The position numbers and the translations under genes were made by a program. Positions 1 through 64,000 of a stretch of DNA of 64,000 bases are shown here, in pieces (within the stretch, counting starts at the first letter, position 1; the number at the start of each line of letters is the position of its first letter). This DNA comes from Kordia sp. (GTDB lineage: Bacteria > Bacteroidota > Bacteroidia > Flavobacteriales > Flavobacteriaceae), in assembly GCF_022447245.1 (NCBI RefSeq), contig NZ_JAKVBC010000030.1, positions 1 through 64,000 of the forward strand. Reading direction: 5' to 3'. The notes beneath the pieces are model-generated. The model was not told the origin of the DNA and made no database searches. It saw only the letters and a list, made by a program, of their open reading frames with translations.

Positions 1-2
1 AC

Positions 3-1655
3 GAGTACAGACAAGATTCATTAAAAGCTAATGCGTGTTTAACACATATTGATAGTGTTATGTTACCATCTGACGATTTGTTAACTCAATTTTGGGGAAA
101 TTATGCTTTATCACATTGGTATAAATATAAATTAGACTTCCAAAAAACAATAATTTATGCTAATAAATTACATGAAGTAGCAAAAAAAATTAATAATAGC
201 GGCTTAATATTATCTGCACTTATGAATAAAGGTAATTTTTATTATGACTATGGAAAGTATAGAGAATCTATGGAAAGTTACCTAGAAGCAATACAATTTG
301 CTAAGGAACTAAAAGATTTGAGAAGACAACTAGGAATATCTCATAATATTGCATTGCTGAAAATTGAAGTTGATGATAATAAAGGAGCTGCAGAATTATT
401 GGAAGAAACATTAAAAATTCTTGAACAACAGAAATCCAAAAGGTTTAATGGATTGGAGGTTAGTATTTATATAGCATTAACCAAGTCATATATGCGTTTA
501 GAAAATTATGTCAAGGCTGAATACTATGGTAATAAAGGAATAACATTCAGTAATCAATATGGTGATGAAGATGCAAAAGCGTATTTGTATAATTATTTAG
601 GCGAAATAAATCTTGTTCAACAGAAATATCAAAAAGCAATTTTATTTTTAGATGAGGCCATAAATTATGCAAATAAGGTAAAAACAGCAAGTACTCAATT
701 ACCATTTATAAATTTAAATATAGCCAAAGTATATTATTATCAAAAGGAATATCACAAATCAATTACTATTCTAGAAAAAATAGCGATTGCGCAACAACAA
801 AAAAACACAAATTTTTTCGGTTTAGAAGATATGTATAAATATCTTGGAAAATCCTATAAAGCACTAGGAGATACTGAAAAGAGCTTATTTTATTTTGAAA
901 AAACCAATGAAGTTTACACGCAGAATGACAAAAAACAAAGTGAAATTGGGATAGAAATTATCAAAGAATTTGATTCACAATCTTTAAAAGAAGAATTAAG
1001 TAAAGCAGAACAAAAAACACAAAACACAAGAGTTATTCTTTATGCAAGTATCTTTTTAGCAATATTAATCATTTGTGGAGTGATCTTTTTTTATAAAAAA
1101 CGAGAAAAAGAAAATCAGCAAAGGTTTATAGCTTTATTACAAAGTTTAGATGAAGAAAAAGAAAAAGCTAAAGCCGTTGCTGAGGAAATTCAAAAGAAAA
1201 CAGAAAAGAAAGAGGCTTTAATAGAAATTAAGGAAAAAGAGGTTTCAAAAGAAATTGTAAAAGAAAATCCTATAAAAGAAGTTGAAATTATTGACGAAAC
1301 AAAGGCACGATTGTTAAAAAAGTTAGAAAGATTTGAAGCTAAAGAATTGTACTTAAGTAAAAATAGCAGCTTGAATGATGTAGCTAAAAAATTAAAGACC
1401 AATACGTCGTATTTGTCGAAATTAGTAAATGCACACAAAGGAAAATCGTTTACGGCATACATTACAGATTTGCGTGTCAACTATGCCATTCGACGTTTAA
1501 AAGAAGACAAAAAATTTAGATCCTATACCATAGATTCTATTGCAAGGGAGATCGGTTTTAACCGTTCCGAATCCTTTTCAAAAGCATTTAAAAATAGAAC
1601 TGGTTTATATCCGTCGTATTATATAAAAAGACTTGGTATTCAAGGTGTTGAGTGA
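3..1655 (+). CDS. TPR/AraC-type regulator with membrane segment, 5' end cut off by window edge
   Basis: The frame is open to the left edge of the window, so the start lies outside; the first internal ATG at 60 is probably not the real start. From that ATG, residues about 10-300 are helical tetratricopeptide-like repeats, about 324-347 are one hydrophobic membrane segment (VILYASIFLAILIICG), then a Lys/Glu-rich coiled stretch, and residues about 425-527 are an AraC-type double helix-turn-helix (SLNDVAKKLKTNTSYLSKLV, then SIAREIGFNRSESFSKAFK). This TPR-TM-AraC architecture is common in Flavobacteriia and probably acts as a one-component membrane-tethered regulator, with the TPR part on the periplasmic side. 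Target genes are unknown. The next gene, an orphan peptide precursor 98 bp downstream, is a possible but unproven target. Confidence 0.85.
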   Translation, partial: EYRQDSLKANACLTHIDSVMLPSDDLLTQFWGNYALSHWYKYKLDFQKTIIYANKLHEVAKKINNSGLILSALMNKGNFYYDYGKYRESMESYLEAIQFAKELKDLRRQLGISHNIALLKIEVDDNKGAAELLEETLKILEQQKSKRFNGLEVSIYIALTKSYMRLENYVKAEYYGNKGITFSNQYGDEDAKAYLYNYLGEINLVQQKYQKAILFLDEAINYANKVKTASTQLPFINLNIAKVYYYQKEYHKSITILEKIAIAQQQKNTNFFGLEDMYKYLGKSYKALGDTEKSLFYFEKTNEVYTQNDKKQSEIGIEIIKEFDSQSLKEELSKAEQKTQNTRVILYASIFLAILIICGVIFFYKKREKENQQRFIALLQSLDEEKEKAKAVAEEIQKKTEKKEALIEIKEKEVSKEIVKENPIKEVEIIDETKARLLKKLERFEAKELYLSKNSSLNDVAKKLKTNTSYLSKLVNAHKGKSFTAYITDLRVNYAIRRLKEDKKFRSYTIDSIAREIGFNRSESFSKAFKNRTGLYPSYYIKRLGIQGVE

Positions 1656-1753
1656 TTTTTTTGTACTCGATATTTATGAATTTCTAGAGGTATTTTGTAA
1701 AAAAAAAATACTTCTGGATTTATATTTGATACAACTTATGAAACCTAAATGAT

Positions 1754-2056
1754 ATGAAGAAAAAACAATTTAATACCAAGCTCTTATTTCAAAAAACAAC
1801 TATTGTATCTTTTAATGCCATGAAAAAAATTCATGGAGGACAGTTAGTAAATGTTGATACTGTGCCAATTTCGGTTGATGGTTTAACTTGCTTAACATTA
1901 CAAGATTGTCAAACTCAAACAAAAGACAATCAACATACTTGTTTTATTACATGCAATGATTGCCCTAGGCCAACAAGAACTGATACGGTTAATTCTAATG
2001 GTTGTACAGGCGATGTAACTAGAGTTGGATGTTTTGAGACAAGAGATGTTTGTTAA
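1754..2056 (+). CDS. orphan RiPP-like precursor peptide, Cys-rich core
   Basis: This is a 100-residue peptide with a basic N-terminal leader ending in a double glycine (KKIHGGQ, residues about 25-31). The rest holds eight cysteines and many Thr/Ser, the composition expected of a class I lanthipeptide-like substrate. Bacteroidota precursors of this sort carry a short MKKK-type leader and are cleaved after GG by a C39-type peptidase transporter. No LanB, LanC, radical SAM or C39 gene is seen anywhere in the window, so it is an orphan. A strong terminator follows at 2091-2125, consistent with a monocistronic transcript. It could instead be an unmodified disulphide-rich secreted peptide. Family assignment is by leader shape only. 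Confidence 0.6.
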   Translation: MKKKQFNTKLLFQKTTIVSFNAMKKIHGGQLVNVDTVPISVDGLTCLTLQDCQTQTKDNQHTCFITCNDCPRPTRTDTVNSNGCTGDVTRVGCFETRDVC

Positions 2057-2090
2057 AAATTAAAAACTTGAAGAAAACTACTAAACTTAA

Positions 2091-2125
2091 AAAAAAAGAG
2101 CTTACAAATTGTAAGCTCTTTTTTT
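2091..2125 (+). terminator. Rho-independent terminator after the 1754 peptide gene
   Basis: The stem GAGCTTAC/GTAAGCTC (2098-2105 with 2111-2118) has a 5-base loop and is extended by an A7 tract on the left pairing with a T7 tract on the right. It should work in both directions but lies 35 bases after the stop of the plus-strand peptide gene. Confidence 0.85.
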
Positions 2126-2212
2126 GTTGGTGCTTTTTTCAAACAAACGCAAAATTTGCATGTAACAAAATTCAGTACATTCACACAGATATTGTGAATC
2201 AATAAAAACACT

Positions 2213-3196
2213 ATGAAAATAAGGTTACTGTTAATTGCACTAATTATTTTAGTCAACGCTTGTACTGAGACGGTTGAAACTAAAAACAAACAAAAAGAAA
2301 CAACTACAACAACGGAAGAATTTACTGCGAATCAAAAAACGAGTAAACATATCAATATTCCTGGAACACGTTTGTTTATAGTTCCTCCTAAAGGCTTTAA
2401 AGTATCTACAGCTACAACAGGTTTAGAGAAAGACGATATGGTAATTCAAATTTTTGACCTTATTGGTGGAAATTTTTATACAAATACCAACACATTTAGC
2501 AAAGAAGCTCTTGAAAAAGGTGGCGTAAAGGTTTACCAATACAGAGAACTAAAGGTAAATGGATTTTCTGCAAAATATGCAATGATAGAAGGCGAAGGAA
2601 ACTTAAAAGGAATCAATTTAGTTTTCGGAGACACTACATTTAGCACAATGGTAATGGCAATGTTTCCTGCTTCCAATAATGAAATTGAAGCTGAGCTTAA
2701 AAAATCATTGGAAACTATTTATTATGACAAATCGCATGAAGTTAATTCACTAGCAACAGCACGATTTACCCTTGACGAAAATGTATCTAAATTCAAATTT
2801 GCAAAGTCAGGAGCAAATATTATGATGTACACCATTGATGGAATAGATAAGCCATCTTATGAAAATGAATCTATAGTTATGGTGAGTACATTACCAATAG
2901 ATGGAAATATGACCTTGCGAAGTACTGCAGAAAGTTTGATTAACGGTTTAAAAGAAAAAGGCTTAGTGGTTTCAGAAATTAAAAATAAAGCCGCAAAGAC
3001 CGTTGATGGAGTCAGTATGTATCAAATAGATGTGCATGGTAGTCTTAAAGGAGAAAAAATTATTATGCACATGTTGGTTGCGGTAGATTACGAAAAAGTA
3101 GTTATTTTACAAGGACTTATTAAATCTGATTTTAAAGAACATCTAAAAGAAGTCAAAAAATTAGCTAGTACGTTAAAGTTGATAACGAATAATTAG
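2213..3196 (+). CDS. hypothetical lipoprotein
   Basis: This is a 327-residue protein with a lipoprotein signal peptide: basic start, hydrophobic stretch and lipobox LVNAC, with the lipidated Cys at about residue 17. A Thr/Glu-rich linker follows (KETTTTTEEF), typical of a periplasmic tether. The rest looks globular, with two similar halves that both alternate strands and helices (VVILQGLIKSDFKEHLKEVK near the end). I recognise no catalytic motif. The DUF1801 gene starts 19 bases after the stop, so the two may be co-transcribed. Function unknown. Confidence 0.8.
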   Translation: MKIRLLLIALIILVNACTETVETKNKQKETTTTTEEFTANQKTSKHINIPGTRLFIVPPKGFKVSTATTGLEKDDMVIQIFDLIGGNFYTNTNTFSKEALEKGGVKVYQYRELKVNGFSAKYAMIEGEGNLKGINLVFGDTTFSTMVMAMFPASNNEIEAELKKSLETIYYDKSHEVNSLATARFTLDENVSKFKFAKSGANIMMYTIDGIDKPSYENESIVMVSTLPIDGNMTLRSTAESLINGLKEKGLVVSEIKNKAAKTVDGVSMYQIDVHGSLKGEKIIMHMLVAVDYEKVVILQGLIKSDFKEHLKEVKKLASTLKLITNN

Positions 3197-3215
3197 TCAA
3201 ATTTTAGTTTACACA

Positions 3216-3563
3216 ATGAACCCAGCAGAAGATTATATTTTAAAACAACCAGAGCCGTATAAATCTATCTTGTTAGAACTACAAGTCTTGATGGAGCATA
3301 CTGTGCCAACTGTAGAGTTAAAGTATAAATACAGAATTCCGTTTTACTATTATAAAGGGAAACCGTTTTGCTATTTGAACGCGAGTCATAAAAAGAAGTT
3401 TGTAGATATCGGAATTGTAAAAGGTGGCGAAATCACAGTGCATGCGGAGCATTTGGTTACGAAAGATCGAAAAAAGATGGCTTCGTTACGTTACGAGCAA
3501 CTTCAAGATATAAATCACGACATTTTTTTTGATGTCATAAAAGAAGCCGCTAGTTTTTACTAG
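3216..3563 (+). CDS. DUF1801 domain protein
   Basis: This is a compact 115-residue cytoplasmic protein without signal or membrane segments. The pattern (an N-terminal helix, LKYKYRIPFYYYKGKPFCYL, a central VDIGIVKG strand, and a C-terminal ending in a helix) matches the DUF1801 family, a small fold related to YdhG/iron-scaffold-like proteins whose function is not established. It lies 19 bases downstream of the lipoprotein gene. Its stop codon is embedded in the right arm of the terminator at 3544-3569. Confidence 0.8.
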   Translation: MNPAEDYILKQPEPYKSILLELQVLMEHTVPTVELKYKYRIPFYYYKGKPFCYLNASHKKKFVDIGIVKGGEITVHAEHLVTKDRKKMASLRYEQLQDINHDIFFDVIKEAASFY

Positions 3564-3569
3564 CGGCTT
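3544..3569 (+). terminator. Rho-independent terminator overlapping the DUF1801 stop codon
   Basis: A perfect 11-bp stem AAGCCGCTAGT/ACTAGCGGCTT closes a TTTT loop and is followed by a T-rich tail. The stop TAG at 3561-3563 is part of the hairpin. Confidence 0.85.
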
Positions 3570-3594
3570 TATATTTTTATTGAATCAGGTATAC

Positions 3595-3615
3595 TTTGAC
3601 TTCGCTCAATGTGAC
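3595..3615 (-). repeat. dispersed short repeat, family A copy 1
   Basis: On the minus strand this 21-base stretch matches the repeat at 20652-20679 with a few changes (core CGAGCGGAGTC there, TGAGCGAAGTC here). It lies between convergent genes (DUF1801 and kdsA). Related copies are at 23108-23132 and 25828-25866. Confidence 0.6.
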
Positions 3616-3646
3616 AATATCTAACGGTCTAACATTCTAAGAAAGT

Positions 3647-4465
3647 TTACAACGAATTAACCGTTTTACGAATCTTCACCAAATTGCTTAACAAATTTTC
3701 TAAATGATCTAAATGCAACATATTGGCACCATCACTTTTTGCATTTGCCGGATCAAAATGAGTTTCAATAAACAATCCGTCTACATTATTAACCACACCT
3801 GCGCGTGCAATAGTTTCAATCATTTCAGGTCTTCCACCAGTCACACCACTTGACTGATTTGGTTGTTGTAACGAATGTGTTACATCCAATACAGTTGGTG
3901 CAAACTGTTTCATGGTTGGAATACCGCGAAAATCCACAATCATATCTTGGTAACCAAACATAGTTCCACGATCTGTAATCCAAGCATTCTCATTTCCAGC
4001 ATCATGTACTTTTTTCACAGCGTGTTGCATACTTTCAGGACTCATAAATTGTCCTTTTTTCAAATTCACTACTTTTCCAGTTTTTGCCGCAGCAACTACC
4101 AAATCGGTCTGACGCACTAAAAAAGCGGGAATTTGCAACACATCTACATACGCTGCAGCTTTGGTAGCATCAGAAGCTTCGTGAATATCGGTAATTGTTG
4201 GTACGTCAAAGGTATCAGAAACCTTTTTAAGAATCGCTAAAGCCTTTTCGTCTCCAATACCAGTAAAACTATCAATACGACTACGATTGGCTTTCTTAAA
4301 GCTTCCTTTAAATACATATGGGATTTCTAATTTATCAGTAATGGCTACCACTTTTTCAGCAATGCGTAATGCCATATCTTCACTCTCAATAGCGCATGGA
4401 CCTGCTAATAAAAAGAAATTACCGGATGTAGTATGTTTGATCTTTGGAATAGAACTCAGTTGCAT
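3647..4465 (-). CDS. kdsA: 3-deoxy-8-phosphooctulonate synthase
   Basis: The enzyme condenses phosphoenolpyruvate with arabinose 5-phosphate to make KDO-8-phosphate, the first committed step toward the KDO of the LPS inner core, in the cytoplasm. At 272 residues it is of normal length. Diagnostic stretches are LAGPCAIES near the N-terminus, the substrate-binding KGSFKKANRSR, LKKGQFMSPESM, and SSGVTGGRPE and FIETHFDP toward the C-terminus. It is the last gene of a minus-strand run (DUF4836, ABC ATPase, permease, kdsA), but a TATCTTTG box in the 27-base gap before it suggests its own promoter. No other KDO genes are in the window. Confidence 0.96.
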   Translation of the reverse strand: MQLSSIPKIKHTTSGNFFLLAGPCAIESEDMALRIAEKVVAITDKLEIPYVFKGSFKKANRSRIDSFTGIGDEKALAILKKVSDTFDVPTITDIHEASDATKAAAYVDVLQIPAFLVRQTDLVVAAAKTGKVVNLKKGQFMSPESMQHAVKKVHDAGNENAWITDRGTMFGYQDMIVDFRGIPTMKQFAPTVLDVTHSLQQPNQSSGVTGGRPEMIETIARAGVVNNVDGLFIETHFDPANAKSDGANMLHLDHLENLLSNLVKIRKTVNSL

Positions 4466-4482
4466 AAATTGTAAATTTGCTG

Positions 4483-4490
4483 CAAAGATA
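4483..4490 (-). promoter_or_regulatory. putative -7 promoter box for kdsA
   Basis: On the minus strand the box reads TATCTTTG, a perfect match to the Bacteroidota -7 consensus TANNTTTG, 17 bases upstream of the kdsA ATG and squeezed between it and the stop of the permease gene. A clear -33 TTTG is not seen. Confidence 0.45.
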
Positions 4491-4492
4491 CA

Positions 4493-5686
4493 CTAAATTT
4501 CAGTAGTAAGTAAGCTTGTATTTACCGCAGTCATTTGTGCAATTTTTTTATTGGTATGCTTGGTGTAATACAAGGCAAGTACGACAAACAATACAATAGC
4601 AACAATAAAAACGTATATGAGTGAGAATGCGCTACTTTCAGTTTGCAAAATTGTCAAAAATGGTGCAAAAATAAACTTGCAAATCACCACAAGAATAAGT
4701 GCAATACAAATAGAAACGCCTAAAATTTTATAGGAAATCTTATGATATACACTAGCGATTTGCTTGCGCGAAAAACCTAAAAAGTATAACTGACAAATGG
4801 TTTGTTTATTCTTTAAAATAAGAAGGTTTATATTGGTAATAACCAAAGTGATAGATAATGCAGTGATTAAAATTCCAATCCCTAACACAATCGCTAATAC
4901 CAATTGTAAAAAGTAACTAATACGAGAACTTAATAACTCGCTTTGAAAATATTGATAATTGTTTTTTTCAAAAAAATCTAACAGTTTCGGGTCTGATGGA
5001 TTGGTAACTTCCATAATAACACGCGATATCTTAACCTCTATGTCAGGACTCAATACTTGATTGGTATATTCTAGAAATGATTTTGGAACCAATATCGTAT
5101 TAATTTTCTCGGAAGTAGCTAAAATATAAGCATCATACATCTTTCGTTTGGATGATCCTGTTAAGCTTAGTTTAATTGGAATTTGACTGATCACCTTTTG
5201 ATTAATTTGTGGTAAACCAGCGCCAGGAGCAAATCCGTAATTGTATAAGTCTATATAATTTTTGGGAATGATGACAGGAACTCTCCTTGATTCGGGAGAC
5301 CATTTCCAGTTTTCATCTTGAACATCGATAAATCGGTCAGAAACAGATTCCAAAAACATGTCGGTACTCATGCCGCCCATTCCAAGTAAAGAAACACTTC
5401 CTTGAACTCTGTAGGTGCCATTGGTAAAACTACCGACTTTTTTTACAAAATCTTGCTGTTTCAGTGTTTCAATTTCTTCTTCTGTAAAAGCATTATCTTT
5501 GCCTATGGCTTTCGATATAATAACCGTTTGATTGCCTAATAAATCGTTGGAAGAACCAAAAAGGGACTGTGTATCTACAAAAAGTTGAAAAACAACCAGC
5601 AAAATTCCCAATCCTAAACTAGAAGTCAGCGCAAAAAATAATAATTGCGAAAAGCGAATTTGTTTATGTAACAAATCACTAATCAC
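4493..5686 (-). CDS. ABC transporter permease, FtsX/MacB-like
   Basis: This is a 397-residue protein with the FtsX-like layout: one N-terminal membrane helix (LLFFALTSSLGLGILLVVF), a periplasmic domain of about 200 residues, and three C-terminal helices (for example FLQLVLAIVLGIGILITALS). It starts with GTG, whose last two bases begin the TGA stop of the ATPase gene upstream, a 4-base GTGA overlap that implies translational coupling. Together they probably form a mechanotransmission-type (type VII) ABC complex rather than a classical importer. The substrate cannot be told; the DUF4836 lipoprotein encoded just upstream may be a partner. Confidence 0.85.
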   Translation of the reverse strand: MISDLLHKQIRFSQLLFFALTSSLGLGILLVVFQLFVDTQSLFGSSNDLLGNQTVIISKAIGKDNAFTEEEIETLKQQDFVKKVGSFTNGTYRVQGSVSLLGMGGMSTDMFLESVSDRFIDVQDENWKWSPESRRVPVIIPKNYIDLYNYGFAPGAGLPQINQKVISQIPIKLSLTGSSKRKMYDAYILATSEKINTILVPKSFLEYTNQVLSPDIEVKISRVIMEVTNPSDPKLLDFFEKNNYQYFQSELLSSRISYFLQLVLAIVLGIGILITALSITLVITNINLLILKNKQTICQLYFLGFSRKQIASVYHKISYKILGVSICIALILVVICKFIFAPFLTILQTESSAFSLIYVFIVAIVLFVVLALYYTKHTNKKIAQMTAVNTSLLTTEI

Positions 5687-6315
5687 AACAGCAATGTTTT
5701 TGTATAGTCAATATTGTATGAATTTCCCAAACTAGCAATTACTAACGTAGCATTTCGTTGGCTAACTTCTTCTAAAATTAGTGATGTCGCATTGGCAATT
5801 TGCACATCGTCAATATGACTAAATGGTTCATCTAATAATAACAATTCAAACGGTTGACACAAAGCTCTTACAATAGCAACACGTTGTTGTTGACCGTAGG
5901 ATAAAGTTTCTGCTTGTTTGTGTGCCAATTGGTCTACGTCTAAGCGCTTCATATACGCTAAAATTTCCGCTTCTGTTTTATGAGCTGTCAATTGATTTTT
6001 TAACTGAATATTCTCCAGAGCAGTCAATTCAGGAAACAAGCGTAATCCTTGAAAAACGATGCTTATTTTTTTACGTCGAAGTTGTGTCCATTCAGGTTCA
6101 GTATATGATAATATATCTTTTCCATCAAACTGAATCGCACCTGTGAATTTATTATTTAAACCGTATAAAAAATTAAAGAATGAACTCTTTCCACTACCAG
6201 AAGCAGCTTTTACCAAATACTTTTGGCCAGACTTCAAACTAAAAACTTTACTCCAGCCCTCTGAAGAAGCTGGAGTAAAGTATGTTGGAATTATGGTTTG
6301 TATTTGTATTGTCAT
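5683..6315 (-). CDS. ABC transporter ATP-binding protein
   Basis: This 210-residue ABC ATPase is shorter than usual at the N-terminus. It has a Walker A AASGSGKSS (around residue 38), a Q-loop in SIVFQGLRLFPELTALENIQ, signature LSYGQQQR, Walker B ELLLLDEP, and a D-loop SHIDD. The H-loop histidine expected after the last strand appears replaced (LVIASLGNSYN), which would weaken hydrolysis if true. It overlaps the FtsX-like permease by 4 bases and is the obvious energy-coupling partner. The DUF4836 gene ends 25 bases upstream, suggesting one transcript. Confidence 0.88.
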   Translation of the reverse strand: MTIQIQTIIPTYFTPASSEGWSKVFSLKSGQKYLVKAASGSGKSSFFNFLYGLNNKFTGAIQFDGKDILSYTEPEWTQLRRKKISIVFQGLRLFPELTALENIQLKNQLTAHKTEAEILAYMKRLDVDQLAHKQAETLSYGQQQRVAIVRALCQPFELLLLDEPFSHIDDVQIANATSLILEEVSQRNATLVIASLGNSYNIDYTKTLLL

Positions 6316-6340
6316 GCTCTAAGAAATCTTGAGAGATTAT

Positions 6341-7993
6341 TTAATAGCGAGACATCATTTTAAGAGATTCTTTCATTGTAGCATCCATATATTCTATGGT
6401 ACGCTTCAACGAGCCTCCTTCACCTTTTACTTCATAATATGCTTCCATACCATCAGCATTCATCATCATGTGTGAGTCACCAAAGAATTCAGAATAGTTC
6501 ATGGTTTCAGTATTAGTGTTTATTTCATTTCCATCTGAAAAAGCATATGGATCAAAACTGTTAAACATTTCACTCATATTTGAGTAAAGGTTTTCTGAAG
6601 TGAAGACATATATTGAGTTGTCTAGATTAGCTTTGTATTTAAATTCTGAGAGATTTGTAGCTAATTTTCCATTATTATACACTTCATCTGCTTTAGTTAC
6701 ATCGTTTGTCACAAATAAAATATCATTTTTCAAGAGTGCAAAAACGTCTTTTGACAATTGGTAGTAATTTTTTCCTTTGGTGGATTTTGGTCTTTGCATC
6801 GTCATCATGATATTCATCAACTTTTCAAAGTTTTCAGTCTCTTTGATGGCAACGGCACCATAAACAAATGGAACTTTTTTGTCAAATACTTTATATCTGT
6901 AATCATCACTGTAGTAATCAATGATGCTATCTTTTACAGTTTTTCCTTCCGTAAAAGCAATCATCATTGAACCGTCAAAGACATTTGCAACATCAGCAAT
7001 GCTCATTCCCATAGCACTTTCCATTTGATTATTGGTATTTTCCAGGTTCATTTTTAATCCTTTTCTAAACAACTCAGGAATCAATTTATTCTCTTGTAAA
7101 CTTTCAATATGTTTGTATAATGCAGAAGTGTTCAATGATACTTTCACTACTGCTAAAGGATTTTCAGGTAGTACATTTAATAGATCAGCATTATATCCTT
7201 TAGCTGCCCATGTTTTGTATCCTGTTAAAGACTTCAAGTCGTCATTTAAACCTAAATTTGATTTCACTAAAACACGATCATCCTCAAAACTCCCATGATA
7301 AGAAAAATTATTATCTCCTAAATTAAGATTAACTCCATATATTGATAACAAAGAGTTTGCTAAATCTTTGACAGGACTGGAAGTTATGTGGATTCCCATA
7401 TCCATTCCAGCACCAATAAAATCTTTGAAATAGTCAGTTGCATAAATATTTTCTGAAGATGCTAATTTTGTCAAATCAATTAAATCTTGACCAGCAAATC
7501 TTGAACCTACCATAAACAGTGCAGTGGTTTCATTCCACCCAATTGCAGCATCTCTCTGAGTATATACTGTGAATGCATTATCTTTACCAACGTTTTCTTG
7601 CTTTTCTGCACGTGGCATATCTTTTAGCATCGGAGCGATCATTTTTTCGAAAGAAGAAGCATTTTGTATTGGTATGATAAGTGCCCCAGAAGTTGATCCA
7701 CCATCTGTTTTCATAAATCCAAACATCATATCATTACGGAAAGTTGTCTTGATATTTTCAGCATTTATTTGCTCAGCCATGAAGTCTTTTAATTTTTGAG
7801 GAGCAGATTGCGTGATCATTTTGTTAATATTCAAATTTTTGAAATCAACATCTTTACTTTTCTCATACAAAGATTCGAGATTTACATACATTACTCCGGT
7901 AGCATCTTTTGGTATGAAGGATGCTTCAGAAGGTTTTTTTCCACAACTTACAACTAAAATGGTAATTGCAAGTAGACATAAAATTTTTTTCAT
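6341..7993 (-). CDS. DUF4836 family lipoprotein
   Basis: This is a 550-residue lipoprotein with signal peptide and lipobox VVSC, then a conserved start (FIPKDATGVMYVNLESLYEK) typical of DUF4836 proteins of Bacteroidota. These are large periplasmic or outer-membrane-anchored proteins of unknown function. The remainder is a series of beta-alpha segments with no catalytic motif that I can name. It is the first gene of the minus-strand unit with the ABC transporter and has its own putative promoter (8050-8057). A role as the extracytoplasmic partner of that transporter is an inference from position. Confidence 0.82.
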   Translation of the reverse strand: MKKILCLLAITILVVSCGKKPSEASFIPKDATGVMYVNLESLYEKSKDVDFKNLNINKMITQSAPQKLKDFMAEQINAENIKTTFRNDMMFGFMKTDGGSTSGALIIPIQNASSFEKMIAPMLKDMPRAEKQENVGKDNAFTVYTQRDAAIGWNETTALFMVGSRFAGQDLIDLTKLASSENIYATDYFKDFIGAGMDMGIHITSSPVKDLANSLLSIYGVNLNLGDNNFSYHGSFEDDRVLVKSNLGLNDDLKSLTGYKTWAAKGYNADLLNVLPENPLAVVKVSLNTSALYKHIESLQENKLIPELFRKGLKMNLENTNNQMESAMGMSIADVANVFDGSMMIAFTEGKTVKDSIIDYYSDDYRYKVFDKKVPFVYGAVAIKETENFEKLMNIMMTMQRPKSTKGKNYYQLSKDVFALLKNDILFVTNDVTKADEVYNNGKLATNLSEFKYKANLDNSIYVFTSENLYSNMSEMFNSFDPYAFSDGNEINTNTETMNYSEFFGDSHMMMNADGMEAYYEVKGEGGSLKRTIEYMDATMKESLKMMSRY

Positions 7994-8049
7994 ATTGAAT
8001 GAAGTCTTAAAGGTTTATTATTTATTTATTATTAATCTGTGGAGGAATG

Positions 8050-8057
8050 CAAATTTA
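8050..8057 (-). promoter_or_regulatory. putative -7 promoter box for the DUF4836 gene
   Basis: On the minus strand the box reads TAAATTTG, a full TANNTTTG match, 56 bases before the ATG. The divergent promoter of typA is in the same intergenic region. No clear -33 element is recognised. Confidence 0.4.
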
Positions 8058-8287
8058 ATAATATCTAAATGTTTTGAAATAAAAACACTATAAAATATTG
8101 ATATTTACGTTTGCGACCTTATGTAAGACTGAAACCGCGCTAAAATGTTACAATTCTTGGAAATGTCATCAAAAAAACATTCAAAATCAAGTTAAGAATT
8201 GATCTGTAAAAATTAAGGCTAAAATGTTAATTAATAGTAATTTAACCTAAAAAACAAGTAAAATTCTTTTCTCTGGTAAATAAATAG

Positions 8288-8295
8288 TACATTTG
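8288..8295 (+). promoter_or_regulatory. putative -7 promoter box for typA
   Basis: TACATTTG matches TANNTTTG and lies 23 bases before the typA ATG, a typical spacing for Flavobacteriia. The rest of the 325-base gap between DUF4836 and typA is AT-rich, and I see nothing else in it. Confidence 0.5.
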
Positions 8296-8318
8296 CACGC
8301 TTAAAAAATAGAGGTAAA

Positions 8319-10118
8319 ATGACTTCAATTAAAAATATTGCAATAATTGCGCACGTAGACCACGGAAAAACAACATTGGTTGATAAAATAATGTATCATT
8401 GTCAGCTATTTCGTGAAAATGAGAATACAGGAGATTTAATCCTTGACAATAATGACTTAGAGCGTGAGCGTGGAATTACAATTACTTCAAAAAACGTATC
8501 CGTAAACTATAAAGGAACTAAAATCAATATCATTGATACACCTGGTCACGCCGATTTCGGTGGAGAAGTAGAACGTGTATTGAATATGGCTGATGGTGTT
8601 TTATTGTTAGTAGATGCATTTGAAGGTCCAATGCCACAAACACGTTTTGTGCTACAAAAAGCAATTGATTTAGGATTGAAGCCTTGTGTCGTTGTAAATA
8701 AAGTAGATAAGGAAAACTGTACGCCTGATGAAGTATATGAAAAGGTATTTGACTTAATGTTTGAATTAGGTGCAGAAGAATGGCAATTAGATTTCCCAGT
8801 GGTGTATGGTTCAGCTAAGCAAAACTGGATGTCAGATGACTGGCAAAAGCCAACAGATTCTATTGAGCCTCTATTAGATATGGTTATGGAACACATTCCA
8901 TCACCAGAATTTGAAACAGGAAGTACTCAAATGTTAATCACGTCATTGGATTATTCTTCTTTTACAGGACGAATTGCTATTGGACGTTTGCAACGAGGAA
9001 CATTAAAAGAAGGAATGCAAGTTTCTTTAGTAAAGCGTGATAAAACCATCATCAAATCAAAAATCAAAGAATTACACACTTTTGAAGGTTTAGGAAGAAA
9101 AAAGACTACTGAAATTCAGGTTGGAGATATTTGTGCAATTGTTGGTTTGGAAGGTTTTGAAATTGGAGATACGATCGCTGATTTAGAAAATCCAGAAGGG
9201 TTAAAAACGATTGCTATTGATGAACCAACGATGAGTATGTTGTTTACGATTAACGATTCTCCTTTCTTCGGAAAAGATGGAAAGTTTGTTACTTCACGTC
9301 ACATCAAAGATCGTTTAACAAAAGAATTAGAGAAAAATTTAGCCTTGCGTGTTCAAGAAACCGATAGTGCTGATAAGTTCTTAGTCTTCGGTCGTGGTGT
9401 CTTGCACTTATCTGTATTAATTGAAACGATGCGTAGAGAAGGATATGAGTTGCAAATTGGTCAGCCGCAAGTTATCATCAAAGAAATTGATGGTGTAAAA
9501 TGTGAGCCAATCGAAGAGCTAACAATTGATTTGCCAGAACACGTTTCTGGAAAAGCAGTAGAAATGGTAACGCTTCGTAAAGGAGACTTACTAAGTATGG
9601 AAGCTAAAGGTGATCGTATGATTTGCGAATTTATGATTCCATCAAGAGGAATTATTGGTTTGCGTAATCAATTACTAACGGCAACTGCTGGAGAAGCAAT
9701 CATGGCACATAGATTTAAAGAATACCAACCAGTTCGTGGTGGAATTCCAGAGCGTCAAAATGGATCGTTGGTATCTATGGAAAAAGGAACAGCAATTCCA
9801 TACTCAATTGACAAATTACAAGATCGTGGAAAATTCTTTGTAGATCCAGGAGAAGAAATCTATGAAGGTCAAGTAATTGGCGAAAATTCTCGTGGAGACG
9901 ACATGACTGTAAACGTTACAAAAACAAAAAAATTATCTAATGTACGTTCAGCTGGAGCAGATGACAAAGCTAAAATTGTTCCTGCCATCAAGTTCTCTCT
10001 AGAAGAAGCGTTAGAATACATTCAAAAAGATGAATATGTAGAAGTAACGCCAAATTATCTACGTCTGCGAAAAATATATCTAACGGAAGTAGAAAGAAAG
10101 CGTAACAAAACGATTTAA
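8319..10118 (+). CDS. typA: ribosome-associated translational GTPase TypA/BipA
   Basis: This is a 599-residue EF-G-like GTPase that binds the ribosome, helps 50S assembly and is important under stress and cold. The G1 loop is AHVDHGKTT (residues 10-18), switch I RERGITI, G3 DTPGHADFGGE, and G4 NKVDK. Beta-barrel domain II, the EF-G-like domains III and V and the TypA-specific C-terminal part (MIPSRGIIGLRNQLLTATAG, RKIYLTEVER) follow. Length and domain order are normal. It stands alone, with a promoter box 23 bases upstream and a strong terminator downstream. Confidence 0.97.
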   Translation: MTSIKNIAIIAHVDHGKTTLVDKIMYHCQLFRENENTGDLILDNNDLERERGITITSKNVSVNYKGTKINIIDTPGHADFGGEVERVLNMADGVLLLVDAFEGPMPQTRFVLQKAIDLGLKPCVVVNKVDKENCTPDEVYEKVFDLMFELGAEEWQLDFPVVYGSAKQNWMSDDWQKPTDSIEPLLDMVMEHIPSPEFETGSTQMLITSLDYSSFTGRIAIGRLQRGTLKEGMQVSLVKRDKTIIKSKIKELHTFEGLGRKKTTEIQVGDICAIVGLEGFEIGDTIADLENPEGLKTIAIDEPTMSMLFTINDSPFFGKDGKFVTSRHIKDRLTKELEKNLALRVQETDSADKFLVFGRGVLHLSVLIETMRREGYELQIGQPQVIIKEIDGVKCEPIEELTIDLPEHVSGKAVEMVTLRKGDLLSMEAKGDRMICEFMIPSRGIIGLRNQLLTATAGEAIMAHRFKEYQPVRGGIPERQNGSLVSMEKGTAIPYSIDKLQDRGKFFVDPGEEIYEGQVIGENSRGDDMTVNVTKTKKLSNVRSAGADDKAKIVPAIKFSLEEALEYIQKDEYVEVTPNYLRLRKIYLTEVERKRNKTI

Positions 10119-10137
10119 TATTACAATTCATAATAGT

Positions 10138-10174
10138 AAAAAGGTTTCATTGCGCTACGTAGTGAAACCTTTTT
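10138..10174 (+). terminator. Rho-independent terminator after typA
   Basis: The stem AAAAAGGTTTCA/TGAAACCTTTTT (10138-10149 with 10163-10174) runs into a T tract. The loop contains the palindrome CTACGTAG. Confidence 0.85.
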
Positions 10175-10263
10175 TTTGCTTTTTACAGACGCGATTGTTG
10201 ATGTGAAACAAAAACAAATCAAAGAATCAACAAAAAAGCAACGAATAAATCAACAACAAAGAC

Positions 10264-10503
10264 ATGGAAATATTTGGAATAACAGGAACTGAATTGGTAG
10301 GATATTTAGCCTCTATAGCTGTGTTAATATCATTCACAATGAAAGACTTACGAAACCTGAGAATGATCAATGGAATAGGTTGTTTACTGTTCGTTTTATA
10401 CGGTTGTTTAATGCCAACCTTGCGTGTAGGTTTACCAATTATCATTACCAATGTAGCAATTTTTGGAATCAATATTTATCATTTGACTAGGAAAAACGTT
10501 TAG
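10264..10503 (+). CDS. small membrane protein, YgjV/CBU_0592-like
   Basis: This is a 79-residue protein made almost entirely of three hydrophobic segments: ELVGYLASIAVLISFTMK, MINGIGCLLFVLYGCLM, and LPIIITNVAIFGINIYHL. The pattern 'GxLASIxVLxSFxxKDLxxLRxxNxxGCxxFxxYG' is that of the YgjV/CBU_0592 family of small inner-membrane proteins (half of a SWEET/PQ-loop-like bundle). A transport role is only suspected for such proteins. It follows the typA terminator by 90 bases and has no partner gene. Confidence 0.75.
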   Translation: MEIFGITGTELVGYLASIAVLISFTMKDLRNLRMINGIGCLLFVLYGCLMPTLRVGLPIIITNVAIFGINIYHLTRKNV

Positions 10504-10643
10504 TGTATACTGACCATTTAAAGAGTATTAATTTTATTCCGTGTTGTTTTCTTTGATTGCGTAAAAAAGCATCTTAGCTTTAATATGTACTGAATTTAAT
10601 TTCAGTAAAAACAAACTAACAATCATTGAAAAAAAGTAACATT

Positions 10644-11086
10644 ATGAATATAAGCGACTCTTATTTTTAATCCTTATCGGTAATTTTTTTGTTTGCTTTT
10701 AGCCATTCCAATAACAAGCAAAAAACAACAATATACATTGTGAAAAGTTCAGAACGTTTAAGCAAAAACTAGTTTCGAATTAAAAGAAGACATAGTTATA
10801 CAAAATACTGAAAAAGAGTATGGGTTATATGCGGAAATAACGTTAAAAAATCTGAAGGTCAAATGTTTAACCTAGTGTTCTCCAAAAAAGATGTAAAAGG
10901 AATTCAATGCAATATAAATTTGACAAACGAAAATTTGTTATCGGGTAAAATAATATTACAAAGACCAATATGTTATTTTTGAGAATCGTCCATTCATCAA
11001 AACAACACTTGCTAAAAAGTTCAAAAGTTGACAAAATAACCATGAAAACAGAAGATGAAGATAATCATTGGTACTCGCCTCATTAG
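10644..11086 (+). pseudogene. decayed gene for a secreted protein
   Basis: Coding-like segments occur in alternating frames with stops between them. After ATG at 10644 a frameshift leads into a clear signal peptide (KRLLFLILIGNFFVCF from 10652). A second frame gives FAFSHSNNKQKTTIYIVKSS up to a TAG. A third gives SFELKEDIVIQNTEKEYGLY. A last one ends KVDKITMKTEDEDNHWYSPH followed by TAG at 11084-11086. Adding up the pieces gives a protein of roughly 145 residues with multiple indels. This accounts for most of the 655-base gap between 10503 and 11159; the rest shows nothing recognisable. I cannot name the family. Confidence 0.6.
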
Positions 11087-11158
11087 CTAAAATTTAGTTT
11101 AGATAAACTAATCGTAACTAAAAAGTAAAATTTTATATCTTTACCGAAATATCAAGCT

Positions 11159-11371
11159 ATGGAATTTCTTTATTTTGATGCAGGATTAGGAGCAATGTTG
11201 GTACAAGCACTTGTTGCCGCTGTTGCTGGAATCGCATTGTTTTACAAAAGCATAACTCATAAAATAAAAACCATCATTGGTTTGCACAAAAATACTGCTG
11301 AGACAGAAGTATTTGACGATATTAATATTGACGATTCTGCCATAGAAAACGCATCGCAAGATGACAAATAA
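11159..11371 (+). CDS. small single-span membrane protein
   Basis: This is a 70-residue protein with a glycine/alanine-rich hydrophobic segment (AMLVQALVAAVAGIALFYK), then a basic stretch and a very acidic tail (EVFDDINIDDSAIE). It overlaps the methyltransferase gene by 11 bases and so is translationally linked to the three-gene unit 11159-14220. A membrane scaffold for the downstream enzymes is possible. The hydrophobic part resembles that of small proteins often found beside such methyltransferase and sulfatase genes, but I know no function. Confidence 0.7.
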   Translation: MEFLYFDAGLGAMLVQALVAAVAGIALFYKSITHKIKTIIGLHKNTAETEVFDDINIDDSAIENASQDDK

Positions 11372-12749
11372 TACCCGACATGATTCTTCTTATCGTGATC
11401 CTAGCGGACATGTGTATGTAGAAAATGATACCATTAAAAGAATCATATTTCCTAGCTACTTTTCGCAGTATGAAAAACTAACATCTTCTGGATTTTTTCA
11501 AAAAACATTTCAACACAAATTGTTGATTCCACATGAAGAAATTGAAAATTCAACAACACATATTTGTATTCAACCAGAACAAATTCCGTTTATAACCTAT
11601 CCGTACGAATGGAGTTTTCAGCAATACAAAGAAGCAGCTTTACACACTTTAAAACTGCAGAAATATGCGTTGCAACATGACTTTTCGTTAAAAGATGCAA
11701 CCGCGTATAATATTGCTTTTCACAAAGGAAGCGCTGTATTTATTGATACACTTTCGCTAGATTTTTATACGGAAAATTCACCGTGGCGCGCGTACAAACA
11801 ATTCATTACACATTTCTTAGGTCCGTTGGTTGTGGCAAAATATCATGGAGCCGAATTTCTAAAAACAATGTCTAACTTCATTGATGGAATTCCTTTAAAG
11901 TTAATTTCTTCCTTATTACCTGGAAAAACAAAATTGAATCCGTTTTTATACACCAACATTCACTTATTGGCAAAGTATGAAAACAAGCACCAAGAAGAAA
12001 ATGTAAAAGAAAGCAAGCAAGCGTCTTTATCAAAAAAGGGATTGTTCAATATCATTGACAGTTTGTATAATTACATCAAAAAGTTGCAACTCATGGAGCA
12101 GTCGGAATGGGGAAATTACTATCAAAAAACAAATTACTCTGACGCCGCTTTTCAGCAAAAAGCAACGATTATCAACGATTGGATTCAAGAGTTAAATGCA
12201 AAGAATGTGATTGATGTTGGAGGTAATGATGGCACTTTTGTGCGACAAATTAAAAGCGGAATCGAAGTCGCTTTGGTTGGTGATATTGACAATAATGCGG
12301 TAGATCAAAATCATTTTCAAGTCAAAAAAAACAAAGAAACCAACATGTTGCCTTTTGTGATTGATTTACTCAATCCGTCAGCATCTATCGGTTTTCAAAA
12401 TACGGAACGCTCTTCGTTTATAAAACGTGTACAAGATTTTCAACCAGATGCAACGTTGGCGTTGGCGCTGATTCATCATTTATCCTTAACAGGAAATGTA
12501 CCTTTTGAAAATTCTGCTGAATTTTTTGCGTCGTTCTCCAAAAACCTCATCATTGAATTTCCGAAACGTGCGGATTCGTACGCAACACGTTTACTCAATG
12601 CTAAAGCGGAATTCAAAGATCAATTTGGACACTACAATATGGAGAATTTTGAAAAAACCTATTCAGAATATTTCGAACTGGTAGCTAAAAAGAACATCGA
12701 CGATTCCGAACGTGTTCTATATCTATTTAAGAACAAACATCGTGAGTAA
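11361..12749 (+). CDS. NoeA-like class I SAM-dependent methyltransferase
   Basis: This is a 462-residue soluble protein. Residues about 10-190 carry conserved stretches (SYRDPSGHVYVENDTI, KLLIPHEE, ITYPYEWSFQQYKEAAL, SLKDATAYNI) that I associate with the NoeA/nodulation-methyltransferase-like family. The later half has the SAM-binding motif I, NVIDVGGNDGTFVRQI (about residue 286), and a motif II/III region (ALIHHLSLTGNVPFENSAEF). It probably methylates a surface carbohydrate or lipid-linked sugar. Its position between a small membrane protein and a membrane sulfatase-like enzyme supports a cell-envelope role. The 3' end overlaps the next gene. Confidence 0.78.
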   Translation: MTNNTRHDSSYRDPSGHVYVENDTIKRIIFPSYFSQYEKLTSSGFFQKTFQHKLLIPHEEIENSTTHICIQPEQIPFITYPYEWSFQQYKEAALHTLKLQKYALQHDFSLKDATAYNIAFHKGSAVFIDTLSLDFYTENSPWRAYKQFITHFLGPLVVAKYHGAEFLKTMSNFIDGIPLKLISSLLPGKTKLNPFLYTNIHLLAKYENKHQEENVKESKQASLSKKGLFNIIDSLYNYIKKLQLMEQSEWGNYYQKTNYSDAAFQQKATIINDWIQELNAKNVIDVGGNDGTFVRQIKSGIEVALVGDIDNNAVDQNHFQVKKNKETNMLPFVIDLLNPSASIGFQNTERSSFIKRVQDFQPDATLALALIHHLSLTGNVPFENSAEFFASFSKNLIIEFPKRADSYATRLLNAKAEFKDQFGHYNMENFEKTYSEYFELVAKKNIDDSERVLYLFKNKHRE

Positions 12750-14220
12750 ACTAAAACAATACATAGAAAAATTTGTTGCAAGTACTAAAGAATATCCAAT
12801 CGTATTTGCGCTGGCTGCAGGTTTGTATTCGTTTATTTATGTATATCATTCCAACTTTATGTTGGTCAATTCGGGATTTCAATTTCTGATAATTTTATGC
12901 TCGTATATTATACTTCCTGTGCTAGTTTTTACAGTTTCTTGGGAATTGATAAAGCGACTCAAATTTCTCAATAAATTCCAACACTATTTATTGCCAGTTT
13001 TAAATGCCATGTTTTTTGGGTTTTTCTTTGTGGGAAGAATTTATAGTTTTCAACAGCGAAAAATCATTTTGGTAGCCGTGATTATTTGTGCGTTACTTGC
13101 GATTGTGCTCAGAAAACAATACAAAAAAATAATAGTCTTACAATTCATTATGGCGTTTGTGGCACTCATAACATTGTTGCCTACATTGTACAGAGCAATG
13201 TTTGATAGTGATGAATGGCGAAAATTTCCTGAAGAAGTTGTGGCGACAAAATTCAAACAATTTCCAAATATATATGTCATTCAACCTGATGGCTATGCGA
13301 ATTTTAGCCAATTAGCAAAAGATCCGTACAATTTTGAAAATACAGCATTTGAATCATTTTTAAAAAATATTGGATTCAAATTATACAACAATTACCGAAG
13401 TAATTATACCTCTACAGTCTTGTCGAACAGTTCCATGTTTGCGATGAAACATCATTATAAAGGCGAACAATTATTTGGAGCAAGAGAAGTGATAATGGGT
13501 GATAATCCTGTGATACAAACCCTCAAAAACAACCATTACGAAACCTTTCTCTTCATGGAGAATCCGTATTTGCTATTAAATCGTCCAGAAGTGAAGTATG
13601 ATTTCTGCAATTACACGATGGATGAAGTTCCTTGGTTTGGAGTTGGTGCATTTGGCAAACGTAAAAAAATGATTCAACCATTAGCAGAAACAATTAAAAA
13701 ACAACAAGGAAAGCGTAGTTTTTATTTCATTGAAAAAATTCTACCTGGACATATTTCCACCTTTAAAAATGCTTCCAAAGGAGTAGAAGTAGAGCGAGAA
13801 AACTATCTTACACAAGTAGAAGCTGCCAACAAATGGCTGAAAGAAATTACAAGTGTCATCATAGAAAATGATCCTAACAGTTTAATCATCATTGCAGCCG
13901 ATCATGGCGGTTATGTTGGATTTAACTATACCAAAGAACTCTTTCAAAAACAAACCGACGAAAAACTAGTCTTTTCTGCATTTTCGGCGGCATTGGCAAT
14001 CAAATGGCCAAATAGTAATGTGCTAAATTACGATGCACAACTCAAAACTCCAGTCAATTTATTCAGAACACTATTTGCATATTTAAGTAACGATGAATCT
14101 TTACTTAAAAATAGGCAAGAAGACACAAGTCATGCTATCATTACCAATGGTATATTAGGTGATGTGTATGAATATATTGATTCTAATGAAAATGTAGTTT
14201 TTGAGAAGGTTGAGAAGTAG
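12742..14220 (+). CDS. membrane-anchored sulfatase/alkaline phosphatase-superfamily enzyme
   Basis: An N-terminal block of about five membrane helices (residues 20-150) is followed by an extracytoplasmic alkaline-phosphatase-fold domain, as in LTA synthase and phosphoethanolamine transferases. Visible pieces are YVIQPDGYAN near the start of the catalytic domain, LSNSSMFAM around the expected Thr/Ser nucleophile, and the metal-binding IIAADHGG near the end. It probably transfers or removes a phospho- or sulfo-group on an envelope glycan or lipid. Start: an upstream ATG at 12712 would overlap the methyltransferase by 38 bases. The in-frame GTG at 12742 (VSKLKQYIEKF) gives an 8-base overlap and a normal basic N-terminus, so I prefer it. 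Confidence 0.78.
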   Translation: MSKLKQYIEKFVASTKEYPIVFALAAGLYSFIYVYHSNFMLVNSGFQFLIILCSYIILPVLVFTVSWELIKRLKFLNKFQHYLLPVLNAMFFGFFFVGRIYSFQQRKIILVAVIICALLAIVLRKQYKKIIVLQFIMAFVALITLLPTLYRAMFDSDEWRKFPEEVVATKFKQFPNIYVIQPDGYANFSQLAKDPYNFENTAFESFLKNIGFKLYNNYRSNYTSTVLSNSSMFAMKHHYKGEQLFGAREVIMGDNPVIQTLKNNHYETFLFMENPYLLLNRPEVKYDFCNYTMDEVPWFGVGAFGKRKKMIQPLAETIKKQQGKRSFYFIEKILPGHISTFKNASKGVEVERENYLTQVEAANKWLKEITSVIIENDPNSLIIIAADHGGYVGFNYTKELFQKQTDEKLVFSAFSAALAIKWPNSNVLNYDAQLKTPVNLFRTLFAYLSNDESLLKNRQEDTSHAIITNGILGDVYEYIDSNENVVFEKVEK

Positions 14221-14230
14221 TTATTTCAGT

Positions 14231-14827
14231 TTAAATAACAATCCAGCCAGCTTTCAAAAAAGTTAATGTTGCATTTTCAACAAACTCTTTCAGTGTTGTT
14301 TTTTTAGTTGCCTTATCGTTTGTTAACTCAAATAAAAATACTTGCGGATTAGCTATGTTTGGTCTATACATCCAAAATCGAAAACGTTTCACTTTTGAAG
14401 AATTAGATAAAAAAGGGAGTTCTTCTATATTGGAAATAATAAGATGATCTCCACGGCTAATGTCATAAAGATAACGTTGTATTGTAGAAAGTGAATCCAA
14501 TTCTTTTGCTGTTTTTTTAGGCTGTGTTTCAAAATCACTAATCAGTTGTGGATACAGAATTCCCTTTGAGAAAATTGGTGCTAGTAATTTATTGAGATTG
14601 TGAACTTCGAAAGTTTTATCAGTATACATAAAATTAGTGACGGTAGTTTTCTTTATACTGTCCGTATATACTTTATAAGTAGTTTTTACATATTCCTTTT
14701 TAAAAAATTCTTGTGCCCAATAGCCTTCTTGTGCTCCTTGATTTTTAAAAGGAGGTTTTAATTCGAGATTTTGTGCTCGGCAAGTAATTGTTGAGAATAA
14801 AACTAGTAGTATTGCTAATGCTTTCAT
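14231..14827 (-). CDS. hypothetical secreted protein
   Basis: This is a 198-residue protein with a signal peptide (ALAILLVLFSTITCRAQ) and probable cleavage after AQ. The body is mixed alpha/beta without a recognised motif. It is convergent with the sulfatase-like gene, with only 10 bases between stops. No homologous family comes to mind. Confidence 0.65.
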   Translation of the reverse strand: MKALAILLVLFSTITCRAQNLELKPPFKNQGAQEGYWAQEFFKKEYVKTTYKVYTDSIKKTTVTNFMYTDKTFEVHNLNKLLAPIFSKGILYPQLISDFETQPKKTAKELDSLSTIQRYLYDISRGDHLIISNIEELPFLSNSSKVKRFRFWMYRPNIANPQVFLFELTNDKATKKTTLKEFVENATLTFLKAGWIVI

Positions 14828-14887
14828 CTTTTTTTTGTCAAATCTCTTTGATTTAGATAAAAATTAAAAGGAGTAATGAGCGAAAAC

Positions 14888-15550
14888 CTATTTTGACTTA
14901 GTTATTATTTCCTCAAAAGCAATTTGTATTTCTTCTGCTGTCCCACTTTGTAGTTTTGTGCCATCATAATAACCAATTGTAAAAATCGGAATGTCTTTTT
15001 CTATAGATGAAACCCAGATACACGGAAGATTATCTAAATTATTGTTTGTATCAAAGGCAAAGTACAAACGATCTAAACTTCTATAAGGAAATAGCTTTTT
15101 TGCTTTTGCAATCGACTGAATTGTTGTAGCAAACTCTCTAATAATTAACCATTTTGGAGAATCTGTAGCATCATGTGCTGAGGGTTGTAAAAAGTTGAAC
15201 CAACAAATTTCAAAAATAATTTCTGCGTCAGTTTTTAAATTTGAAATGTCTATTGGAGGCTTTATATGAGTGTTTAAAAAATCTTTGAGAGGCACTTTTA
15301 ATTCTAAAAACTCAAAAATAGTATTGGTTACTTTTTCTATCTCTGAAAAATATTTACTCGGTAAAAAAACACCTCCGCATTGAAAAGAAACCCAAATTTC
15401 TTTTTCATCATTAACACGAATAATTTCCATAGATCGGTTCTTTGTAGTTTGATAAGCAATTTGCTCTCCAATTTCATTCGAATCCTTATCTAGGCTTACT
15501 GAAGCACCAATTTGGAGTAACTTTTTATTTAGGATGTCAGTTATATGCAT
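14888..15550 (-). CDS. hypothetical cytoplasmic protein
   Basis: This is a 220-residue protein with no signal or membrane segment. Features are short amphipathic strands (MEIIRVNDEKEIWVSFQCGG), an aromatic centre (IIFEICWFNFLQPSAHD) and a Glu-rich C-terminal helix. Such stand-alone proteins in Bacteroidota can be immunity-like, but there is no toxin gene next to it. It sits 30 bases downstream of the small membrane protein gene at 15581-15922 on the same strand. Function unknown. Confidence 0.6.
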   Translation of the reverse strand: MHITDILNKKLLQIGASVSLDKDSNEIGEQIAYQTTKNRSMEIIRVNDEKEIWVSFQCGGVFLPSKYFSEIEKVTNTIFEFLELKVPLKDFLNTHIKPPIDISNLKTDAEIIFEICWFNFLQPSAHDATDSPKWLIIREFATTIQSIAKAKKLFPYRSLDRLYFAFDTNNNLDNLPCIWVSSIEKDIPIFTIGYYDGTKLQSGTAEEIQIAFEEIITKSK

Positions 15551-15580
15551 TTCATTTTCATGTAAATTTACTTGAAATCA

Positions 15581-15922
15581 TTAAAATGATTCTATGACTA
15601 ATACGGACATCCAATAAAAGGAAAGTATGCTCCCCAAAACAAAAAATACTTGTCGAGTTCCACGATTCCAAAACGATATTTTAAAATAATAGTTTAAAAA
15701 AGCTTCAAACGCCCAACTAAACGTGTAACAAATATTTGCTCCCAACACATAAAATAATACAATAGTATAATCATCATACGGTGATAAGCCATTAGGGACT
15801 TCACCTCTTACCAGAAGAACGGTTAATGCTCCAAAAATGGTTATGATGTTATAAATCCATCTTTTTCTTTCCCACCATCTAATAGCAGTATTAAAATCAG
15901 GATATGTATTATCTATTTCCAT
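15581..15922 (-). CDS. hypothetical four-helix membrane protein
   Basis: This is a 113-residue protein. After a short polar start with AIRWWERKRW it has hydrophobic segments at IYNIITIFGALTVLLV, YTIVLFYVLGANICYTFSWA, a short central helix and VFFVLGSILSFYWMSVLVI. Small polytopic proteins of this kind (WWxxxRxxYN start) are frequent in Flavobacteriia and unnamed. It heads a minus-strand group of three unrelated unknowns. Confidence 0.65.
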   Translation of the reverse strand: MEIDNTYPDFNTAIRWWERKRWIYNIITIFGALTVLLVRGEVPNGLSPYDDYTIVLFYVLGANICYTFSWAFEAFLNYYFKISFWNRGTRQVFFVLGSILSFYWMSVLVIESF

Positions 15923-16070
15923 GTTGTAATATTTGAAATTAATAAGAAAATTTAAATTAAGGAAATTTCATATAAAACCCAAAAAAGTAAACAAATTTCA
16001 TTTTTATATACGACTTTTACCAAACTCACGTTAAAATTAGTAAATTCACTTTTTCTAAACCAAACCTAAA

Positions 16071-17042
16071 ATTTACACACTAACCAAATATACGAGTGAA
16101 TCTAAATTGCGTTGGGACAACTTTGTCTCAGAAGCAAAAAATAGCACATTTTTGTTCTATCGCAATTTTATGGATTACCATCAAGATCGTTTCAAAGATC
16201 ATTCACTAATGCTCTACAAAAAAGACAAGTTAATAGCACTATTTCCTGCAAATCAAGATGAAAATATATTGTACTCTCATCAAGGTTTAACATATGGCGG
16301 TTTATTAATCAAAAAAGATATAAAACTTCGCGATGTCAAAGAGTGTCTGCAAATACTTTTAGACTATTTAAAAGAAAATAACATTCAAAAAGCATACATC
16401 AAGTCGTTACCATCATTATACAGTCCTATTCCGATAGATGAATTGAACTATTTGTTTTTTATTCTAAAAGCGAAACTCACACGAAGAGATGCACTTTCAG
16501 TAATAAATATGAAGCATCGACCGAAGCTATCTAGAGACAGAATAGCTGGAAATAAAAGAGCGTTAAAAAATAAATTAGCCGTTAAAGAAGTAGATGCGTT
16601 TGATGATTTTTGGAATGAAATTTTAATTCCAAACCTTAAAGAACGATACAATACAAAACCAGTACATACCCTAGAAGAGATTCAAAAATTGAAAAAATTC
16701 TTTCCAAATAACATCAGACAATTTAATGTGTATAAGGATGGTGTAATTGTTGCAGGAACGACTATTTTTGAAACAGAATATGTGGCACATTCACAGTACA
16801 TTTCAGGAGATGATGACAGAAATATATTGGGAAGTCTAGATTTTTTACACATCTATTTGTTGGATGAAGTCTTTAAAGATAAAATGTACTTTGACTTTGG
16901 AATTTCAAACGAGAATCAAGGAAGAAACGTAAATGAAGGTCTACACTATTGGAAAGAAGGTTTTGGAGCACGAACAATGACGCAAGATTTTTATGAAATA
17001 GACGTGAAAAACAGTCACAAATTGGATACGATTTTTATATGA
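16071..17042 (+). CDS. FemAB/GNAT-like acyltransferase of a surface polysaccharide locus
   Basis: This protein of about 311-323 residues looks like a FemAB-type GNAT fold acyltransferase: [20 protein letters not shown] at the start, [20 protein letters not shown], and a C-terminal GNAT half with [20 protein letters not shown] and [20 protein letters not shown]. It probably N-acylates an amino sugar. Start: no ATG exists after the in-frame stop at 16056-16058. TTG at 16107 would cut the conserved N-terminus, while ATT at 16071 gives [17 protein letters not shown], closer to what I would expect. The stop overlaps the aminotransferase start (ATGA), so the two are coupled. It is the first gene of the polysaccharide operon. 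Confidence 0.75.
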
Positions 17043-18148
17043 TAAAATTTCTAGACTTACATAAACTCAATGCGCGATTTGAAGCAGAATTTCAATCTGA
17101 ATTCAAGAAATTCCTGGATTCAGGCTATTATGTATTGGGCAACAATGTAAGAGCGTTTGAAAAAGAATACGCAGCGTATTGCGGCACCAAACATTGTATA
17201 GGAGTTAGTAATGGCTTAGATGCGTTGACGTTAATTTTAGAAGCCTATAAAATCTTGGGGAAGTTACAAGAAGGTGATGAAATTATCGTGCCGGCTAACA
17301 CATATATTGCAAGTATTTTAGGAATTACAAAAGCAGGATTAAAACCAGTACTAGTAGAACCAAATGCGATAACATTTAATATAGAAGCATCAGAAATAGA
17401 AGCTGCGATTAGTCGGAAAACGAAAGCGATTTTGGTGGTACATTTATATGGTCAGTTGACTGATATGAGTGAAATCTATAACATTGCTAAAAAGCAAAAT
17501 CTACTAATCATGGAAGATGCGGCGCAAGCACATGGGGCTGTAAATGTAGAAGGAAAAAAAGCAGGGAATATTGGCGATGCGGCAGGATTTAGTTTCTATC
17601 CAACCAAAAACTTAGGAGCATTGGGAGAAGCTGGTGCAGTAACAACTAATGATTCAGAGTTGGCCGAAATCATTATAAAATTGCGCAACTATGGTAGCGC
17701 ATCCAAATATGTAAATCAATACAAAGGTGTAAATAATCGTTTGGATGAAGTGCAAGCAGCGTTTTTAAGAGTAAAATTACCGCATGTTGATGCTGATAAT
17801 GAAATTAGAAGGCAAATTGCTTTAAGGTATTTAAACGAAATCCAAAATTCGCATATTACACTACCTAGTTATCAAAATAATGCTTCACATGTATTTCATC
17901 AATTTGTCATACGTACAAAAGATAGATCAGGATTGCAAGAGCATTTAAATGGAAATGGTATCGCAACTTTGATTCATTACGAAATTCCGCCACACAAGCA
18001 AGAAGCATACAAAGAATGGAATCATTTACACTTTCCAATCACCGAACAAATACATGCAGAATGTTTGAGTTTACCGATCAATCCAATATTAGAAACTACC
18101 GAAGTCACACAAATCATTTCAGTACTCAATCACTATAAAAATCAGTAA
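17039..18148 (+). CDS. DegT/DnrJ/EryC1/StrS-family sugar aminotransferase, FdtB/QdtB-like
   Basis: This is a 369-residue PLP enzyme that aminates a keto sugar nucleotide. The fold markers are in order: [29 protein letters not shown], the aspartate of the PLP pocket in [10 protein letters not shown], and the PLP-lysine region [19 protein letters not shown] (Lys of PTKNLG). [14 protein letters not shown] lies near the end. With the FdtA/QdtA-type isomerase at 25386 and the hexapeptide acetyltransferase at 20681, the likely product is dTDP-3-amino-3,6-dideoxyhexose. The 4-base ATGA overlap with the preceding gene indicates one operon. Confidence 0.9.
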
Positions 18149-18165
18149 TCAGTTACCATGCATTT

Positions 18166-19653
18166 ATGGCAGACAAGCAGCAGTTTTCATACACGCATAT
18201 CTTAAAAGCGACATCACTATTCGGTGGAGTTCAGGTGTTTAAGATTCTGATTTCGATCATTCGTGTAAAAATTGTTGCAATTTTATTAGGTGGTGTCGGT
18301 ATGGGAATTATTGGCTTGTTCAATAGTACGATTCAAGTGGTGAGTGAAATTGCAAAATTAGGCTTGGATACAAGTGCTGTAAAAGAATTGGCGCATGTAC
18401 ATGCATCCAAAGACGAAAAAGCAGTCATTAAAACCGTAAGTATTCTTCAAAAATTCATTGCTATTACAGCAATTATTGGAGCTATTTTCACTGTTGTATT
18501 TTCAGCATTATTAAGTCAATTGACTTTCGGAAATACTGACTATACCTTTGAATTTATCTGGTTAGCGATTGCAATCTTTTTTATGCAATTGACCAATGGG
18601 AAAATTGCTATTTTACAAGGAACACAAGCACTAAAAAAATTAGCAGTTGCGAATGTGTTGGGAAGTACGGTTGGGTTAGTGGTGTCTATTCCGTTGTATT
18701 ACATCTATGGATTAGAAGCCATTGTGCCTACGATTATCATAACAGCAGTTATTATTTTTATATTCTTTTGGTATTTTGAAAATACACTGAAAATTCAACG
18801 TATTTCGTTAGGAATTCGGGAAGCTTATGACAAAGGCAGAGATATGCTGCACTTAGGTTTTGTGTTGAGTATAACAGGAATTGTAATTTTCACAACAACG
18901 TATCTTTTGCAAATTTACATTCGATACATGGGTGGATTGGATGAAGTTGGTTATTACACGGCTGGATTTTTAATCATAAACTCGTATGTAGGAATGGTTT
19001 TTAATGCTATGGGAACCGATTACTTTCCACGATTATCATCAATTCATACAGACAATGCGCAAGTGCAAAATGCTGTTCGAAATCAGGCTACAATTGCGAT
19101 TTTGTTAATTACTCCGATTGTTACAACTTTTTTTATTGCGGCACCGTTAATAGTAAAAATTTTATACTCAAAAGAATTCTTAGTGATCATAGGATTAATT
19201 TCTTGGGGCGTTTTAGGAATGGTATTTAAAGCAGTTTCATGGTCCGTTGGTTATGTGATTTTAGCAAAAGGTGACTCTAAAATATTTGTAAAAACCTCCA
19301 TTGGATTTAGTTTGTTAATGCTAGCGATGAACTGTGCAGGCTATTATTTTGGTGGATTGACAGGTTTAGGAATAAGTGTATTAGCTTATTATATCATTCA
19401 CTTTACAGGATTATTGATCATTACCAAAATGAGTTACGGTTTACTGTTTCAAAGTACATTTTACAAGCTATTTATGCAATGCGTATTGTTATGCGGAGCT
19501 GCATTTGCGTGTACGTTTTTAGAAAGTAATTATCTGAAATATGGCGGAATCATTGTCATAATGCTACTTTCTTATATCTTTACATATTCGGAACTGCAGA
19601 AAAAAATGAACATCAAACAATTGATAAAAAATAAGCTTTCAAAACGATCATGA
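18166..19653 (+). CDS. wzx: O-antigen/polysaccharide flippase (Wzx, MOP superfamily)
   Basis: This is a 495-residue polytopic protein with about 12 hydrophobic segments, beginning with the characteristic ILKATSLFGGVQVFKILISI and RVKIVAILLGGVGMGIIGLF. These match the Wzx/O-antigen translocase group. It moves undecaprenyl-linked repeat units across the inner membrane. It follows the aminotransferase by 17 bases and overlaps the acyltransferase start (ATGA). A matching Wzy polymerase is not seen in the window. Confidence 0.88.
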   Translation: MADKQQFSYTHILKATSLFGGVQVFKILISIIRVKIVAILLGGVGMGIIGLFNSTIQVVSEIAKLGLDTSAVKELAHVHASKDEKAVIKTVSILQKFIAITAIIGAIFTVVFSALLSQLTFGNTDYTFEFIWLAIAIFFMQLTNGKIAILQGTQALKKLAVANVLGSTVGLVVSIPLYYIYGLEAIVPTIIITAVIIFIFFWYFENTLKIQRISLGIREAYDKGRDMLHLGFVLSITGIVIFTTTYLLQIYIRYMGGLDEVGYYTAGFLIINSYVGMVFNAMGTDYFPRLSSIHTDNAQVQNAVRNQATIAILLITPIVTTFFIAAPLIVKILYSKEFLVIIGLISWGVLGMVFKAVSWSVGYVILAKGDSKIFVKTSIGFSLLMLAMNCAGYYFGGLTGLGISVLAYYIIHFTGLLIITKMSYGLLFQSTFYKLFMQCVLLCGAAFACTFLESNYLKYGGIIVIMLLSYIFTYSELQKKMNIKQLIKNKLSKRS

Positions 19654-20390
19654 GACGGATTTTTAATAAACTACGAAGCATCTGGAAGTTTTATTTTGCC
19701 GTAAATTGGATTAAAACGATCTATTTTAATTTCAAAAAGTTTCCATTTCATATTGCGAAAAAGTTACCTGTAATGTTCTACGGTTCGGTAAAATTCTCGG
19801 ATATCAGTGGCGAAATTGTATTGGATGTTCCTGAAATCAAAAAAGGAATGATTGGTTTTGGGCAAAAATTTGAATTGCCTTCACGCTCCAAAAGAATTGC
19901 AGAACTCTCGGTTCAGGGAAAATTAGTCTTCAAAGGAAATGCACATATCGGAATTGACTGTTTTGTACATGTAGGAGAAGGTGCGTACTGTGAATTTGGT
20001 TATATGTCTTGTTTGGGTTCAAACGTAAAATTAATCTGTAAAGAAAAAGTTATTCTAAGTGATTGGGTTGGAATTGGCTACGAATCACAACTGACAGATT
20101 CCAACTTTCATCCCATGATGAATACCGAAACTGGCGAATACTATCCAATGACGAATCCAGTATATTTGGCAAAATACAATGCGTTTTCAAACAGAATTTC
20201 CATCATGCCAGGGACGAGAACTCCAGAAAACTGTGTCATTGCTTCCAACTCAGTTGTCAATAAGGATTATCGAGAATGGGGAAGCAATATCTTAATCGGT
20301 GGCGTGCCCGCAAAACTTATCAAAAAGAACTACAATCGCGATTGGGAAGGCGAAAAAGAAATGCTCAAAAAGTATAAGATTATTTGGTGA
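19650..20390 (+). CDS. hexapeptide-repeat acyltransferase (WbbJ-like)
   Basis: This is a 246-residue protein. Following a basic N-terminal segment are left-handed beta-helix repeats (HIGIDCFVHVGEGAYCEFGY, SCLGSNVKLIC, VILSDWVGIGYESQLTDSNF), then the catalytic-type loop near FHPMMN and a closing CVIASNSVVNKDYREWGSNI with GGVPAKLI. It presumably O-acetylates the polysaccharide repeat unit. The C-terminal VPAKLIKKNYN is typical of the WbbJ group. The start overlaps the wzx stop (ATGA). Confidence 0.85.
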   Translation: MRRIFNKLRSIWKFYFAVNWIKTIYFNFKKFPFHIAKKLPVMFYGSVKFSDISGEIVLDVPEIKKGMIGFGQKFELPSRSKRIAELSVQGKLVFKGNAHIGIDCFVHVGEGAYCEFGYMSCLGSNVKLICKEKVILSDWVGIGYESQLTDSNFHPMMNTETGEYYPMTNPVYLAKYNAFSNRISIMPGTRTPENCVIASNSVVNKDYREWGSNILIGGVPAKLIKKNYNRDWEGEKEMLKKYKIIW

Positions 20391-20422
20391 GAATTTGGGT
20401 TGTATGTTGAGTCTCACAAAAC

Positions 20423-20470
20423 GTCACTTCGAGTGATTTTCTTTAGAAAGTTGTATCGAATAGTACTATG
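20423..20470 (+). repeat. dispersed short repeat, family B copy
   Basis: This stretch starts GTCACTTCGAGTGATTTTC and continues to a TTGTATCGAATAGTACT part. It lies in the 290-base gap between the convergent genes 19650 and 20681, which also holds the family A copy at 20652. A diverged relative is at 34784-34830. The gap holds no gene. Confidence 0.5.
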
Positions 20471-20651
20471 AAATACAAAATATAAAATGTAAAAGTATTC
20501 GAGTTCAAAGAAATTATGAGTAACTATACATTATTTGCGAATTCGTAGTAAAATCTAAAGTGTTTTCAAAAAAGATAAATCAATAAAAAGATCTAAAAGT
20601 AAAGCGCCCTAATACCCAATACCGAAAAACGAAATGACCCAATAATCCTGA

Positions 20652-20679
20652 TGTCACATCGAGCGGAGTCGAGATGAAA
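20652..20679 (+). repeat. dispersed short repeat, family A copy 2
   Basis: The core is CATCGAGCGGAGTCGAGATG, with an internal inverted repeat (CATC.CGA / TCG.GATG). It ends one base before the stop codon of the acetyltransferase at 20681. Sequences of this type are frequent in Flavobacteriaceae intergenic regions. Confidence 0.65.
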
Positions 20680-20680
20680 A

Positions 20681-21169
20681 CTACTTCTTACGCTTAAAAA
20701 CGGCAGGATTCCCAAACCAAATCTCATCTTCAGGAATATCTTTGTTCGCAAAAGACAATGCGCCAATCACGCTATTTTTACCAATTGTAATTCCGTGGTG
20801 TAGAATACAGTTGGTTCCAATAAAAACATTCTCGCCAATATGCGCACCACCAATTTGTTTCTTCTCAGTATCTAAGTTATTAGTCATTAACTTCGGAGAA
20901 ATATACACATTATCTTCTACAACCAAACCTCTGGCCAAAATAGAATCATAACGAATGGTGACATTATTCTTGATGATGCAATTTCCAGAAGAAGTCACAC
21001 GCGAATCAATATAGCAGTTGTTACCAATGATAGTGCCTTTTCGCAATTCTACATAATTCTTTATCACCGTATTATCTCCAATAACAACATCATCTTCAAT
21101 AATACAAAACTTACCAATAGTAACATTTTTACCAATAGTAGCTTTTTCAGATATAAAATTAAACTCCAT
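20681..21169 (-). CDS. hexapeptide-repeat N-acetyltransferase, FdtC/QdtC/WlbB-like
   Basis: This is a 162-residue protein made almost wholly of left-handed beta-helix repeats: TIGKNVTIGKFCIIEDDVVI, NTVIKNYVELRKGTIIG, the loop PKLMTNNLDTEKKQIGG, HIGENVFIGTNCILHHGI and the closing FGNPAVFKRKK. Proteins of this pattern acetylate C3- or C4-amino sugars attached to dTDP or UDP. With the aminotransferase (17039) and the isomerase (25386) it would complete a 3-acetamido-3,6-dideoxyhexose pathway, an inference. It is transcribed against the upstream operon and is alone on its strand. Confidence 0.82.
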   Translation of the reverse strand: MEFNFISEKATIGKNVTIGKFCIIEDDVVIGDNTVIKNYVELRKGTIIGNNCYIDSRVTSSGNCIIKNNVTIRYDSILARGLVVEDNVYISPKLMTNNLDTEKKQIGGAHIGENVFIGTNCILHHGITIGKNSVIGALSFANKDIPEDEIWFGNPAVFKRKK

Positions 21170-21321
21170 AGAAATAAGGGAAAATGGGTGAATACATGTT
21201 AAAAAACGAAAATAGAAAAATAAAACTAAAAAGCAGATACATAATCAAAATATCACAATTCAGAAATGAATTGTAGCGTGTTCAAATTTCTAAAAACTTC
21301 GTATATTTATAAAAAAAAGGA

Positions 21322-21813
21322 ATGAAAATACGCTTTACATTATGCCTTCTTGTAATGACTACCTTCTTATGGTCACAAGAATCGCTAGTTGATTTCGGAA
21401 AATACAAAGATGGTGAACGTTGGAAAATTACAAATGATGGTGTAATGGGTGGACTTTCCGAAGGAGATTACCGTTTTTCGGACGATGGTGTCGTTTTTAG
21501 TGGAAAAATTTCGCTAGAAAATAATGGCGGATTTTCTTCATATAGAAGTCAATATAAAAAACGTGATCTTTCTTCGTTTAAAAAACTCATCATTCGTTAC
21601 CGTTCCAAGCAGTACGACATGGGATTTACCTTAGAAATGGACAGACGCTGGTTTGTTCCGTATTACAAAGCTAATTTACCAGCTACGAATTGGAAATGGG
21701 AAGAAAAAGAAATTGCTTTTTCAGATTTTGTAAAATACAATATTGGACGAGAGCGTGATGGGAAACTCTCCCAAAAAGAATTGAAAAATATTTTACGCAT
21801 AGGATTTATTTAA
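21322..21813 (+). CDS. CIA30-family secreted protein, truncated by an in-frame TAA
   Basis: A signal peptide (TLCLLVMTTFLWSQ) precedes a carbohydrate-binding-like CIA30/NDUFAF1 domain: WKITNDGVMGGLSEGDYRFS, FSGKISLENNGGFSSYRSQ, RDLSSFKKLIIRYRS and a closing ILRIGFI. The family normally ends with a last strand. Here TAA at 21811-21813 interrupts it, but the same frame continues NEKKTGPFKIEVDYIKFE to a second TAA at 21868-21870, which is just the missing strand. So the natural protein is 182 positions and one substitution cuts off 18 residues. CIA30 domains act in assembly or protein quality control in mitochondria; the bacterial role is unknown. Confidence 0.8.
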   Translation: MKIRFTLCLLVMTTFLWSQESLVDFGKYKDGERWKITNDGVMGGLSEGDYRFSDDGVVFSGKISLENNGGFSSYRSQYKKRDLSSFKKLIIRYRSKQYDMGFTLEMDRRWFVPYYKANLPATNWKWEEKEIAFSDFVKYNIGRERDGKLSQKELKNILRIGFI

Positions 21814-21971
21814 AATGAGAAAAAAACAGGTCCATTTAAAATAGAAGTAGATTATATAAAGTTTGAGTAAAATCTTGTTTCTTCTTCAAGAACACTTATA
21901 TTTGAATATTCTCCACAGTAATTGCTTTTGATAATAGCCGATTATACATAACAAAAAGAAAATTTAATTAG

Positions 21972-22235
21972 ATGACTTTTATTAGAAGATTTTTTATGAC
22001 AATTGCACTCGCAGCAGGAATTGGATGTGCTAGTATTGGAAGCATACATATTACAAATTATAAAACAATAGTATTGCAAAATAATAAAGATAATTATTTT
22101 GATAACCAAAAAACAACTACCGATTCCGTAACAAGCTACCCGGCACTCAATGGAAGTGCCATTGGTTTAGGACTTATTAGTGGAATGAGTTTATTAGCTT
22201 TAGGTATTTCATACATAGGGAAAGAAGAAAAATAA
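21972..22235 (+). CDS. small two-helix membrane protein
   Basis: This is an 87-residue protein with an N-terminal hydrophobic segment (FFMTIALAAGIGCASIGSIH), a polar loop of about 35 residues and a second segment (AIGLGLISGMSLLALGISYI) before a KEEK end. The stop overlaps the start of trmL (TAATG), so it is co-translated with it. Function unknown. Confidence 0.7.
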   Translation: MTFIRRFFMTIALAAGIGCASIGSIHITNYKTIVLQNNKDNYFDNQKTTTDSVTSYPALNGSAIGLGLISGMSLLALGISYIGKEEK

Positions 22236-22687
22236 TGGCATACAACATCGTATTGGTTGAACCAGAAATTCATACAAATACAGGAAATATAGGGCGTCTA
22301 AGCCTAGCGTCAGGTTCCAACTTACATTTGGTAAAACCTTTTGGTTTTGAAATTACAGATACGCGACTCAAACGTGCTGGACTCGATTATTGGCAGTATT
22401 TGGATGTGAAAATCTATGAAAATATAGAAGAGTTTTATGCTAAAAATGTGGATAAAAAAATGGTGTATCTGTCAAGTAAAAGTGATAAAATATATACCGA
22501 AATCCCGTTTGAAGATGATTTGTTTTTGATCTTTGGGAAAGAATCTGTAGGATTGTCTGAAGAAATCACAGACCTCAACAAAGAAGACGTATATACCATT
22601 CCTATGTTTAGTGAACATATACGAAGTCTAAACTTAGCCAATTCAGTTAGTATTGTGGTGTACGAAGGCATTCGAAGACTTCAATAA
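22235..22687 (+). CDS. trmL: tRNA (cytidine/uridine-34 2'-O)-methyltransferase TrmL
   Basis: This is a 150-residue SPOUT-class enzyme that methylates the ribose of the wobble base in tRNA-Leu. Markers are the start NIVLVEPEIHTNTGNIGRL, LKRAGLDYWQYLDVKIYEN, and the trefoil-knot stretches FLIFGKESVGLSEE, IPMFSEHIRSLNLANSVSIV. Length is normal. It shares a TAATG junction with the membrane protein upstream. Confidence 0.95.
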   Translation: MAYNIVLVEPEIHTNTGNIGRLSLASGSNLHLVKPFGFEITDTRLKRAGLDYWQYLDVKIYENIEEFYAKNVDKKMVYLSSKSDKIYTEIPFEDDLFLIFGKESVGLSEEITDLNKEDVYTIPMFSEHIRSLNLANSVSIVVYEGIRRLQ

Positions 22688-22728
22688 TTTATACAAAAAA
22701 AAAGAACCGAAGTCCGCTTATCTAAATA

Positions 22729-22956
22729 TTATGCGTCCGCTCCAAATTGACTAGGAACTCCGCCTCCTTCTTCAGTTGGTAAATAACTTATGTAAAGATC
22801 TGGAGCTTCTTCTTCGGCTTCATTACCTCCTAAATTACAGCCGTTAATTGGACAAGTAGTGTCATACGAATTTCTTCCTCCTTTAACTTCTAAAGCATTT
22901 GAATTTGAAATATAATTTTTGTTTAATTGTAAGAATTTAAAATTTCTTCTTTTCAT
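22729..22956 (-). CDS. orphan RiPP-like precursor peptide
   Basis: This is a 75-residue peptide. The leader MKKRNFKFLQLNKNYISNSN is followed by LEVKGGR, the Lys-Gly-Gly motif of Bacteroidota lanthipeptide-type leaders. The core holds two Cys (TTCPINGCN), several Thr/Ser and an acidic Gly-rich tail (GGNEAEEEAPD). No modification enzyme is nearby. The spacing of the leader motif L-x-L-N-K is shared with the peptide at 29249-29398, pointing to a common maturation machinery encoded elsewhere. It sits within the polysaccharide locus but is unlikely to belong to it. Confidence 0.65.
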   Translation of the reverse strand: MKRRNFKFLQLNKNYISNSNALEVKGGRNSYDTTCPINGCNLGGNEAEEEAPDLYISYLPTEEGGGVPSQFGADA

Positions 22957-23103
22957 AATAGTTCTGTTTTAAATGAGTAATGAGTCAAAGCTATACATAC
23001 GAATCATCATTAAAAACAAACACTACTGATGGTTTATGAACTATTAATAAGACTAAAGTTTGAAAATTAAATTGAATAGAAAATAAGAAGAGAATAATGA
23101 AAA

Positions 23104-24258
23104 TCAGGAGCGCTGAGCGGAGTCTAAGTGCCAACGTTCCACATATTGTTTAGCAACTGAAGTATACTCGTGAAACTGCTCTACAAAAACACGCGCATTT
23201 TTGCCAATCGCAACCATTTCATCTGGATTTTCAATCAAATGACTTAGTTTTTCCACCAAGTCATCCACATTTGGAGTTGCATTTATCAAAGCTGGAACTT
23301 TCAATTTATAGTAGGTTTGAAAATCTTTTTCGGCACCAGAAAACACTACTTTTCCCTTTGCCATAGCTTCCAAAGCATTATATCCTTGATCATAACCATA
23401 CAACTGATCCATAATAATATGTGCTTCATTATAGGTATCAATATATTCTTTGTAAGGTAAATTACTTGCCGTTTTTACATCTACACGATTTGGATACTTT
23501 TCTTCAATAATTTTCAGAGCTTTTTCAATCAGATTGTTTCCTTTTTTTAGGTAATTCACCTTATTCACACCATGAAAAATATTGATTTTTCCATTATATA
23601 CTAAGGGCTTAAACTCAAGTGAATCTACATTAATAGGGAATGGAACTAATGGCAATACTTTTGCATGTTTGCGATACGCCATTTCATAGTCAAAATTTGC
23701 AGGAATAATGCCTTTTACATTTTTAATGACATAATGATGTAGCTTTTCATGTGCTTTGGACAAATATTGCAGCGAATAACGAAACCATTTTTTAGTACTC
23801 TTATCCTTCTCATAAGCTGTTAACATATGATATGGCAAATCTGCATTCAAAATATAATTCACATAATGAAAATCATCTCCACAAGAAGACAAATATACAT
23901 TTTTATTATGTCTAAAAATATACTTCAATAATTTTCGCTCTACCCAAGGAACGGTAGCAAATGGAAACTCATTAATCAATTGAACGGCATCATAATTACG
24001 ATATGATTTTCTGTGCTTATAAAAACGATACACAATTTCTAAAAAAGCGATATCTACATTGAAAATTTTAAAAAATAATTGACGAAAAGCATTAGGAATC
24101 TTTTTATGAAAAAAAGTAGCTTCAAGCGAAATATCAATTGGGTAGTTTTTAAAGTTGTCAGCGCGACCGATTAATGTAACATCGTGCTGTAACTCTAGTA
24201 GACCTTCTTTTAGCGAATTATGAAATCTACTGTATTCTCCTATCAATAATATTCGCAT
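23104..24258 (-). CDS. glycosyltransferase, GT4-like
   Basis: This is a 384-residue protein with a GT-B fold. It starts with RILLIGEYSRFHNSLKEGL. The C-terminal donor half has FHGVNKVNYLKKGNNLIEKA and the ExxxxGYNALEAMAKGKVVFSG motif (Gly-Tyr-Asn-Ala-Leu-Glu-Ala-Met) typical of GT4 enzymes. The last residues (WHLDSAQRS) are encoded by a family A dispersed repeat (23108-23132), so the natural stop of the ancestor was probably lost when the repeat inserted. Divergent from the gene at 24297, with a 38-base gap. It probably adds a sugar to the repeat unit of the locus. Confidence 0.85.
   Translation of the reverse strand: MRILLIGEYSRFHNSLKEGLLELQHDVTLIGRADNFKNYPIDISLEATFFHKKIPNAFRQLFFKIFNVDIAFLEIVYRFYKHRKSYRNYDAVQLINEFPFATVPWVERKLLKYIFRHNKNVYLSSCGDDFHYVNYILNADLPYHMLTAYEKDKSTKKWFRYSLQYLSKAHEKLHHYVIKNVKGIIPANFDYEMAYRKHAKVLPLVPFPINVDSLEFKPLVYNGKINIFHGVNKVNYLKKGNNLIEKALKIIEEKYPNRVDVKTASNLPYKEYIDTYNEAHIIMDQLYGYDQGYNALEAMAKGKVVFSGAEKDFQTYYKLKVPALINATPNVDDLVEKLSHLIENPDEMVAIGKNARVFVEQFHEYTSVAKQYVERWHLDSAQRS
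23108..23132 (+). repeat. dispersed short repeat, family A copy 3, inside a coding 3' end
   Basis: The core GCTGAGCGGAGTCTAAGTG matches the other family A copies (ACTGAGCGGAGACGAAGTG at 25844). It overlaps the last codons and nearly reaches the stop of the minus-strand glycosyltransferase, giving its C-terminus LDSAQRS. Confidence 0.6.
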
Positions 24259-24264
24259 AAACAG

Positions 24265-24272
24265 TATATTTG
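24265..24272 (+). promoter_or_regulatory. putative -7 promoter box for the 24297 glycosyltransferase
   Basis: TATATTTG fits TANNTTTG and lies 24 bases before the ATG at 24297, in the 38-base gap between divergent glycosyltransferase genes. A -33 element would fall inside the neighbouring gene. Confidence 0.45.
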
Positions 24273-24296
24273 CGTGAAAGATAGTAGGAAAACTTT

Positions 24297-25382
24297 ATGC
24301 TGCAAAATTCTAAAAAGAAAATCTGTATAATTGTTGATTGTCTCAGTGGTGGAGGCGCAGAAAAGCAGGCAGCAAACTTTTCCAAATCGCTTCATAAATA
24401 CGGGTTTTTAGTTGCTATCATTTCACTAAAAGATCAAGTTACGTATGAATATGAAGGAGAATTATACAACTTGGGTCAACGAGAATCTTCTATCAAAATC
24501 ATCAAGCAAGTTCAAAAGTTTTTGGCATTCAAAAAAGCCTATAAAAAGTGCAATGCTGACATGTACATTGATTTCAGGTCGCGTAGCAGATTTCTAATGG
24601 AATATGCACTGCACAAATTTATTTTTGAAGCTAATAAAATGATCATGATGGTACACAGTTATCAGATTGAATGGCATATCCCAAAAGGAAATATTTTTAA
24701 AAAAATATATAATAATACGCATGCGGTTGTGTCTGTTTCTGAGGCGATTGAAGAAAAATTAAACCGTTTGTATGCTTTTAAAAACCAGTTATACATTCCC
24801 AACTATATTACTACTGAAAAGAGAGAAGAAATCACTACTTTAAAAATGCAAGATGATTATATCATTGCGGTTGGACGTTTGCAAAATGATATCAAACAGT
24901 TCGATCGTTTGATTGAAACATATCATGCTTCTAAATTAGCAGATAAAAATATAAAACTGTATGTTTGTGGCGATGGGAGTGATAAGAAATCGCTGGAAAA
25001 ATTGATCTCTACATTGCAATTAGAACAACATGTAAAGCTCTTGGGATTTGTAGAAAATGTGTCTGATTATATTCGATATGCAAAATTTTTAGTGTTATCG
25101 AGTAGGGTAGAAGGCTTTCCAATGGTTTTAATAGAAGCATTGCAACAAAAAACACCCGTAATTTCATTTGATTGTAAGTCAGGACCAAGCGAGATAATTC
25201 AGCATAAAATCAATGGTTTGCTTGTTGAAGATCAAAACTTTGCGAAGTTAAAAGAAGCAATGATACTTTTAATCGAAAATTTGGATTTGTATGCTATTTG
25301 TGAACAAAATGCATTATCTTCCATAAAAAAATTCACTGAAATACCAACCATCCAGAAATGGATAGAACTAATAACAACCTAA
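24297..25382 (+). CDS. glycosyltransferase family 4
   Basis: This is a 361-residue GT4 enzyme: the start KKICIIVDCLSGGGAEKQAA has the GGGAE acceptor-side loop typical of the family. The donor half has AVGRLQNDIKQFDRLIE, KLYVCGDGSDKKSLEKLI, VKLLGFVENVSDYI, and the E-x7-E signature SRVEGFPMVLIEALQQKTPV. It presumably transfers a hexose onto the lipid-linked repeat unit. The stop is followed after 3 bases by the FdtA/QdtA-like gene. Confidence 0.9.
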   Translation: MLQNSKKKICIIVDCLSGGGAEKQAANFSKSLHKYGFLVAIISLKDQVTYEYEGELYNLGQRESSIKIIKQVQKFLAFKKAYKKCNADMYIDFRSRSRFLMEYALHKFIFEANKMIMMVHSYQIEWHIPKGNIFKKIYNNTHAVVSVSEAIEEKLNRLYAFKNQLYIPNYITTEKREEITTLKMQDDYIIAVGRLQNDIKQFDRLIETYHASKLADKNIKLYVCGDGSDKKSLEKLISTLQLEQHVKLLGFVENVSDYIRYAKFLVLSSRVEGFPMVLIEALQQKTPVISFDCKSGPSEIIQHKINGLLVEDQNFAKLKEAMILLIENLDLYAICEQNALSSIKKFTEIPTIQKWIELITT

Positions 25383-25385
25383 AAT

Positions 25386-25811
25386 ATGTCTACAACTGTT
25401 GCTGATATTCAACTTATCACGATTCCCAAAATCGAGGATTATAGAGGAAATATCTCTGTCATTGAAGGAGAAACTATTCCGTTCAAATGTAAACGTGTGT
25501 ATTACTTGTTTGATATTCCCAGTGGTGCAAAAAGAGGCGGACATGCGCATGTATATCAACACGAGGTTTTGATTGCGTTAAGTGGAAGTTTTGAAGTAAT
25601 TTTTAAAGATGGGACTACCAAAAGACGTGTCTTGCTAAACAAACCAAATCAAGGTTGCTTAATTCCTCATGGAATTTGGCGTGAACTGGAAAATTTCTCT
25701 TCTGGAGCTGTTTGCTTAGTATTGGCTTCTGACGAATTCGATGAATCTGACTACATTCGTGATTATCAAAATTTTGTAATAACCAAAGAAGATGTAAAGC
25801 TTTCGAAGTAA
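25386..25811 (+). CDS. FdtA/QdtA-type dTDP-sugar 3,4-ketoisomerase
   Basis: This is a 141-residue cupin protein. The pattern starts IEDYRGNISVIEGETIPFKC, then RVYYLFDIPSGAKRGGHAHV, with the catalytic-type His pair in GGHAH followed by QHEVLIALSGSFEVIF. IPHGIWRELENFSSGAVCLV closes the barrel. It converts dTDP-4-keto-6-deoxyglucose to the 3-keto isomer, the substrate of the aminotransferase at 17039. Whether the product is the galacto (FdtA) or gluco (QdtA) isomer cannot be seen. RmlA and RmlB, needed for the precursor, are outside the window. Confidence 0.88.
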   Translation: MSTTVADIQLITIPKIEDYRGNISVIEGETIPFKCKRVYYLFDIPSGAKRGGHAHVYQHEVLIALSGSFEVIFKDGTTKRRVLLNKPNQGCLIPHGIWRELENFSSGAVCLVLASDEFDESDYIRDYQNFVITKEDVKLSK

Positions 25812-25827
25812 ATACAAAAAGTAAAAT

Positions 25828-25866
25828 GTGACTCAAATGCTTACACTGAGCGGAGACGAAGTGAAG
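25828..25866 (+). repeat. dispersed short repeat, family A copy 4
   Basis: The stretch holds GTGACTC, then ACTGAGCGGAGACGAAGTGA, the best match to the copy at 23108. It fills the 59-base gap between the convergent genes 25386 and 25871. Confidence 0.6.
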
Positions 25867-25870
25867 CAAT

Positions 25871-26812
25871 CTAAAAAGAAGTCACCCTAATATTCAACCT
25901 CAATAAAAAGCCTTTTAATTTTTTCAGCAACACCAATACAAAACGAGGACTTTTCAATAACAACCTTTGTTTCAAAGTCAAGTTTTGATAATCAATATGT
26001 TGTAACATCGCATTTCGTTTCGGAATAGCATTTTCTAAACTGTACAAGGAAGCAAAAATATAGCGATACAAATCCAAATATTTCTTTAAAGATTTGTTCT
26101 CTTTTGCGAGTCCTTCATAGCTATCTAAATCGGGTAAAATTTTTGTCGCAATAGAAGTCTTGCTCATCTGATCAGGCACTTCAAAACGAACTTTTGCAAG
26201 CGCTTCATAATGATATGCAACGCGATATTGAGAACCGTATTTAATATAAAAATCAATATCTTCTGCAAAAGAAATTGTTGAGTTAAAAACTTCGGTTTCG
26301 GTGCAAATCTCTTTTTTGAAAGCCAAACTGCTTTGACAAAAAATTGGTTGAAACATACTTGCTTCAAAAAAATCCGCCATCAAAAAAGATGTGCCTTTCA
26401 ACGAACTTGCTATATTTTTTTGCGGCGTTAAATCTTCATGCGAAGTATAAGTTTCTACATAATCAGTTCCAAAAATAGCAGCTTTTGGACACGTGAGATA
26501 TAAATTTTGAATCGTTTCTAAAAAAGTAGGAAGCCAAATATCATCTGCATCTAACAACGCAATAACATCGCCATTAGCTTTTGAAATCCCATGGTTTCTA
26601 GTGGCAGACAATCCTAAATTTTTTGGATTTTCAATCAGTTGAATTCTGTCGTCAGAAAGTTGAGAAACCACAGCGACACTTTTATCTGTACTAGCATCGT
26701 TTACAATCAGCAATTCAAAGTCCGTAAACGTTTGTTGCAATACACTTTCTACAGTTTGTAGGATGTATTCTTCTTTATTGTATAATGGAATAATAACGGA
26801 AAAAAGTGGCAT
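25871..26812 (-). CDS. glycosyltransferase family 2
   Basis: This is a 313-residue GT-A enzyme: FSVIIPLYNKEEYILQTVES at the start, LLIVNDASTDKSVAVV, RNHGISKANGDVIALLDADD with the DxD motif (residues about 85-90), and a C-terminal helical part. It presumably transfers a sugar to the repeat unit. Its ATG overlaps the stop of the GT2 gene upstream on the same strand by one base. Confidence 0.9.
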   Translation of the reverse strand: MPLFSVIIPLYNKEEYILQTVESVLQQTFTDFELLIVNDASTDKSVAVVSQLSDDRIQLIENPKNLGLSATRNHGISKANGDVIALLDADDIWLPTFLETIQNLYLTCPKAAIFGTDYVETYTSHEDLTPQKNIASSLKGTSFLMADFFEASMFQPIFCQSSLAFKKEICTETEVFNSTISFAEDIDFYIKYGSQYRVAYHYEALAKVRFEVPDQMSKTSIATKILPDLDSYEGLAKENKSLKKYLDLYRYIFASLYSLENAIPKRNAMLQHIDYQNLTLKQRLLLKSPRFVLVLLKKLKGFLLRLNIRVTSF

Positions 26813-27708
26813 TATTGACGCTTATCTAAGTAACAAAGATACGTTAATCTGTATAAGTCAAAAACAAACATAGAAGGATTATTGGAAAGCAAATTTTTCT
26901 CAAATCGTTTCCCAAACCAACGATACATCAACGATAAAATATGATTGATGCCAAACTTTTTTACACGCCCAAATACTTTGGTAATCAAAATGTCATTGTG
27001 TTCAATCAATCCCTTCTTTAAAAATAAAATCAAGACTTCAACCGATTCCATTGATTTTCGAATAAACTCTTTACTAGTATCTAAGCCCAAATGATACACA
27101 GGATTGTGAATATGTGTCATATGAACTTCCGCATGTTTCAAATCGTTGGCAAACAAGGTGTCTTCATGACGTGCATTTGGAATATCTTCGTTGAATTTTA
27201 CTTTTTGAAACACATTTTTCTTAATCAAAAAACTCAGTGTCAAAAAACGCAAATACAAGGCTTCTTCTCTTTGTTGTACGTTCAAAGCTTCGCGTTCTTT
27301 TCCATAAATCCAGCGCAATACATTTTCTTGCTTTGGCTTTTCTTTTTGATATAAAATTCCACCGTAAATTACTTCTTTCTCATCAGAAATGGCTTCTATA
27401 TATTTAGAAATAAAGTTAGAAGCAACAGGAATCACATCGGCATCTAAAAATAATAACCAATCGTAGGTTGCTCTTTGCGCAAGTAAATTTCGAATTCGGC
27501 TACGCCCAATATTTTGAGGCAAAACCGTATAGGCAGCATTTGAAAATGTGTTGATGCGTTCATTTTTTTGAATCGTTTCCTGATTGTTTGAATGATCGTC
27601 TAAGCATAAAATTTCAAAAACACAAGTTGTCTTTGTAATCTGCTCGTGAATCTCTTCCACTAAAGAAGAAATATCATAATCATACGTTGGAATCAGTATT
27701 GACAACAT
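26812..27708 (-). CDS. glycosyltransferase family 2
   Basis: This is a GT-A enzyme of about 298 residues: LSILIPTYDYDISSLVEEI, EILCLDDHSNNQETIQKN, YDWLLFLDADVIPVASNFI with a DAD metal site, and a later NARHEDTLFANDL that provides the acceptor-side ED. Start: a TTG at 27720 is possible, but ATG at 27708 gives the conventional LSILIPTY start. It overlaps the methyltransferase gene by 29 bases. Confidence 0.88.
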   Translation of the reverse strand: MLSILIPTYDYDISSLVEEIHEQITKTTCVFEILCLDDHSNNQETIQKNERINTFSNAAYTVLPQNIGRSRIRNLLAQRATYDWLLFLDADVIPVASNFISKYIEAISDEKEVIYGGILYQKEKPKQENVLRWIYGKEREALNVQQREEALYLRFLTLSFLIKKNVFQKVKFNEDIPNARHEDTLFANDLKHAEVHMTHIHNPVYHLGLDTSKEFIRKSMESVEVLILFLKKGLIEHNDILITKVFGRVKKFGINHILSLMYRWFGKRFEKNLLSNNPSMFVFDLYRLTYLCYLDKRQ

Positions 27709-28444
27709 TTTTGGTAGCAATTAGTACAATTTCGGGTGATGAATATCCAAAATGGACATCGTCATTTTCAGGGCAGAAAGATAAGGTTTTTACCGTAAAA
27801 CCAACCTGTGTTAAGCGTGTTTTTAATCCTTCCGGAGAATATACACGAACATGATCTTCTTGTCCAAAATGTTTCAATCGGTCTTCAGGACTGGTAATAG
27901 CTAGATTTTCATAAATGTCTCCTTCTTTAAAAGGTGTTTGTATTAGTACATTTGCATTGGGTTTTGCAACTCTATACAATTCTTGCATCGCTTTCCTATC
28001 GTCAGGAATATGTTCTAATACATGAAAACAGATAATAGTATCAAAAGAAGCTTCTTTTTGATTAATATTAGTAATATCAAATCTATGATCGGCAATAAAT
28101 TCATCTTCATAATCGGAAGTGATATACTGCAAATCATCTCGTTTTTTTAGCTTTCGGTATATATTTCTTGAGGGAGAAAAATGTAACACACAACCTTTTA
28201 AGAGGTTTTCTGTGTTTAAAATATGCCATAAACGACGGTTTCTGCTCAAGCTTCCGCAAAAAGGACACAATAAGTCTTTATTATCGAGCTGAATAAACGC
28301 GCGTAATTTCTTCTGACAAACGCCACATTGATGGGAGTTTCCCAAATAAAAAATACCGTGAAAAAATCTGAAAAAAGGTTCGTTTTTGAAGATAAAACGT
28401 TTTGGAATTACCTTTTTAATAGTTTTTTTAAGTGAATTATACAT
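27680..28444 (-). CDS. class I SAM-dependent methyltransferase with N-terminal zinc-finger-like CxxC pairs
   Basis: This is a 254-residue protein. Residues about 39-70 have HQCGVCQKKLRAF and LLCPFCGSLSRNRRLW, two CxxC pairs that likely bind zinc. A Rossmann methyltransferase follows, with LHFSPSRNIYRKLKK, TSDYEDEFIADHRFDITNIN, a motif IV DTIICFHVLEHIPDDRKAM and a C-terminal GFTVKTLSFCP. The late HVLEHIPDD is typical of class I enzymes of the Methyltransf_11 type. It starts 8 bases inside the ftsE gene end and overlaps the GT2 gene, so it is translationally coupled to both. It probably methylates a sugar of the surface glycan. Confidence 0.82.
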   Translation of the reverse strand: MYNSLKKTIKKVIPKRFIFKNEPFFRFFHGIFYLGNSHQCGVCQKKLRAFIQLDNKDLLCPFCGSLSRNRRLWHILNTENLLKGCVLHFSPSRNIYRKLKKRDDLQYITSDYEDEFIADHRFDITNINQKEASFDTIICFHVLEHIPDDRKAMQELYRVAKPNANVLIQTPFKEGDIYENLAITSPEDRLKHFGQEDHVRVYSPEGLKTRLTQVGFTVKTLSFCPENDDVHFGYSSPEIVLIATKNVVNTDSNV

Positions 28445-29117
28445 TTTTCTGAACTACTTCAAACACTTTTCCTGCATCACATTTGAGCGTTTTAGAAGGA
28501 TATTTTAAAATTAATGCATAATCGTGAGTTGCCATCAAAATAGTACGTCCACTGTTATTAATTTCTTGAAGTACTTGCATGACTTCAACACTAGTCTGTG
28601 GATCTAAATTCCCAGTTGGTTCATCTGCAATAATCAATTCTGGATCATTTAGTAATGCACGTGCAATAGCAATACGTTGTTGTTCTCCACCAGAAAGTTC
28701 ATGAGGAAATTTAAAGTTCTTTGTTTTCATGCCAACTTTGTCCAATACCTCATCAATTTTAGCTTGCATTTTATCTTTGTCTTTCCAGCCAGTAGCTTTT
28801 AAAACAAACAATAAATTATCTGCAACGGTTCGATCTTGTAATAATAGAAAATCTTGGAAAACAATTCCTAGCTTTCTTCTCAAAAACGGAATGTCCTTTT
28901 CTTTTAACGTTCTCAAATCAAAATCAACAACAGTGCCTTCTCCGTCTGTCAAAGGTAAATCGCCATACAATGTTTTCATAAAACTACTCTTTCCAGAACC
29001 AGTTTTTCCAATCAAATACACAAAATCACCTTTATTAATGGCGAGATTGATATCGGAAAGAATTAGGTTTTCTTTTTGAAAAATAGAAACGTTTCTAAGA
29101 CTGAGAATTTGCTCCAT
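28437..29117 (-). CDS. ftsE: cell division ABC ATPase FtsE
   Basis: This is a 226-residue ATPase: LSLRNVSIFQKENLILSDIN, Walker A GKTGSGKSS (about residue 37), Q-loop LGIVFQDFLLLQDRTVADNL, signature HELSGGEQQRIAIARALL, Walker B ELIIADEPTGNLDPQTS and H-loop LMATHDYALI. The closely matched family is FtsE, which with FtsX drives peptidoglycan hydrolase activation at the septum. FtsX is not adjacent, as is common in Bacteroidota. It is the first gene of the minus-strand run ftsE - methyltransferase - GT2 - GT2, with 8- and 29-base overlaps. Confidence 0.9.
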   Translation of the reverse strand: MEQILSLRNVSIFQKENLILSDINLAINKGDFVYLIGKTGSGKSSFMKTLYGDLPLTDGEGTVVDFDLRTLKEKDIPFLRRKLGIVFQDFLLLQDRTVADNLLFVLKATGWKDKDKMQAKIDEVLDKVGMKTKNFKFPHELSGGEQQRIAIARALLNDPELIIADEPTGNLDPQTSVEVMQVLQEINNSGRTILMATHDYALILKYPSKTLKCDAGKVFEVVQKNV

Positions 29118-29248
29118 GAATTATATATGATTTAAAATCGATTACACAAAGTAAACAATTAAACCGCAATACCGAAAACTTATTGTAATAAATGGTGAAT
29201 TTTGAATAAAAGAAAAGCGAACTTTAAGTTCGCTCTTGAAAATTCCTC

Positions 29249-29398
29249 CTATTGATCAACATCTTTTGTTGGACAATGTCCGTATGATGGACAATGACAA
29301 ATGGAACGAGGTTTTGAATCTGTTCCACCTTTCAATTTTTGGATTGTGAAAATAGTTTCTTTGTTAAGATCAAGTGATTTGATTTCCTTTTTTTTCAT
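29249..29398 (-). CDS. orphan RiPP-like precursor peptide, short
   Basis: This is a 49-residue peptide. The leader MKKKEIKSLDLNKETIFTI continues to KLKGGT, matching the Bacteroidota lanthipeptide-type leader (L-x-L-N-K ... KGG). The core (about 25 residues) has Ser/Thr and three Cys (SICHCPSYGHC). No maturation gene is nearby. It lies just upstream of ftsE on the same strand-side gap, with 131 bases to the ftsE start. Of the three precursors in the window, this is the clearest. Confidence 0.7.
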   Translation of the reverse strand: MKKKEIKSLDLNKETIFTIQKLKGGTDSKPRSICHCPSYGHCPTKDVDQ

Positions 29399-29729
29399 GA
29401 TTGTAATGATTTAATTATTAATATGTTATAAGATATGAAGAACGTCATGAAAATAACCTGTAATGCGTTGAATCCTCGTTCTTTTTGTGAATTTGATAAT
29501 TTTAGTAGCTTAGAATTAAGGATTTTACAATTATAAACGGGTGGTTTTGATAAAAATAAGTGACTATTTAGAAGATATGGATCAATGAACTGTTAATAAA
29601 ATACTAAATACACGGTAGAAATTGCTTTTTACCTATGATTGATATAATTATACTAAAAAAGAGACGTTATTTCTAGTAAGAATAGAATTTCTTAACCTGT
29701 CAAAATTGGCGAAACAGATATATTTATAC
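29399..29729. other. intergenic stretch without gene
   Basis: Between the peptide gene at 29249-29398 (reading left) and the TPR gene start at 29795 lie 396 bases, very AT-rich. Apart from a -7 box at 29730-29737 I see no gene, hairpin or repeat in it. The left part presumably holds the promoter of the peptide gene. Confidence 0.5.
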
Positions 29730-29737
29730 TAAGTTTG
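29730..29737 (+). promoter_or_regulatory. putative -7 promoter box for the TPR protein gene
   Basis: TAAGTTTG fits TANNTTTG, 57 bases before the preferred ATG at 29795. Confidence 0.45.
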
Positions 29738-29794
29738 TACGGAATAGAAATTCAATACGTAAAGCGTTGCAAACCTCATAAAACCACAAGATTC

Positions 29795-32700
29795 ATGAGC
29801 AAAAAAAATCTTCAATTCATTCTATGCTTAGTGCTCGTATGTATTCAACTATCGCATGCACAAAAAACCAAAGTGTACACACATGATTTAAAGGAGTATA
29901 ACGAAGCATTACATTTGTATAATAGTAAACAATATCAGGCTTCACAAGCACTTTTTGATAAAGTAAAAGGTGCTACTTCCGATTATGAAACCGAAGCCAA
30001 TTGTGCGTATTATATAGCCAATTGTGCAGTAAGATTGAACCAACTTGGCGCGGATAATATGATGGAAGATTTTGTGAAAAGATATCCAACTAGCACAAAA
30101 AGAAATTCAGCTTATATTGATGTAGCGGATTATTATTTTGAGAACGGAAAGTATTCACGCGCCTTAAAATGGTATGACAAATCTGGAGACAAAGGATTGA
30201 CAAATTCGCAACGAGAAGATTATAACTTTAAAAAAGGATATGCGTACTTTACTTCTAAAAAATATGAGCAATCTAAACAGTTTTTTCAAAAGCTATTAGA
30301 TTCTCCAAAATACGGTTCGCAAGCAAAATACTATACAGGATATATTGCCTATCAAGAAGACAACTACAAAGAAGCAAGCGAATATTTTGATGGTGTTTCT
30401 CAAGATGAAGAATACAATGAAAAGCTTTCATACTTTAAAGCAGATATGAACTTTAAACTTGGAAACTTTAAAAAAGCAATTGACTTATCTAAGAAAGAAT
30501 TGCCAAACGCTGATCGCAAGGAAATTTCAGAGCTTAACAAAATTATAGGTGAAAGTCATTTCAACTTAAAACAATATGAAGAAGCAATCCCGTATTTAGA
30601 AAAATACAAAGGGAAAAAAGGAAAGTGGAACAACACCGATTTTTATCAGTTAGGATATGCATACTACAAACAAAAAGATTACAAAAAGGCCATCAAGCAG
30701 TTCAATAAAATTGTAGATGGAAGCAATTTTGTAGCGCAAAATGCATACTATCATTTAGGAGAATGTTATTTGAATACAGATAAAAAACAACAAGCATTGA
30801 ATGCATTTCGTAATGCTTCGCAAATGGACTTTGATTTAAAAATTCAAGAAGATGCAGGATTAAACTATGCACGGTTGAGTTATGAAATAGGAAATCCATA
30901 CGAAAGTGTTCCTTCTGTATTAACAGCGTATTTGAAAAAGTATCCTGAAACAGAACATCAAGCAGAATTAGAAGAACTATTGGTAAGTTCTTACATTACT
31001 TCAAAAGATTATGAAGCTGCATTGAATCTGTTAGAATCAAGTAAAAAATACAGTGACAAAACTACGTATCAAAAAGTAGCGTTCTATAGAGCTATTGAAT
31101 TGTTCAACGATAGTAAATATCAAGATGCATTAGAATTTTTTGAAAAGTCGCTCAAAGAAAACGAATCTCCAGAATACACTGCAAGAGCAACCTTTTGGAA
31201 AGCAGAAACAAACTATTTGTTAGACAATTATGATATTGCTTTAGAAGGCTTCAAATCATTCGCAAATTCAGGGATCTCAGATACTGAAGAAGCGCAAACA
31301 ATTGACTACAACTTAGCGTATACATATTTCAAACAAAAAGAATATGCAAGTGCTATAGCAAGTTTTAAGAAGTTTATTGCCAATAACGCAGACGACAAAG
31401 CACGTATAAATGACACTTACTTGCGTTTAGGCGACAGTCACTTTGTAACAAGCGATTATGCAAGTGCCATCAAAGAGTATGACAAAGCCATTGCAATGAA
31501 AGGTATTGACGAAGATTATGCATTCTTCCAAAAAGCAGTTAGCCAAGGTTTTGCAGGGAAAACAAACACGAAAATTAGCGAATTAAATACATTCATTGAT
31601 ACCTATAAAAAATCATCGCTACGTGATGATGCATTATATGAACTAGGTGATACATACATTAATATCGATGAAACGGCAAAAGGATTGAATACCTATGCTA
31701 AAATGATCGAGGAATATCCAAGAAGTTCTTATGTGCCAAAAACGATGTTGAAAGAAGGATTGATCAACTACAACACTGGGAAAAACCAAGTTGCGTTAAC
31801 CAAGTTTAGAGCTGTAGTATCTAAATTCCCAAATACAGAAGAATCTATTCAAGCTGTTGCAACAGCGAAGTTGATTTATATCGAATTAGGTAAAGTAGAA
31901 GAGTATGCAAATTGGGTGAAAAATCTTGATTTCGTAGATGTTTCGGATGCAGAGTTAGACAAAGCAACGTATGAATCTGCTGAAAAACAATTCATCCAAA
32001 ACAACACTGACAAAGCTATTGAAGGATTTGAAAAATATGTACAACAATTCCCTAACGGAATCAATGCAGTAAAAGCAAACTTCTATCTAGCACAATCTTA
32101 CTTTAGCAAAGGAGAAACGCAAAAAACAATTCCACATTACGAATATGTGTTGCAAAGTGAACGAAATGAGTATACAGAGCAAGCGTTGGCAAGACTAGCA
32201 CAAGTATTGTTGGAAACCGACAATTACACAAAAGCAATTCCGGTATTAAAACGTTTGGAAGAAAGTGCCGATTTTCCACAAAACGTTACGTTTGCACAAT
32301 CGAATTTAATGAAAGCAAACTACGAGCAAGACAATTATACGGAAGCAGTAACGTATGCAGAAAAAGTATTGGCAAACGATAAAATTGACGATCGTATCCG
32401 AAGTGATGCACATGTCATCATTGCACGTTCGGCAATTGCTACAAATGATGAGGATAAAGCGAAAGAAGCTTATGCAGAAGTGCAAAAAATTGCCAAAGGA
32501 AAATTGGCAGCAGAAGCATTGTATTATGAAGCGTATTTCAAGAATAAAGAAAACGATTATGAAGGTTCCAACAAGGCTATTCAAAACTTGGTTAAAAACT
32601 ATTCTAGTTACAAACAATTTGGTGCCAAAGGATTGATTTTGATGGCGAAAAACTCGTATGCCTTAGAAGATTCGTTCCAAGCAACATACATTTTAGAAAG

Positions 32701-32830
32701 TGTCATTAAAAACTTCAAAAAATTCCCAGAAGAAGTTGTAGAAGCAGAAGCGGAATTGGCGAAAATAAAAAAGGCAGAAGCCAAGCGAAATTCGTCAGTA
32801 ACACCAGTAGAAGAGGAAGGTGGGAACTAA
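29795..32830 (+). CDS. large periplasmic tetratricopeptide repeat protein
   Basis: This protein of about 1011 residues has a signal peptide (LQFILCLVLVCIQLSHAQ) followed by repeated 34-residue TPR units over its whole length. Examples are the helices with YYIANCAVRLNQLG, QAKYYTGYIAYQEDNYKEAS, NAYYHLGECYLNTDKKQQAL and YAFFQKAVSQGFAGKTNTKI. Start: the TTG at 29735 would add 20 unrelated residues before this signal peptide, so ATG 29795 is preferred. Such long TPR proteins in Bacteroidota scaffold outer-membrane or gliding complexes. The outer-membrane barrel gene at 32883 starts 52 bases downstream, so a two-gene operon with a physical partnership is likely. Confidence 0.85.
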   Translation: MSKKNLQFILCLVLVCIQLSHAQKTKVYTHDLKEYNEALHLYNSKQYQASQALFDKVKGATSDYETEANCAYYIANCAVRLNQLGADNMMEDFVKRYPTSTKRNSAYIDVADYYFENGKYSRALKWYDKSGDKGLTNSQREDYNFKKGYAYFTSKKYEQSKQFFQKLLDSPKYGSQAKYYTGYIAYQEDNYKEASEYFDGVSQDEEYNEKLSYFKADMNFKLGNFKKAIDLSKKELPNADRKEISELNKIIGESHFNLKQYEEAIPYLEKYKGKKGKWNNTDFYQLGYAYYKQKDYKKAIKQFNKIVDGSNFVAQNAYYHLGECYLNTDKKQQALNAFRNASQMDFDLKIQEDAGLNYARLSYEIGNPYESVPSVLTAYLKKYPETEHQAELEELLVSSYITSKDYEAALNLLESSKKYSDKTTYQKVAFYRAIELFNDSKYQDALEFFEKSLKENESPEYTARATFWKAETNYLLDNYDIALEGFKSFANSGISDTEEAQTIDYNLAYTYFKQKEYASAIASFKKFIANNADDKARINDTYLRLGDSHFVTSDYASAIKEYDKAIAMKGIDEDYAFFQKAVSQGFAGKTNTKISELNTFIDTYKKSSLRDDALYELGDTYINIDETAKGLNTYAKMIEEYPRSSYVPKTMLKEGLINYNTGKNQVALTKFRAVVSKFPNTEESIQAVATAKLIYIELGKVEEYANWVKNLDFVDVSDAELDKATYESAEKQFIQNNTDKAIEGFEKYVQQFPNGINAVKANFYLAQSYFSKGETQKTIPHYEYVLQSERNEYTEQALARLAQVLLETDNYTKAIPVLKRLEESADFPQNVTFAQSNLMKANYEQDNYTEAVTYAEKVLANDKIDDRIRSDAHVIIARSAIATNDEDKAKEAYAEVQKIAKGKLAAEALYYEAYFKNKENDYEGSNKAIQNLVKNYSSYKQFGAKGLILMAKNSYALEDSFQATYILESVIKNFKKFPEEVVEAEAELAKIKKAEAKRNSSVTPVEEEGGN

Positions 32831-32882
32831 TAAGCAATACGACATATTGAAATCAAACAAAAACTTACAAAGCAAGCACAAC

Positions 32883-34637
32883 ATGCGAATTCATATATTA
32901 AAATCAACTTGTATCATAGCGATATTTTTTATAGCAAATTTGGCGACCGCTCAGGATGATAAAGACAAGGACAAAGATAAAGAGAAAGAAAACATTGGTA
33001 CGGAAGTCGTAAACGTAGTAAAACCTTATACGCCTTCTGTTTCGGATGCGTTCAAAATAAAACAAACACCTTCGTTGAACGATAAAGAAACTGCGAAAAA
33101 GAAAGAGATTAAATATTCTATTTTTTCGTTTCCAGTAGCGTCAACATTTACACCAGCCAAAGGAAGAGCGGCAGGTTTAAAAAAGGCTAAAAAAGTAAAA
33201 CTATACAACTCCTATGTTTCTCTAGGCTTAGGAAACTACAATACAGCAGCACTTGATTTTTATACAAGTAGAGCTATTAGTAGAGACGAAACTTTTGATA
33301 TTGCTTTACGTCACCATTCATCGCAAGGAGGAATTGATGGCGTGGAGTTGGATGATAAGTTCTTTGACACAAAATTAGATTTGGCATACATCAATCGTAG
33401 TAGAGACTTATCGTGGAAAGCCAAAGCAGGATATCAACATCAAATCTACAATTGGTATGGTTTGCCTAATATTGCGATCACAGCAACGCAAATTGCGGGA
33501 ATTGATGAGCAACAAACCTATCACAACTTCTATTTAGGAGCAGATGTTGATATGGAAAATTCATTCTTTAATGGAGGAAAACTCATGTATAGAAGAATGT
33601 TTGATGCATCAAGTTCAGGAGAAAACAGATTGATTGTACAACCAGAATTTGAGGTAGAAATTGCAGGAGAATTGATCAATGCGTTAGTTGATATAGATTA
33701 TGTTGGTGGAACATTTGAAAACAATTTTGCAGGAACAGGAAGTTTAGATTACAGTATACTAAAAGCTGGAATTTCGCCAAGTTTAGTCATCTTACGTGAT
33801 GATTTAACAGTAAACTTAGGTGCAGGAATCTATGTTGGATTAGATACTGAAAATAGTAATAGTGATTTTTATATCTATCCCAGAGTAACAGCGCAATATC
33901 GCTTAAGCGGTGATAATGTAATCGCTTACGCGGGATTAGAAGGTGACTTAAAACAAAATTCGTATTACGACTTTGTACAAACGAACTTTTTTATGTCGCC
34001 AACGCAAGCAATCGCTCCAACCGATCAACAATACAATGGATACTTAGGAATCAAAGGAAAGCTGACATCTAGCGTAAGCTATAACGCAAGAGCCTCGTAT
34101 GTTTCTGAAAATAACAAAGCATTATTCAAAGTAAATACTTTCAATCCATCGCCAAATAATGGATTTAGCTACGGGAATTCATTCTCAGCGGTATATGATG
34201 ATGTAACAACACTTTCTATTTTTGGAGAAGTGAATGTAGATATAACAAGCAATTTCAAATTTGGAGCCAAAGCAGAATACTTCAATTATAGTACAGATCG
34301 TCAGCAAGAAGCATGGAACTTGCCAGAATTGGAAGCTTCAATTTTTGCGGATTATCAAATTACAGAAAACTGGTTTGCAGGTGCTAATATCTTCTTCATA
34401 GGAGAACGTAAAGATGAAGTTACCTTTGCGCCAGGAACCGCTATTGCGCCAATGCAACTTATGACTCTAGATAGTTTTATCGATGTAAATGCACACTTAG
34501 GATATCGTTTCAACGATCGTTTATCAGCCTTTGTGAAAGCCAACAATATTGCAAATCAAGATTACCAACGTTGGGTGAATTTCCCTGTACAGCAATTCCA
34601 AATTATGGCAGGAGCAACGTATAAGTTTGATTTCTAG
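32883..34637 (+). CDS. outer-membrane beta-barrel protein, TonB-receptor-like without plug
   Basis: This protein of about 584 residues has a signal peptide (ILKSTCIIAIFFIANLATAQ) followed by a run of alternating Asp/Lys/Glu (DKDKDKDKEKEN). The conserved tract VVKPYTPSVSDAFKIKQTPS follows, then about 450 residues of amphipathic beta strands that end in IMAGATYKFDF with a terminal Phe, the BAM recognition type. A plug domain and TonB box are not visible, so it is not a typical TonB-dependent receptor. Start: ATG 32883 rather than GTG/ATG upstream at 32820, which would precede the signal peptide. It is co-transcribed with the TPR gene and probably works with it. Confidence 0.8.
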   Translation: MRIHILKSTCIIAIFFIANLATAQDDKDKDKDKEKENIGTEVVNVVKPYTPSVSDAFKIKQTPSLNDKETAKKKEIKYSIFSFPVASTFTPAKGRAAGLKKAKKVKLYNSYVSLGLGNYNTAALDFYTSRAISRDETFDIALRHHSSQGGIDGVELDDKFFDTKLDLAYINRSRDLSWKAKAGYQHQIYNWYGLPNIAITATQIAGIDEQQTYHNFYLGADVDMENSFFNGGKLMYRRMFDASSSGENRLIVQPEFEVEIAGELINALVDIDYVGGTFENNFAGTGSLDYSILKAGISPSLVILRDDLTVNLGAGIYVGLDTENSNSDFYIYPRVTAQYRLSGDNVIAYAGLEGDLKQNSYYDFVQTNFFMSPTQAIAPTDQQYNGYLGIKGKLTSSVSYNARASYVSENNKALFKVNTFNPSPNNGFSYGNSFSAVYDDVTTLSIFGEVNVDITSNFKFGAKAEYFNYSTDRQQEAWNLPELEASIFADYQITENWFAGANIFFIGERKDEVTFAPGTAIAPMQLMTLDSFIDVNAHLGYRFNDRLSAFVKANNIANQDYQRWVNFPVQQFQIMAGATYKFDF

Positions 34638-34661
34638 GTAAAAAATAATATTAAAAAAAGC

Positions 34662-34692
34662 AAAAGCGTTCAATGTATATTGGACGCTTTTT
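34662..34692 (+). terminator. Rho-independent terminator after the barrel protein gene
   Basis: The stem AGCGTTCAAT/ATTGGACGCT (34665-34674 with 34679-34688, one T-G wobble) closes a GTAT loop and runs into a T tract. Confidence 0.85.
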
Positions 34693-34783
34693 TTGTGAAT
34701 TTTAGTTAGATGAATTTCGGATGCTAAAAACCAGTTTAAAAATTGTATTTTAGTTCCTCAAAATGTAAAATGGAACGTTTGAC

Positions 34784-34830
34784 CTTACTTCGATCGGTTC
34801 GCCAAAGTGAATTGTATATAGAAGTACTTC
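34784..34830 (+). repeat. possible diverged copy of dispersed repeat family B
   Basis: A stretch beginning CTTACTTCGATCGG with a later ATTGTATATAGAAGTACTTC resembles the family B copy at 20423-20470 only in outline (ACTTCGA, then GTATxxA, then AGTACT). The similarity is weak and may be chance. Confidence 0.25.
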
Positions 34831-34888
34831 AAAAGAATACTTTTTGTAACCATTTTTGTTTAGATTAAACTTGTAAAATTAACCTGCA

Positions 34889-36514
34889 ATGACTAAAAAA
34901 CTATTCCTACTATCATTCTTACTTATTTGCTTTTCTTGTACTCAAAAAGAAACAGTTGATACAGTAGTGTACAATGCAAAAGTCTACACGGTAGATACTA
35001 ACTTTTCCAAAGCAGAAGCTTTCGCAATAAAAGATGGAAAATTTGTAGATGTTGGAAATACAAGTGATATTCTAACAAAATATGAAGCTGAAGAAAAGAT
35101 AGATATCAACGGGAAAACAGTATACCCAGGTTTCATAGATGCACACTGTCATTTTTATGGTTTAGGGTTAAATAAGCAAAGCGTAGATTTAATAGGCACA
35201 AAAAGCTATGAAGAAGTGATAAAACGTATTTATGACTTTCAACAAGAAAAAAATGCACCATTCATTACTGGTCGTGGATGGGATCAAAACGATTGGGAAA
35301 TCAAAGAATTTCCAACTAAAGAACGCTTAGATAAACTATTTCCTGATACGCCAATAGCCTTAACTCGAGTAGATGGACATGCATATCTAGTAAATCAAAA
35401 AGCGTTGGATATGGCGGGAATTACAGCAGAAACTAAAGTTGCAGGAGGCGAAATACAACTCAAAGACGGGAAACTTACAGGAATTTTGGTAGACAATCCA
35501 ATGGATTTAATTGATAAAGTAATTCCACAACCTAACAGAAGACAGCAAATTCAAGCCTTACAAGATGCACAAAAGGAATGTTTTTCGTACGGTTTAACCA
35601 CGGTAAATGATGCTGGATTAAGCAAAGATGTTATTAATTTAATCGATAGTTTGCAAAAAGCAAAAACGCTCAAAATTCGCATGTATGCGATGATTAGCAA
35701 TACGCCAGAAAATGTAGCACATTATATCAATAAAGAACCTTACAAAACAGATTACTTAAATGTGCGTTCGTTCAAAGTGTATGGAGATGGCGCTTTAGGT
35801 TCTCGCGGAGCTGTGTTAAAAGAATCGTACTCAGACAAAGAAAATCATTTCGGCGCTATGGTAATTAGTCCAGAAGAATTATCAAAATTGGCAGCGCGTA
35901 TTGCCAAAACAAAATATCAAATGAATACGCATGCTATTGGAGATTCTGCTAATTATCAAGTGTTAAAAACTTATGCAAAGGTCTTAGAAGGACAAAAAGA
36001 TCGTCGTTGGAAAATAGAACATGCACAAGTTATTGATGAACCTGATTTTGAAGTATTTAAAAATGAAAATATCATTCCATCGGTACAACCAACACATGCC
36101 ACTAGTGATATGTATTGGGCAGGTGATCGTTTAGGTTCGCATCGTGAAAAAGGTGCGTATGCTTACAAAAGACTCTTAGATTTGTCTGGAAAAGTAGCAT
36201 TAGGAACCGATTTTCCAGTAGAATATGTAAGTCCGTTCAAAACCTTCTATGCGGCAGTAGCGAGAAAAGATTCAGAACATTATCCTGAAGGTGGTTACCA
36301 AAAAGAAAATGCACTATCTCGTCAAGAAACACTCAAAGGAATGACGATTTGGGCAGCCTTTAGCAATTTTGAGGAAAATGAAAAAGGAAGTATTGAAGTT
36401 GGGAAATTTGCAGATTTCATTGTACTTGACAGGAATCTGATGGAAATTCCTGAAAACGAAATTCTAAATGCTAACGTACAATCTACCTATGTAGCAGGCA
36501 AAAAAGTAAAATAG
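34889..36514 (+). CDS. amidohydrolase family lipoprotein, YtcJ-like
   Basis: This is a 541-residue amidohydrolase-3 family enzyme. It carries a lipoprotein signal (LLSFLLICFSC, Cys about 16), then the metal-binding GFIDAHCHFYGLGLN, RGWDQNDWE, ALTRVDGHAYLVNQKALD, the later NTHAIGDSANYQVLKTYAKV and KIEHAQVIDEPDF, and LGTDFPVEYVSPFKTFYAAV. The family hydrolyses cyclic or N-acyl amides; substrate unknown. The lipobox suggests membrane attachment in the periplasm, whereas most YtcJ relatives are cytosolic. Confidence 0.88.
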   Translation: MTKKLFLLSFLLICFSCTQKETVDTVVYNAKVYTVDTNFSKAEAFAIKDGKFVDVGNTSDILTKYEAEEKIDINGKTVYPGFIDAHCHFYGLGLNKQSVDLIGTKSYEEVIKRIYDFQQEKNAPFITGRGWDQNDWEIKEFPTKERLDKLFPDTPIALTRVDGHAYLVNQKALDMAGITAETKVAGGEIQLKDGKLTGILVDNPMDLIDKVIPQPNRRQQIQALQDAQKECFSYGLTTVNDAGLSKDVINLIDSLQKAKTLKIRMYAMISNTPENVAHYINKEPYKTDYLNVRSFKVYGDGALGSRGAVLKESYSDKENHFGAMVISPEELSKLAARIAKTKYQMNTHAIGDSANYQVLKTYAKVLEGQKDRRWKIEHAQVIDEPDFEVFKNENIIPSVQPTHATSDMYWAGDRLGSHREKGAYAYKRLLDLSGKVALGTDFPVEYVSPFKTFYAAVARKDSEHYPEGGYQKENALSRQETLKGMTIWAAFSNFEENEKGSIEVGKFADFIVLDRNLMEIPENEILNANVQSTYVAGKKVK

Positions 36515-36560
36515 TTTTTTAATTGTTGCTTAGAGCGATTTTTTAAAAGTAGAATTAAAA

Positions 36561-37964
36561 ATGCGCAAAGACGTAGAGCAAGAGTATATCAAGCGAATAC
36601 AGCAGGTATTAGATTTTATTGAAGAAAATCTGGATGCAAAATTATCACTAGAGCTATTGTCGCAAAAAGCACATTATTCAGCATATCATTTTCATAGATT
36701 ATTTGCAACCGTTGTTGATGAAAATTTGAATGAATACATCAATAGAAAACGTATAGAGCGTATTGCTTCCATCATATTAGTAGATTCAAAAAGACCAATT
36801 AAAGAACTTGCGTTTACCTATGGTTTCAATAGCGATAGCTCATTTTCTCGATCGTTTAAAAAATATTATGGGGTCAGTCCAACGCAATTTAAAACCAAAG
36901 GAAAAGAAATACTTAGCAAGATTGGTATAGAAGTTTTTTCAACTGAAAAATACATTTGCAGCATTGATAACCTTAAAAAATGGATTGATATGAATGCGCA
37001 AATAACAGTAAAAGAACTCCAAGAAATACCACTTGCAGGAATCATGCATATTGGAGAGTTTGAAAAAATAGGTGGTTTTTACCAACAATTAATAGAATGG
37101 GGACACAAAAAAGAAGTACTTTCTACCTCAAACTTTAGAGCAATTACCATGTATCACGACAATCCAAATGTAACACAGCTTTCAAAAGTACGTTATAGTG
37201 CGTGTGTTACAATTGACAAACCCATAAAGGCAGAAGGGAAAATTAGACCACTTTCTATACAAAAAGGAGTATATGCTGTCGGGAATTTTATTTTAAACAC
37301 AGATGAATTTCCTAAAGCATGGAAAAATCTTTCAATGTGGGTATTAGAAAACGATTGTGAATTTAGAGATGGAACTTATTTTGAAGTATACCTAAACGAT
37401 CATAAAACACATCCTGAACAGAAATTTATCATTGAAATCTGTATTCCTATTGAAAAGCCCAAGAAAACAATCAAATCATCTAGCACTTTAGATTTCTCAA
37501 ATTATAAAAATAGCCCCATAGTGGTTTCCGAAAAACTTGACTATCATGAATTGATAGCTCATATGATAAAAATAAGAGCTTATTTTCTTGCGGAATATGA
37601 AGCTGAATTTACATTTGGAAGTATATATCAAGGAAACAAAGACTATTCTTATTTTTCACTAACCAGCGAAGACTTAAAAAGGTTAAAATTAAAGTTTGTG
37701 ATCATTTTTGATCATGTACATCTTTGTTTCAAAATCTGCCTATCGGGTCAAAATAAAGACGTTCGAAAAAAATATTGGAACTTATTTCATGAAAGTAATT
37801 GGTCTAAATACACGCTAGCAACTTCTATAAGTGAAAGTCTGTCAATAATGGATCATGTTATTGTGAAAGAAGCAAGCTTTGATAACATGAATAGTTTAAT
37901 AGAGGAAATAGAACAAGGATCTTTTAAATTCATGCATGAATTAAGAGCCATACTTGAATTTTAA
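36561..37964 (+). CDS. AraC-GyrI-like-DUF7000 three-domain regulator
   Basis: This is a 467-residue protein. Residues about 10-115 are an AraC double HTH (LSLELLSQKAHYSAYHFHRL, ELAFTYGFNSDSSFSRSFKK). Residues about 148-300 resemble a GyrI-like ligand-binding domain (ITVKELQEIPLAGIMHIGEF ... RPLSIQKGVYAVGNFILNTD). Residues about 310-465 look like a DUF7000 domain (FTFGSIYQGNKDYSYFSLTS, LKLKFVIIFDHVHLCFKICL, KYWNLFHESNWSKY). AraC-GyrI is the known effector-sensing layout; the DUF7000 extension at the C-terminus is the odd part. The gene starts 46 bases after the amidohydrolase. It may respond to a small molecule processed by that enzyme (inference only). Confidence 0.82.
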   Translation: MRKDVEQEYIKRIQQVLDFIEENLDAKLSLELLSQKAHYSAYHFHRLFATVVDENLNEYINRKRIERIASIILVDSKRPIKELAFTYGFNSDSSFSRSFKKYYGVSPTQFKTKGKEILSKIGIEVFSTEKYICSIDNLKKWIDMNAQITVKELQEIPLAGIMHIGEFEKIGGFYQQLIEWGHKKEVLSTSNFRAITMYHDNPNVTQLSKVRYSACVTIDKPIKAEGKIRPLSIQKGVYAVGNFILNTDEFPKAWKNLSMWVLENDCEFRDGTYFEVYLNDHKTHPEQKFIIEICIPIEKPKKTIKSSSTLDFSNYKNSPIVVSEKLDYHELIAHMIKIRAYFLAEYEAEFTFGSIYQGNKDYSYFSLTSEDLKRLKLKFVIIFDHVHLCFKICLSGQNKDVRKKYWNLFHESNWSKYTLATSISESLSIMDHVIVKEASFDNMNSLIEEIEQGSFKFMHELRAILEF

Positions 37965-38031
37965 AACTTTAAATTCAGTGCAGTGTATCCAACATTCTAA
38001 AAGCGAAGAAAGTCTTATTCTATTAAAAACA

Positions 38032-38063
38032 AAAACTCAGAAATCGTAAGATTTCTGAGTTTT
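38032..38063. terminator. bidirectional terminator between AraC and DUF2911 genes
   Basis: A perfect 14-bp stem (AAAACTCAGAAATC with GATTTCTGAGTTTT) closes a GTAA loop, in the gap between convergent genes. Confidence 0.85.
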
Positions 38064-38096
38064 AAATAACCAATAATAACAATAAATAAAGAATAA

Positions 38097-38636
38097 TTAA
38101 AAACTAAACGGTACCGCAACACTAATATTGTCCCATGCAAGTGTCATACGAGTACCATCAGTTTCCTTTGTGAATGCAATAGAAAAATATTCTACTACAT
38201 CAATTTTTTTTACAGGAACGTCTAGGCGAGCAACATCATTTTCTTGATCATAATAGTATGATCCCCAAACATCTGTATCAGAGTTTATAATAATAGTCCA
38301 AGTATTTTTATTTGGAATCGTAAATAAGGTATACGTTCCTTTTTTAATTTCTTGGTCTCCTAATTTTACATCTTGAAAGAAAGTAATTTCAGTAGCTTCA
38401 TTTGCGCCAGTGCGCCAAACTTTACCATACGAAACTAGACTGCCAAAAATTCGACGTCCTTTCTTTTGTGGTCTTCCATAAATTACCTTGATAACTGGTG
38501 GAGCATTTCGTTTTGCTTTGTAATAACTTATATCATGCGGACTTTTATCAATATCACTGAATTTTTGTGCAGCAACATCAATGCTAAAAAATAAAGTAAC
38601 AACAAGCAGTATAGAAACTAAAACGTTCTTTATCAT
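38097..38636 (-). CDS. DUF2911 domain secreted protein
   Basis: This is a 179-residue protein with a signal peptide (NVLVSILLVVTLFFSIDVAA). The DUF2911 domain shows VIYGRPQKKGRRIFGSLVSY, GKVWRTGANEATEITFF, KGTYTLFTIPNKNTWTIIIN and a closing MTLAWDNISVAVPF. The family is periplasmic, of unknown function and widespread in Bacteroidota. The start is ATG. The paired repeats upstream (38681-38712) may regulate it. Confidence 0.88.
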   Translation of the reverse strand: MIKNVLVSILLVVTLFFSIDVAAQKFSDIDKSPHDISYYKAKRNAPPVIKVIYGRPQKKGRRIFGSLVSYGKVWRTGANEATEITFFQDVKLGDQEIKKGTYTLFTIPNKNTWTIIINSDTDVWGSYYYDQENDVARLDVPVKKIDVVEYFSIAFTKETDGTRMTLAWDNISVAVPFSF

Positions 38637-38680
38637 GATGCAATTTTTTTCGATATAAAATTACTAAAACTTCTTCTTAG

Positions 38681-38712
38681 CATTATGTTAAACTTTCAAT
38701 CATTATGTTAAA
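38681..38712. promoter_or_regulatory. two direct repeats upstream of the DUF2911 gene
   Basis: CATTATGTTAAA occurs at 38681-38692 and at 38701-38712, 20 bases apart, that is on the same face of the helix. They lie 45-76 bases before the ATG of the minus-strand DUF2911 gene, where a binding site pair would be expected. The rest of the 421-base gap (38637-39057) is AT-rich, holds the asnB promoter region, and shows no gene. Confidence 0.4.
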
Positions 38713-39057
38713 ATTATACACAATACAAAAGATTTACATGTAAATAAGTAAGGCAAAGCCATATTTGTTTTGTTAGACTCAAAAATGTGCTAAGCAAAAA
38801 TTTCAATAATGATATGTATATAAAACGTTTAAATTGCTCTAAAATTTTAAAAACCACAAAAAAGGGTAAAGATTTCTCATGCGATCTCAGCTAATTTTAC
38901 AGAACAAAAGTTTATGAGCGTTTTTAGATTAAAAAAGTTTTAATAATTATATAAAACCCTTTTTTAAGTTTTAATTTGTAATCATAATTGTAATTATTAT
39001 TTTTAAAATGAAAGTTTAAATCAATATTTGTATTGTAATTGTAAAAAAGAGAAAATT

Positions 39058-40743
39058 ATGTGTGGAATTGTATGAGCCTTTGAGCTAAAAGAAAAAACAG
39101 AAGAGTTGAGACCTCAACTTTTAGAAATGTCAAAAAAAATCCGTCATCGCGGACCAGACTGGAACGGAATTTATAGTTCTGAAAAAGCAATCCTTGCGCA
39201 TGAGCGTTTGGCAATTGTTGATCCAGCTTCTGGAAAACAACCGTTATTTAGTGAAGATAAACAACTCATCTTAGCTGCAAACGGAGAAATATATAATCAT
39301 AGAGAATTACGTAAACAATTTGAAGGAAGATATAACTTTCAAACACAGTCTGACTGTGAAGTAATTCTAGCCCTTTACAAAGAAAAGGGAAGCACGTTCT
39401 TAGATGAACTCAACGGAATCTTCGGATTTGCACTGTATGATGAAGAACAAGATTCATACTTAGTAGCAAGAGATCATATGGGGATTATTCCTTTATACAT
39501 AGGTTGGGATAAAAACGGAACCTTCTATGTTGCGTCTGAATTAAAAGCATTAGAAGGTGTTTGTAGTAAAATAGAGGTATTTCCTCCAGGACACTATTTA
39601 GACAGTAAACAAGGAGAGTTAAGACAATGGTACAAACGCGATTGGATGGATTATGAAGCTGTAAAAGACAATCAAACGAGTATCGATGAATTGCGCGATG
39701 CATTAGAAGCTTCTATTCACAGACAATTAATGTCAGATGTACCGTATGGTGTATTACTTTCAGGAGGATTAGATTCTTCTATTACGTCTGCTGTAGCCAA
39801 AAAATATGCACAAATGCGAATTGAATCAGATGATACAACTGAAGCTTGGTGGCCACAATTGCATTCTTTCTCTATCGGATTGGATGGTTCGCCAGACTTA
39901 GCAGCTGCACGAAAAGTAGCAGATCATATTGGAACAGTGCACCACGAAATTACATTTACCATTCAAGAAGGTTTAGACGCTATCAAAGATGTAATTTATC
40001 ATTTAGAAACCTATGATATCACTACAGTGAGAGCTTCTACGCCAATGTACTTGATGGCAAGAGTTATCAAATCTATGGGAATCAAAATGGTACTTTCTGG
40101 TGAAGGAGCAGACGAAATTTTTGGAGGTTATTTATACTTCCACAAAGCACCAAGTGCGAAAGATTTTCATGATGAAACAGTTCGTAAACTAGATAAATTA
40201 TATCAGTACGATTGCTTACGTGCTAACAAATCGCTAGCAGCTTGGGGAATTGAAGGTCGTGTACCTTTCTTAGATAAAGAATTTATGGATGTTGCTATGC
40301 GTATCAATCCAAAAGATAAAATGATCAACGGCGAACGTATGGAAAAGTGGGTATTGCGTAAAGCTTTCGAATCCTACTTGCCAGAGAGCGTTGCCTGGAG
40401 ACAAAAAGAACAATTTAGTGACGGAGTTGGTTACAGCTGGATTGATACTTTAAAAGAATTAGTAGAAAGCGAAGTATCTGACGAGCAAATGGCAAACGCG
40501 AAATACCGTTTCCCAGTACAAACACCAAGAGCTAAAGAAGAATATTACTATCGTAGTATTTTTGAGGAGCATTTCCCATCAGAAACAGCTTCGTTAACAG
40601 TGCCATCTGTACCATCGGTAGCCTGTAGTTCTGTAACGGCTTTAGAATGGGATGAATCTTTCAAGAACATGAACGATCCATCTGGAAGAGCCGTAGCAAA
40701 TGTTCATGAAGAAGCGTATTCAGCAGAAGAAAAAGTTTCTTAA
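39058..40743 (+). pseudogene. asnB: asparagine synthase B with an in-frame TGA at codon 6
   Basis: From ATG at 39058 the frame reads MCGIV, then TGA at 39073-39075, then AFELKEKTEELRPQL and the rest of a complete AsnB. The initiating ATG and the catalytic Cys2 of the glutaminase domain are present. The family continues with Cys at this sixth position in Flavobacteriaceae as I recall, so a single change from TGT/TGC is likely. Beyond it everything is intact: RHRGPDWNGIYSSEKAILAH, SDCEVILALY, ATP-binding LLSGGLDSSI, GEGADEIFGGYLYFHKAP and WRQKEQFSDGVG. Total length 561 positions. Translation starting at a later codon (such as TTG 39106) would lose Cys2 and thus glutamine use. Terminator at 40781. 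Confidence 0.85.
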
Positions 40744-40780
40744 ATATAGTACAAACATTTTCTCAATTATAGTTTCTAAG

Positions 40781-40812
40781 ACGTCATGCAAGTATTTGTA
40801 TGACGTTTTTTT
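40781..40812 (+). terminator. Rho-independent terminator after asnB
   Basis: The stem ACGTCATGCA/TGTATGACGT (40781-40790 with 40797-40806) closes an AGTATT loop and is followed by a T tract. Confidence 0.85.
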
Positions 40813-40827
40813 GTAAATTAAAATAAA

Positions 40828-41031
40828 CTACTTATTGCCTTTCCGCCAAAAATAGACTGCCAGATATACGATTCCGAAAGTCATGACAAAAGCCATTATG
40901 GTTAGATAGGTTCTTTGTGGAGCAATATCTGGTGCGTTTGAAGTCATTATTCTGAATGTTTCTGGGATTGCTCCAAAAGCTATGATCAATAAGCAAAGAA
41001 TAGCCAATCTTTTATAGGTAGCTTTACTCAT
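40828..41031 (-). CDS. small membrane protein
   Basis: This is a 67-residue protein from ATG at 41031 (MSKATYKRLAILCLLIIAFG). It has two hydrophobic segments, AILCLLIIAFGAIPETF and TYLTIMAFVMTFGIVYLAVY, and a basic end (FWRKGNK). A longer reading from 41079 would overlap the divergent epimerase gene, so the short start is preferred. No function is known. Confidence 0.65.
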   Translation of the reverse strand: MSKATYKRLAILCLLIIAFGAIPETFRIMTSNAPDIAPQRTYLTIMAFVMTFGIVYLAVYFWRKGNK

Positions 41032-41073
41032 AAAAATAATTTTTGACGAGATAATAAAACGTATCTTTAAAAC

Positions 41074-42093
41074 ATGCAACTACAACTCACAATACATAAC
41101 TTTGAACTTCCACTGAAACATCCGTTTACAATTTCTCGATATACAGTTACCGTGCAAAAAACGATTGTAGTTGCGATTTCTGATGGACAATATACAGGTT
41201 ACGGAGAAGCAACCGAAAATCCGTATTACAAAAGTACGGAGGAAAGTCTGAAAATTGCTTTAGAAAGTATACGCAGTATTTTTAAAAATCTTCCCGAAAA
41301 CATGGATCCTACAGAACTGTGGAAGCAACTTGAGCCAAAATTGCAAGACAATTATTTTGCCTTATGTGCGCTCGATTGTGCATATTGGGATTTGTATGCA
41401 AAACAGCAGCAAAAGCCATTGCGAAGTTTTTGGAGTGAACACGATTTAAGTTTGCCAAAAACAAACTTTACCATTGGGATTGATGCTGTAGAAATCATGC
41501 AATCAAAGATTCAGCAAACGCCTTGGCCTATCTACAAAATAAAACTAGGTACGAAAAAGGATATTGCAATCATACAGGAGCTTCGTAAAGTCACCAATGC
41601 AACCTTTAGAGTAGATGCAAACTGTGCTTGGACGGTACCAGAAACGCTCAAAAACGCAGAAATTCTAAAAGGACTTAATGTCGAATTCATAGAACAACCA
41701 CTAAAAGCGGACAATTGGAAAGGTATGGAAATTCTTAAAAAACAAAGTGTATTGCCTATCATCGCAGACGAAAGCTGTCAAAAACTAGCCGATGTTTATA
41801 GATGTGCAGATGTTTTTCAAGGCATCAATATCAAACTCATGAAATGTGGCGGCATCACACCAGCTTTACAAATGATTCAAATCGCGAAAGCAAAACAACT
41901 CAGTATTATGGCAGGTTGTATGACAGAATCTACCATAGGAATTTCTAATCTTACACAATTAGCTCCTTTACTAGATTACATGGATGCAGATGGCGCAATG
42001 TTGCTTCAAAACGATATTGCTACTGGCGTTACGTTTACTAATGGAAAAATTGTATATGCAAGAGGAAATGGTTCAGGAGCTTTTCTAACTTAA
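41074..42093 (+). CDS. dipeptide epimerase (enolase superfamily, L-Ala-D/L-Glu type)
   Basis: This is a 339-residue enolase-superfamily enzyme with the muconate-lactonizing subgroup features. It has the KxK acid/base pair in YKIKLGTKKD, the metal ligands Asp in RVDANCAWTVP, Glu in EFIEQPLKAD and Asp in PIIADESCQK, and the opposite lysine in NIKLMKCGGITPALQMI. The family epimerizes the dipeptides released from murein for peptide recycling. Substrate range cannot be told from sequence. Confidence 0.88.
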   Translation: MQLQLTIHNFELPLKHPFTISRYTVTVQKTIVVAISDGQYTGYGEATENPYYKSTEESLKIALESIRSIFKNLPENMDPTELWKQLEPKLQDNYFALCALDCAYWDLYAKQQQKPLRSFWSEHDLSLPKTNFTIGIDAVEIMQSKIQQTPWPIYKIKLGTKKDIAIIQELRKVTNATFRVDANCAWTVPETLKNAEILKGLNVEFIEQPLKADNWKGMEILKKQSVLPIIADESCQKLADVYRCADVFQGINIKLMKCGGITPALQMIQIAKAKQLSIMAGCMTESTIGISNLTQLAPLLDYMDADGAMLLQNDIATGVTFTNGKIVYARGNGSGAFLT

Positions 42094-42108
42094 AAAAAGA
42101 AGAACTAT

Positions 42109-43164
42109 TTACATATTCTTGGCTACATAAATCCAAGCCTCTTTTCCGGAATTAAAAGTTTCTAAAACACGTTTGTACTCTTCAACTTCATATGCATCAG
42201 TATCTGACAATTCTTGTGCAGTGAGTTCAAAAATAATACCTTCAATAAAATCATCGGAATTTGAGGTTTTCACAGCAATTGGATGAAACTTTCGCTCGCT
42301 TTTAGAAAGTACTTCGGTATCGGTGATTTCTAATGATTTCAGTGTATAGTTAGACAATGAATCTTTACTGCCAGATAAAATTCGGTTATACGTCTCTTGT
42401 TGTACTTTTTCTAGTTGCAAGGTTCCATAAGAAAATAAATAATGCTTCTGTTCTGCAGCGTTTTTCTTTTCAGTAGCAATAATTTGTTTTTTTACAGAAT
42501 GTGTGATGATGTCTTTTGCTTCTGCGTAGGATATATTGTAGGTTCTTGTAAATTTTTGATACTGTGTAGGATACTTTTTCAGCATATCATCATAATATGT
42601 GTCTAAGGCTTCTTTTGTTGGTAAATTGTATTGAAGTTTTACTTGAAAACGTCGCAACAAAGCAGTATCTATAATTTCTACATAATTTGTAGCAGCAACT
42701 AGCAAAGTATCATTAGGTAAATAATCTATAAGCTGAATGATGGTATTTACAATACGTTTCATTTCTCCAGAATCCTTACTGTCGTAATCTCTAACTTTAC
42801 CTATGTAATCAAACTCATCAAGAAATAACACCGCTTTTTGACGAGCCGCCTTTTTAAATATATTTGTAATGTTTCTTGCAGTTTCTCCTAATTTAGAAGA
42901 AACAAAACTTCCTAAATTTAAAATGATGATTTCTTTATCTAGCTCCTGTGCAATAGCTTTGGCTGTAGCTGTTTTTCCGCAACCAGTATGCCCGTGTAAT
43001 AATACTTTATTAGCTATTGGTAAATCATACTTTTTTAAGGCTTCAAAATAATTGAACTCATCAAGCATTTGGTATAATTGCTCTTTTTTATGAGCGCTTA
43101 AATGTATTTCATCTAAAGGAAGAGTAGTTTCAGAAGATTTCAGTATTAAATCATCTAGTCGCAT
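42109..43164 (-). CDS. AAA ATPase fused to a gamma-glutamylcyclotransferase/AIG2-like domain
   Basis: This is a 351-residue protein. Residues 50-235 are an AAA+ ATPase: Walker A GHTGCGKTATA (58-68), Walker B AVLFLDEFDYIG (111-122), sensor 1 AATN (157-160) and the arginine finger candidates RR (171-172). Residues 241-350 match the GGCT/AIG2 fold: HYLFSYGTLQ (241-250, the glycine loop YGTL), then FIEGIIFELTAQELSDTDAY, with Glu326 of DAYEVEEY at the place of the catalytic acid, and a closing KEAWIYVAK. The two activities are not normally in one chain. Neither a plasmid toxin nor a defence gene is adjacent. Its own promoter box is at 43198. Confidence 0.82.
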   Translation of the reverse strand: MRLDDLILKSSETTLPLDEIHLSAHKKEQLYQMLDEFNYFEALKKYDLPIANKVLLHGHTGCGKTATAKAIAQELDKEIIILNLGSFVSSKLGETARNITNIFKKAARQKAVLFLDEFDYIGKVRDYDSKDSGEMKRIVNTIIQLIDYLPNDTLLVAATNYVEIIDTALLRRFQVKLQYNLPTKEALDTYYDDMLKKYPTQYQKFTRTYNISYAEAKDIITHSVKKQIIATEKKNAAEQKHYLFSYGTLQLEKVQQETYNRILSGSKDSLSNYTLKSLEITDTEVLSKSERKFHPIAVKTSNSDDFIEGIIFELTAQELSDTDAYEVEEYKRVLETFNSGKEAWIYVAKNM

Positions 43165-43197
43165 ATACTATTTTTTTGAGTATCAAAACATAAAATG

Positions 43198-43205
43198 CAA
43201 ATATA
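43198..43205 (-). promoter_or_regulatory. putative -7 promoter box for the AAA-cyclotransferase gene
   Basis: On the minus strand the box reads TATATTTG (TANNTTTG), 33 bases before the ATG at 43164. A CTTG 21 bases further upstream could be a degenerate -33 box. Confidence 0.45.
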
Positions 43206-43306
43206 AGTATGGACTCCTAACTAATTCAAGTTTTTAAGGTAAAATTTGATGATTTTCACTTTTTATAAATATAGATTAAATTGGAAGTGATCTGAATTGT
43301 AAGACT

Positions 43307-44366
43307 TTAGTTTATAAACAGATTCTTCTTTGTCACTTCTAAGTAATTATCTTTTTCTAAATACCAGTCAAAATAGGTGTTCAGTTCTTTTTCAAGGGAA
43401 GCTGCCCATTCTTCAAATCCATGCGGATCACCAACTTGTAATATATAATGAGTGTAAGCTTCAAGTAAGCCAGTATCTAATAACTCTTTGTGATAATCAA
43501 ACAAGACGTTTGAATATTTTTTGTGATCTTCTTCAAAAAAGCGTTCAATAAAACTAGCACGCATTTTTGAAATAGTTTTAGAATTTACTTCTTTCATTTC
43601 TACGATACCCAACACGAAATGTTTTCCAAAAATAGCGCAAAGTGGCATCATAAGATCACCTTTTTCCAAATCTTTCGCATCAACAATAATTTCGCAAAAA
43701 TCCATAGATGATTCTTCTTCTCCTAGTGTAATGGCACCTTTAAAAGTTTCATAAATCAGCTTGCTCATTTCTTTGGTACGTTGTGTAGAACGTTTTAAAT
43801 TCATGAAAATTTCCGCATAAATCAATCCAGACAATTTATCAGAGGAACTCAAATACAGCAATGCTAAGCGGCAGAAATTAGAAGGAAACATAGGATCGGC
43901 TGCAATCCCTTTTTTTATTTATCGCAGCTTCATTATAGTCATCAGCAATCCAAAATACATTTCCTTTTTCTAAATGTAAATTTCAAGCATTTGGAAACTT
44001 TTTCATGCCTTGTTCATACGTTTTAATAGCCTTTTTCTTTTTTCCAGCAAAGCTATATGCATTTCCTAGCATCCGATATACCTGATCATTGATATTTTTA
44101 TATTTCAATGTTTTCTTTAATATTTTGATGGATTTGTCATATTCTTTCTTTTTAAGATAGGCAAAAGCCTTCTCGTACGGATACAGATAATTTTCAGGAT
44201 CTAATTTTTCGCATTCTTCTAAAATCGCAATACTTGCGTCAATGCTGCCATTATCCATCAATTTAATGGCTTCTCTGACTTTTATAAGGGCTTTTTCTTT
44301 ATTGGTTTGTGCAATGGCAGTAAAACAAATGGTAATAAGGGTAATGGTGAGAATAAAGTTTTTCAT
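43307..44366 (-). pseudogene. broken TPR-type secreted protein gene, one stop and one frameshift
   Basis: The first part (ATG at 44366) has a signal peptide (NFILTITLITICFTAIAQ) and TPRs ending AIKTYEQGMKKFPNA, where TGA at 43983-43985 stops it. The same frame continues NLHLEKGNVFWIADDYNEAA, then a T7 run at 43910-43916 shifts it by one base. The next frame continues KGIAADPMFPSNFCRLALLY through a complete C-terminal region to 43307 (FDYHKELLDTGLLEAY, VTKKNLFIN end). Joined, these give one protein of roughly 350 residues: the two surviving pieces are not separate genes. The length of the region, not a multiple of three, fits one indel. Function unknown. Confidence 0.75.
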
Positions 44367-44421
44367 AATCTAAATACAGTTTTAATCTCTTAAAGCTACT
44401 CTTTTTAGATTAATAGTCATG

Positions 44422-45188
44422 CTAATTTTCGAAAAAAGGATTCTTAAAACTGATCCAATCGGTAGTTGTAGCAGTTTTTCTATCTGAATTTATAGGTGTA
44501 AAACGAACTTTATACATAGTTCCTTTTCGGTTAAAGCTAAACGCCCCAAAACACATGTCGTGGCCAACACTTAATTTGTTTTTATTAGATTGAATATAAA
44601 ATGTTGAGATTGCGTTTGTACTTACGTCTAAAAGTTCGGTTTTATACCAAGTTTGCTGATTCAATGTTGAGTTGATATCAAAAATAGCAAAAACGGCAGG
44701 TCCGCAACCAAATTCTGTGACTTTGGACATGGAGTACTCTATTGCAATGCTTGAAGATGATTCGGAAACATTAGAAGTAGTGTCTGTAATCCAATACAGT
44801 TTTTTCCGTTTATGACTTGTTTGGTGAGTTTTTTAATATCTTTAGTTTTTTGCTCAGTTTGATTCTCATATTTTAAAAAGTACTTTGTATTTGGTTGTAA
44901 TGGATGACTCGGTCTAAAAATAGCTTGCGCTAGATTTTCCTTGCTGTACAACACTTCTTGAAGTTGTAATGCTACAATATCTCCTGATTTACTTTCTTAA
45001 TGTACTTTTCTATGCTGAAAAGAAGAAATTGTTGAAATAGTTCGTCCGCCAGAAGCTTCAATCACAAATATTGCATTTTGACTAATAGCTGTTTCCATTG
45101 GATAAAACCTCATGAGTTCCACACCACATTTAGCATTCACATATTGAAATCCAATACACAGTAATAAGAATGTTAGTAGTTTTTTCAT
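44422..45188 (-). pseudogene. broken secreted protein gene, one stop and one frameshift
   Basis: A signal peptide (LLTFLLLCIGFQYVNAKCGV) starts at ATG 45188. The frame stops at TAA 44997-44999 after SFQHRKVH, continues in the same frame with ESKSGDIVALQLQEVLYSKE, then a T6 run at 44800-44805 drops one base. The following frame continues LYWITDTTSNVSESSSSIAI and MSKVTEFGCGPAVFAIF to the end at 44422. Together about 255 residues. It lies just downstream, on the minus strand, of the divergent barrel pseudogene. I do not recognise the family. Confidence 0.72.
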
Positions 45189-45384
45189 GATATATAAAAT
45201 GGATATAGTTCAAATCTTTAAATAGATTTTAGACTTGTTATGTGTCAATAGGTTTAAGAAGCTGTGTTTTTAGAGTCCATATCATTTTGCGAAAATCGCA
45301 AAAAACAGGCATGTTGTTTGTGGTGATACTAATTGTAAATATCACATTTACAATACTTTTGAGTTAACATTAAAACCGTTTTTT

Positions 45385-46020
45385 ATGAAAAAAATTACCT
45401 TACTCATTCTCATTAGTTTTTTTTGTTTCCAACTTCATTCCCAAAATGATTCAAATGACATAGATACTTATAATCCATTGGATGAATTTGCAATCAGTCT
45501 TGTTGGAGGTGTATTTATGCCACAGGGAGATTTAAGTCAATTTTTTGGAACAGCTACTTTTTTTGATGTAAGTTTAGATTATGGTCTAAAGCGTAAAAAG
45601 TCAATTGGACTCTCGTTACAATTCTTAATTCCCAACCAAAAAGATGATTTTCTTTACAGGCGTGCCATTGATACAATTCAGGTAAAAAGTACCATGATGT
45701 TTAATGTACTTGTAAATTTTAAAAAGAGTCTGGCAACTTCTACTAAAGGACAATTTGATATAAAGCTTGGTGTTGGTGGTTCTATGATCACAACAGATGC
45801 TCGAAATCCGTTCTATTCAGGACAATAAGGAGAGAATAAATATGAAACTGTTACAGCTATTTTATTTGCGCCCGGATTTGAATATAAACATAAGTTTAAT
45901 GAAGATGCGCAATTTATTGTATGGCTTAGTATGCATTATGCTCCTTATAAAGTTGAAGGAGCTGTCAGAGAAAATATTGGAGGCTTGGCATTAGTACCCA
46001 AAATAGCTTATATACTCTAA
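45385..46020 (+). pseudogene. outer-membrane-like protein gene cut by an in-frame TAA
   Basis: A signal peptide (TLLILISFFCFQLHSQ) is followed by FAISLVGGVFMPQGDLSQFF, beta-barrel-like strands, and a stop at 45826-45828 after NPFYSGQ. The same frame then reads GENKYETVTAILFAPGFEYK, HKFNEDAQFIVWLSMHYAP and ends ALVPKIAYIL at TAA 46018-46020. The whole is 211 positions, with one change only. It looks like a small outer-membrane beta-barrel protein and is the first plus-strand gene between two broken minus-strand ones. Confidence 0.7.
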
Positions 46021-46045
46021 GTAAGCTTAAGAGGATTACATAAAA

Positions 46046-46079
46046 AAACGCTCAGAATTTATAACAACTCTGAGCGTTT
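46046..46079. terminator. bidirectional terminator between 45385 gene and the T9SS gene
   Basis: The 11-bp stem AAACGCTCAGA/TCTGAGCGTTT (46046-46056 with 46069-46079) closes a 12-base loop, between convergent genes. Confidence 0.8.
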
Positions 46080-46101
46080 CGTATATATAAAAAATAAATC
46101 T

Positions 46102-47115
46102 TTACTGTTTGATAAATTTCTTTGTTGTAATAGCGCCAATTTCAGTTTCTAGCGTTACAAAATACATTCCTTGTTGTAAATTTACTACAGAAATTTGTGA
46201 AGCAATGTCGTTAGAAGTATACACATTTCTTCCTTGAACATCTACAATAGAAATCGTTTTGATGATTTGTCCATTCTTTGAATCAATTGTTATAAAATCT
46301 TTTGCTGGATTTGGGTACAATTGAAACTGAGAAGCATCAACAGTATTTCTAGAAAGAGTTAAGATTGTATTACGTTCAAATGTTTCTGTTGTTTGGTCAA
46401 TTCCTAAAAATGCAGATACTAAATGTGCGTTTGTATATCTAAAAGCAATATTATCTGCATTGTTGTCATAATAGTAATACGTTATTTGTGTTAACGTTCC
46501 AATATTATTAAAAATAGGAGGAATACTGAAACTCAAACTCTGATCAATACGCAAACGAGTTACAGGTGCAACATAATCATTGGCTACTGCATCTGTTAAG
46601 GTTAATGTTCCATAAGCGTCTACAGTAGCTGTAAGAGTTCCTGTAAACGTTCCGTTAGTTCCCATAAAAGAAAATGTCCCTGCCGCTGTACCAGAATTAT
46701 TAGCACCAAAGTTTAACGGGAACAAACCAATAAAAGCATTTGTAGTGTTGTAGTTTAAGGTAATATCTGCTTGTTCTCCACCTGTAATATATGTTCCAGT
46801 TCCGTCTGTTCTTAAAAGAAAAGTACTTGCTACTGGAGGCATTCCTTGTGTGGTAATAGTTTGTACGTTGGTAGTGCCAGGATAAGTGGTTAACTGTGTA
46901 GCGTCTGGCGCAGCATACGTATCAATGTTTGTCCCTTCTGGAGTTAGCCCATTAAATGTCCAAAAAACATTTGCTCCAGTTGGTGATTGATCCAAAGCAC
47001 CAGAAGCAGCAAGGATGGTAAAATCTGTGCCATCATCACTTTCGTAGGTTGAAATAGTTTGAGAAAATCCTGCAATACTAAAAAGTGATGCAAGTACGAG
47101 TAATTTTGTTTTCAT
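46102..47115 (-). CDS. T9SS type A sorting-domain secreted protein
   Basis: This is a 337-residue protein: signal peptide (LLVLASLFSIAGFSQ), a Thr/Asn/Gly-rich beta region of about 220 residues, and a type A C-terminal sorting domain (FQLYPNPAKDFITIDSKNGQ, ISIVDVQGRNVYTSNDIAS, LQQGMYFVTLETEIGAITTK ending KFIKQ). It is exported by the Por/Spr type IX system and cell-surface attached or released. The passenger resembles no enzyme that I know. A stretch of 376 bases upstream separates it from gyrB (divergent). Confidence 0.88.
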   Translation of the reverse strand: MKTKLLVLASLFSIAGFSQTISTYESDDGTDFTILAASGALDQSPTGANVFWTFNGLTPEGTNIDTYAAPDATQLTTYPGTTNVQTITTQGMPPVASTFLLRTDGTGTYITGGEQADITLNYNTTNAFIGLFPLNFGANNSGTAAGTFSFMGTNGTFTGTLTATVDAYGTLTLTDAVANDYVAPVTRLRIDQSLSFSIPPIFNNIGTLTQITYYYYDNNADNIAFRYTNAHLVSAFLGIDQTTETFERNTILTLSRNTVDASQFQLYPNPAKDFITIDSKNGQIIKTISIVDVQGRNVYTSNDIASQISVVNLQQGMYFVTLETEIGAITTKKFIKQ

Positions 47116-49430
<2,315 letters not shown>

Positions 49431-49454
49431 TACACATACATAATAAAAAAATTG

Positions 49455-49483
49455 AAAATGCCTCTTTTTGAGGTGTTTTTTTT
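49455..49483 (+). terminator. Rho-independent terminator after gyrB
   Basis: The stem AAAATGCCTC/GAGGTGTTTT has two wobble pairs and a TTTTT loop, with a T tract after it. Confidence 0.65.
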
Positions 49484-49508
49484 GCGTTAAGCAGTGTTTT
49501 TAATGTCA

Positions 49509-50245
49509 CTATTCTTTAATAAAACGAGAAATAGTAGCATCTCCGTCTTGATACGTCGTTTTTAAAAAGTAAACTCCAGGTTTTAAAAACGATAAGTCTA
49601 AGAAATTTTGTTGACGTGAAACTTCCGTTTCAAAGATACTAGCGCCTACTATTGAGAGTACATTAATTTTTTCGGTGGAATACCCTTTTAAGTCAAAATG
49701 TAATTTGTTTTTTACAGGATTTGGGTACATCAAAAATCGTTTCTTATCAAATTTCTTTAAAGGAAGGATACAATTTCCATGAACAGCAATGTTTCCTCTG
49801 GTGATGTGATTGTTAACGTCTTCCCATTATTGCCTTCATCCACAATTTCATAATTAAGTGTTCTTGAAGGTTCTGCGTTTCCCAAGATAATTGTAGGTGA
49901 ATATTGACTTTCAAGAAGGCAATTTGGAGAGCAATCTCCTAGCGTTACACTTGGTTGTTGAACTGTAAACGAAGTTGGAGAGATGGCAAGTGGAGGAGCT
50001 AAATCAAAGGCGCTGTTAATGCCGGCTACATTAGCAGTAAAATTATAATTACTAGCATCAGTTACTAAAAATCGAATTCCCGGAATGTACATGGGTAACG
50101 GTGCTTGAGGAACATTAATTGTAGTTCCTTCAATAACCATGTAGTGTAAGAACCACTTGTTTTCATTATTCAGTAAATCTTGTTGTGCAAACCCTAGGTG
50201 AAAGGCGAAAAATATGCAAATTAATAGTGCAATTTTTTATATCAT
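49509..50245 (-). pseudogene. broken T9SS type A sorting-domain protein gene
   Basis: From the ATG at 50245 the frame reads MI then TAA (50237-50239), then KIALLICIFFAFHLGFAQQD, a perfect signal peptide, and DLLNNENKWFLHYMVIEGTT. It runs through a passenger of about 130 residues (VPQAPLPMYIPGIRFLVTDA). It loses frame near 49760-49830; the other frame reads GNIAVHGNCILPLKKF and then the sorting domain FLMYPNPVKNKLHFDLKGYS to KE at 49509. Joined, about 245 residues. Two lesions, one at codon 3 and one indel. It is most likely inactive, unless the stop is read through. Confidence 0.78.
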
Positions 50246-50343
50246 TTTTTTATGGAAAAAAAGTAAAAAAAAGGGGCTATTTCCTGTAAATAGTCTTGGG
50301 TGATTTCATTATTTTTAGCTTAACAAACAAACCTACACTTAAA

Positions 50344-51390
50344 ATGAAAAAAAGAATTACATTACTTCTTGTGCTATGCTTTTCTGCATTGCAAGCCCAA
50401 GAACTAGAGAGTCTATTGTTAGCTGGTGACGATGCTAGTAAATTGACTGAAAACTACATGAATCCATTGATGAAAGGACTGTTGTATAGTATCAATGGAG
50501 GATGGTATACTACTGCAAAAACACATAAAAAATTTGGTTTTGATGTCACAATCTCAGCAAGCGCAAGTTTTGTGCCTACTTCAAGTCAAAGTTTCACATT
50601 TAATCCTGCAGATTATGAATTTTTATTAACTGCAAACGGAGAAACATCGATTCCTGCAGTAATGAGCGAAGATGGTACGCAAACTACGATGGATGTTCGA
50701 ATTCCTATTGATGGCACTAATACATTCAAAGTTGGAAGTTTTGAAATGCCTGGCGGAATAGCAGAAGACTTTCCAATCAACGCGGTTCCAGCACCCATGA
50801 TTCAAGTTGGTGTCGGATTGCCTTCTCGTACCGATATAAAATTGCGATATGTACCTAAATTGAGTTTTGATGACGATGTGGAAGCAGGTCTTTTTGGAAT
50901 AGGATTGCAACACGATATCACACAATATTTAGGCCCAATTGATAAACTGCCTTTGAATGTTTCGGTTTTAGCAGCCTATACACGTTTGAATGCAACCTAT
51001 GCTATCAATGACGACAGTTTTTCAGATAATGTGACTATCCGAAATGGAGAAGCTGATTTTACAATGAGTGCGTGGACAATTCAAGCTTTAGGTTCTTTAG
51101 ATTTTAAAATCATCACATTGTATGGTGGGTTTGGATACAATCAAGGAAAATCTGAGATCAATATCAAAGGTGATTACAATCTTACTTATGATGTGCAAGA
51201 TAGTAGTGGAAATGTAGTGTCAACCATAAATGAAACTATTTCAAATCCAGTGAATCTCGATTTTGAAGCCAATGGAGTCCGAACAACATTAGGAGCGCGA
51301 TTCAATTTGGGGCCTGTAAAAATCTTTGGAGACTACACTTTTCAGAAATTCAATACATTAAGCGCAGGACTCGCTGTAAGTATTCGATAA
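50344..51390 (+). CDS. DUF6588 family beta-barrel protein
   Basis: This protein of about 348 residues has a signal peptide (RITLLLVLCFSALQAQ) followed by LESLLLAGDDASKLTENYMN, PLMKGLLYSINGGWYTTAKT, a typical DUF6588 start, then amphipathic strands ending in ARFNLGPVKIFGDYTF and LAVSIR. The family is an outer-membrane barrel of unknown function. Start: ATG 50344 gives a proper signal peptide; the longer reading from 50296 adds 16 residues that do not belong. Confidence 0.82.
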   Translation: MKKRITLLLVLCFSALQAQELESLLLAGDDASKLTENYMNPLMKGLLYSINGGWYTTAKTHKKFGFDVTISASASFVPTSSQSFTFNPADYEFLLTANGETSIPAVMSEDGTQTTMDVRIPIDGTNTFKVGSFEMPGGIAEDFPINAVPAPMIQVGVGLPSRTDIKLRYVPKLSFDDDVEAGLFGIGLQHDITQYLGPIDKLPLNVSVLAAYTRLNATYAINDDSFSDNVTIRNGEADFTMSAWTIQALGSLDFKIITLYGGFGYNQGKSEINIKGDYNLTYDVQDSSGNVVSTINETISNPVNLDFEANGVRTTLGARFNLGPVKIFGDYTFQKFNTLSAGLAVSIR

Positions 51391-51489
51391 TAGTTTTGAT
51401 GTAAATAATTCAAAATATCATTGTTTTTCAATGTAAAAAATATGACCTTTGCAGCTTTAAAAACAATACATCAAAAAAATTATAAAAAT

Positions 51490-52416
51490 ATGAAAGTTAC
51501 AGTTGTAGGGGCAGGAGCAGTAGGCGCTAGTTGTGCAGAATATATTGCAATTAAAAATTTTGCTTCAGAAGTCGTTTTATTAGATATCAAAGAAGGATTT
51601 GCAGAAGGAAAAGCTATGGATTTAATGCAAACAGCTTCTTTAAATGGTTTTGATACAAAAATCACAGGAAGTACAAGCGACTATTCAAAAACAGCTGGTA
51701 GCGATATTTGTGTAATTACTTCTGGAATTCCACGTAAACCAGGAATGACTCGTGAAGAATTAATCGGAATCAACGCTGGAATTGTAAAATCAGTTTCTGC
51801 TAGCTTAATTGAGCATTCTCCAAATACAATTATCATTGTAGTAAGTAATCCAATGGATACAATGACATACCTAGTTCACAAAACAACTGGATTGCCAAAG
51901 AATAGAATCATCGGAATGGGTGGAGCTTTAGATAGCGCTCGTTTCAAGTACAGATTAGCGGAAGCATTAGAAGCGCCAATTTCTGATGTAGACGGAATGG
52001 TAATTGGTGGACACAGTGATAAAGGTATGGTTCCTTTAACTGCACATGCAACACGTAACAGTATCAAAGTATCTGAGTTCTTATCTGAAGAGCGTTTAAA
52101 CCAAGTAAAAGAAGATACGAAAGTTGGTGGAGCAACATTAACAAAATTATTAGGAACTTCTGCATGGTATGCGCCAGGAGCAGCAGTTTCAGGATTGGTT
52201 CAAGCAATTGCTTGTGATCAAAAGAAAATGTTCCCATGTTCAGCCTTACTTGATGGAGAATACGGATTAAATGATTTATGTATCGGAGTTCCTGTAATCT
52301 TAGGAAGTAACGGAATTGAAAACATCGTAGAAATTGACTTAAGTGATGCAGAAAAAGCACACTTAGCTGCAAGTGCAGAAGGTGTTAAGAAAACAAACGG
52401 ATTATTAGAATTATAA
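51490..52416 (+). CDS. mdh: malate dehydrogenase
   Basis: This is a 308-residue TCA-cycle enzyme, NAD-dependent, of the LDH-like (MDH group with GxGxxG) type: MKVTVVGAGAVGASCAEYIA, catalytic and substrate Arg in GIPRKPGMTREELIGINAGI, Asn of VSNPMDTMTYLV, catalytic His in VIGGHSDKGMVPLTAHATR. Start: ATG 51490 is right before the Rossmann strand. The longer reading (51421) adds 23 unrelated residues. A terminator follows at 52442. Confidence 0.96.
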   Translation: MKVTVVGAGAVGASCAEYIAIKNFASEVVLLDIKEGFAEGKAMDLMQTASLNGFDTKITGSTSDYSKTAGSDICVITSGIPRKPGMTREELIGINAGIVKSVSASLIEHSPNTIIIVVSNPMDTMTYLVHKTTGLPKNRIIGMGGALDSARFKYRLAEALEAPISDVDGMVIGGHSDKGMVPLTAHATRNSIKVSEFLSEERLNQVKEDTKVGGATLTKLLGTSAWYAPGAAVSGLVQAIACDQKKMFPCSALLDGEYGLNDLCIGVPVILGSNGIENIVEIDLSDAEKAHLAASAEGVKKTNGLLEL

Positions 52417-52441
52417 TCTCGTTATTTATAAAAAATACCCT

Positions 52442-52472
52442 AAAACCTCATGGCTAATTGCTTTGAGGTTTT
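52442..52472 (+). terminator. Rho-independent terminator after mdh
   Basis: The stem AAAACCTCA/TGAGGTTTT (52442-52450 with 52464-52472) runs into a T tract. Confidence 0.8.
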
Positions 52473-52551
52473 TTTTATGTCCATAAAATGTAACATATTT
52501 GTACAAATCGATACAAACCTTAATAGTTGTAAATAAACAAAAACTAAAAAC

Positions 52552-53205
52552 ATGAAAAAAATATTCTTATTAACAGCATTGGCATTTAGCGTAATGGTTT
52601 CTGCTCAGAAAAAAATAACAGAAGGAAAAATCATTTCTAAGCAAACAATATCTACAGATAATGAGCAAATGCAAGCGCAGTTGGCTATGATTGGTGATAT
52701 GGAAACAGTAACATTATTCAAAGGTCAAAGCTCAAGATCTGAATTAGATAATCCAATGTCAGGTAAAGTAACAACTGTTATCAACTCTGATACAAAAAAA
52801 ATGTTAGTGCTGATGAGTAATCCTGCATTAGGAAAAATGTATTCTGTGGAAGATATTTCTTTAAGTGAAGAGGATTTAAAAAGTGTAACAGTTACTAAAG
52901 GAAGCGAAACTAAAACGGTTTTAGGATATACGTGCCAGAAATATACAACAAGCATCACAAAAGACGGTGTAAAAGTAGATATGGTATTATATACCACAGA
53001 AGCAATTCCAGTAGTTTCTCAACAAACAACATCTTTAGGAGACAAAATCAAAGGATTTCCTTTATATGCTGAAGTGAAAATGAACCAAATGGGAATTGAC
53101 ATGACGGTAACTACGGTAGTAACGAAGATTGAGCCACAATCAGTTTCTTCTGATTTATTTGATACAACTCCACCAGAAGGATACAAAAACATGAAAGGTC
53201 AATAA
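52552..53205 (+). CDS. secreted protein, DUF4412/GLPGLI-like
   Basis: This is a 217-residue protein with a signal peptide (IFLLTALAFSVMVSAQ). The body is made of beta strands with a central conserved-looking Cys tract (TKTVLGYTCQKYTTSITKD) and VVSQQTTSLGDKIKGFPLYA, GIDMTVTTVVTKIEPQSVSS. Small periplasmic proteins with 'G(Y)xCxxY' patterns occur in the GLPGLI/DUF4412 groups of Bacteroidota. Function unknown. It is 80 bases before the SecD-like lipoprotein gene. Confidence 0.7.
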   Translation: MKKIFLLTALAFSVMVSAQKKITEGKIISKQTISTDNEQMQAQLAMIGDMETVTLFKGQSSRSELDNPMSGKVTTVINSDTKKMLVLMSNPALGKMYSVEDISLSEEDLKSVTVTKGSETKTVLGYTCQKYTTSITKDGVKVDMVLYTTEAIPVVSQQTTSLGDKIKGFPLYAEVKMNQMGIDMTVTTVVTKIEPQSVSSDLFDTTPPEGYKNMKGQ

Positions 53206-53285
53206 AATTTGACACTGCAAAATGTTAAAGGCTAGAATGCTCTATTGTAGCCTTTCTTTTTAAATTCAAAATTAAAAACGATTCC

Positions 53286-54257
53286 ATGTTTAAAAAATAT
53301 TCTATTTTCTCATGCTTACTTTTTTTGGTAGTGATAACTACGGCTTGTGAGACTATTGCTAAGCAGTCTATTTATAGTATTCAATTGCAAATTGAAGAAA
53401 CTAATTTAACACCAGAAGAAAAGACACGTGCTATCAGAAATATAGAAAGACGTTTAGTGTCGGTTGGTGCAGAGAATGTCGCTATTACTGAGGAGGAAGA
53501 TCAAAAAATAACAGTTGAATTTCAAGGAAAAATAAAACCTCAAAAACTACGTAAAAGCTTTACTTTTTCAGGAAAACTAGAGTTTTTTGAAGTGTGTAAA
53601 GAGAAAAATTTACTGTACAAATATCTACGTCAAATAGATGAAACTTTCGAAGAACAAGACAAGCTTCTAACGGAAGTAAAAAATGATAAAGTGGCTATTG
53701 ATAGTACTTTAGGTCTTTCTTTAAATACTATAAATGATGCTGTTTTTGCTACAGTTCCGAAAGAAAATAGAAAAAAAGTAGCTGAAAAATTGTTGCAAAA
53801 AGAACCATTTTCAATAAATGGGTTAGAAAAAAAAATAAAGTTTTTGTTAGGAAAAAGCGACCGTAAAGATCTATATGAATTATATGCTGTATATGTAACT
53901 GCTGAAAATAATGCATCGCTTGATGGGAGTTATGTAACAGATGCTGCTGTAGGATATGATCAACTTGGAAATTGGATCATAAATATACAGATGAATGCAG
54001 ATGGAAGTTATATTTGGGAACAATTGACTGAGGAGGTATATCAAAACAATGGTAATATTGCTGTTGCTGTAGATAATTATGTATACATGGCGCCTTCGGT
54101 TTTTACTGGGCCAATTTCGGGAGGAAAAACGCAGATCTCAGGAAATTTTACCGAAGAAGAAGCGATGGATTTGGCAAACGCATTTCGTGCAGGTTCCATT
54201 CCAAAAATGAAAATTTTGCAAGAAACTATTCTTAAGCGATATTTTCAGAAAAACTAA
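53286..54257 (+). CDS. lipoprotein consisting of a SecD periplasmic (P1) domain
   Basis: This is a 323-residue protein with lipobox (LLFLVVITTAC), then a region resembling the SecD P1 base (TRAIRNIERRLVSVGAENVA) and the P1 head with NGNIAVAVDNYVYMAPSVFT and SGGKTQISGNFTEEEAMDLA. Over residues about 255-306 it is 36 of 52 identical (by eye) to the corresponding part of the SecDF encoded 0.9 kb downstream. There are no SecD or SecF transmembrane segments; the protein ends LQETILKRYFQKN. So it is a lipid-anchored copy of the SecD periplasmic domain, most likely from a partial gene duplication. It may assist or compete with SecDF during export. Confidence 0.8.
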   Translation: MFKKYSIFSCLLFLVVITTACETIAKQSIYSIQLQIEETNLTPEEKTRAIRNIERRLVSVGAENVAITEEEDQKITVEFQGKIKPQKLRKSFTFSGKLEFFEVCKEKNLLYKYLRQIDETFEEQDKLLTEVKNDKVAIDSTLGLSLNTINDAVFATVPKENRKKVAEKLLQKEPFSINGLEKKIKFLLGKSDRKDLYELYAVYVTAENNASLDGSYVTDAAVGYDQLGNWIINIQMNADGSYIWEQLTEEVYQNNGNIAVAVDNYVYMAPSVFTGPISGGKTQISGNFTEEEAMDLANAFRAGSIPKMKILQETILKRYFQKN

Positions 54258-54341
54258 AAATTTCCCGTGTAGAGTGATATAATCCAATTACTTAAAACGA
54301 AATTAATTAAGAAAACACTACGTTAGTCTCCTCTTTATTTT

Positions 54342-54349
54342 TATATTTG
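54342..54349 (+). promoter_or_regulatory. putative -7 promoter box for the 54354 gene
   Basis: TATATTTG fits TANNTTTG but lies only 4 bases from the ATG at 54354. If used, the transcript would start at or just next to the start codon (leaderless). Confidence 0.35.
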
Positions 54350-54353
54350 GTGC

Positions 54354-54983
54354 ATGATTGCAAAAAAGTATTTTAGTGCTTTAATAATCTTCTTAGTCTT
54401 GCTTGGTTATTACCAAGAACAAGCACCTGTCCCTAATCAGGAAATTGAACTTCAATTTTCTCAGAATGAGGTAGTTTCTGAAGAAACGGAAGATGTAATT
54501 CTAGCAATCAAAGAACAATTAGAGTCTTTAGGTGTTACCAACATTCAAGTGCGTCAATTAGCAAATAATACACTTGCTATTGCGTATTATAGTGATGAAA
54601 ATGTTGCAGTGATTAAGGAATTCCTTATCGAAAAAGGATTTGCTTCAAAAAAGTTGCCGAAAACACCAACAGAAGAAACAGGAAGTCATGAAATTTTTGC
54701 CAATGCAGATAGCTACAAGTTAGATATCTACGAATTGCAAACGACTTCTGATTCATATCTAGGGACACACGGAAAATACATTTTAGACTTACAAAAAGAA
54801 TATGATAAATCTCCAACATCGAGTTCATTTGCGAATGCTAATTCCTTTATTACGGGAGATTTTGATGTAAACTCATTAGTGTTAACGTATAGCGAATCTG
54901 ATTATACGGTCACTTTTAAAGAAAATATTTCTTACGAAATTCCTGACGTTCGCGCAGGCCCTTTCACAATTATACTTTCTTAA
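54354..54983 (+). CDS. membrane-anchored protein with a possible SecD-like base fold
   Basis: This is a 209-residue protein with one N-terminal hydrophobic segment (YFSALIIFLVLLGYYQ), no lipobox Cys, then a region (VILAIKEQLESLGVTNIQVR, TLAIAYYSDENVAVIKEF) that resembles in outline the SecD P1 base strand-helix pattern. The second half is Thr/Ser-rich beta (SLVLTYSESDYTVTFKENIS). It sits between the SecD-like lipoprotein and secDF. Relation to SecD is a suspicion from pattern, not identity. Function unknown. Confidence 0.6.
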   Translation: MIAKKYFSALIIFLVLLGYYQEQAPVPNQEIELQFSQNEVVSEETEDVILAIKEQLESLGVTNIQVRQLANNTLAIAYYSDENVAVIKEFLIEKGFASKKLPKTPTEETGSHEIFANADSYKLDIYELQTTSDSYLGTHGKYILDLQKEYDKSPTSSSFANANSFITGDFDVNSLVLTYSESDYTVTFKENISYEIPDVRAGPFTIILS

Positions 54984-55160
54984 GTTTTAAAAATTATCAT
55001 TGATTTTACTTTTTAAAGTGTATCTCACCACAATGCATGCTAAAAACTATCAACATAGTCTATAAGCATGTCAAATAGTGTTTTTGATGATGAATCAAAG
55101 AGCACTTAAAATCACAATCAAATCACAAAAAAAATAATTGTCAAATGTGACGGTAAATGA

Positions 55161-55168
55161 TATATTTG
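55161..55168 (+). promoter_or_regulatory. putative -7 promoter box for secDF
   Basis: TATATTTG fits TANNTTTG, 34 bases before the ATG, with an ATTG at 55137-55140 about 20 bases upstream that could be a degenerate -33 element. Confidence 0.45.
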
Positions 55169-55202
55169 CCCGTTTAAAAAATTTGACCAAAAAAACTGAA
55201 TA

Positions 55203-58200
55203 ATGCAGAACAAAGGACTCGTAAAATTATTTGCGCTTTTATTCGGATTGGTAAGTATTTACCAATTATCATTCACATTTATTACGAATAAAATTGAAAC
55301 AGACGCAAAAGCCTACGCGGTAACACAAGTGCCAAAACCAGTAGATGGTGCTGACACAAAAGAAAATGCAGACGCTAGAAGTCTTGTAGAAGAAACGTAT
55401 TTAGATTCTATTGATAGGAATGAACCTATCAACTTCGGATTCGCAGAGTTTACATACAGTGAAGCGAAGGAAAAAGAATTAAACAAAGGTCTTGACCTTA
55501 AAGGAGGAATCAACGTAATTCTTCAAATTTCTGTAAGAGACATTCTTACTGGATTGGCTAATAACACAGAAAATGAAACATTCAAGAAAGCTTTAGATAG
55601 AGCAGACGAATTACAAAAAGATGCACAAGAAGATTATGTAGAATCTTTCTTTAGAGCTTTTGATGAATTAAAGCCTGCTGGTTTAAAATTGGCAGATCCA
55701 ACCCTTTTTTATACGGCATCTTTACAAGATGAATTAAAGAAAGAAACATTTAACACGCCTGATGATGTTGTTAAAAATGTACTTAGAAGAAAAATTGATC
55801 AATCTGTTGTATCTGCAAAAGAAGTATTAAACAAACGTATTGACCAATTTGGTGTAACACAGCCAAACATTCAACGTTTAGGAACTTCTGGACGTATCTT
55901 AATTGAATTACCAGGTGCGAAAGATGTAATTCGTATTGAAAAATTATTACAAACAACTGCAGAATTAGAGTTTTGGAAAACAAACAATAATAACTCTGAA
56001 TTGCTTTCATATTTAGTTACAGCTGATGCAAAGTTGAAAGAACTTCCTGAATTTGCAGTAGAAAAAGTAAAAGATACTACAGATACTGATTTAGATGAGT
56101 TAACGACTTCTACAGAGCAAGATTCAGCAGCTGTTGTGCAACCATTATTAGGTAAGTTAGCACTTTCTCCTGTTGGATCAAATACTGGTGGTGTTGTAGC
56201 TACAATAAAAGAAGAGGATAAAAGTGAAGTTGTAGCTTTATTAGATAATTCAATTTTAAAGCAAGTATTGCCTGCAAACTTACGTAATGTACGTTTTGCT
56301 TTTGGAAAAGAGGTAGATGCACAAGGAAGAGTAAAAATGTATGCTTTAAGTGGAAAGCGTAAAGGAAGACAAGCTACACCACAAATGAAAGGTGATGTGG
56401 TTGACGTTGCACAACAAAGCTATGGTAACGACATGAAGCCAGTTGTAACAATGAAAATGAATGGTATAGGAGCAAAGCAATGGGAGAAGTTAACTGGAGA
56501 AGTACATAAAGCAAATGGAAACATTGCTGTAGTTTTAGATAATATTGTATACTCTGCACCAAGTGTAACGACAGGAGCTATTACAGGAGGAAATACAGAA
56601 ATCTCTGGAAACTTTTCAATTGAAGAGGCAAAAGATTTAGCAAACGTATTAAGAGCTGGTAAATTACCTGCTAAAGCTGAAATTTTACAATCAGAAGTAG
56701 TTGGACCATCATTAGGTCAGGAAGCTATTAACAGTGGTTTAATGTCATTCTTAATTGCCTTGGGATTGGTGTTAGTTTGGATGGTATTCTACTATGGTAG
56801 AGCTGGACTTTTTGCTGATGTAGCTTTAGCGTTTAACATTCTATTAATCTTTGGTGTATTAGCAAACTTAGGAGCGGTGTTAACACTACCTGGTATTGCC
56901 GGTATCGTATTAACCATTGGTATGTCGGTGGATGCAAATGTACTTTTATTTGAAAGAGTTCGTGAAGAATTGGCAAAAGGAAAGTCATTACAAGAATCAA
57001 TCAATCATGCATTTAGCTGGAAAGGAGCTATGTCTTCTATCTTTGATGCCAACATTACAACTGGTTTAACTGCCTTGATCTTATTCTTATTCGGAACAGG
57101 ACCAATTAAAGGTTTTGCAACTACTTTATTAATCGGTATTGCTACTTCGTTATTTACTGCAATCTTTATCACAAGATTACTAATTGATTGGTATATTGGA
57201 AAAGGAAAGGAATTGGCATTCTCTACAGGAGCTACAAAGAACTTATTTAGAAACATGAATATTGAGTTTTTAAAGAAGCGTAAAGTTGCATATATCATTT
57301 CAGGAGTTATTATTGCTGTTGGTTTATGGTCAATTACCTTAGGAAGTGGATTGAATCAAGGAGTTGATTTTGTTGGAGGACGTTCGTACCAAGTACGTTT
57401 TGAGAAGACAGTAAGTCCACAAGATGTAAAAGCTTCATTACAAAATGTATTTGTTGATGGAGAAAATGCGGTTTCGTTAGAAGTAAAAACTTTTGGAGAA
57501 GATAATCAGTTAAAGATTACTACGAACTATAAAGTAAACGAGACGGGAACTGATATTGATGATGAAATCAAGAAGAAATTACACGAAGGTTTAGGAAGTT
57601 ACTTGCCATCAGGAATGAAGTATACGACGTTTGTTGATGGAGCAGAAAATAAGACAGTCGGTATTATGCAATCGATTAAGGTTGGGCCAACAATTGCCGA
57701 TGATATCAAGAAAGCGTCATTCTGGGCAGTATTAGGTTCGTTAGTAGTGGTATTCTTATATATCTTATTGCGATTCAGAAGATGGCAATTCTCTCTTGGA
57801 GCGGTTGCAGCAGTATTCCACGATGTGTTAATCGTATTAGGAATTTTCTCATTAGCATGGAAATACTTGCCATTTACAATGGAGATCAACCAAGCATTCA
57901 TTGCGGCAATTTTGACCGTAATTGGTTACTCGCTGAATGATACCGTGGTTGTATTTGATAGAATCCGTGAGTTTATGAACGAGCATTCTAACTGGAAGTT
58001 TAGCAAAGTGGTAAATGCGGCCTTGAATAGTACCTTAAGTAGAACGTTGAATACGTCGTTAACTACGTTAGTGGTATTATTGGCGATCTTTATTTTCGGT
58101 GGAGAATCTATTAGAGGATTTATGTTTGCCTTAATCGTTGGTGTAATTGTAGGTACCTACTCATCGATGTTTATTGCAACTCCAATTATGTATGATACTA

Positions 58201-58253
58201 TCAAAAAAGGAGATATCAACAAAGGGTTAGAAGAAGGTGAAGCGAAGGCTTAA
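55203..58253 (+). CDS. secDF: protein translocase SecDF, fused
   Basis: This is a 1016-residue fused SecD-SecF that uses the proton motive force to pull preproteins from SecYEG on the periplasmic side. N-terminal helix (LFALLFGLVSIYQLSF), SecD motif DLKGGINVILQISV, P1 domain with a large insertion, head NGNIAVVLDNIVYSAPSVTT, then five helices with LTIGMSVDANVLLFERVREE. The SecF half follows: LNQGVDFVGGRSYQVRFEKT, and VIGYSLNDTVVVFDRIREFM with its proton-relay Asp/Arg. Domain order and length are normal for Bacteroidota. Terminator at 58281. Confidence 0.97.
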   Translation: MQNKGLVKLFALLFGLVSIYQLSFTFITNKIETDAKAYAVTQVPKPVDGADTKENADARSLVEETYLDSIDRNEPINFGFAEFTYSEAKEKELNKGLDLKGGINVILQISVRDILTGLANNTENETFKKALDRADELQKDAQEDYVESFFRAFDELKPAGLKLADPTLFYTASLQDELKKETFNTPDDVVKNVLRRKIDQSVVSAKEVLNKRIDQFGVTQPNIQRLGTSGRILIELPGAKDVIRIEKLLQTTAELEFWKTNNNNSELLSYLVTADAKLKELPEFAVEKVKDTTDTDLDELTTSTEQDSAAVVQPLLGKLALSPVGSNTGGVVATIKEEDKSEVVALLDNSILKQVLPANLRNVRFAFGKEVDAQGRVKMYALSGKRKGRQATPQMKGDVVDVAQQSYGNDMKPVVTMKMNGIGAKQWEKLTGEVHKANGNIAVVLDNIVYSAPSVTTGAITGGNTEISGNFSIEEAKDLANVLRAGKLPAKAEILQSEVVGPSLGQEAINSGLMSFLIALGLVLVWMVFYYGRAGLFADVALAFNILLIFGVLANLGAVLTLPGIAGIVLTIGMSVDANVLLFERVREELAKGKSLQESINHAFSWKGAMSSIFDANITTGLTALILFLFGTGPIKGFATTLLIGIATSLFTAIFITRLLIDWYIGKGKELAFSTGATKNLFRNMNIEFLKKRKVAYIISGVIIAVGLWSITLGSGLNQGVDFVGGRSYQVRFEKTVSPQDVKASLQNVFVDGENAVSLEVKTFGEDNQLKITTNYKVNETGTDIDDEIKKKLHEGLGSYLPSGMKYTTFVDGAENKTVGIMQSIKVGPTIADDIKKASFWAVLGSLVVVFLYILLRFRRWQFSLGAVAAVFHDVLIVLGIFSLAWKYLPFTMEINQAFIAAILTVIGYSLNDTVVVFDRIREFMNEHSNWKFSKVVNAALNSTLSRTLNTSLTTLVVLLAIFIFGGESIRGFMFALIVGVIVGTYSSMFIATPIMYDTIKKGDINKGLEEGEAKA

Positions 58254-58280
58254 GTATCTTTTGATTCTTAATAACATAGA

Positions 58281-58310
58281 AAAACGCTGCTCAACTGAGT
58301 GGCGTTTTTT
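58281..58310 (+). terminator. Rho-independent terminator after secDF
   Basis: The stem AAAACGC/GCGTTTT is extended by TGCTC/GAGTG with wobble pairs and followed by a T tract. Confidence 0.75.
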
Positions 58311-58383
58311 ATGCTTTATTAATAGTTATAGTTTTCTCTGTGCAAATGCAGAATCAAGGATTATGAAAGCTCGAAAGAATAAA

Positions 58384-58550
58384 GTAATACCAAATAAACT
58401 TTAAAATGCGACTTTGGATACGAAGTTGCTTTGACATTATAAACTGCTGTGGATGCTTTGCATAGCAGTAGCTACGGAAAGTAGTCGCAAGGCATTAGAA
58501 TGCCAAATGAACGAGTTTATAAGTTGTATTTTAAAGTTTATTTGATATAA
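58384..58550. repeat. 167-bp inverted-repeat element, MITE-like or structured RNA
   Basis: Outer arms of 30 bases (58385-58414 and 58521-58550) match 26 of 30 in inverted orientation, centred on a perfect 16-base CAAATAAACTTTAAAA-type core. Nested inside are TTATAAACT (58437-58445) with AGTTTATAA (58514-58522), GCGACT (58409) with AGTCGC (58483), and a small hairpin GGCATTAGAATGCC (58491-58504). No reading frame. It occupies the 3' gap of secDF; together with the pseudogene at 58591 it explains the 620-base gap. No target-site duplication is evident. Confidence 0.6.
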
Positions 58551-58590
58551 GTAATAGAGAAAGCCTTCTAAAGAATTTGTGTCCGTTAAA

Positions 58591-58867
58591 CTAAAGTTTC
58601 AAAGAGGAAAGGAAAAAAGAAAAGCCATATGTGTAATATGTAAAGATTCCAACGGGAATTAAACCTATGAACATACCAATAGCTAATGATGGAAATCTTT
58701 TAAAAGGTAAAATAATTAGTGTGATAATTTTGACTATAATTAAAGTGATGTAGAAAGGTGAAAGACTAGTAAGTGAAAAAAAATGCTATTCCCAAAAAGT
58801 GTATGCTAATAGTGATTGCTAGCCCAAGAAGCGCTGACTTTATATGATATGAAACTCCTTTCTTCAT
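58591..58867 (-). pseudogene. small membrane protein gene with a one-base frameshift
   Basis: Reading from ATG at 58867: MKKGVSYHIKSALLGLAITI, then SIHFLGIAF, then an A8 run on the plus strand (58776-58783) shifts the frame by one base. The next frame gives SLTSLSPFYITLIIVKII, IGMFIGLIPVGIFTYYTYGF and ends SLKL at TAG 58591-58593. The total length, 277 bases, is one more than a multiple of three. Joined, about 91 residues with three hydrophobic segments. The family is not recognised. The homopolymer position makes a sequencing slip or phase variation possible. Confidence 0.6.
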
Positions 58868-58930
58868 TTGAAATAAAGTTTACTTATGCAATCTTTTATA
58901 TCGTATTTAAAGAGAGTAAATAACGTTTTT

Positions 58931-59410
58931 TTAAAACTTTATGAACGTTGCAGTGTCGCCAATTTCTAACAACCATTTTTCAGACAAACCAGCGTTGATT
59001 TCTAATACATACATAGCTGGTACTTCCGAAGGTAATCCAGTTTCATTCAACGGTTCCGCGTTTTCCTGAAAACTTACTATTTTTTTATTTTCATCTAAAT
59101 AGATAATATCTAACGGTATGTATGTGTTTTTCATGTAAAAACTCTGTGGACGTGAGTATGGAAATACAAAAAGCATCGCCTGATTTTCCTTCATAGATTT
59201 GCGATACATGAGTCCAGTTTCAATTTCGTAGCTAGTTTCTGCAAATTCTATATCGAGTGTTACAATATCTTTACCACTCGCTTTTGCTAAGGTCAATTGT
59301 CCTTCTTTGGTAAAGGTGATCTCTGCAGTTTGGACCGTTTGATTATTGCTAGAATCTCCGCAGGAAATAAGAGCTGTAGTAATGCAAAAAAGTACGATTA
59401 ATTTCTTCAT
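58931..59410 (-). CDS. DUF192 domain lipoprotein
   Basis: This is a 159-residue protein: lipoprotein signal (IVLFCITTALISC), then DUF192: VTLDIEFAETSYEIETGLMY, MKENQAMLFVFPYSRPQSFY, TYIPLDIIYLDENKKIVSFQ and LPSEVPAMYVLEINAGLSEK. The family is periplasmic of unknown function. It begins 2 bases after the lgt stop on the same strand and is co-transcribed with it, perhaps because it needs lipidation by Lgt. Confidence 0.88.
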   Translation of the reverse strand: MKKLIVLFCITTALISCGDSSNNQTVQTAEITFTKEGQLTLAKASGKDIVTLDIEFAETSYEIETGLMYRKSMKENQAMLFVFPYSRPQSFYMKNTYIPLDIIYLDENKKIVSFQENAEPLNETGLPSEVPAMYVLEINAGLSEKWLLEIGDTATFIKF

Positions 59411-59412
59411 GC

Positions 59413-60288
59413 CTAGGCAGTTTTAGCAGTGTCTACATCAGTTTGATTCGTTTGTCTAAACATCAGATAAAATCCAGCAATAATAAAGGGAATACTTAGC
59501 CATTGTCCAGTGCTTAATAAATTGCCGAGCATATCTTCAAATCCACCTTGACTTTCTTTTACAAATTCTACCATAAAACGTACTGTCCAAAGTAGTACTA
59601 AAAACAGTCCAAAAATATATCCTTGTTTATTTTTCTTGTTTGTTTTCCAGTATACATACCATAAAATGGCAAATACAAAAACATAACAAAATGCTTCATA
59701 TAATTGTGCTGGATGACGTGGTAATGTGTCGCCTCTTCCTTGAAATATAACGCCAAAATCAGAGCCTGTATATTTTCCAACAATTTCAGAATTAAAGAAA
59801 TTTCCTATTCTGACAAAAACTCCACCAAGTGCAATTGCAATAACGATTCTATCTAAAATCCAAAGTAAAGTTTTGTACTGATATTTTTTTCGGTATAAAT
59901 ACATAGCAACAATAATTCCAATAGCTGCTCCGTGACTTGCTAAACCAGCAAATCCGGTAAATTTGTAGCCATCGATAAATCCAAATAGTGTTGAATTTGC
60001 ATCTGCTTTGATAGGTAATAAAATCTCAATTAAGTGATTTTGATAATACTCCCAATTATAAAAGAAAACTTCACCCAAACGCGCACCTAATAACGTTGCA
60101 ATGACTGCATACATAAAAAGAGATTCTAAATACTTTATTTCAATTCCTTCTTTTTCGTAAATCTTTTTGGTGATGTAATATCCTAAGCTAAATGCTATGA
60201 TGAACATTAAGCTGTAATATCTGATTTGAATTGAACCTAAATTCAATAAAACTTCACTAGGATTCCAGTTGATACTTAGTAAGTGCAT
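59413..60288 (-). CDS. lgt: prolipoprotein diacylglyceryl transferase
   Basis: This is a 291-residue inner-membrane enzyme that attaches diacylglycerol to the lipobox Cys, first step of lipoprotein maturation. Seven membrane segments; conserved pieces are IQIRYYSLMFIIAFSLGYYI, the Lgt signature GARLGEVFFYNWEYY, FAGLASHGAAIGIIVAMYLY with the catalytic His/Arg region, RIGNFFNSEIVGKYTGSDFG, and HPAQLYEAFCY. It sits 2 bases before the DUF192 gene. The many lipoproteins in this window are its likely substrates. Confidence 0.95.
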   Translation of the reverse strand: MHLLSINWNPSEVLLNLGSIQIRYYSLMFIIAFSLGYYITKKIYEKEGIEIKYLESLFMYAVIATLLGARLGEVFFYNWEYYQNHLIEILLPIKADANSTLFGFIDGYKFTGFAGLASHGAAIGIIVAMYLYRKKYQYKTLLWILDRIVIAIALGGVFVRIGNFFNSEIVGKYTGSDFGVIFQGRGDTLPRHPAQLYEAFCYVFVFAILWYVYWKTNKKNKQGYIFGLFLVLLWTVRFMVEFVKESQGGFEDMLGNLLSTGQWLSIPFIIAGFYLMFRQTNQTDVDTAKTA

Positions 60289-60416
60289 AAATGGTATAGT
60301 TTATAAAATGTAAATATAGACAAACCAAACGGAAATCAAAGGATACAAATGCTAAAGGAATGTTATTTAATAACACATGTTCTTTGTGGAATTTGTAATT
60401 GTTTTAATGCTAAAAA

Positions 60417-60440
60417 AAATCTCGCCGTTTAGCGAGATTT
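60417..60440 (-). terminator. Rho-independent terminator after yidD
   Basis: On the minus strand the stem is AAATCTCGC/GCGAGATTT with a 6-base loop, followed by a T-rich stretch, 44 bases beyond the yidD stop. Confidence 0.8.
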
Positions 60441-60483
60441 AGTGTATATATTATCAAAATTGACTTTTGATACTTCTTGAGTA

Positions 60484-60750
60484 TTATTTAGAAGCTTGCT
60501 TTTTTTTGCGTTTTGGAAATTCGTCTGGTACAGGATCATAACCACTTCCTCCAAGAGGATGACACCTAGAAATACGCTTAATTGCTAACCATCCGCCGCG
60601 AAATAAGCCATGCTTTTTTAATGCATCTGCCGCATAATGAGAGCATGTAGGATTGTATCTGCATGCTGCTGGAGTGTATGGCGAAATGGCCGCTTGGTAA
60701 AAACGGATAACTAATAAAAAAGGATATATGAGAATCTTTTTGAGACTCAT
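60484..60750 (-). CDS. yidD: membrane protein insertion efficiency factor YidD
   Basis: This is an 88-residue protein (family 70-90) that aids YidC-dependent membrane insertion. Markers are [59 protein letters not shown] and PVPDEFP with the conserved Cys. The C-terminus is a lysine-rich tail (KRKKKQASK). Confidence 0.92.
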
Positions 60751-60841
60751 TGTTTTTTTGTTTTAATTACGAAACTGAAAATGAAGTTCCGTCTTTTCCA
60801 TCTTTTAATTGAATGCCTAAAGCGGATAATTCATCACGAAT

Positions 60842-62251
60842 TTAATCTGAAGTTGCAAAATCTTTATTAGCACGTGCTTCATTTCGTAAATTAATCAACA
60901 ACTCCATAACTCCTGTAAGTGAGTCTCCATCATCCGAAGATCCGCTTTGCTGTTCTAGTCCTAGAATTTCAAACACAAACGCATGCATGTATTTCTTTAG
61001 CTCGGTTAAACTTTCAGGTAAAATGGTAGCTTTTCCGTCTTTTAACTGATTGATATACTTTACGGCTTCAAACAAGTCTGCAATCAAAATTGGTGTGTTG
61101 AAATCGTCATTCAGTGCATTGTAGCAATTGCGTTTCCAAACTTCCAAATTAAAGCTAGTTTTGTCTCCTGAAGGTTCTAATTTGTCTAATGTTTTCATAG
61201 CTTCCATCAGTTTATTGAATCCTTTTTCAGAGGCCAACAAAGCATCATTGCTAAAGTCTAAAATACTTCTGTAGTGTGCTTGCATCATAAAGAAACGTGC
61301 AACACTTGGCACAAATCCTTTAGATAAATGTTTACTACTTCCAGAGAAAATTTCACCAGGAAGTATATTGTTATCTGTTGATTTTGACATCTTTTTTCCA
61401 TTCAACGTCAGCATGTTGGCATGCATCCAATAATTCACAGGAGACGTTCCGCAGCAAGCTTCATTTTGAGCAATTTCAGATTCGTGATGCGGAAATTTTA
61501 AATCCATTCCTCCACCATGAATATCAAATCGTTTACCCAAGTACTTTGTGCTCATAGCAGTACATTCTAAATGCCAACCAGGAAAACCTTCGCCCCAAGG
61601 TGAGGGCCAACGCATAATATGAGTTTCTTCGGCTTTTTTCCAAAGTGCAAAATCTTGTGGATTCTTTTTATCGCTTTGCCCATCTAATTCACGTGAATTA
61701 TTAACGAGATCTTCTAGGTTGCGCTTACTAAGTACGCCGTACTCATTTTTTTCATTGAATTTATGAACATCAAAATACACAGAACCATTTACTTCATATC
61801 CATACCCATTGTCTATGATTCCTTTTACGATTTCTATTTGCTCAATAATATGTCCTGTAGCAGTAGGTTCGATGCTTGGTGGAATAAAATTGAATTTTTG
61901 TAAAATGTAATGGAAATCAAGCGTGTATTTTTGAACAATTTCCATAGGTTCTAATTGTTCCAAGCGTGCTTTCTTAGCAATTTTATCTTCACCTTCTTCG
62001 GCATCATCTACCAAATGACCTACATCAGTAATATTTCGTACATAGCGTACTTTGTAACCAAGATGTTTTAGATACCTAAAAATCATATCAAACGACATGA
62101 ACGTTCGTACGTTACCTAAGTGCACATTGCTGTATACTGTAGGACCACATACATACATTCCAACATGACCTTCATTTATAGGTTTAAAAACTTCTTTTTG
62201 GTTTGTGAGGGAATTGTATATTTTAAGTTCTTGTTCTTGATATAATTTCAT
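60842..62251 (-). CDS. cysS: cysteinyl-tRNA synthetase, C-terminus cut by an in-frame TAA
   Basis: This is a class I aminoacyl-tRNA synthetase. [20 protein letters not shown] holds the HIGH-type motif (HLGN), then the zinc-site region with Cys 34-type [26 protein letters not shown], and KMSKS at [12 protein letters not shown]. The frame stops at TAA 60842-60844 after ANKDFATSD, but the same frame continues IRDELSALGIQLKDGKDGTS, FSVS to TAA at 60767-60769, which is the conserved C-terminal tail. The full protein would be 494 positions. One substitution (probably AAA to TAA) therefore removes the last 24 residues. The catalytic core is intact, so activity may remain. Confidence 0.9.
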
Positions 62252-62274
62252 GGTTATTGTTAAAAATATTGGTT

Positions 62275-62955
62275 TTAAAATTTTGTGTCTAATTTAATAT
62301 AATCTAGGAATTCTAGGCGTGTTTTTTCATTTTTAAATTTTCCGCCAAATTCTGCTGTTACAGTACTGCTTTCTATGTCTCTGATTCCGCGAGAATTAAC
62401 GCATAAATGTTTGGCGTCAATTACACAAGCAACATCTTCCGTTCCTAGTACTTTTTGCAATTCTTTTACCACTTGAATCGTTAAACGCTCTTGTACTTGT
62501 GGTCGTTTGGCATAATAATCAACAAAACGATTCATTTTGGAAAGTCCAACAACCGTTCCATTAGAAATATAAGCAATGTGTGCTCTACCAACAATTGGAA
62601 GTAAATGATGCTCGCAAGTAGAGTAGACAGTAATATTCTTCTCTACGAGCATTTCGCTATACTTGTACTTATTATCAAAGGTAGAAGCCTTTGGTTTTCT
62701 ATCAGGATGTAGTCCCCCAAAAATTTCTTGTACAAACATTTTAGCAACTCTATTAGGAGTTCCTTTAAGGCTATCATCTGTCATATCGAGACCTAAAGTT
62801 TCCATAATATGCGCAACATCTTTTTTGATGCTAGCTATTTTTTCTTCATCACTTAAATTAAATGCATCTTCACGTAATGGAGTATCATAGGAAGTCATGA
62901 TGTGATTATCACCTATCATTTGTATTTCTTCTTCAAACGCCTTATCTATTTTCAT
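62275..62955 (-). CDS. folE: GTP cyclohydrolase I
   Basis: This protein of about 226 residues makes 7,8-dihydroneopterin triphosphate for folate or queuosine. FolE signature: [20 protein letters not shown], zinc Cys and His in [20 protein letters not shown], the later [20 protein letters not shown], and the second zinc Cys in [20 protein letters not shown]. Start: ATG 62955 ([13 protein letters not shown]) is preferred over a longer reading from 62994 that adds 13 residues. Same strand as cysS and 23 bases before it, so possibly one operon. Confidence 0.94.
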
Positions 62956-63309
62956 CGATTCTGTATTTCTTTGTTTGAAAAAAATATGATACAAATAGTT
63001 AATAATAATTTAAGATATAAACCTTCATCATATTAAAGATTCGAAACTCAATTTTTTTCAAAAATTAACAAGACTGCAAAGATAGTTAAATATTGTATAT
63101 GTATTGATTGAACGTGCCGTAAATAAATGTCTTAAAGAACTATGTATATCACAAAATTTTCTTAATTTTCCGCGATTCAAAATTAATTTTTTAACACAAT
63201 GTCAGATTTTTACAGGTGTTGTTGTTATATATAATGTAAATAAAATGAAGGGTTTAGTTAACTTAATAATAACACCTTCATTTCAAATTAATAATGTTAG
63301 AATACAAAC
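62956..63309. other. intergenic stretch without recognisable gene
   Basis: About 354 bases between the divergent folE and 63310 genes, very AT-rich. An open frame at 63104-63313 (69 residues) has no family or composition of a real protein. It should hold the two divergent promoters. No clear hairpin. Confidence 0.4.
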
Positions 63310-63753
63310 ATGACTATTATGCGTAAAATCTATGTATGTATGATGTTCCTATTTATAGGGCTTTGTATGAATGCTCAAACTCAAAGGGATTCATATAAAT
63401 TTAAGGAGCACCAAGTAGATAACTTCATCAAGGAAGTTTATGGAGATCAAGCTCAAAAACTGGTTTTTTCCAACCAGAAACGTTACCAAACTTTAAGAAA
63501 GCTTATTGTGGAGCGAATGCAAATCGTAAGACAAGCTGATGTGAGAGGTAAAAAATATCCTAAAATTACGAATGGAGGAATGCTAACTATGTATAATAAA
63601 AACTTAAAGCATGAAGGCTTTACTAGTAAAAGCACATTCAATCCTTTAAAATACAATCTTGAGTTTTTTGATATCAATAGACTCAGAGTATATCGGATAG
63701 ACAACACTGAATATCTTTTAATTATTCAACCACAACCTAAATTACAAAACTAA
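63310..63753 (+). CDS. conserved hypothetical secreted protein
   Basis: This is a 147-residue protein with a signal peptide (IYVCMMFLFIGLCMNAQ), then a Gln/Lys-rich helical part (QDxxKFKEHQVDNFIKEVYG), LRKLIVERMQIVRQADVRGK and KHEGFTSKSTFNPLKYNLEF. ATG 63310 or the in-frame ATG at 63319 could be the start. It sits 10 bases before the CUB-like gene, probably the same operon. Such a pair of small protein plus CUB/T9SS surface protein is frequent in flavobacteria. Confidence 0.7.
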   Translation: MTIMRKIYVCMMFLFIGLCMNAQTQRDSYKFKEHQVDNFIKEVYGDQAQKLVFSNQKRYQTLRKLIVERMQIVRQADVRGKKYPKITNGGMLTMYNKNLKHEGFTSKSTFNPLKYNLEFFDINRLRVYRIDNTEYLLIIQPQPKLQN

Positions 63754-63763
63754 AAATATAGAG

Positions 63764-64000
63764 ATGAAGAAAATAGTTCTCTTACTTCTTATAGTTAGCC
63801 CAATATTTTGTTTCGGACAAGATGTTCTTATAGAAAATGGTACCTTCAATATATGTCAAGGTACTTTCTTAGACACTGGAGGTGGCGGTGCAGGACAATA
63901 TTCAAATAACGAAAATATCGTAATGACAATTTGTCCAAACAATCCAGGAGACAAAGTACAGTTAGATTTTACCTCATTTGCTGTGCAAAATATGTCTGAT
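63764..64000 (+). CDS. CUB-like secreted protein, 3' end cut by window edge
   Basis: Only the first 79 residues are in the window. A signal peptide (IVLLLLIVSPIFCFGQ) precedes a mature start with a CUB-type pattern: ICQGTFLDTGGGGAGQYSNN and ENIVMTICPNNPGDKVQLDF. Flavobacterial proteins that start this way are often long T9SS-exported surface or gliding-associated proteins with a C-terminal sorting domain, outside the window here. Confidence 0.7.
   Translation, partial: MKKIVLLLLIVSPIFCFGQDVLIENGTFNICQGTFLDTGGGGAGQYSNNENIVMTICPNNPGDKVQLDFTSFAVQNMSD

Follow-up and report, generated by a model that had tools for sequence, protein, structure and literature searches.

In the marine bacterium Kordia, two open reading frames, ORF1 and ORF2, precede secDF on the same strand (Table 1), and the question was which role these two reading frames have in front of a gene for the Sec machinery. 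The window, i.e., the whole stretch of DNA that was analysed, comprises 64,000 nucleotides. The initial annotation had placed ORF1 directly upstream of secDF; ORF1 is indeed located upstream, but ORF2 intervenes. The reading that is preferred here, with a probability of about 75%, is that a duplicated SecD P1 domain gave rise to both ORF1 and ORF2, and that ORF2 is a stalling monitor that controls secDF.

Table 1. Features of the secDF locus in the window
Feature	Position	Strand	Description
ORF1	53286..54257	+	323 residues; SecD P1 base and head, lipoprotein-type signal, no membrane helices
Candidate lipidated Cys21 of ORF1	53346-53348 (codon)	+	lipobox-like position
-7 promoter box of ORF2, TATATTTG	54342..54349	+	4 nt before the ORF2 start codon
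ORF2	54354..54983	+	truncated SecD P1 paralogue (predicted): signal segment, P1 base, tether of about 74 residues, C-terminal arrest motif
VRAGP codons of ORF2 (residues 199-203)	54948..54962	+	predicted arrest site, Gly202 in the P-site
TTG of the -33-like element	55138-55140	+	abuts the 5' arm
5' arm GTCAAAT of the inverted repeat before secDF	55140..55146	+	one-base overlap with the TTG of the -33-like element
-7 box TATATTTG of secDF's own promoter	55161..55168	+	within the hairpin loop
3' arm ATTTGAC of the inverted repeat	55181..55187	+	ends 15 nt before the secDF ATG
secDF	55203..58253	+	1016 aa; NCBIfam NF009585 1324.5 bits, cut-off 1037

ORF1, a predicted P1 lipoprotein

The Pfam profile of the P1 head (SecDF_P1_head) matched ORF1 with an E-value of 4.5e-21 (75.3 bits, cut-off 27), and the profile of the N-terminal base (SecD_1st) reached only 0.0068 (16.3 bits), under its cut-off of 27. 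BLASTP against the neighbouring SecDF revealed 31% identity over 333 columns (E 1e-32), and the 36 identities in 52 residues that had been counted by eye between the two proteins were exact. The membrane domain SecD_SecF_C was present in SecDF, and no Pfam match to it at E<=1 was obtained for ORF1 or ORF2. The earlier description of ORF1 as a P1 base and head without membrane helices was confirmed. The AlphaFold (AF2) model of ORF1 had a mean pLDDT of 84.8 and a pTM of 0.79, and its ten PDB matches at E<=0.001 were nine SecDF chains and one chain of the holo-translocon (5mg3_D). The top match, at 1.4e-13, was 3aqo, a 222-residue fragment of the Thermus SecDF, presumably the P1 domain by itself, and the proposed structural likeness to SecD P1 was thereby recovered. 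ORF1 shares the fold of base and head with this domain. Unlike SecDF, it has no membrane domain and is a predicted lipoprotein, and ORF2 consists of the base and a cut head only. ORF1 was also considered as a SecD, but its scores for TIGR01129 (90.1 of 244.4 bits) and NF009585 (140.4 of 1037 bits) were both under the cut-off. Judged by its sequence, ORF1 is a P1 paralogue and not a SecD.

The N-terminus of ORF1 reads MFKKYSIFSCLLFLVVITTAC. A regular expression detected the lipobox-like cysteine in 19 of the 20 ORF1 proteins examined, including that of the window; the ORF1 of locus L098 has no cysteine at this position. Neither K-(D/E)2 nor Q-A-(D/E)2, described in PMC5080379 as a surface-export signal of lipoproteins, was seen by eye after the lipobox cysteine in the ORF1 stretches inspected, and, thus, a periplasm-facing position is plausible.

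ORF2 was found in 81 of 199 genomes of the family. In all 80 named loci secDF was located 3' of ORF2 as the next recognised gene, and mdh was located 5' in 79 of the 80 ORF2 loci examined. ORF1 was present in 19 of the 80 ORF2-anchored loci; counted by genome, it was found beside secDF in 13 of 99, its own genome included and with the G046 copy in two frames, so that the expected neighbourhood in relatives was also observed. ORF1 is the optional part of the locus, and ORF2 is its conserved core.

ORF1 could nevertheless be the functional point of the locus, as a lipid-anchored periplasmic P1 that binds emerging preproteins alongside SecDF, with ORF2 as a separate regulator that has nothing but ancestry in common with it. 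This is a tentative alternative that we take seriously, based on the complete P1 fold of the model, the frequent lipobox-like cysteine without a visible surface-export signal, the presence of ORF1 beside secDF without ORF2 in genome G246, and a rough dN/dS of 0.145-0.371 in six pairs, as under purifying selection. It has to be weighed against the 61 of 80 ORF2 loci in which ORF1 was not found, the broken copies in G046 and G121 despite an intact ORF2, and the lack of the SecDF membrane domain. The patchy occurrence and the two broken copies would also fit a decaying, functionless relic of the duplication behind ORF2, as would the dN/dS of ORF1, which was above that of SecDF in each of the six pairs. 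A relic is nonetheless improbable, because the dN/dS values themselves are low, though dS was above 1 in four of the six pairs, and because intact frames with a lipobox occur in distant genera. As for the proposal that ORF1 is a new accessory module of the Sec machinery, the P1 fold and the secDF neighbourhood speak for it, but it rests on the optional ORF1, whereas the core of the locus is the probable regulator ORF2. ORF1 may possibly have an accessory role on emerging preproteins.

Descent and terminal motif of ORF2

No Pfam match at E<=1 was obtained for ORF2; its head is cut short, and the P1 base and part of the head were recognised by profile comparison only. Profile-profile comparison (hhalign) aligned ORF2 with ORF1 at E 4.6e-18 over 205 of 209 columns. 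With the signal removed the score was 105.5, and 200 column shuffles did not exceed 22.7. The last 40 residues of ORF2 versus the ORF1 head scored 39.9 (shuffles <=19.3), residues 120-209 versus SecDF P1 scored 50.0 (shuffles <=23.4), and the control profiles of six unrelated families gave at most 17.6. The outline of a P1 base that had been noticed in ORF2 was thus found again, with all controls far lower. The base alone gave a weak match to SecDF P1 (E 0.0018), and single-sequence comparison yielded only 2e-4 for ORF2 versus ORF1 and nothing significant for ORF2 versus SecDF. The predicted model of ORF2 was poor (pLDDT 57.8; helix 3-19), and its PDB search revealed ferredoxin-like and other folds; none reached E<=0.001, and SecDF was absent from the best 50. 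In the tree, ORF1 and ORF2 grouped apart from SecDF with a support of 100, the branches being long. ORF2 appears to descend from SecD P1 as a truncated paralogue, which seems to be a new result.

The ORF2 of the window ends ISYEIPDVRAGPFTIILS, i.e., with VRAGP and six further residues. RAGP, a SecM-type ribosome-arrest motif, was present at the end of ORF2 in 30 of 30 and 26 of 26 loci in two sets, corresponding to 55 of 55 distinct genomes. For this count the ORF2 proteins were collected by whole-protein similarity and then read; alignment A3 was gathered partly with the VRAGP pattern. The motif lies 2-10 residues from the stop codon, and it was found in none of 20 ORF1 and none of 80 SecDF proteins. 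Across 79 rows, conservation was 97% at residues 197-203 and about 46-52% at residues 129-185. The distance from the end of the base strand to Gly202 was 72-76 residues in these rows and 70-75 in 26 further rows. The best hydropathy of a 12-residue stretch in the N-terminal part had a minimum of 2.31 and a median of 2.86 (81 rows). VRAGP was paired by hhalign with V272-P276 of ORF1, and at locus L087 MAFFT aligned PEVRAGP with PGVTAGP of ORF1 and PGVTTGA of SecDF from the same locus. In these alignments the putative arrest motif of ORF2 falls on the PGVTTGP or PGVTTGA of SecD heads.

Fujiwara et al. 2024 searched for small uORFs of unassigned function upstream of secA, secDF or yidC that encode an N-terminal secretion signal or TM segment, a spacer of more than 30 residues, and a conserved C-terminal RAPP-like motif, with RAGP among the queries (PMC10987492). 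All four features were found in ORF2, i.e., a uORF before secDF, a hydrophobic segment, a spacer of 167-179 residues from N28 to Gly202 (79 rows), and a RAPP-like C-terminus. The same study describes the Flavobacteriales group uDF_RQH_Flavobacteriales upstream of secDF, a representative of which stalls B. subtilis ribosomes in vitro and E. coli ribosomes less, and reports that the RQH peptides examined by toeprinting halt the ribosome on the third residue of the motif (PMC10987492). Like ORF2, this group is found in the Flavobacteriales upstream of secDF and has an N-terminal localisation signal and a C-terminal RAPP-like motif, and ORF2 very probably belongs to this class, which is already in print (PMC10987492). 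The main text of that study does not mention a SecD ancestry, and its authors favour repeated independent emergence of RAPP-like peptides over one origin. Its terminal RAGP marks ORF2 as a probable secretion-monitoring arrest peptide, i.e., a regulator.

SecM regulates secA and, to our knowledge, has no SecD-like domain; the arrest sequence of VemP differs from that of ORF2, and we know of no P1 ancestry for VemP. SecM, encoded upstream of secA in E. coli, has a C-terminal RAGP, a signal sequence and a sec gene downstream, like ORF2, and its motif is given as FxxxxWIxxxxGIRAGP (PMC10987492). ORF2 was considered as a SecM, but no FxxxxWI element precedes its RAGP, and RAGP is all that the two have in common. 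VemP, encoded in Vibrio upstream of secD2-secF2, is a secretion monitor of SecDF, as is proposed for ORF2, and its arrest is proposed to be released only when the P1 head of SecD pulls (PMC11470409).

Proposed control of secDF

According to the preferred reading, a duplicated SecD P1 domain would be the ancestor of both reading frames. ORF1 would have kept the complete P1 and become a lipoprotein; ORF2 would have retained the signal segment and the P1 base but not the second half of the head, and a head loop PGVttGP would have turned into PEVRAGP just ahead of its stop codon. Sec would export the translated ORF2, whose mRNA would often be leaderless. The ribosome would halt once Gly202 occupies the P-site, except where SecDF exerts a pull on the chain by driving its translocation. 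A halted ribosome would have about 74 residues between its peptidyl-transferase centre and the last strand of the base, approximately the length of ribosome tunnel plus translocon, and, therefore, the base is proposed to have just arrived in the periplasm. Persistent stalling would result in more secDF expression from the ORF2-secDF transcript, the leader of which may fold a hairpin before the secDF start. Homology, truncation, motif conservation, the near-constant tether, gene order and the co-occurrence of the leader arms with ORF2 were computed; we infer the leaderless start and the stalling, and likewise that SecDF releases the stall, that secDF responds to it and that ORF1 may help.

A further-reaching version is doubtful: the duplicate would have become an arrest peptide that gauges SecDF, with RAGP derived from the conserved head loop, the base would be recognised by SecDF or ORF1 via P1-P1 contacts, and ORF1 would act as a substitute or decoy P1 that tunes the release. 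From PGVTTGP to PEVRAGP there are two changes within RAGP and one before it. 

Under the preferred reading, one RAPP-like arrest peptide would be traceable to its parent protein, SecD P1, and to the head loop where the motif is now located; if this is true, the origin of an arrest peptide from the very protein that it monitors becomes directly testable. Bacteroidota naturally lack Shine-Dalgarno sequences (PMC6847099), and the locus would offer a Bacteroidota system for arrest control of a downstream gene without Shine-Dalgarno unmasking, with the lipoprotein P1 as a possible partner.

TAnnTTTG-N4-ATG was found before ORF2 in 57 of 80 loci, and in 62 of 80 with any short spacing. The promoter box is positioned at -12 to -5 (PMC9723704 and PMC6847099), which would place +1 at the A of the ATG; the ORF2 box, thus, often predicts a leaderless mRNA. 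Before secDF, TAnnTTTG was present in 20 of 20 ORF2-less loci and in 41 of 81 ORF2 loci, and because of this promoter-like box of its own secDF need not depend on ORF2. TTGAC of the 3' arm was found within 40 nt of the secDF ATG in 67 of 81 ORF2 loci versus 2 of 20 ORF2-less loci. The two arms occurred together in 55 of 81 loci with ORF2 and in 1 of 20 without it (Fisher 2e-7); by this simple pattern, one or both arms were missing in 26 of the 81. Arm pairing was 0.900, a modest excess over a mean of 0.857 and a maximum of 0.878 in 500 shuffles with relatedness uncontrolled. The 5' arm is located 63-230 nt downstream of the RAGP codon (55 loci), and the hairpin would therefore be beyond direct melting by the stalled ribosome. 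A common long-range fold was found in none of four groups of loci (48 in total).

Both the motif and the repeat could be read differently. The terminal PEVRAGP could be a conserved docking or processing peptide, since the arrest reading comes from the sequence, and among the RAPP-like proteins of E. coli and B. subtilis assayed in vitro, the majority arrested translation inefficiently (PMC10987492). This is very unlikely in view of RAGP so close to the stop codon and before secDF in all 55 genomes, and of the four features shared with a search that led to a ribosome-stalling Flavobacteriales secDF group. The inverted repeat, for its part, could be a DNA operator for a promoter-binding regulator instead of an RNA hairpin: the -7 box of secDF lies between its arms, the -33-like TTG adjoins the 5' arm, and the pairing excess is small. 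An operator is rather unlikely, because the 3' arm follows ORF2, while the ORF2-less loci all have the promoter box. The predicted RNA hairpin is also favoured by the 16 Aquimarina-type loci, in which TAnnTTTG was found between the arms in 0 of 16, yet both arms in 13 of 16, and several of these loci (L104, L107, L122 and L137) have stems of 10 pairs.

ORF1, a stand-alone SecD P1 domain

ORF1 encodes a lipoprotein-type signal and a P1 domain, and its position in the gene order is listed in the table. The AlphaFold model of ORF1 had good confidence (pLDDT 84.8), and ten PDB matches were found at E<=0.001, nine SecDF chains and one chain of a holo-translocon, the best being 3aqo. A SecD P1 structure, which the initial annotation had proposed, was thus confirmed, and its count by eye of 36 identities to SecDF over 52 residues was exact on recount. 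Rough dN/dS values for ORF1 (0.145-0.371, six pairs) indicate purifying selection, and those of SecDF were lower in all six pairs (0.040-0.170, likewise rough); for these estimates the frames begin at the first ATG following a stop, and dS exceeded 1 in several pairs.

Features of the secDF region in the window
Feature	Coordinates (strand)	Description	Basis
Conserved neighbourhood	47406-58253	gyrB - DUF6588 - mdh - (GLPGLI) - (ORF1) - ORF2 - secDF	
mdh		first in the order mdh, GLPGLI-like gene, ORF1, ORF2, secDF	recognised by eye from translation
GLPGLI/DUF4412-like gene	52552-53205	secreted protein, between mdh and ORF1	
Terminator-like inverted repeat, then T run	53227-53261	just 5' of ORF1; AAAGGCTA...TAGCCTTTCTTTTT	
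ORF1	53286-54257 (+)	complete SecD P1 domain, without SecD_SecF_C membrane domain	Pfam, BLASTP
ORF2	54354-54983 (+)	VRAGP at residues 199-203, then six residues	
Inverted repeat, 5' arm	55140-55146	before secDF	
Inverted repeat, 3' arm	55181-55187	before secDF	
secDF	55203-58253 (+)	1016 aa	

A recent duplication of secDF in Kordia was rejected: in a tree of 20 ORF1s and 35 SecDF P1s, 15 of the latter drawn randomly from loci without ORF1, the two kinds were split by one branch with a support of 100, and the ORF1s clustered broadly by genus. Judged from the sequence comparisons, ORF1 is the intact P1 sister of ORF2. It is most likely positioned at the periplasmic face of a membrane, with a putative role in export or in release of the ORF2 arrest. 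The ORF1 relative of Aquimarina mytili (locus L098, 3967-4917) has no lipobox cysteine (VVSSASGQQ) and may therefore be a P1 that is soluble in the periplasm. Inspection by eye showed no TAnnTTTG box upstream of ORF1 in the window.

Descent of ORF2 from SecD P1

Compared as a single sequence, ORF2 matched ORF1 at 2e-4 only, over the N-terminal 77 columns, and nothing significant was found with SecDF. Comparison of profiles, ORF2 (79 rows; alignment A3, which holds 79 of the 81 ORF2s and omits L120 and L133) to ORF1 (20 rows), gave 4.6e-18 over 205 of 209 columns, which bears out the P1-base outline first noticed in this gene. The ORF2 base alone scored 64.0 against the ORF1 profile (200 column shuffles, at most 17.2). 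Against the ORF1 head, the C-terminal half scored 55.2 (200 column shuffles, at most 21.3); for the last 40 residues the score was 39.9 (shuffles, at most 19.3). Residues 120-209 scored 50.0 against the SecDF P1 (at most 23.4). Six unrelated families of the same loci, used as a control, reached profile scores of at most 17.6. The match of the base alone to the SecDF P1 was weak (E 0.0018).

A 76-row tree placed all ORF2s in a single clade and separated ORF1 and ORF2 together from SecDF with a support of 100. ORF2 joined nine of the 20 ORF1s (support 96), and thus ORF1 would not be a single clade, which is uncertain because of long branches. Structure search with the AlphaFold model of ORF2 returned ferredoxin-like and other folds, with no SecDF among the top 50; because this model is of low confidence, the homology is based on profiles and not on the fold. 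By these profiles, ORF2 is a truncated SecD P1. This descent appears to be unreported: in the part of the literature searched by titles and abstracts neither a stand-alone SecD P1 lipoprotein nor a SecD-derived arrest peptide was found, and a term search of the main text of Fujiwara et al. (PMC10987492) gave no mention of SecD ancestry.

The RAGP ending and its distance from the base

Among loci collected by whole-protein similarity, all 30 ORF2s terminate in RAGP followed by a tail of 2-10 residues. The same held for 26 of 26 further ORF2s found in this way, of which 20 came from the low-scoring part of the profile-search list, though not exactly the 20 lowest, and six from eight chosen regions. 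With one genome (G049) common to both, the two sets represent 55 distinct genomes. The presence of RAGP in 80/80 named loci (the best 80 of 292) was not counted as evidence, because these had been found by patterns including VRAGP or an N-terminal motif. RAGP was absent from ORF1 (0/20) and from SecDF (0/80). At the aligned site the SecDF head has PGVTTGA (27) or PGVTTGP (15) in 42 of 80 cases, and examples in ORF1 are PGVSSGP (4/20) and PGVTAGP (1/20). An origin of the motif from the other RAG of SecD, in the LANVLRAGKLP stretch that closes the head, was set aside, since the profile and a separate MAFFT alignment both place RAGP on the PGVTTGP/PGVTTGA loop.

In PMC10987492 the SecM arrest sequence is described as terminating in RAGP, which was among the query motifs used to find the RQH family. 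The group uDF_RQH_Flavobacteriales lies upstream of secDF, and one representative stalls B. subtilis ribosomes and, to a lesser degree, E. coli ones. By its sequence, ORF2 very probably acts as a SecDF-monitoring arrest peptide and belongs to a class already in print. In the toeprinted RQH peptides the third motif residue is in the P-site at the stall (PMC10987492), which by analogy would be Gly202 in ORF2.

Gly202 lies 72-76 residues from the last base strand in 79 rows and 70-75 in the 26 further rows, although conservation at residues 129-185 is poor (0.46-0.52 of rows share the commonest residue). In the ORF2 model the base (28-96, strand 121-127) and the signal helix are ordered, and 130-197 are of low confidence. 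Such a near-constant tether could serve as a ruler spanning ribosome tunnel and translocon, unless it reflects a general lack of indels.

The secDF leader and the distribution of the locus

A TAnnTTTG box was found exactly 4 nt 5' of the ORF2 ATG in 57 of the 80 named loci (best 80 of 292). The Flavobacterium box is reported at -12 to -5 (PMC9723704, PMC6847099), which would put the start of ORF2 transcription at the A of its ATG and leave the mRNA leaderless. In F. psychrophilum, leaderless mRNAs made up only 5.5% of the mapped ones (PMC9723704). Upstream of secDF the box was present in 20/20 loci without ORF2 (20 of the 28 such family genomes in the first genome set) versus 41/81 ORF2 loci. 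Both arms of the inverted repeat, in turn, were present in 55/81 ORF2 loci versus 1/20 without ORF2. In 16 Aquimarina-type loci the box was absent in all 16 and both arms were kept in 13, and the 3' arm was absent from G246, a genome with ORF1 only.

Arm pairing was 0.900 versus a shuffled mean of 0.857 and maximum of 0.878 (500 shuffles), and slid versions reached at most 0.52; these counts supersede an earlier hairpin count that was biased by stem selection. In 67 loci, 14-23 nt separate the end of the 3' arm from the secDF ATG, and secondary structure in the region that this arm occupies is described as reducing initiation in F. johnsoniae (PMC6847099). A long ORF2-secDF transcript would carry both arms, and a short one from secDF's own promoter would be without the 5' arm. 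The predicted stall site is 63-230 nt upstream of the hairpin. A common long-range RNA fold from RAGP to secDF was not found in four groups of loci (48 in all); the Aquimarina-type group alone has an extra stem just 3' of RAGP.

Family-wide profile searches, with alignments built from the named loci, detected ORF2 in 81 of 199 genomes sampled evenly across the family. A search by whole-protein similarity had found it in none of 39 genomes representing the order's other families. Among the best 80 of 292 loci, secDF was 3' of ORF2 in 80, mdh was upstream in 79, with none seen in L091, and ORF1 was present in 19. The proposed placement of ORF1 directly upstream of secDF needs adjusting slightly, since ORF2 intervenes. 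ORF1 counts from one family profile search are to be read as "at least". A strict dependence of ORF1 on ORF2, suggested by the first 99 genomes (13/32 with ORF2 versus 0/67 without), was dropped, because G246 has ORF1 without ORF2. ORF1 is in three pieces in G121, beside an intact ORF2, and split over two frames in G046.

The eight named loci that match the window best all belong to Kordia, from which a Kordia genome was inferred for the window. The neighbourhood is strongly conserved (loci L068-L147). Relatives of DUF6588 (PF20230) were counted in 64, gyrB in 59, mdh in 79 and GLPGLI-like genes in 19 of the 80 loci (best 80 of 292), the outer genes being undercounted because the stretches extend about 5 kb on each side. 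In two loci without ORF2 (L161 and L165) a GLPGLI/DUF4412-like gene is immediately 5' of secDF; its match to the ORF1 profile was weak (0.011 and 0.041) and possibly due to chance. In Lacinutrix neustonica (L134, 1052-8797) secDF, mdh and DUF6588 are broken into several frames, possibly by sequencing error, and ORF2 is intact.
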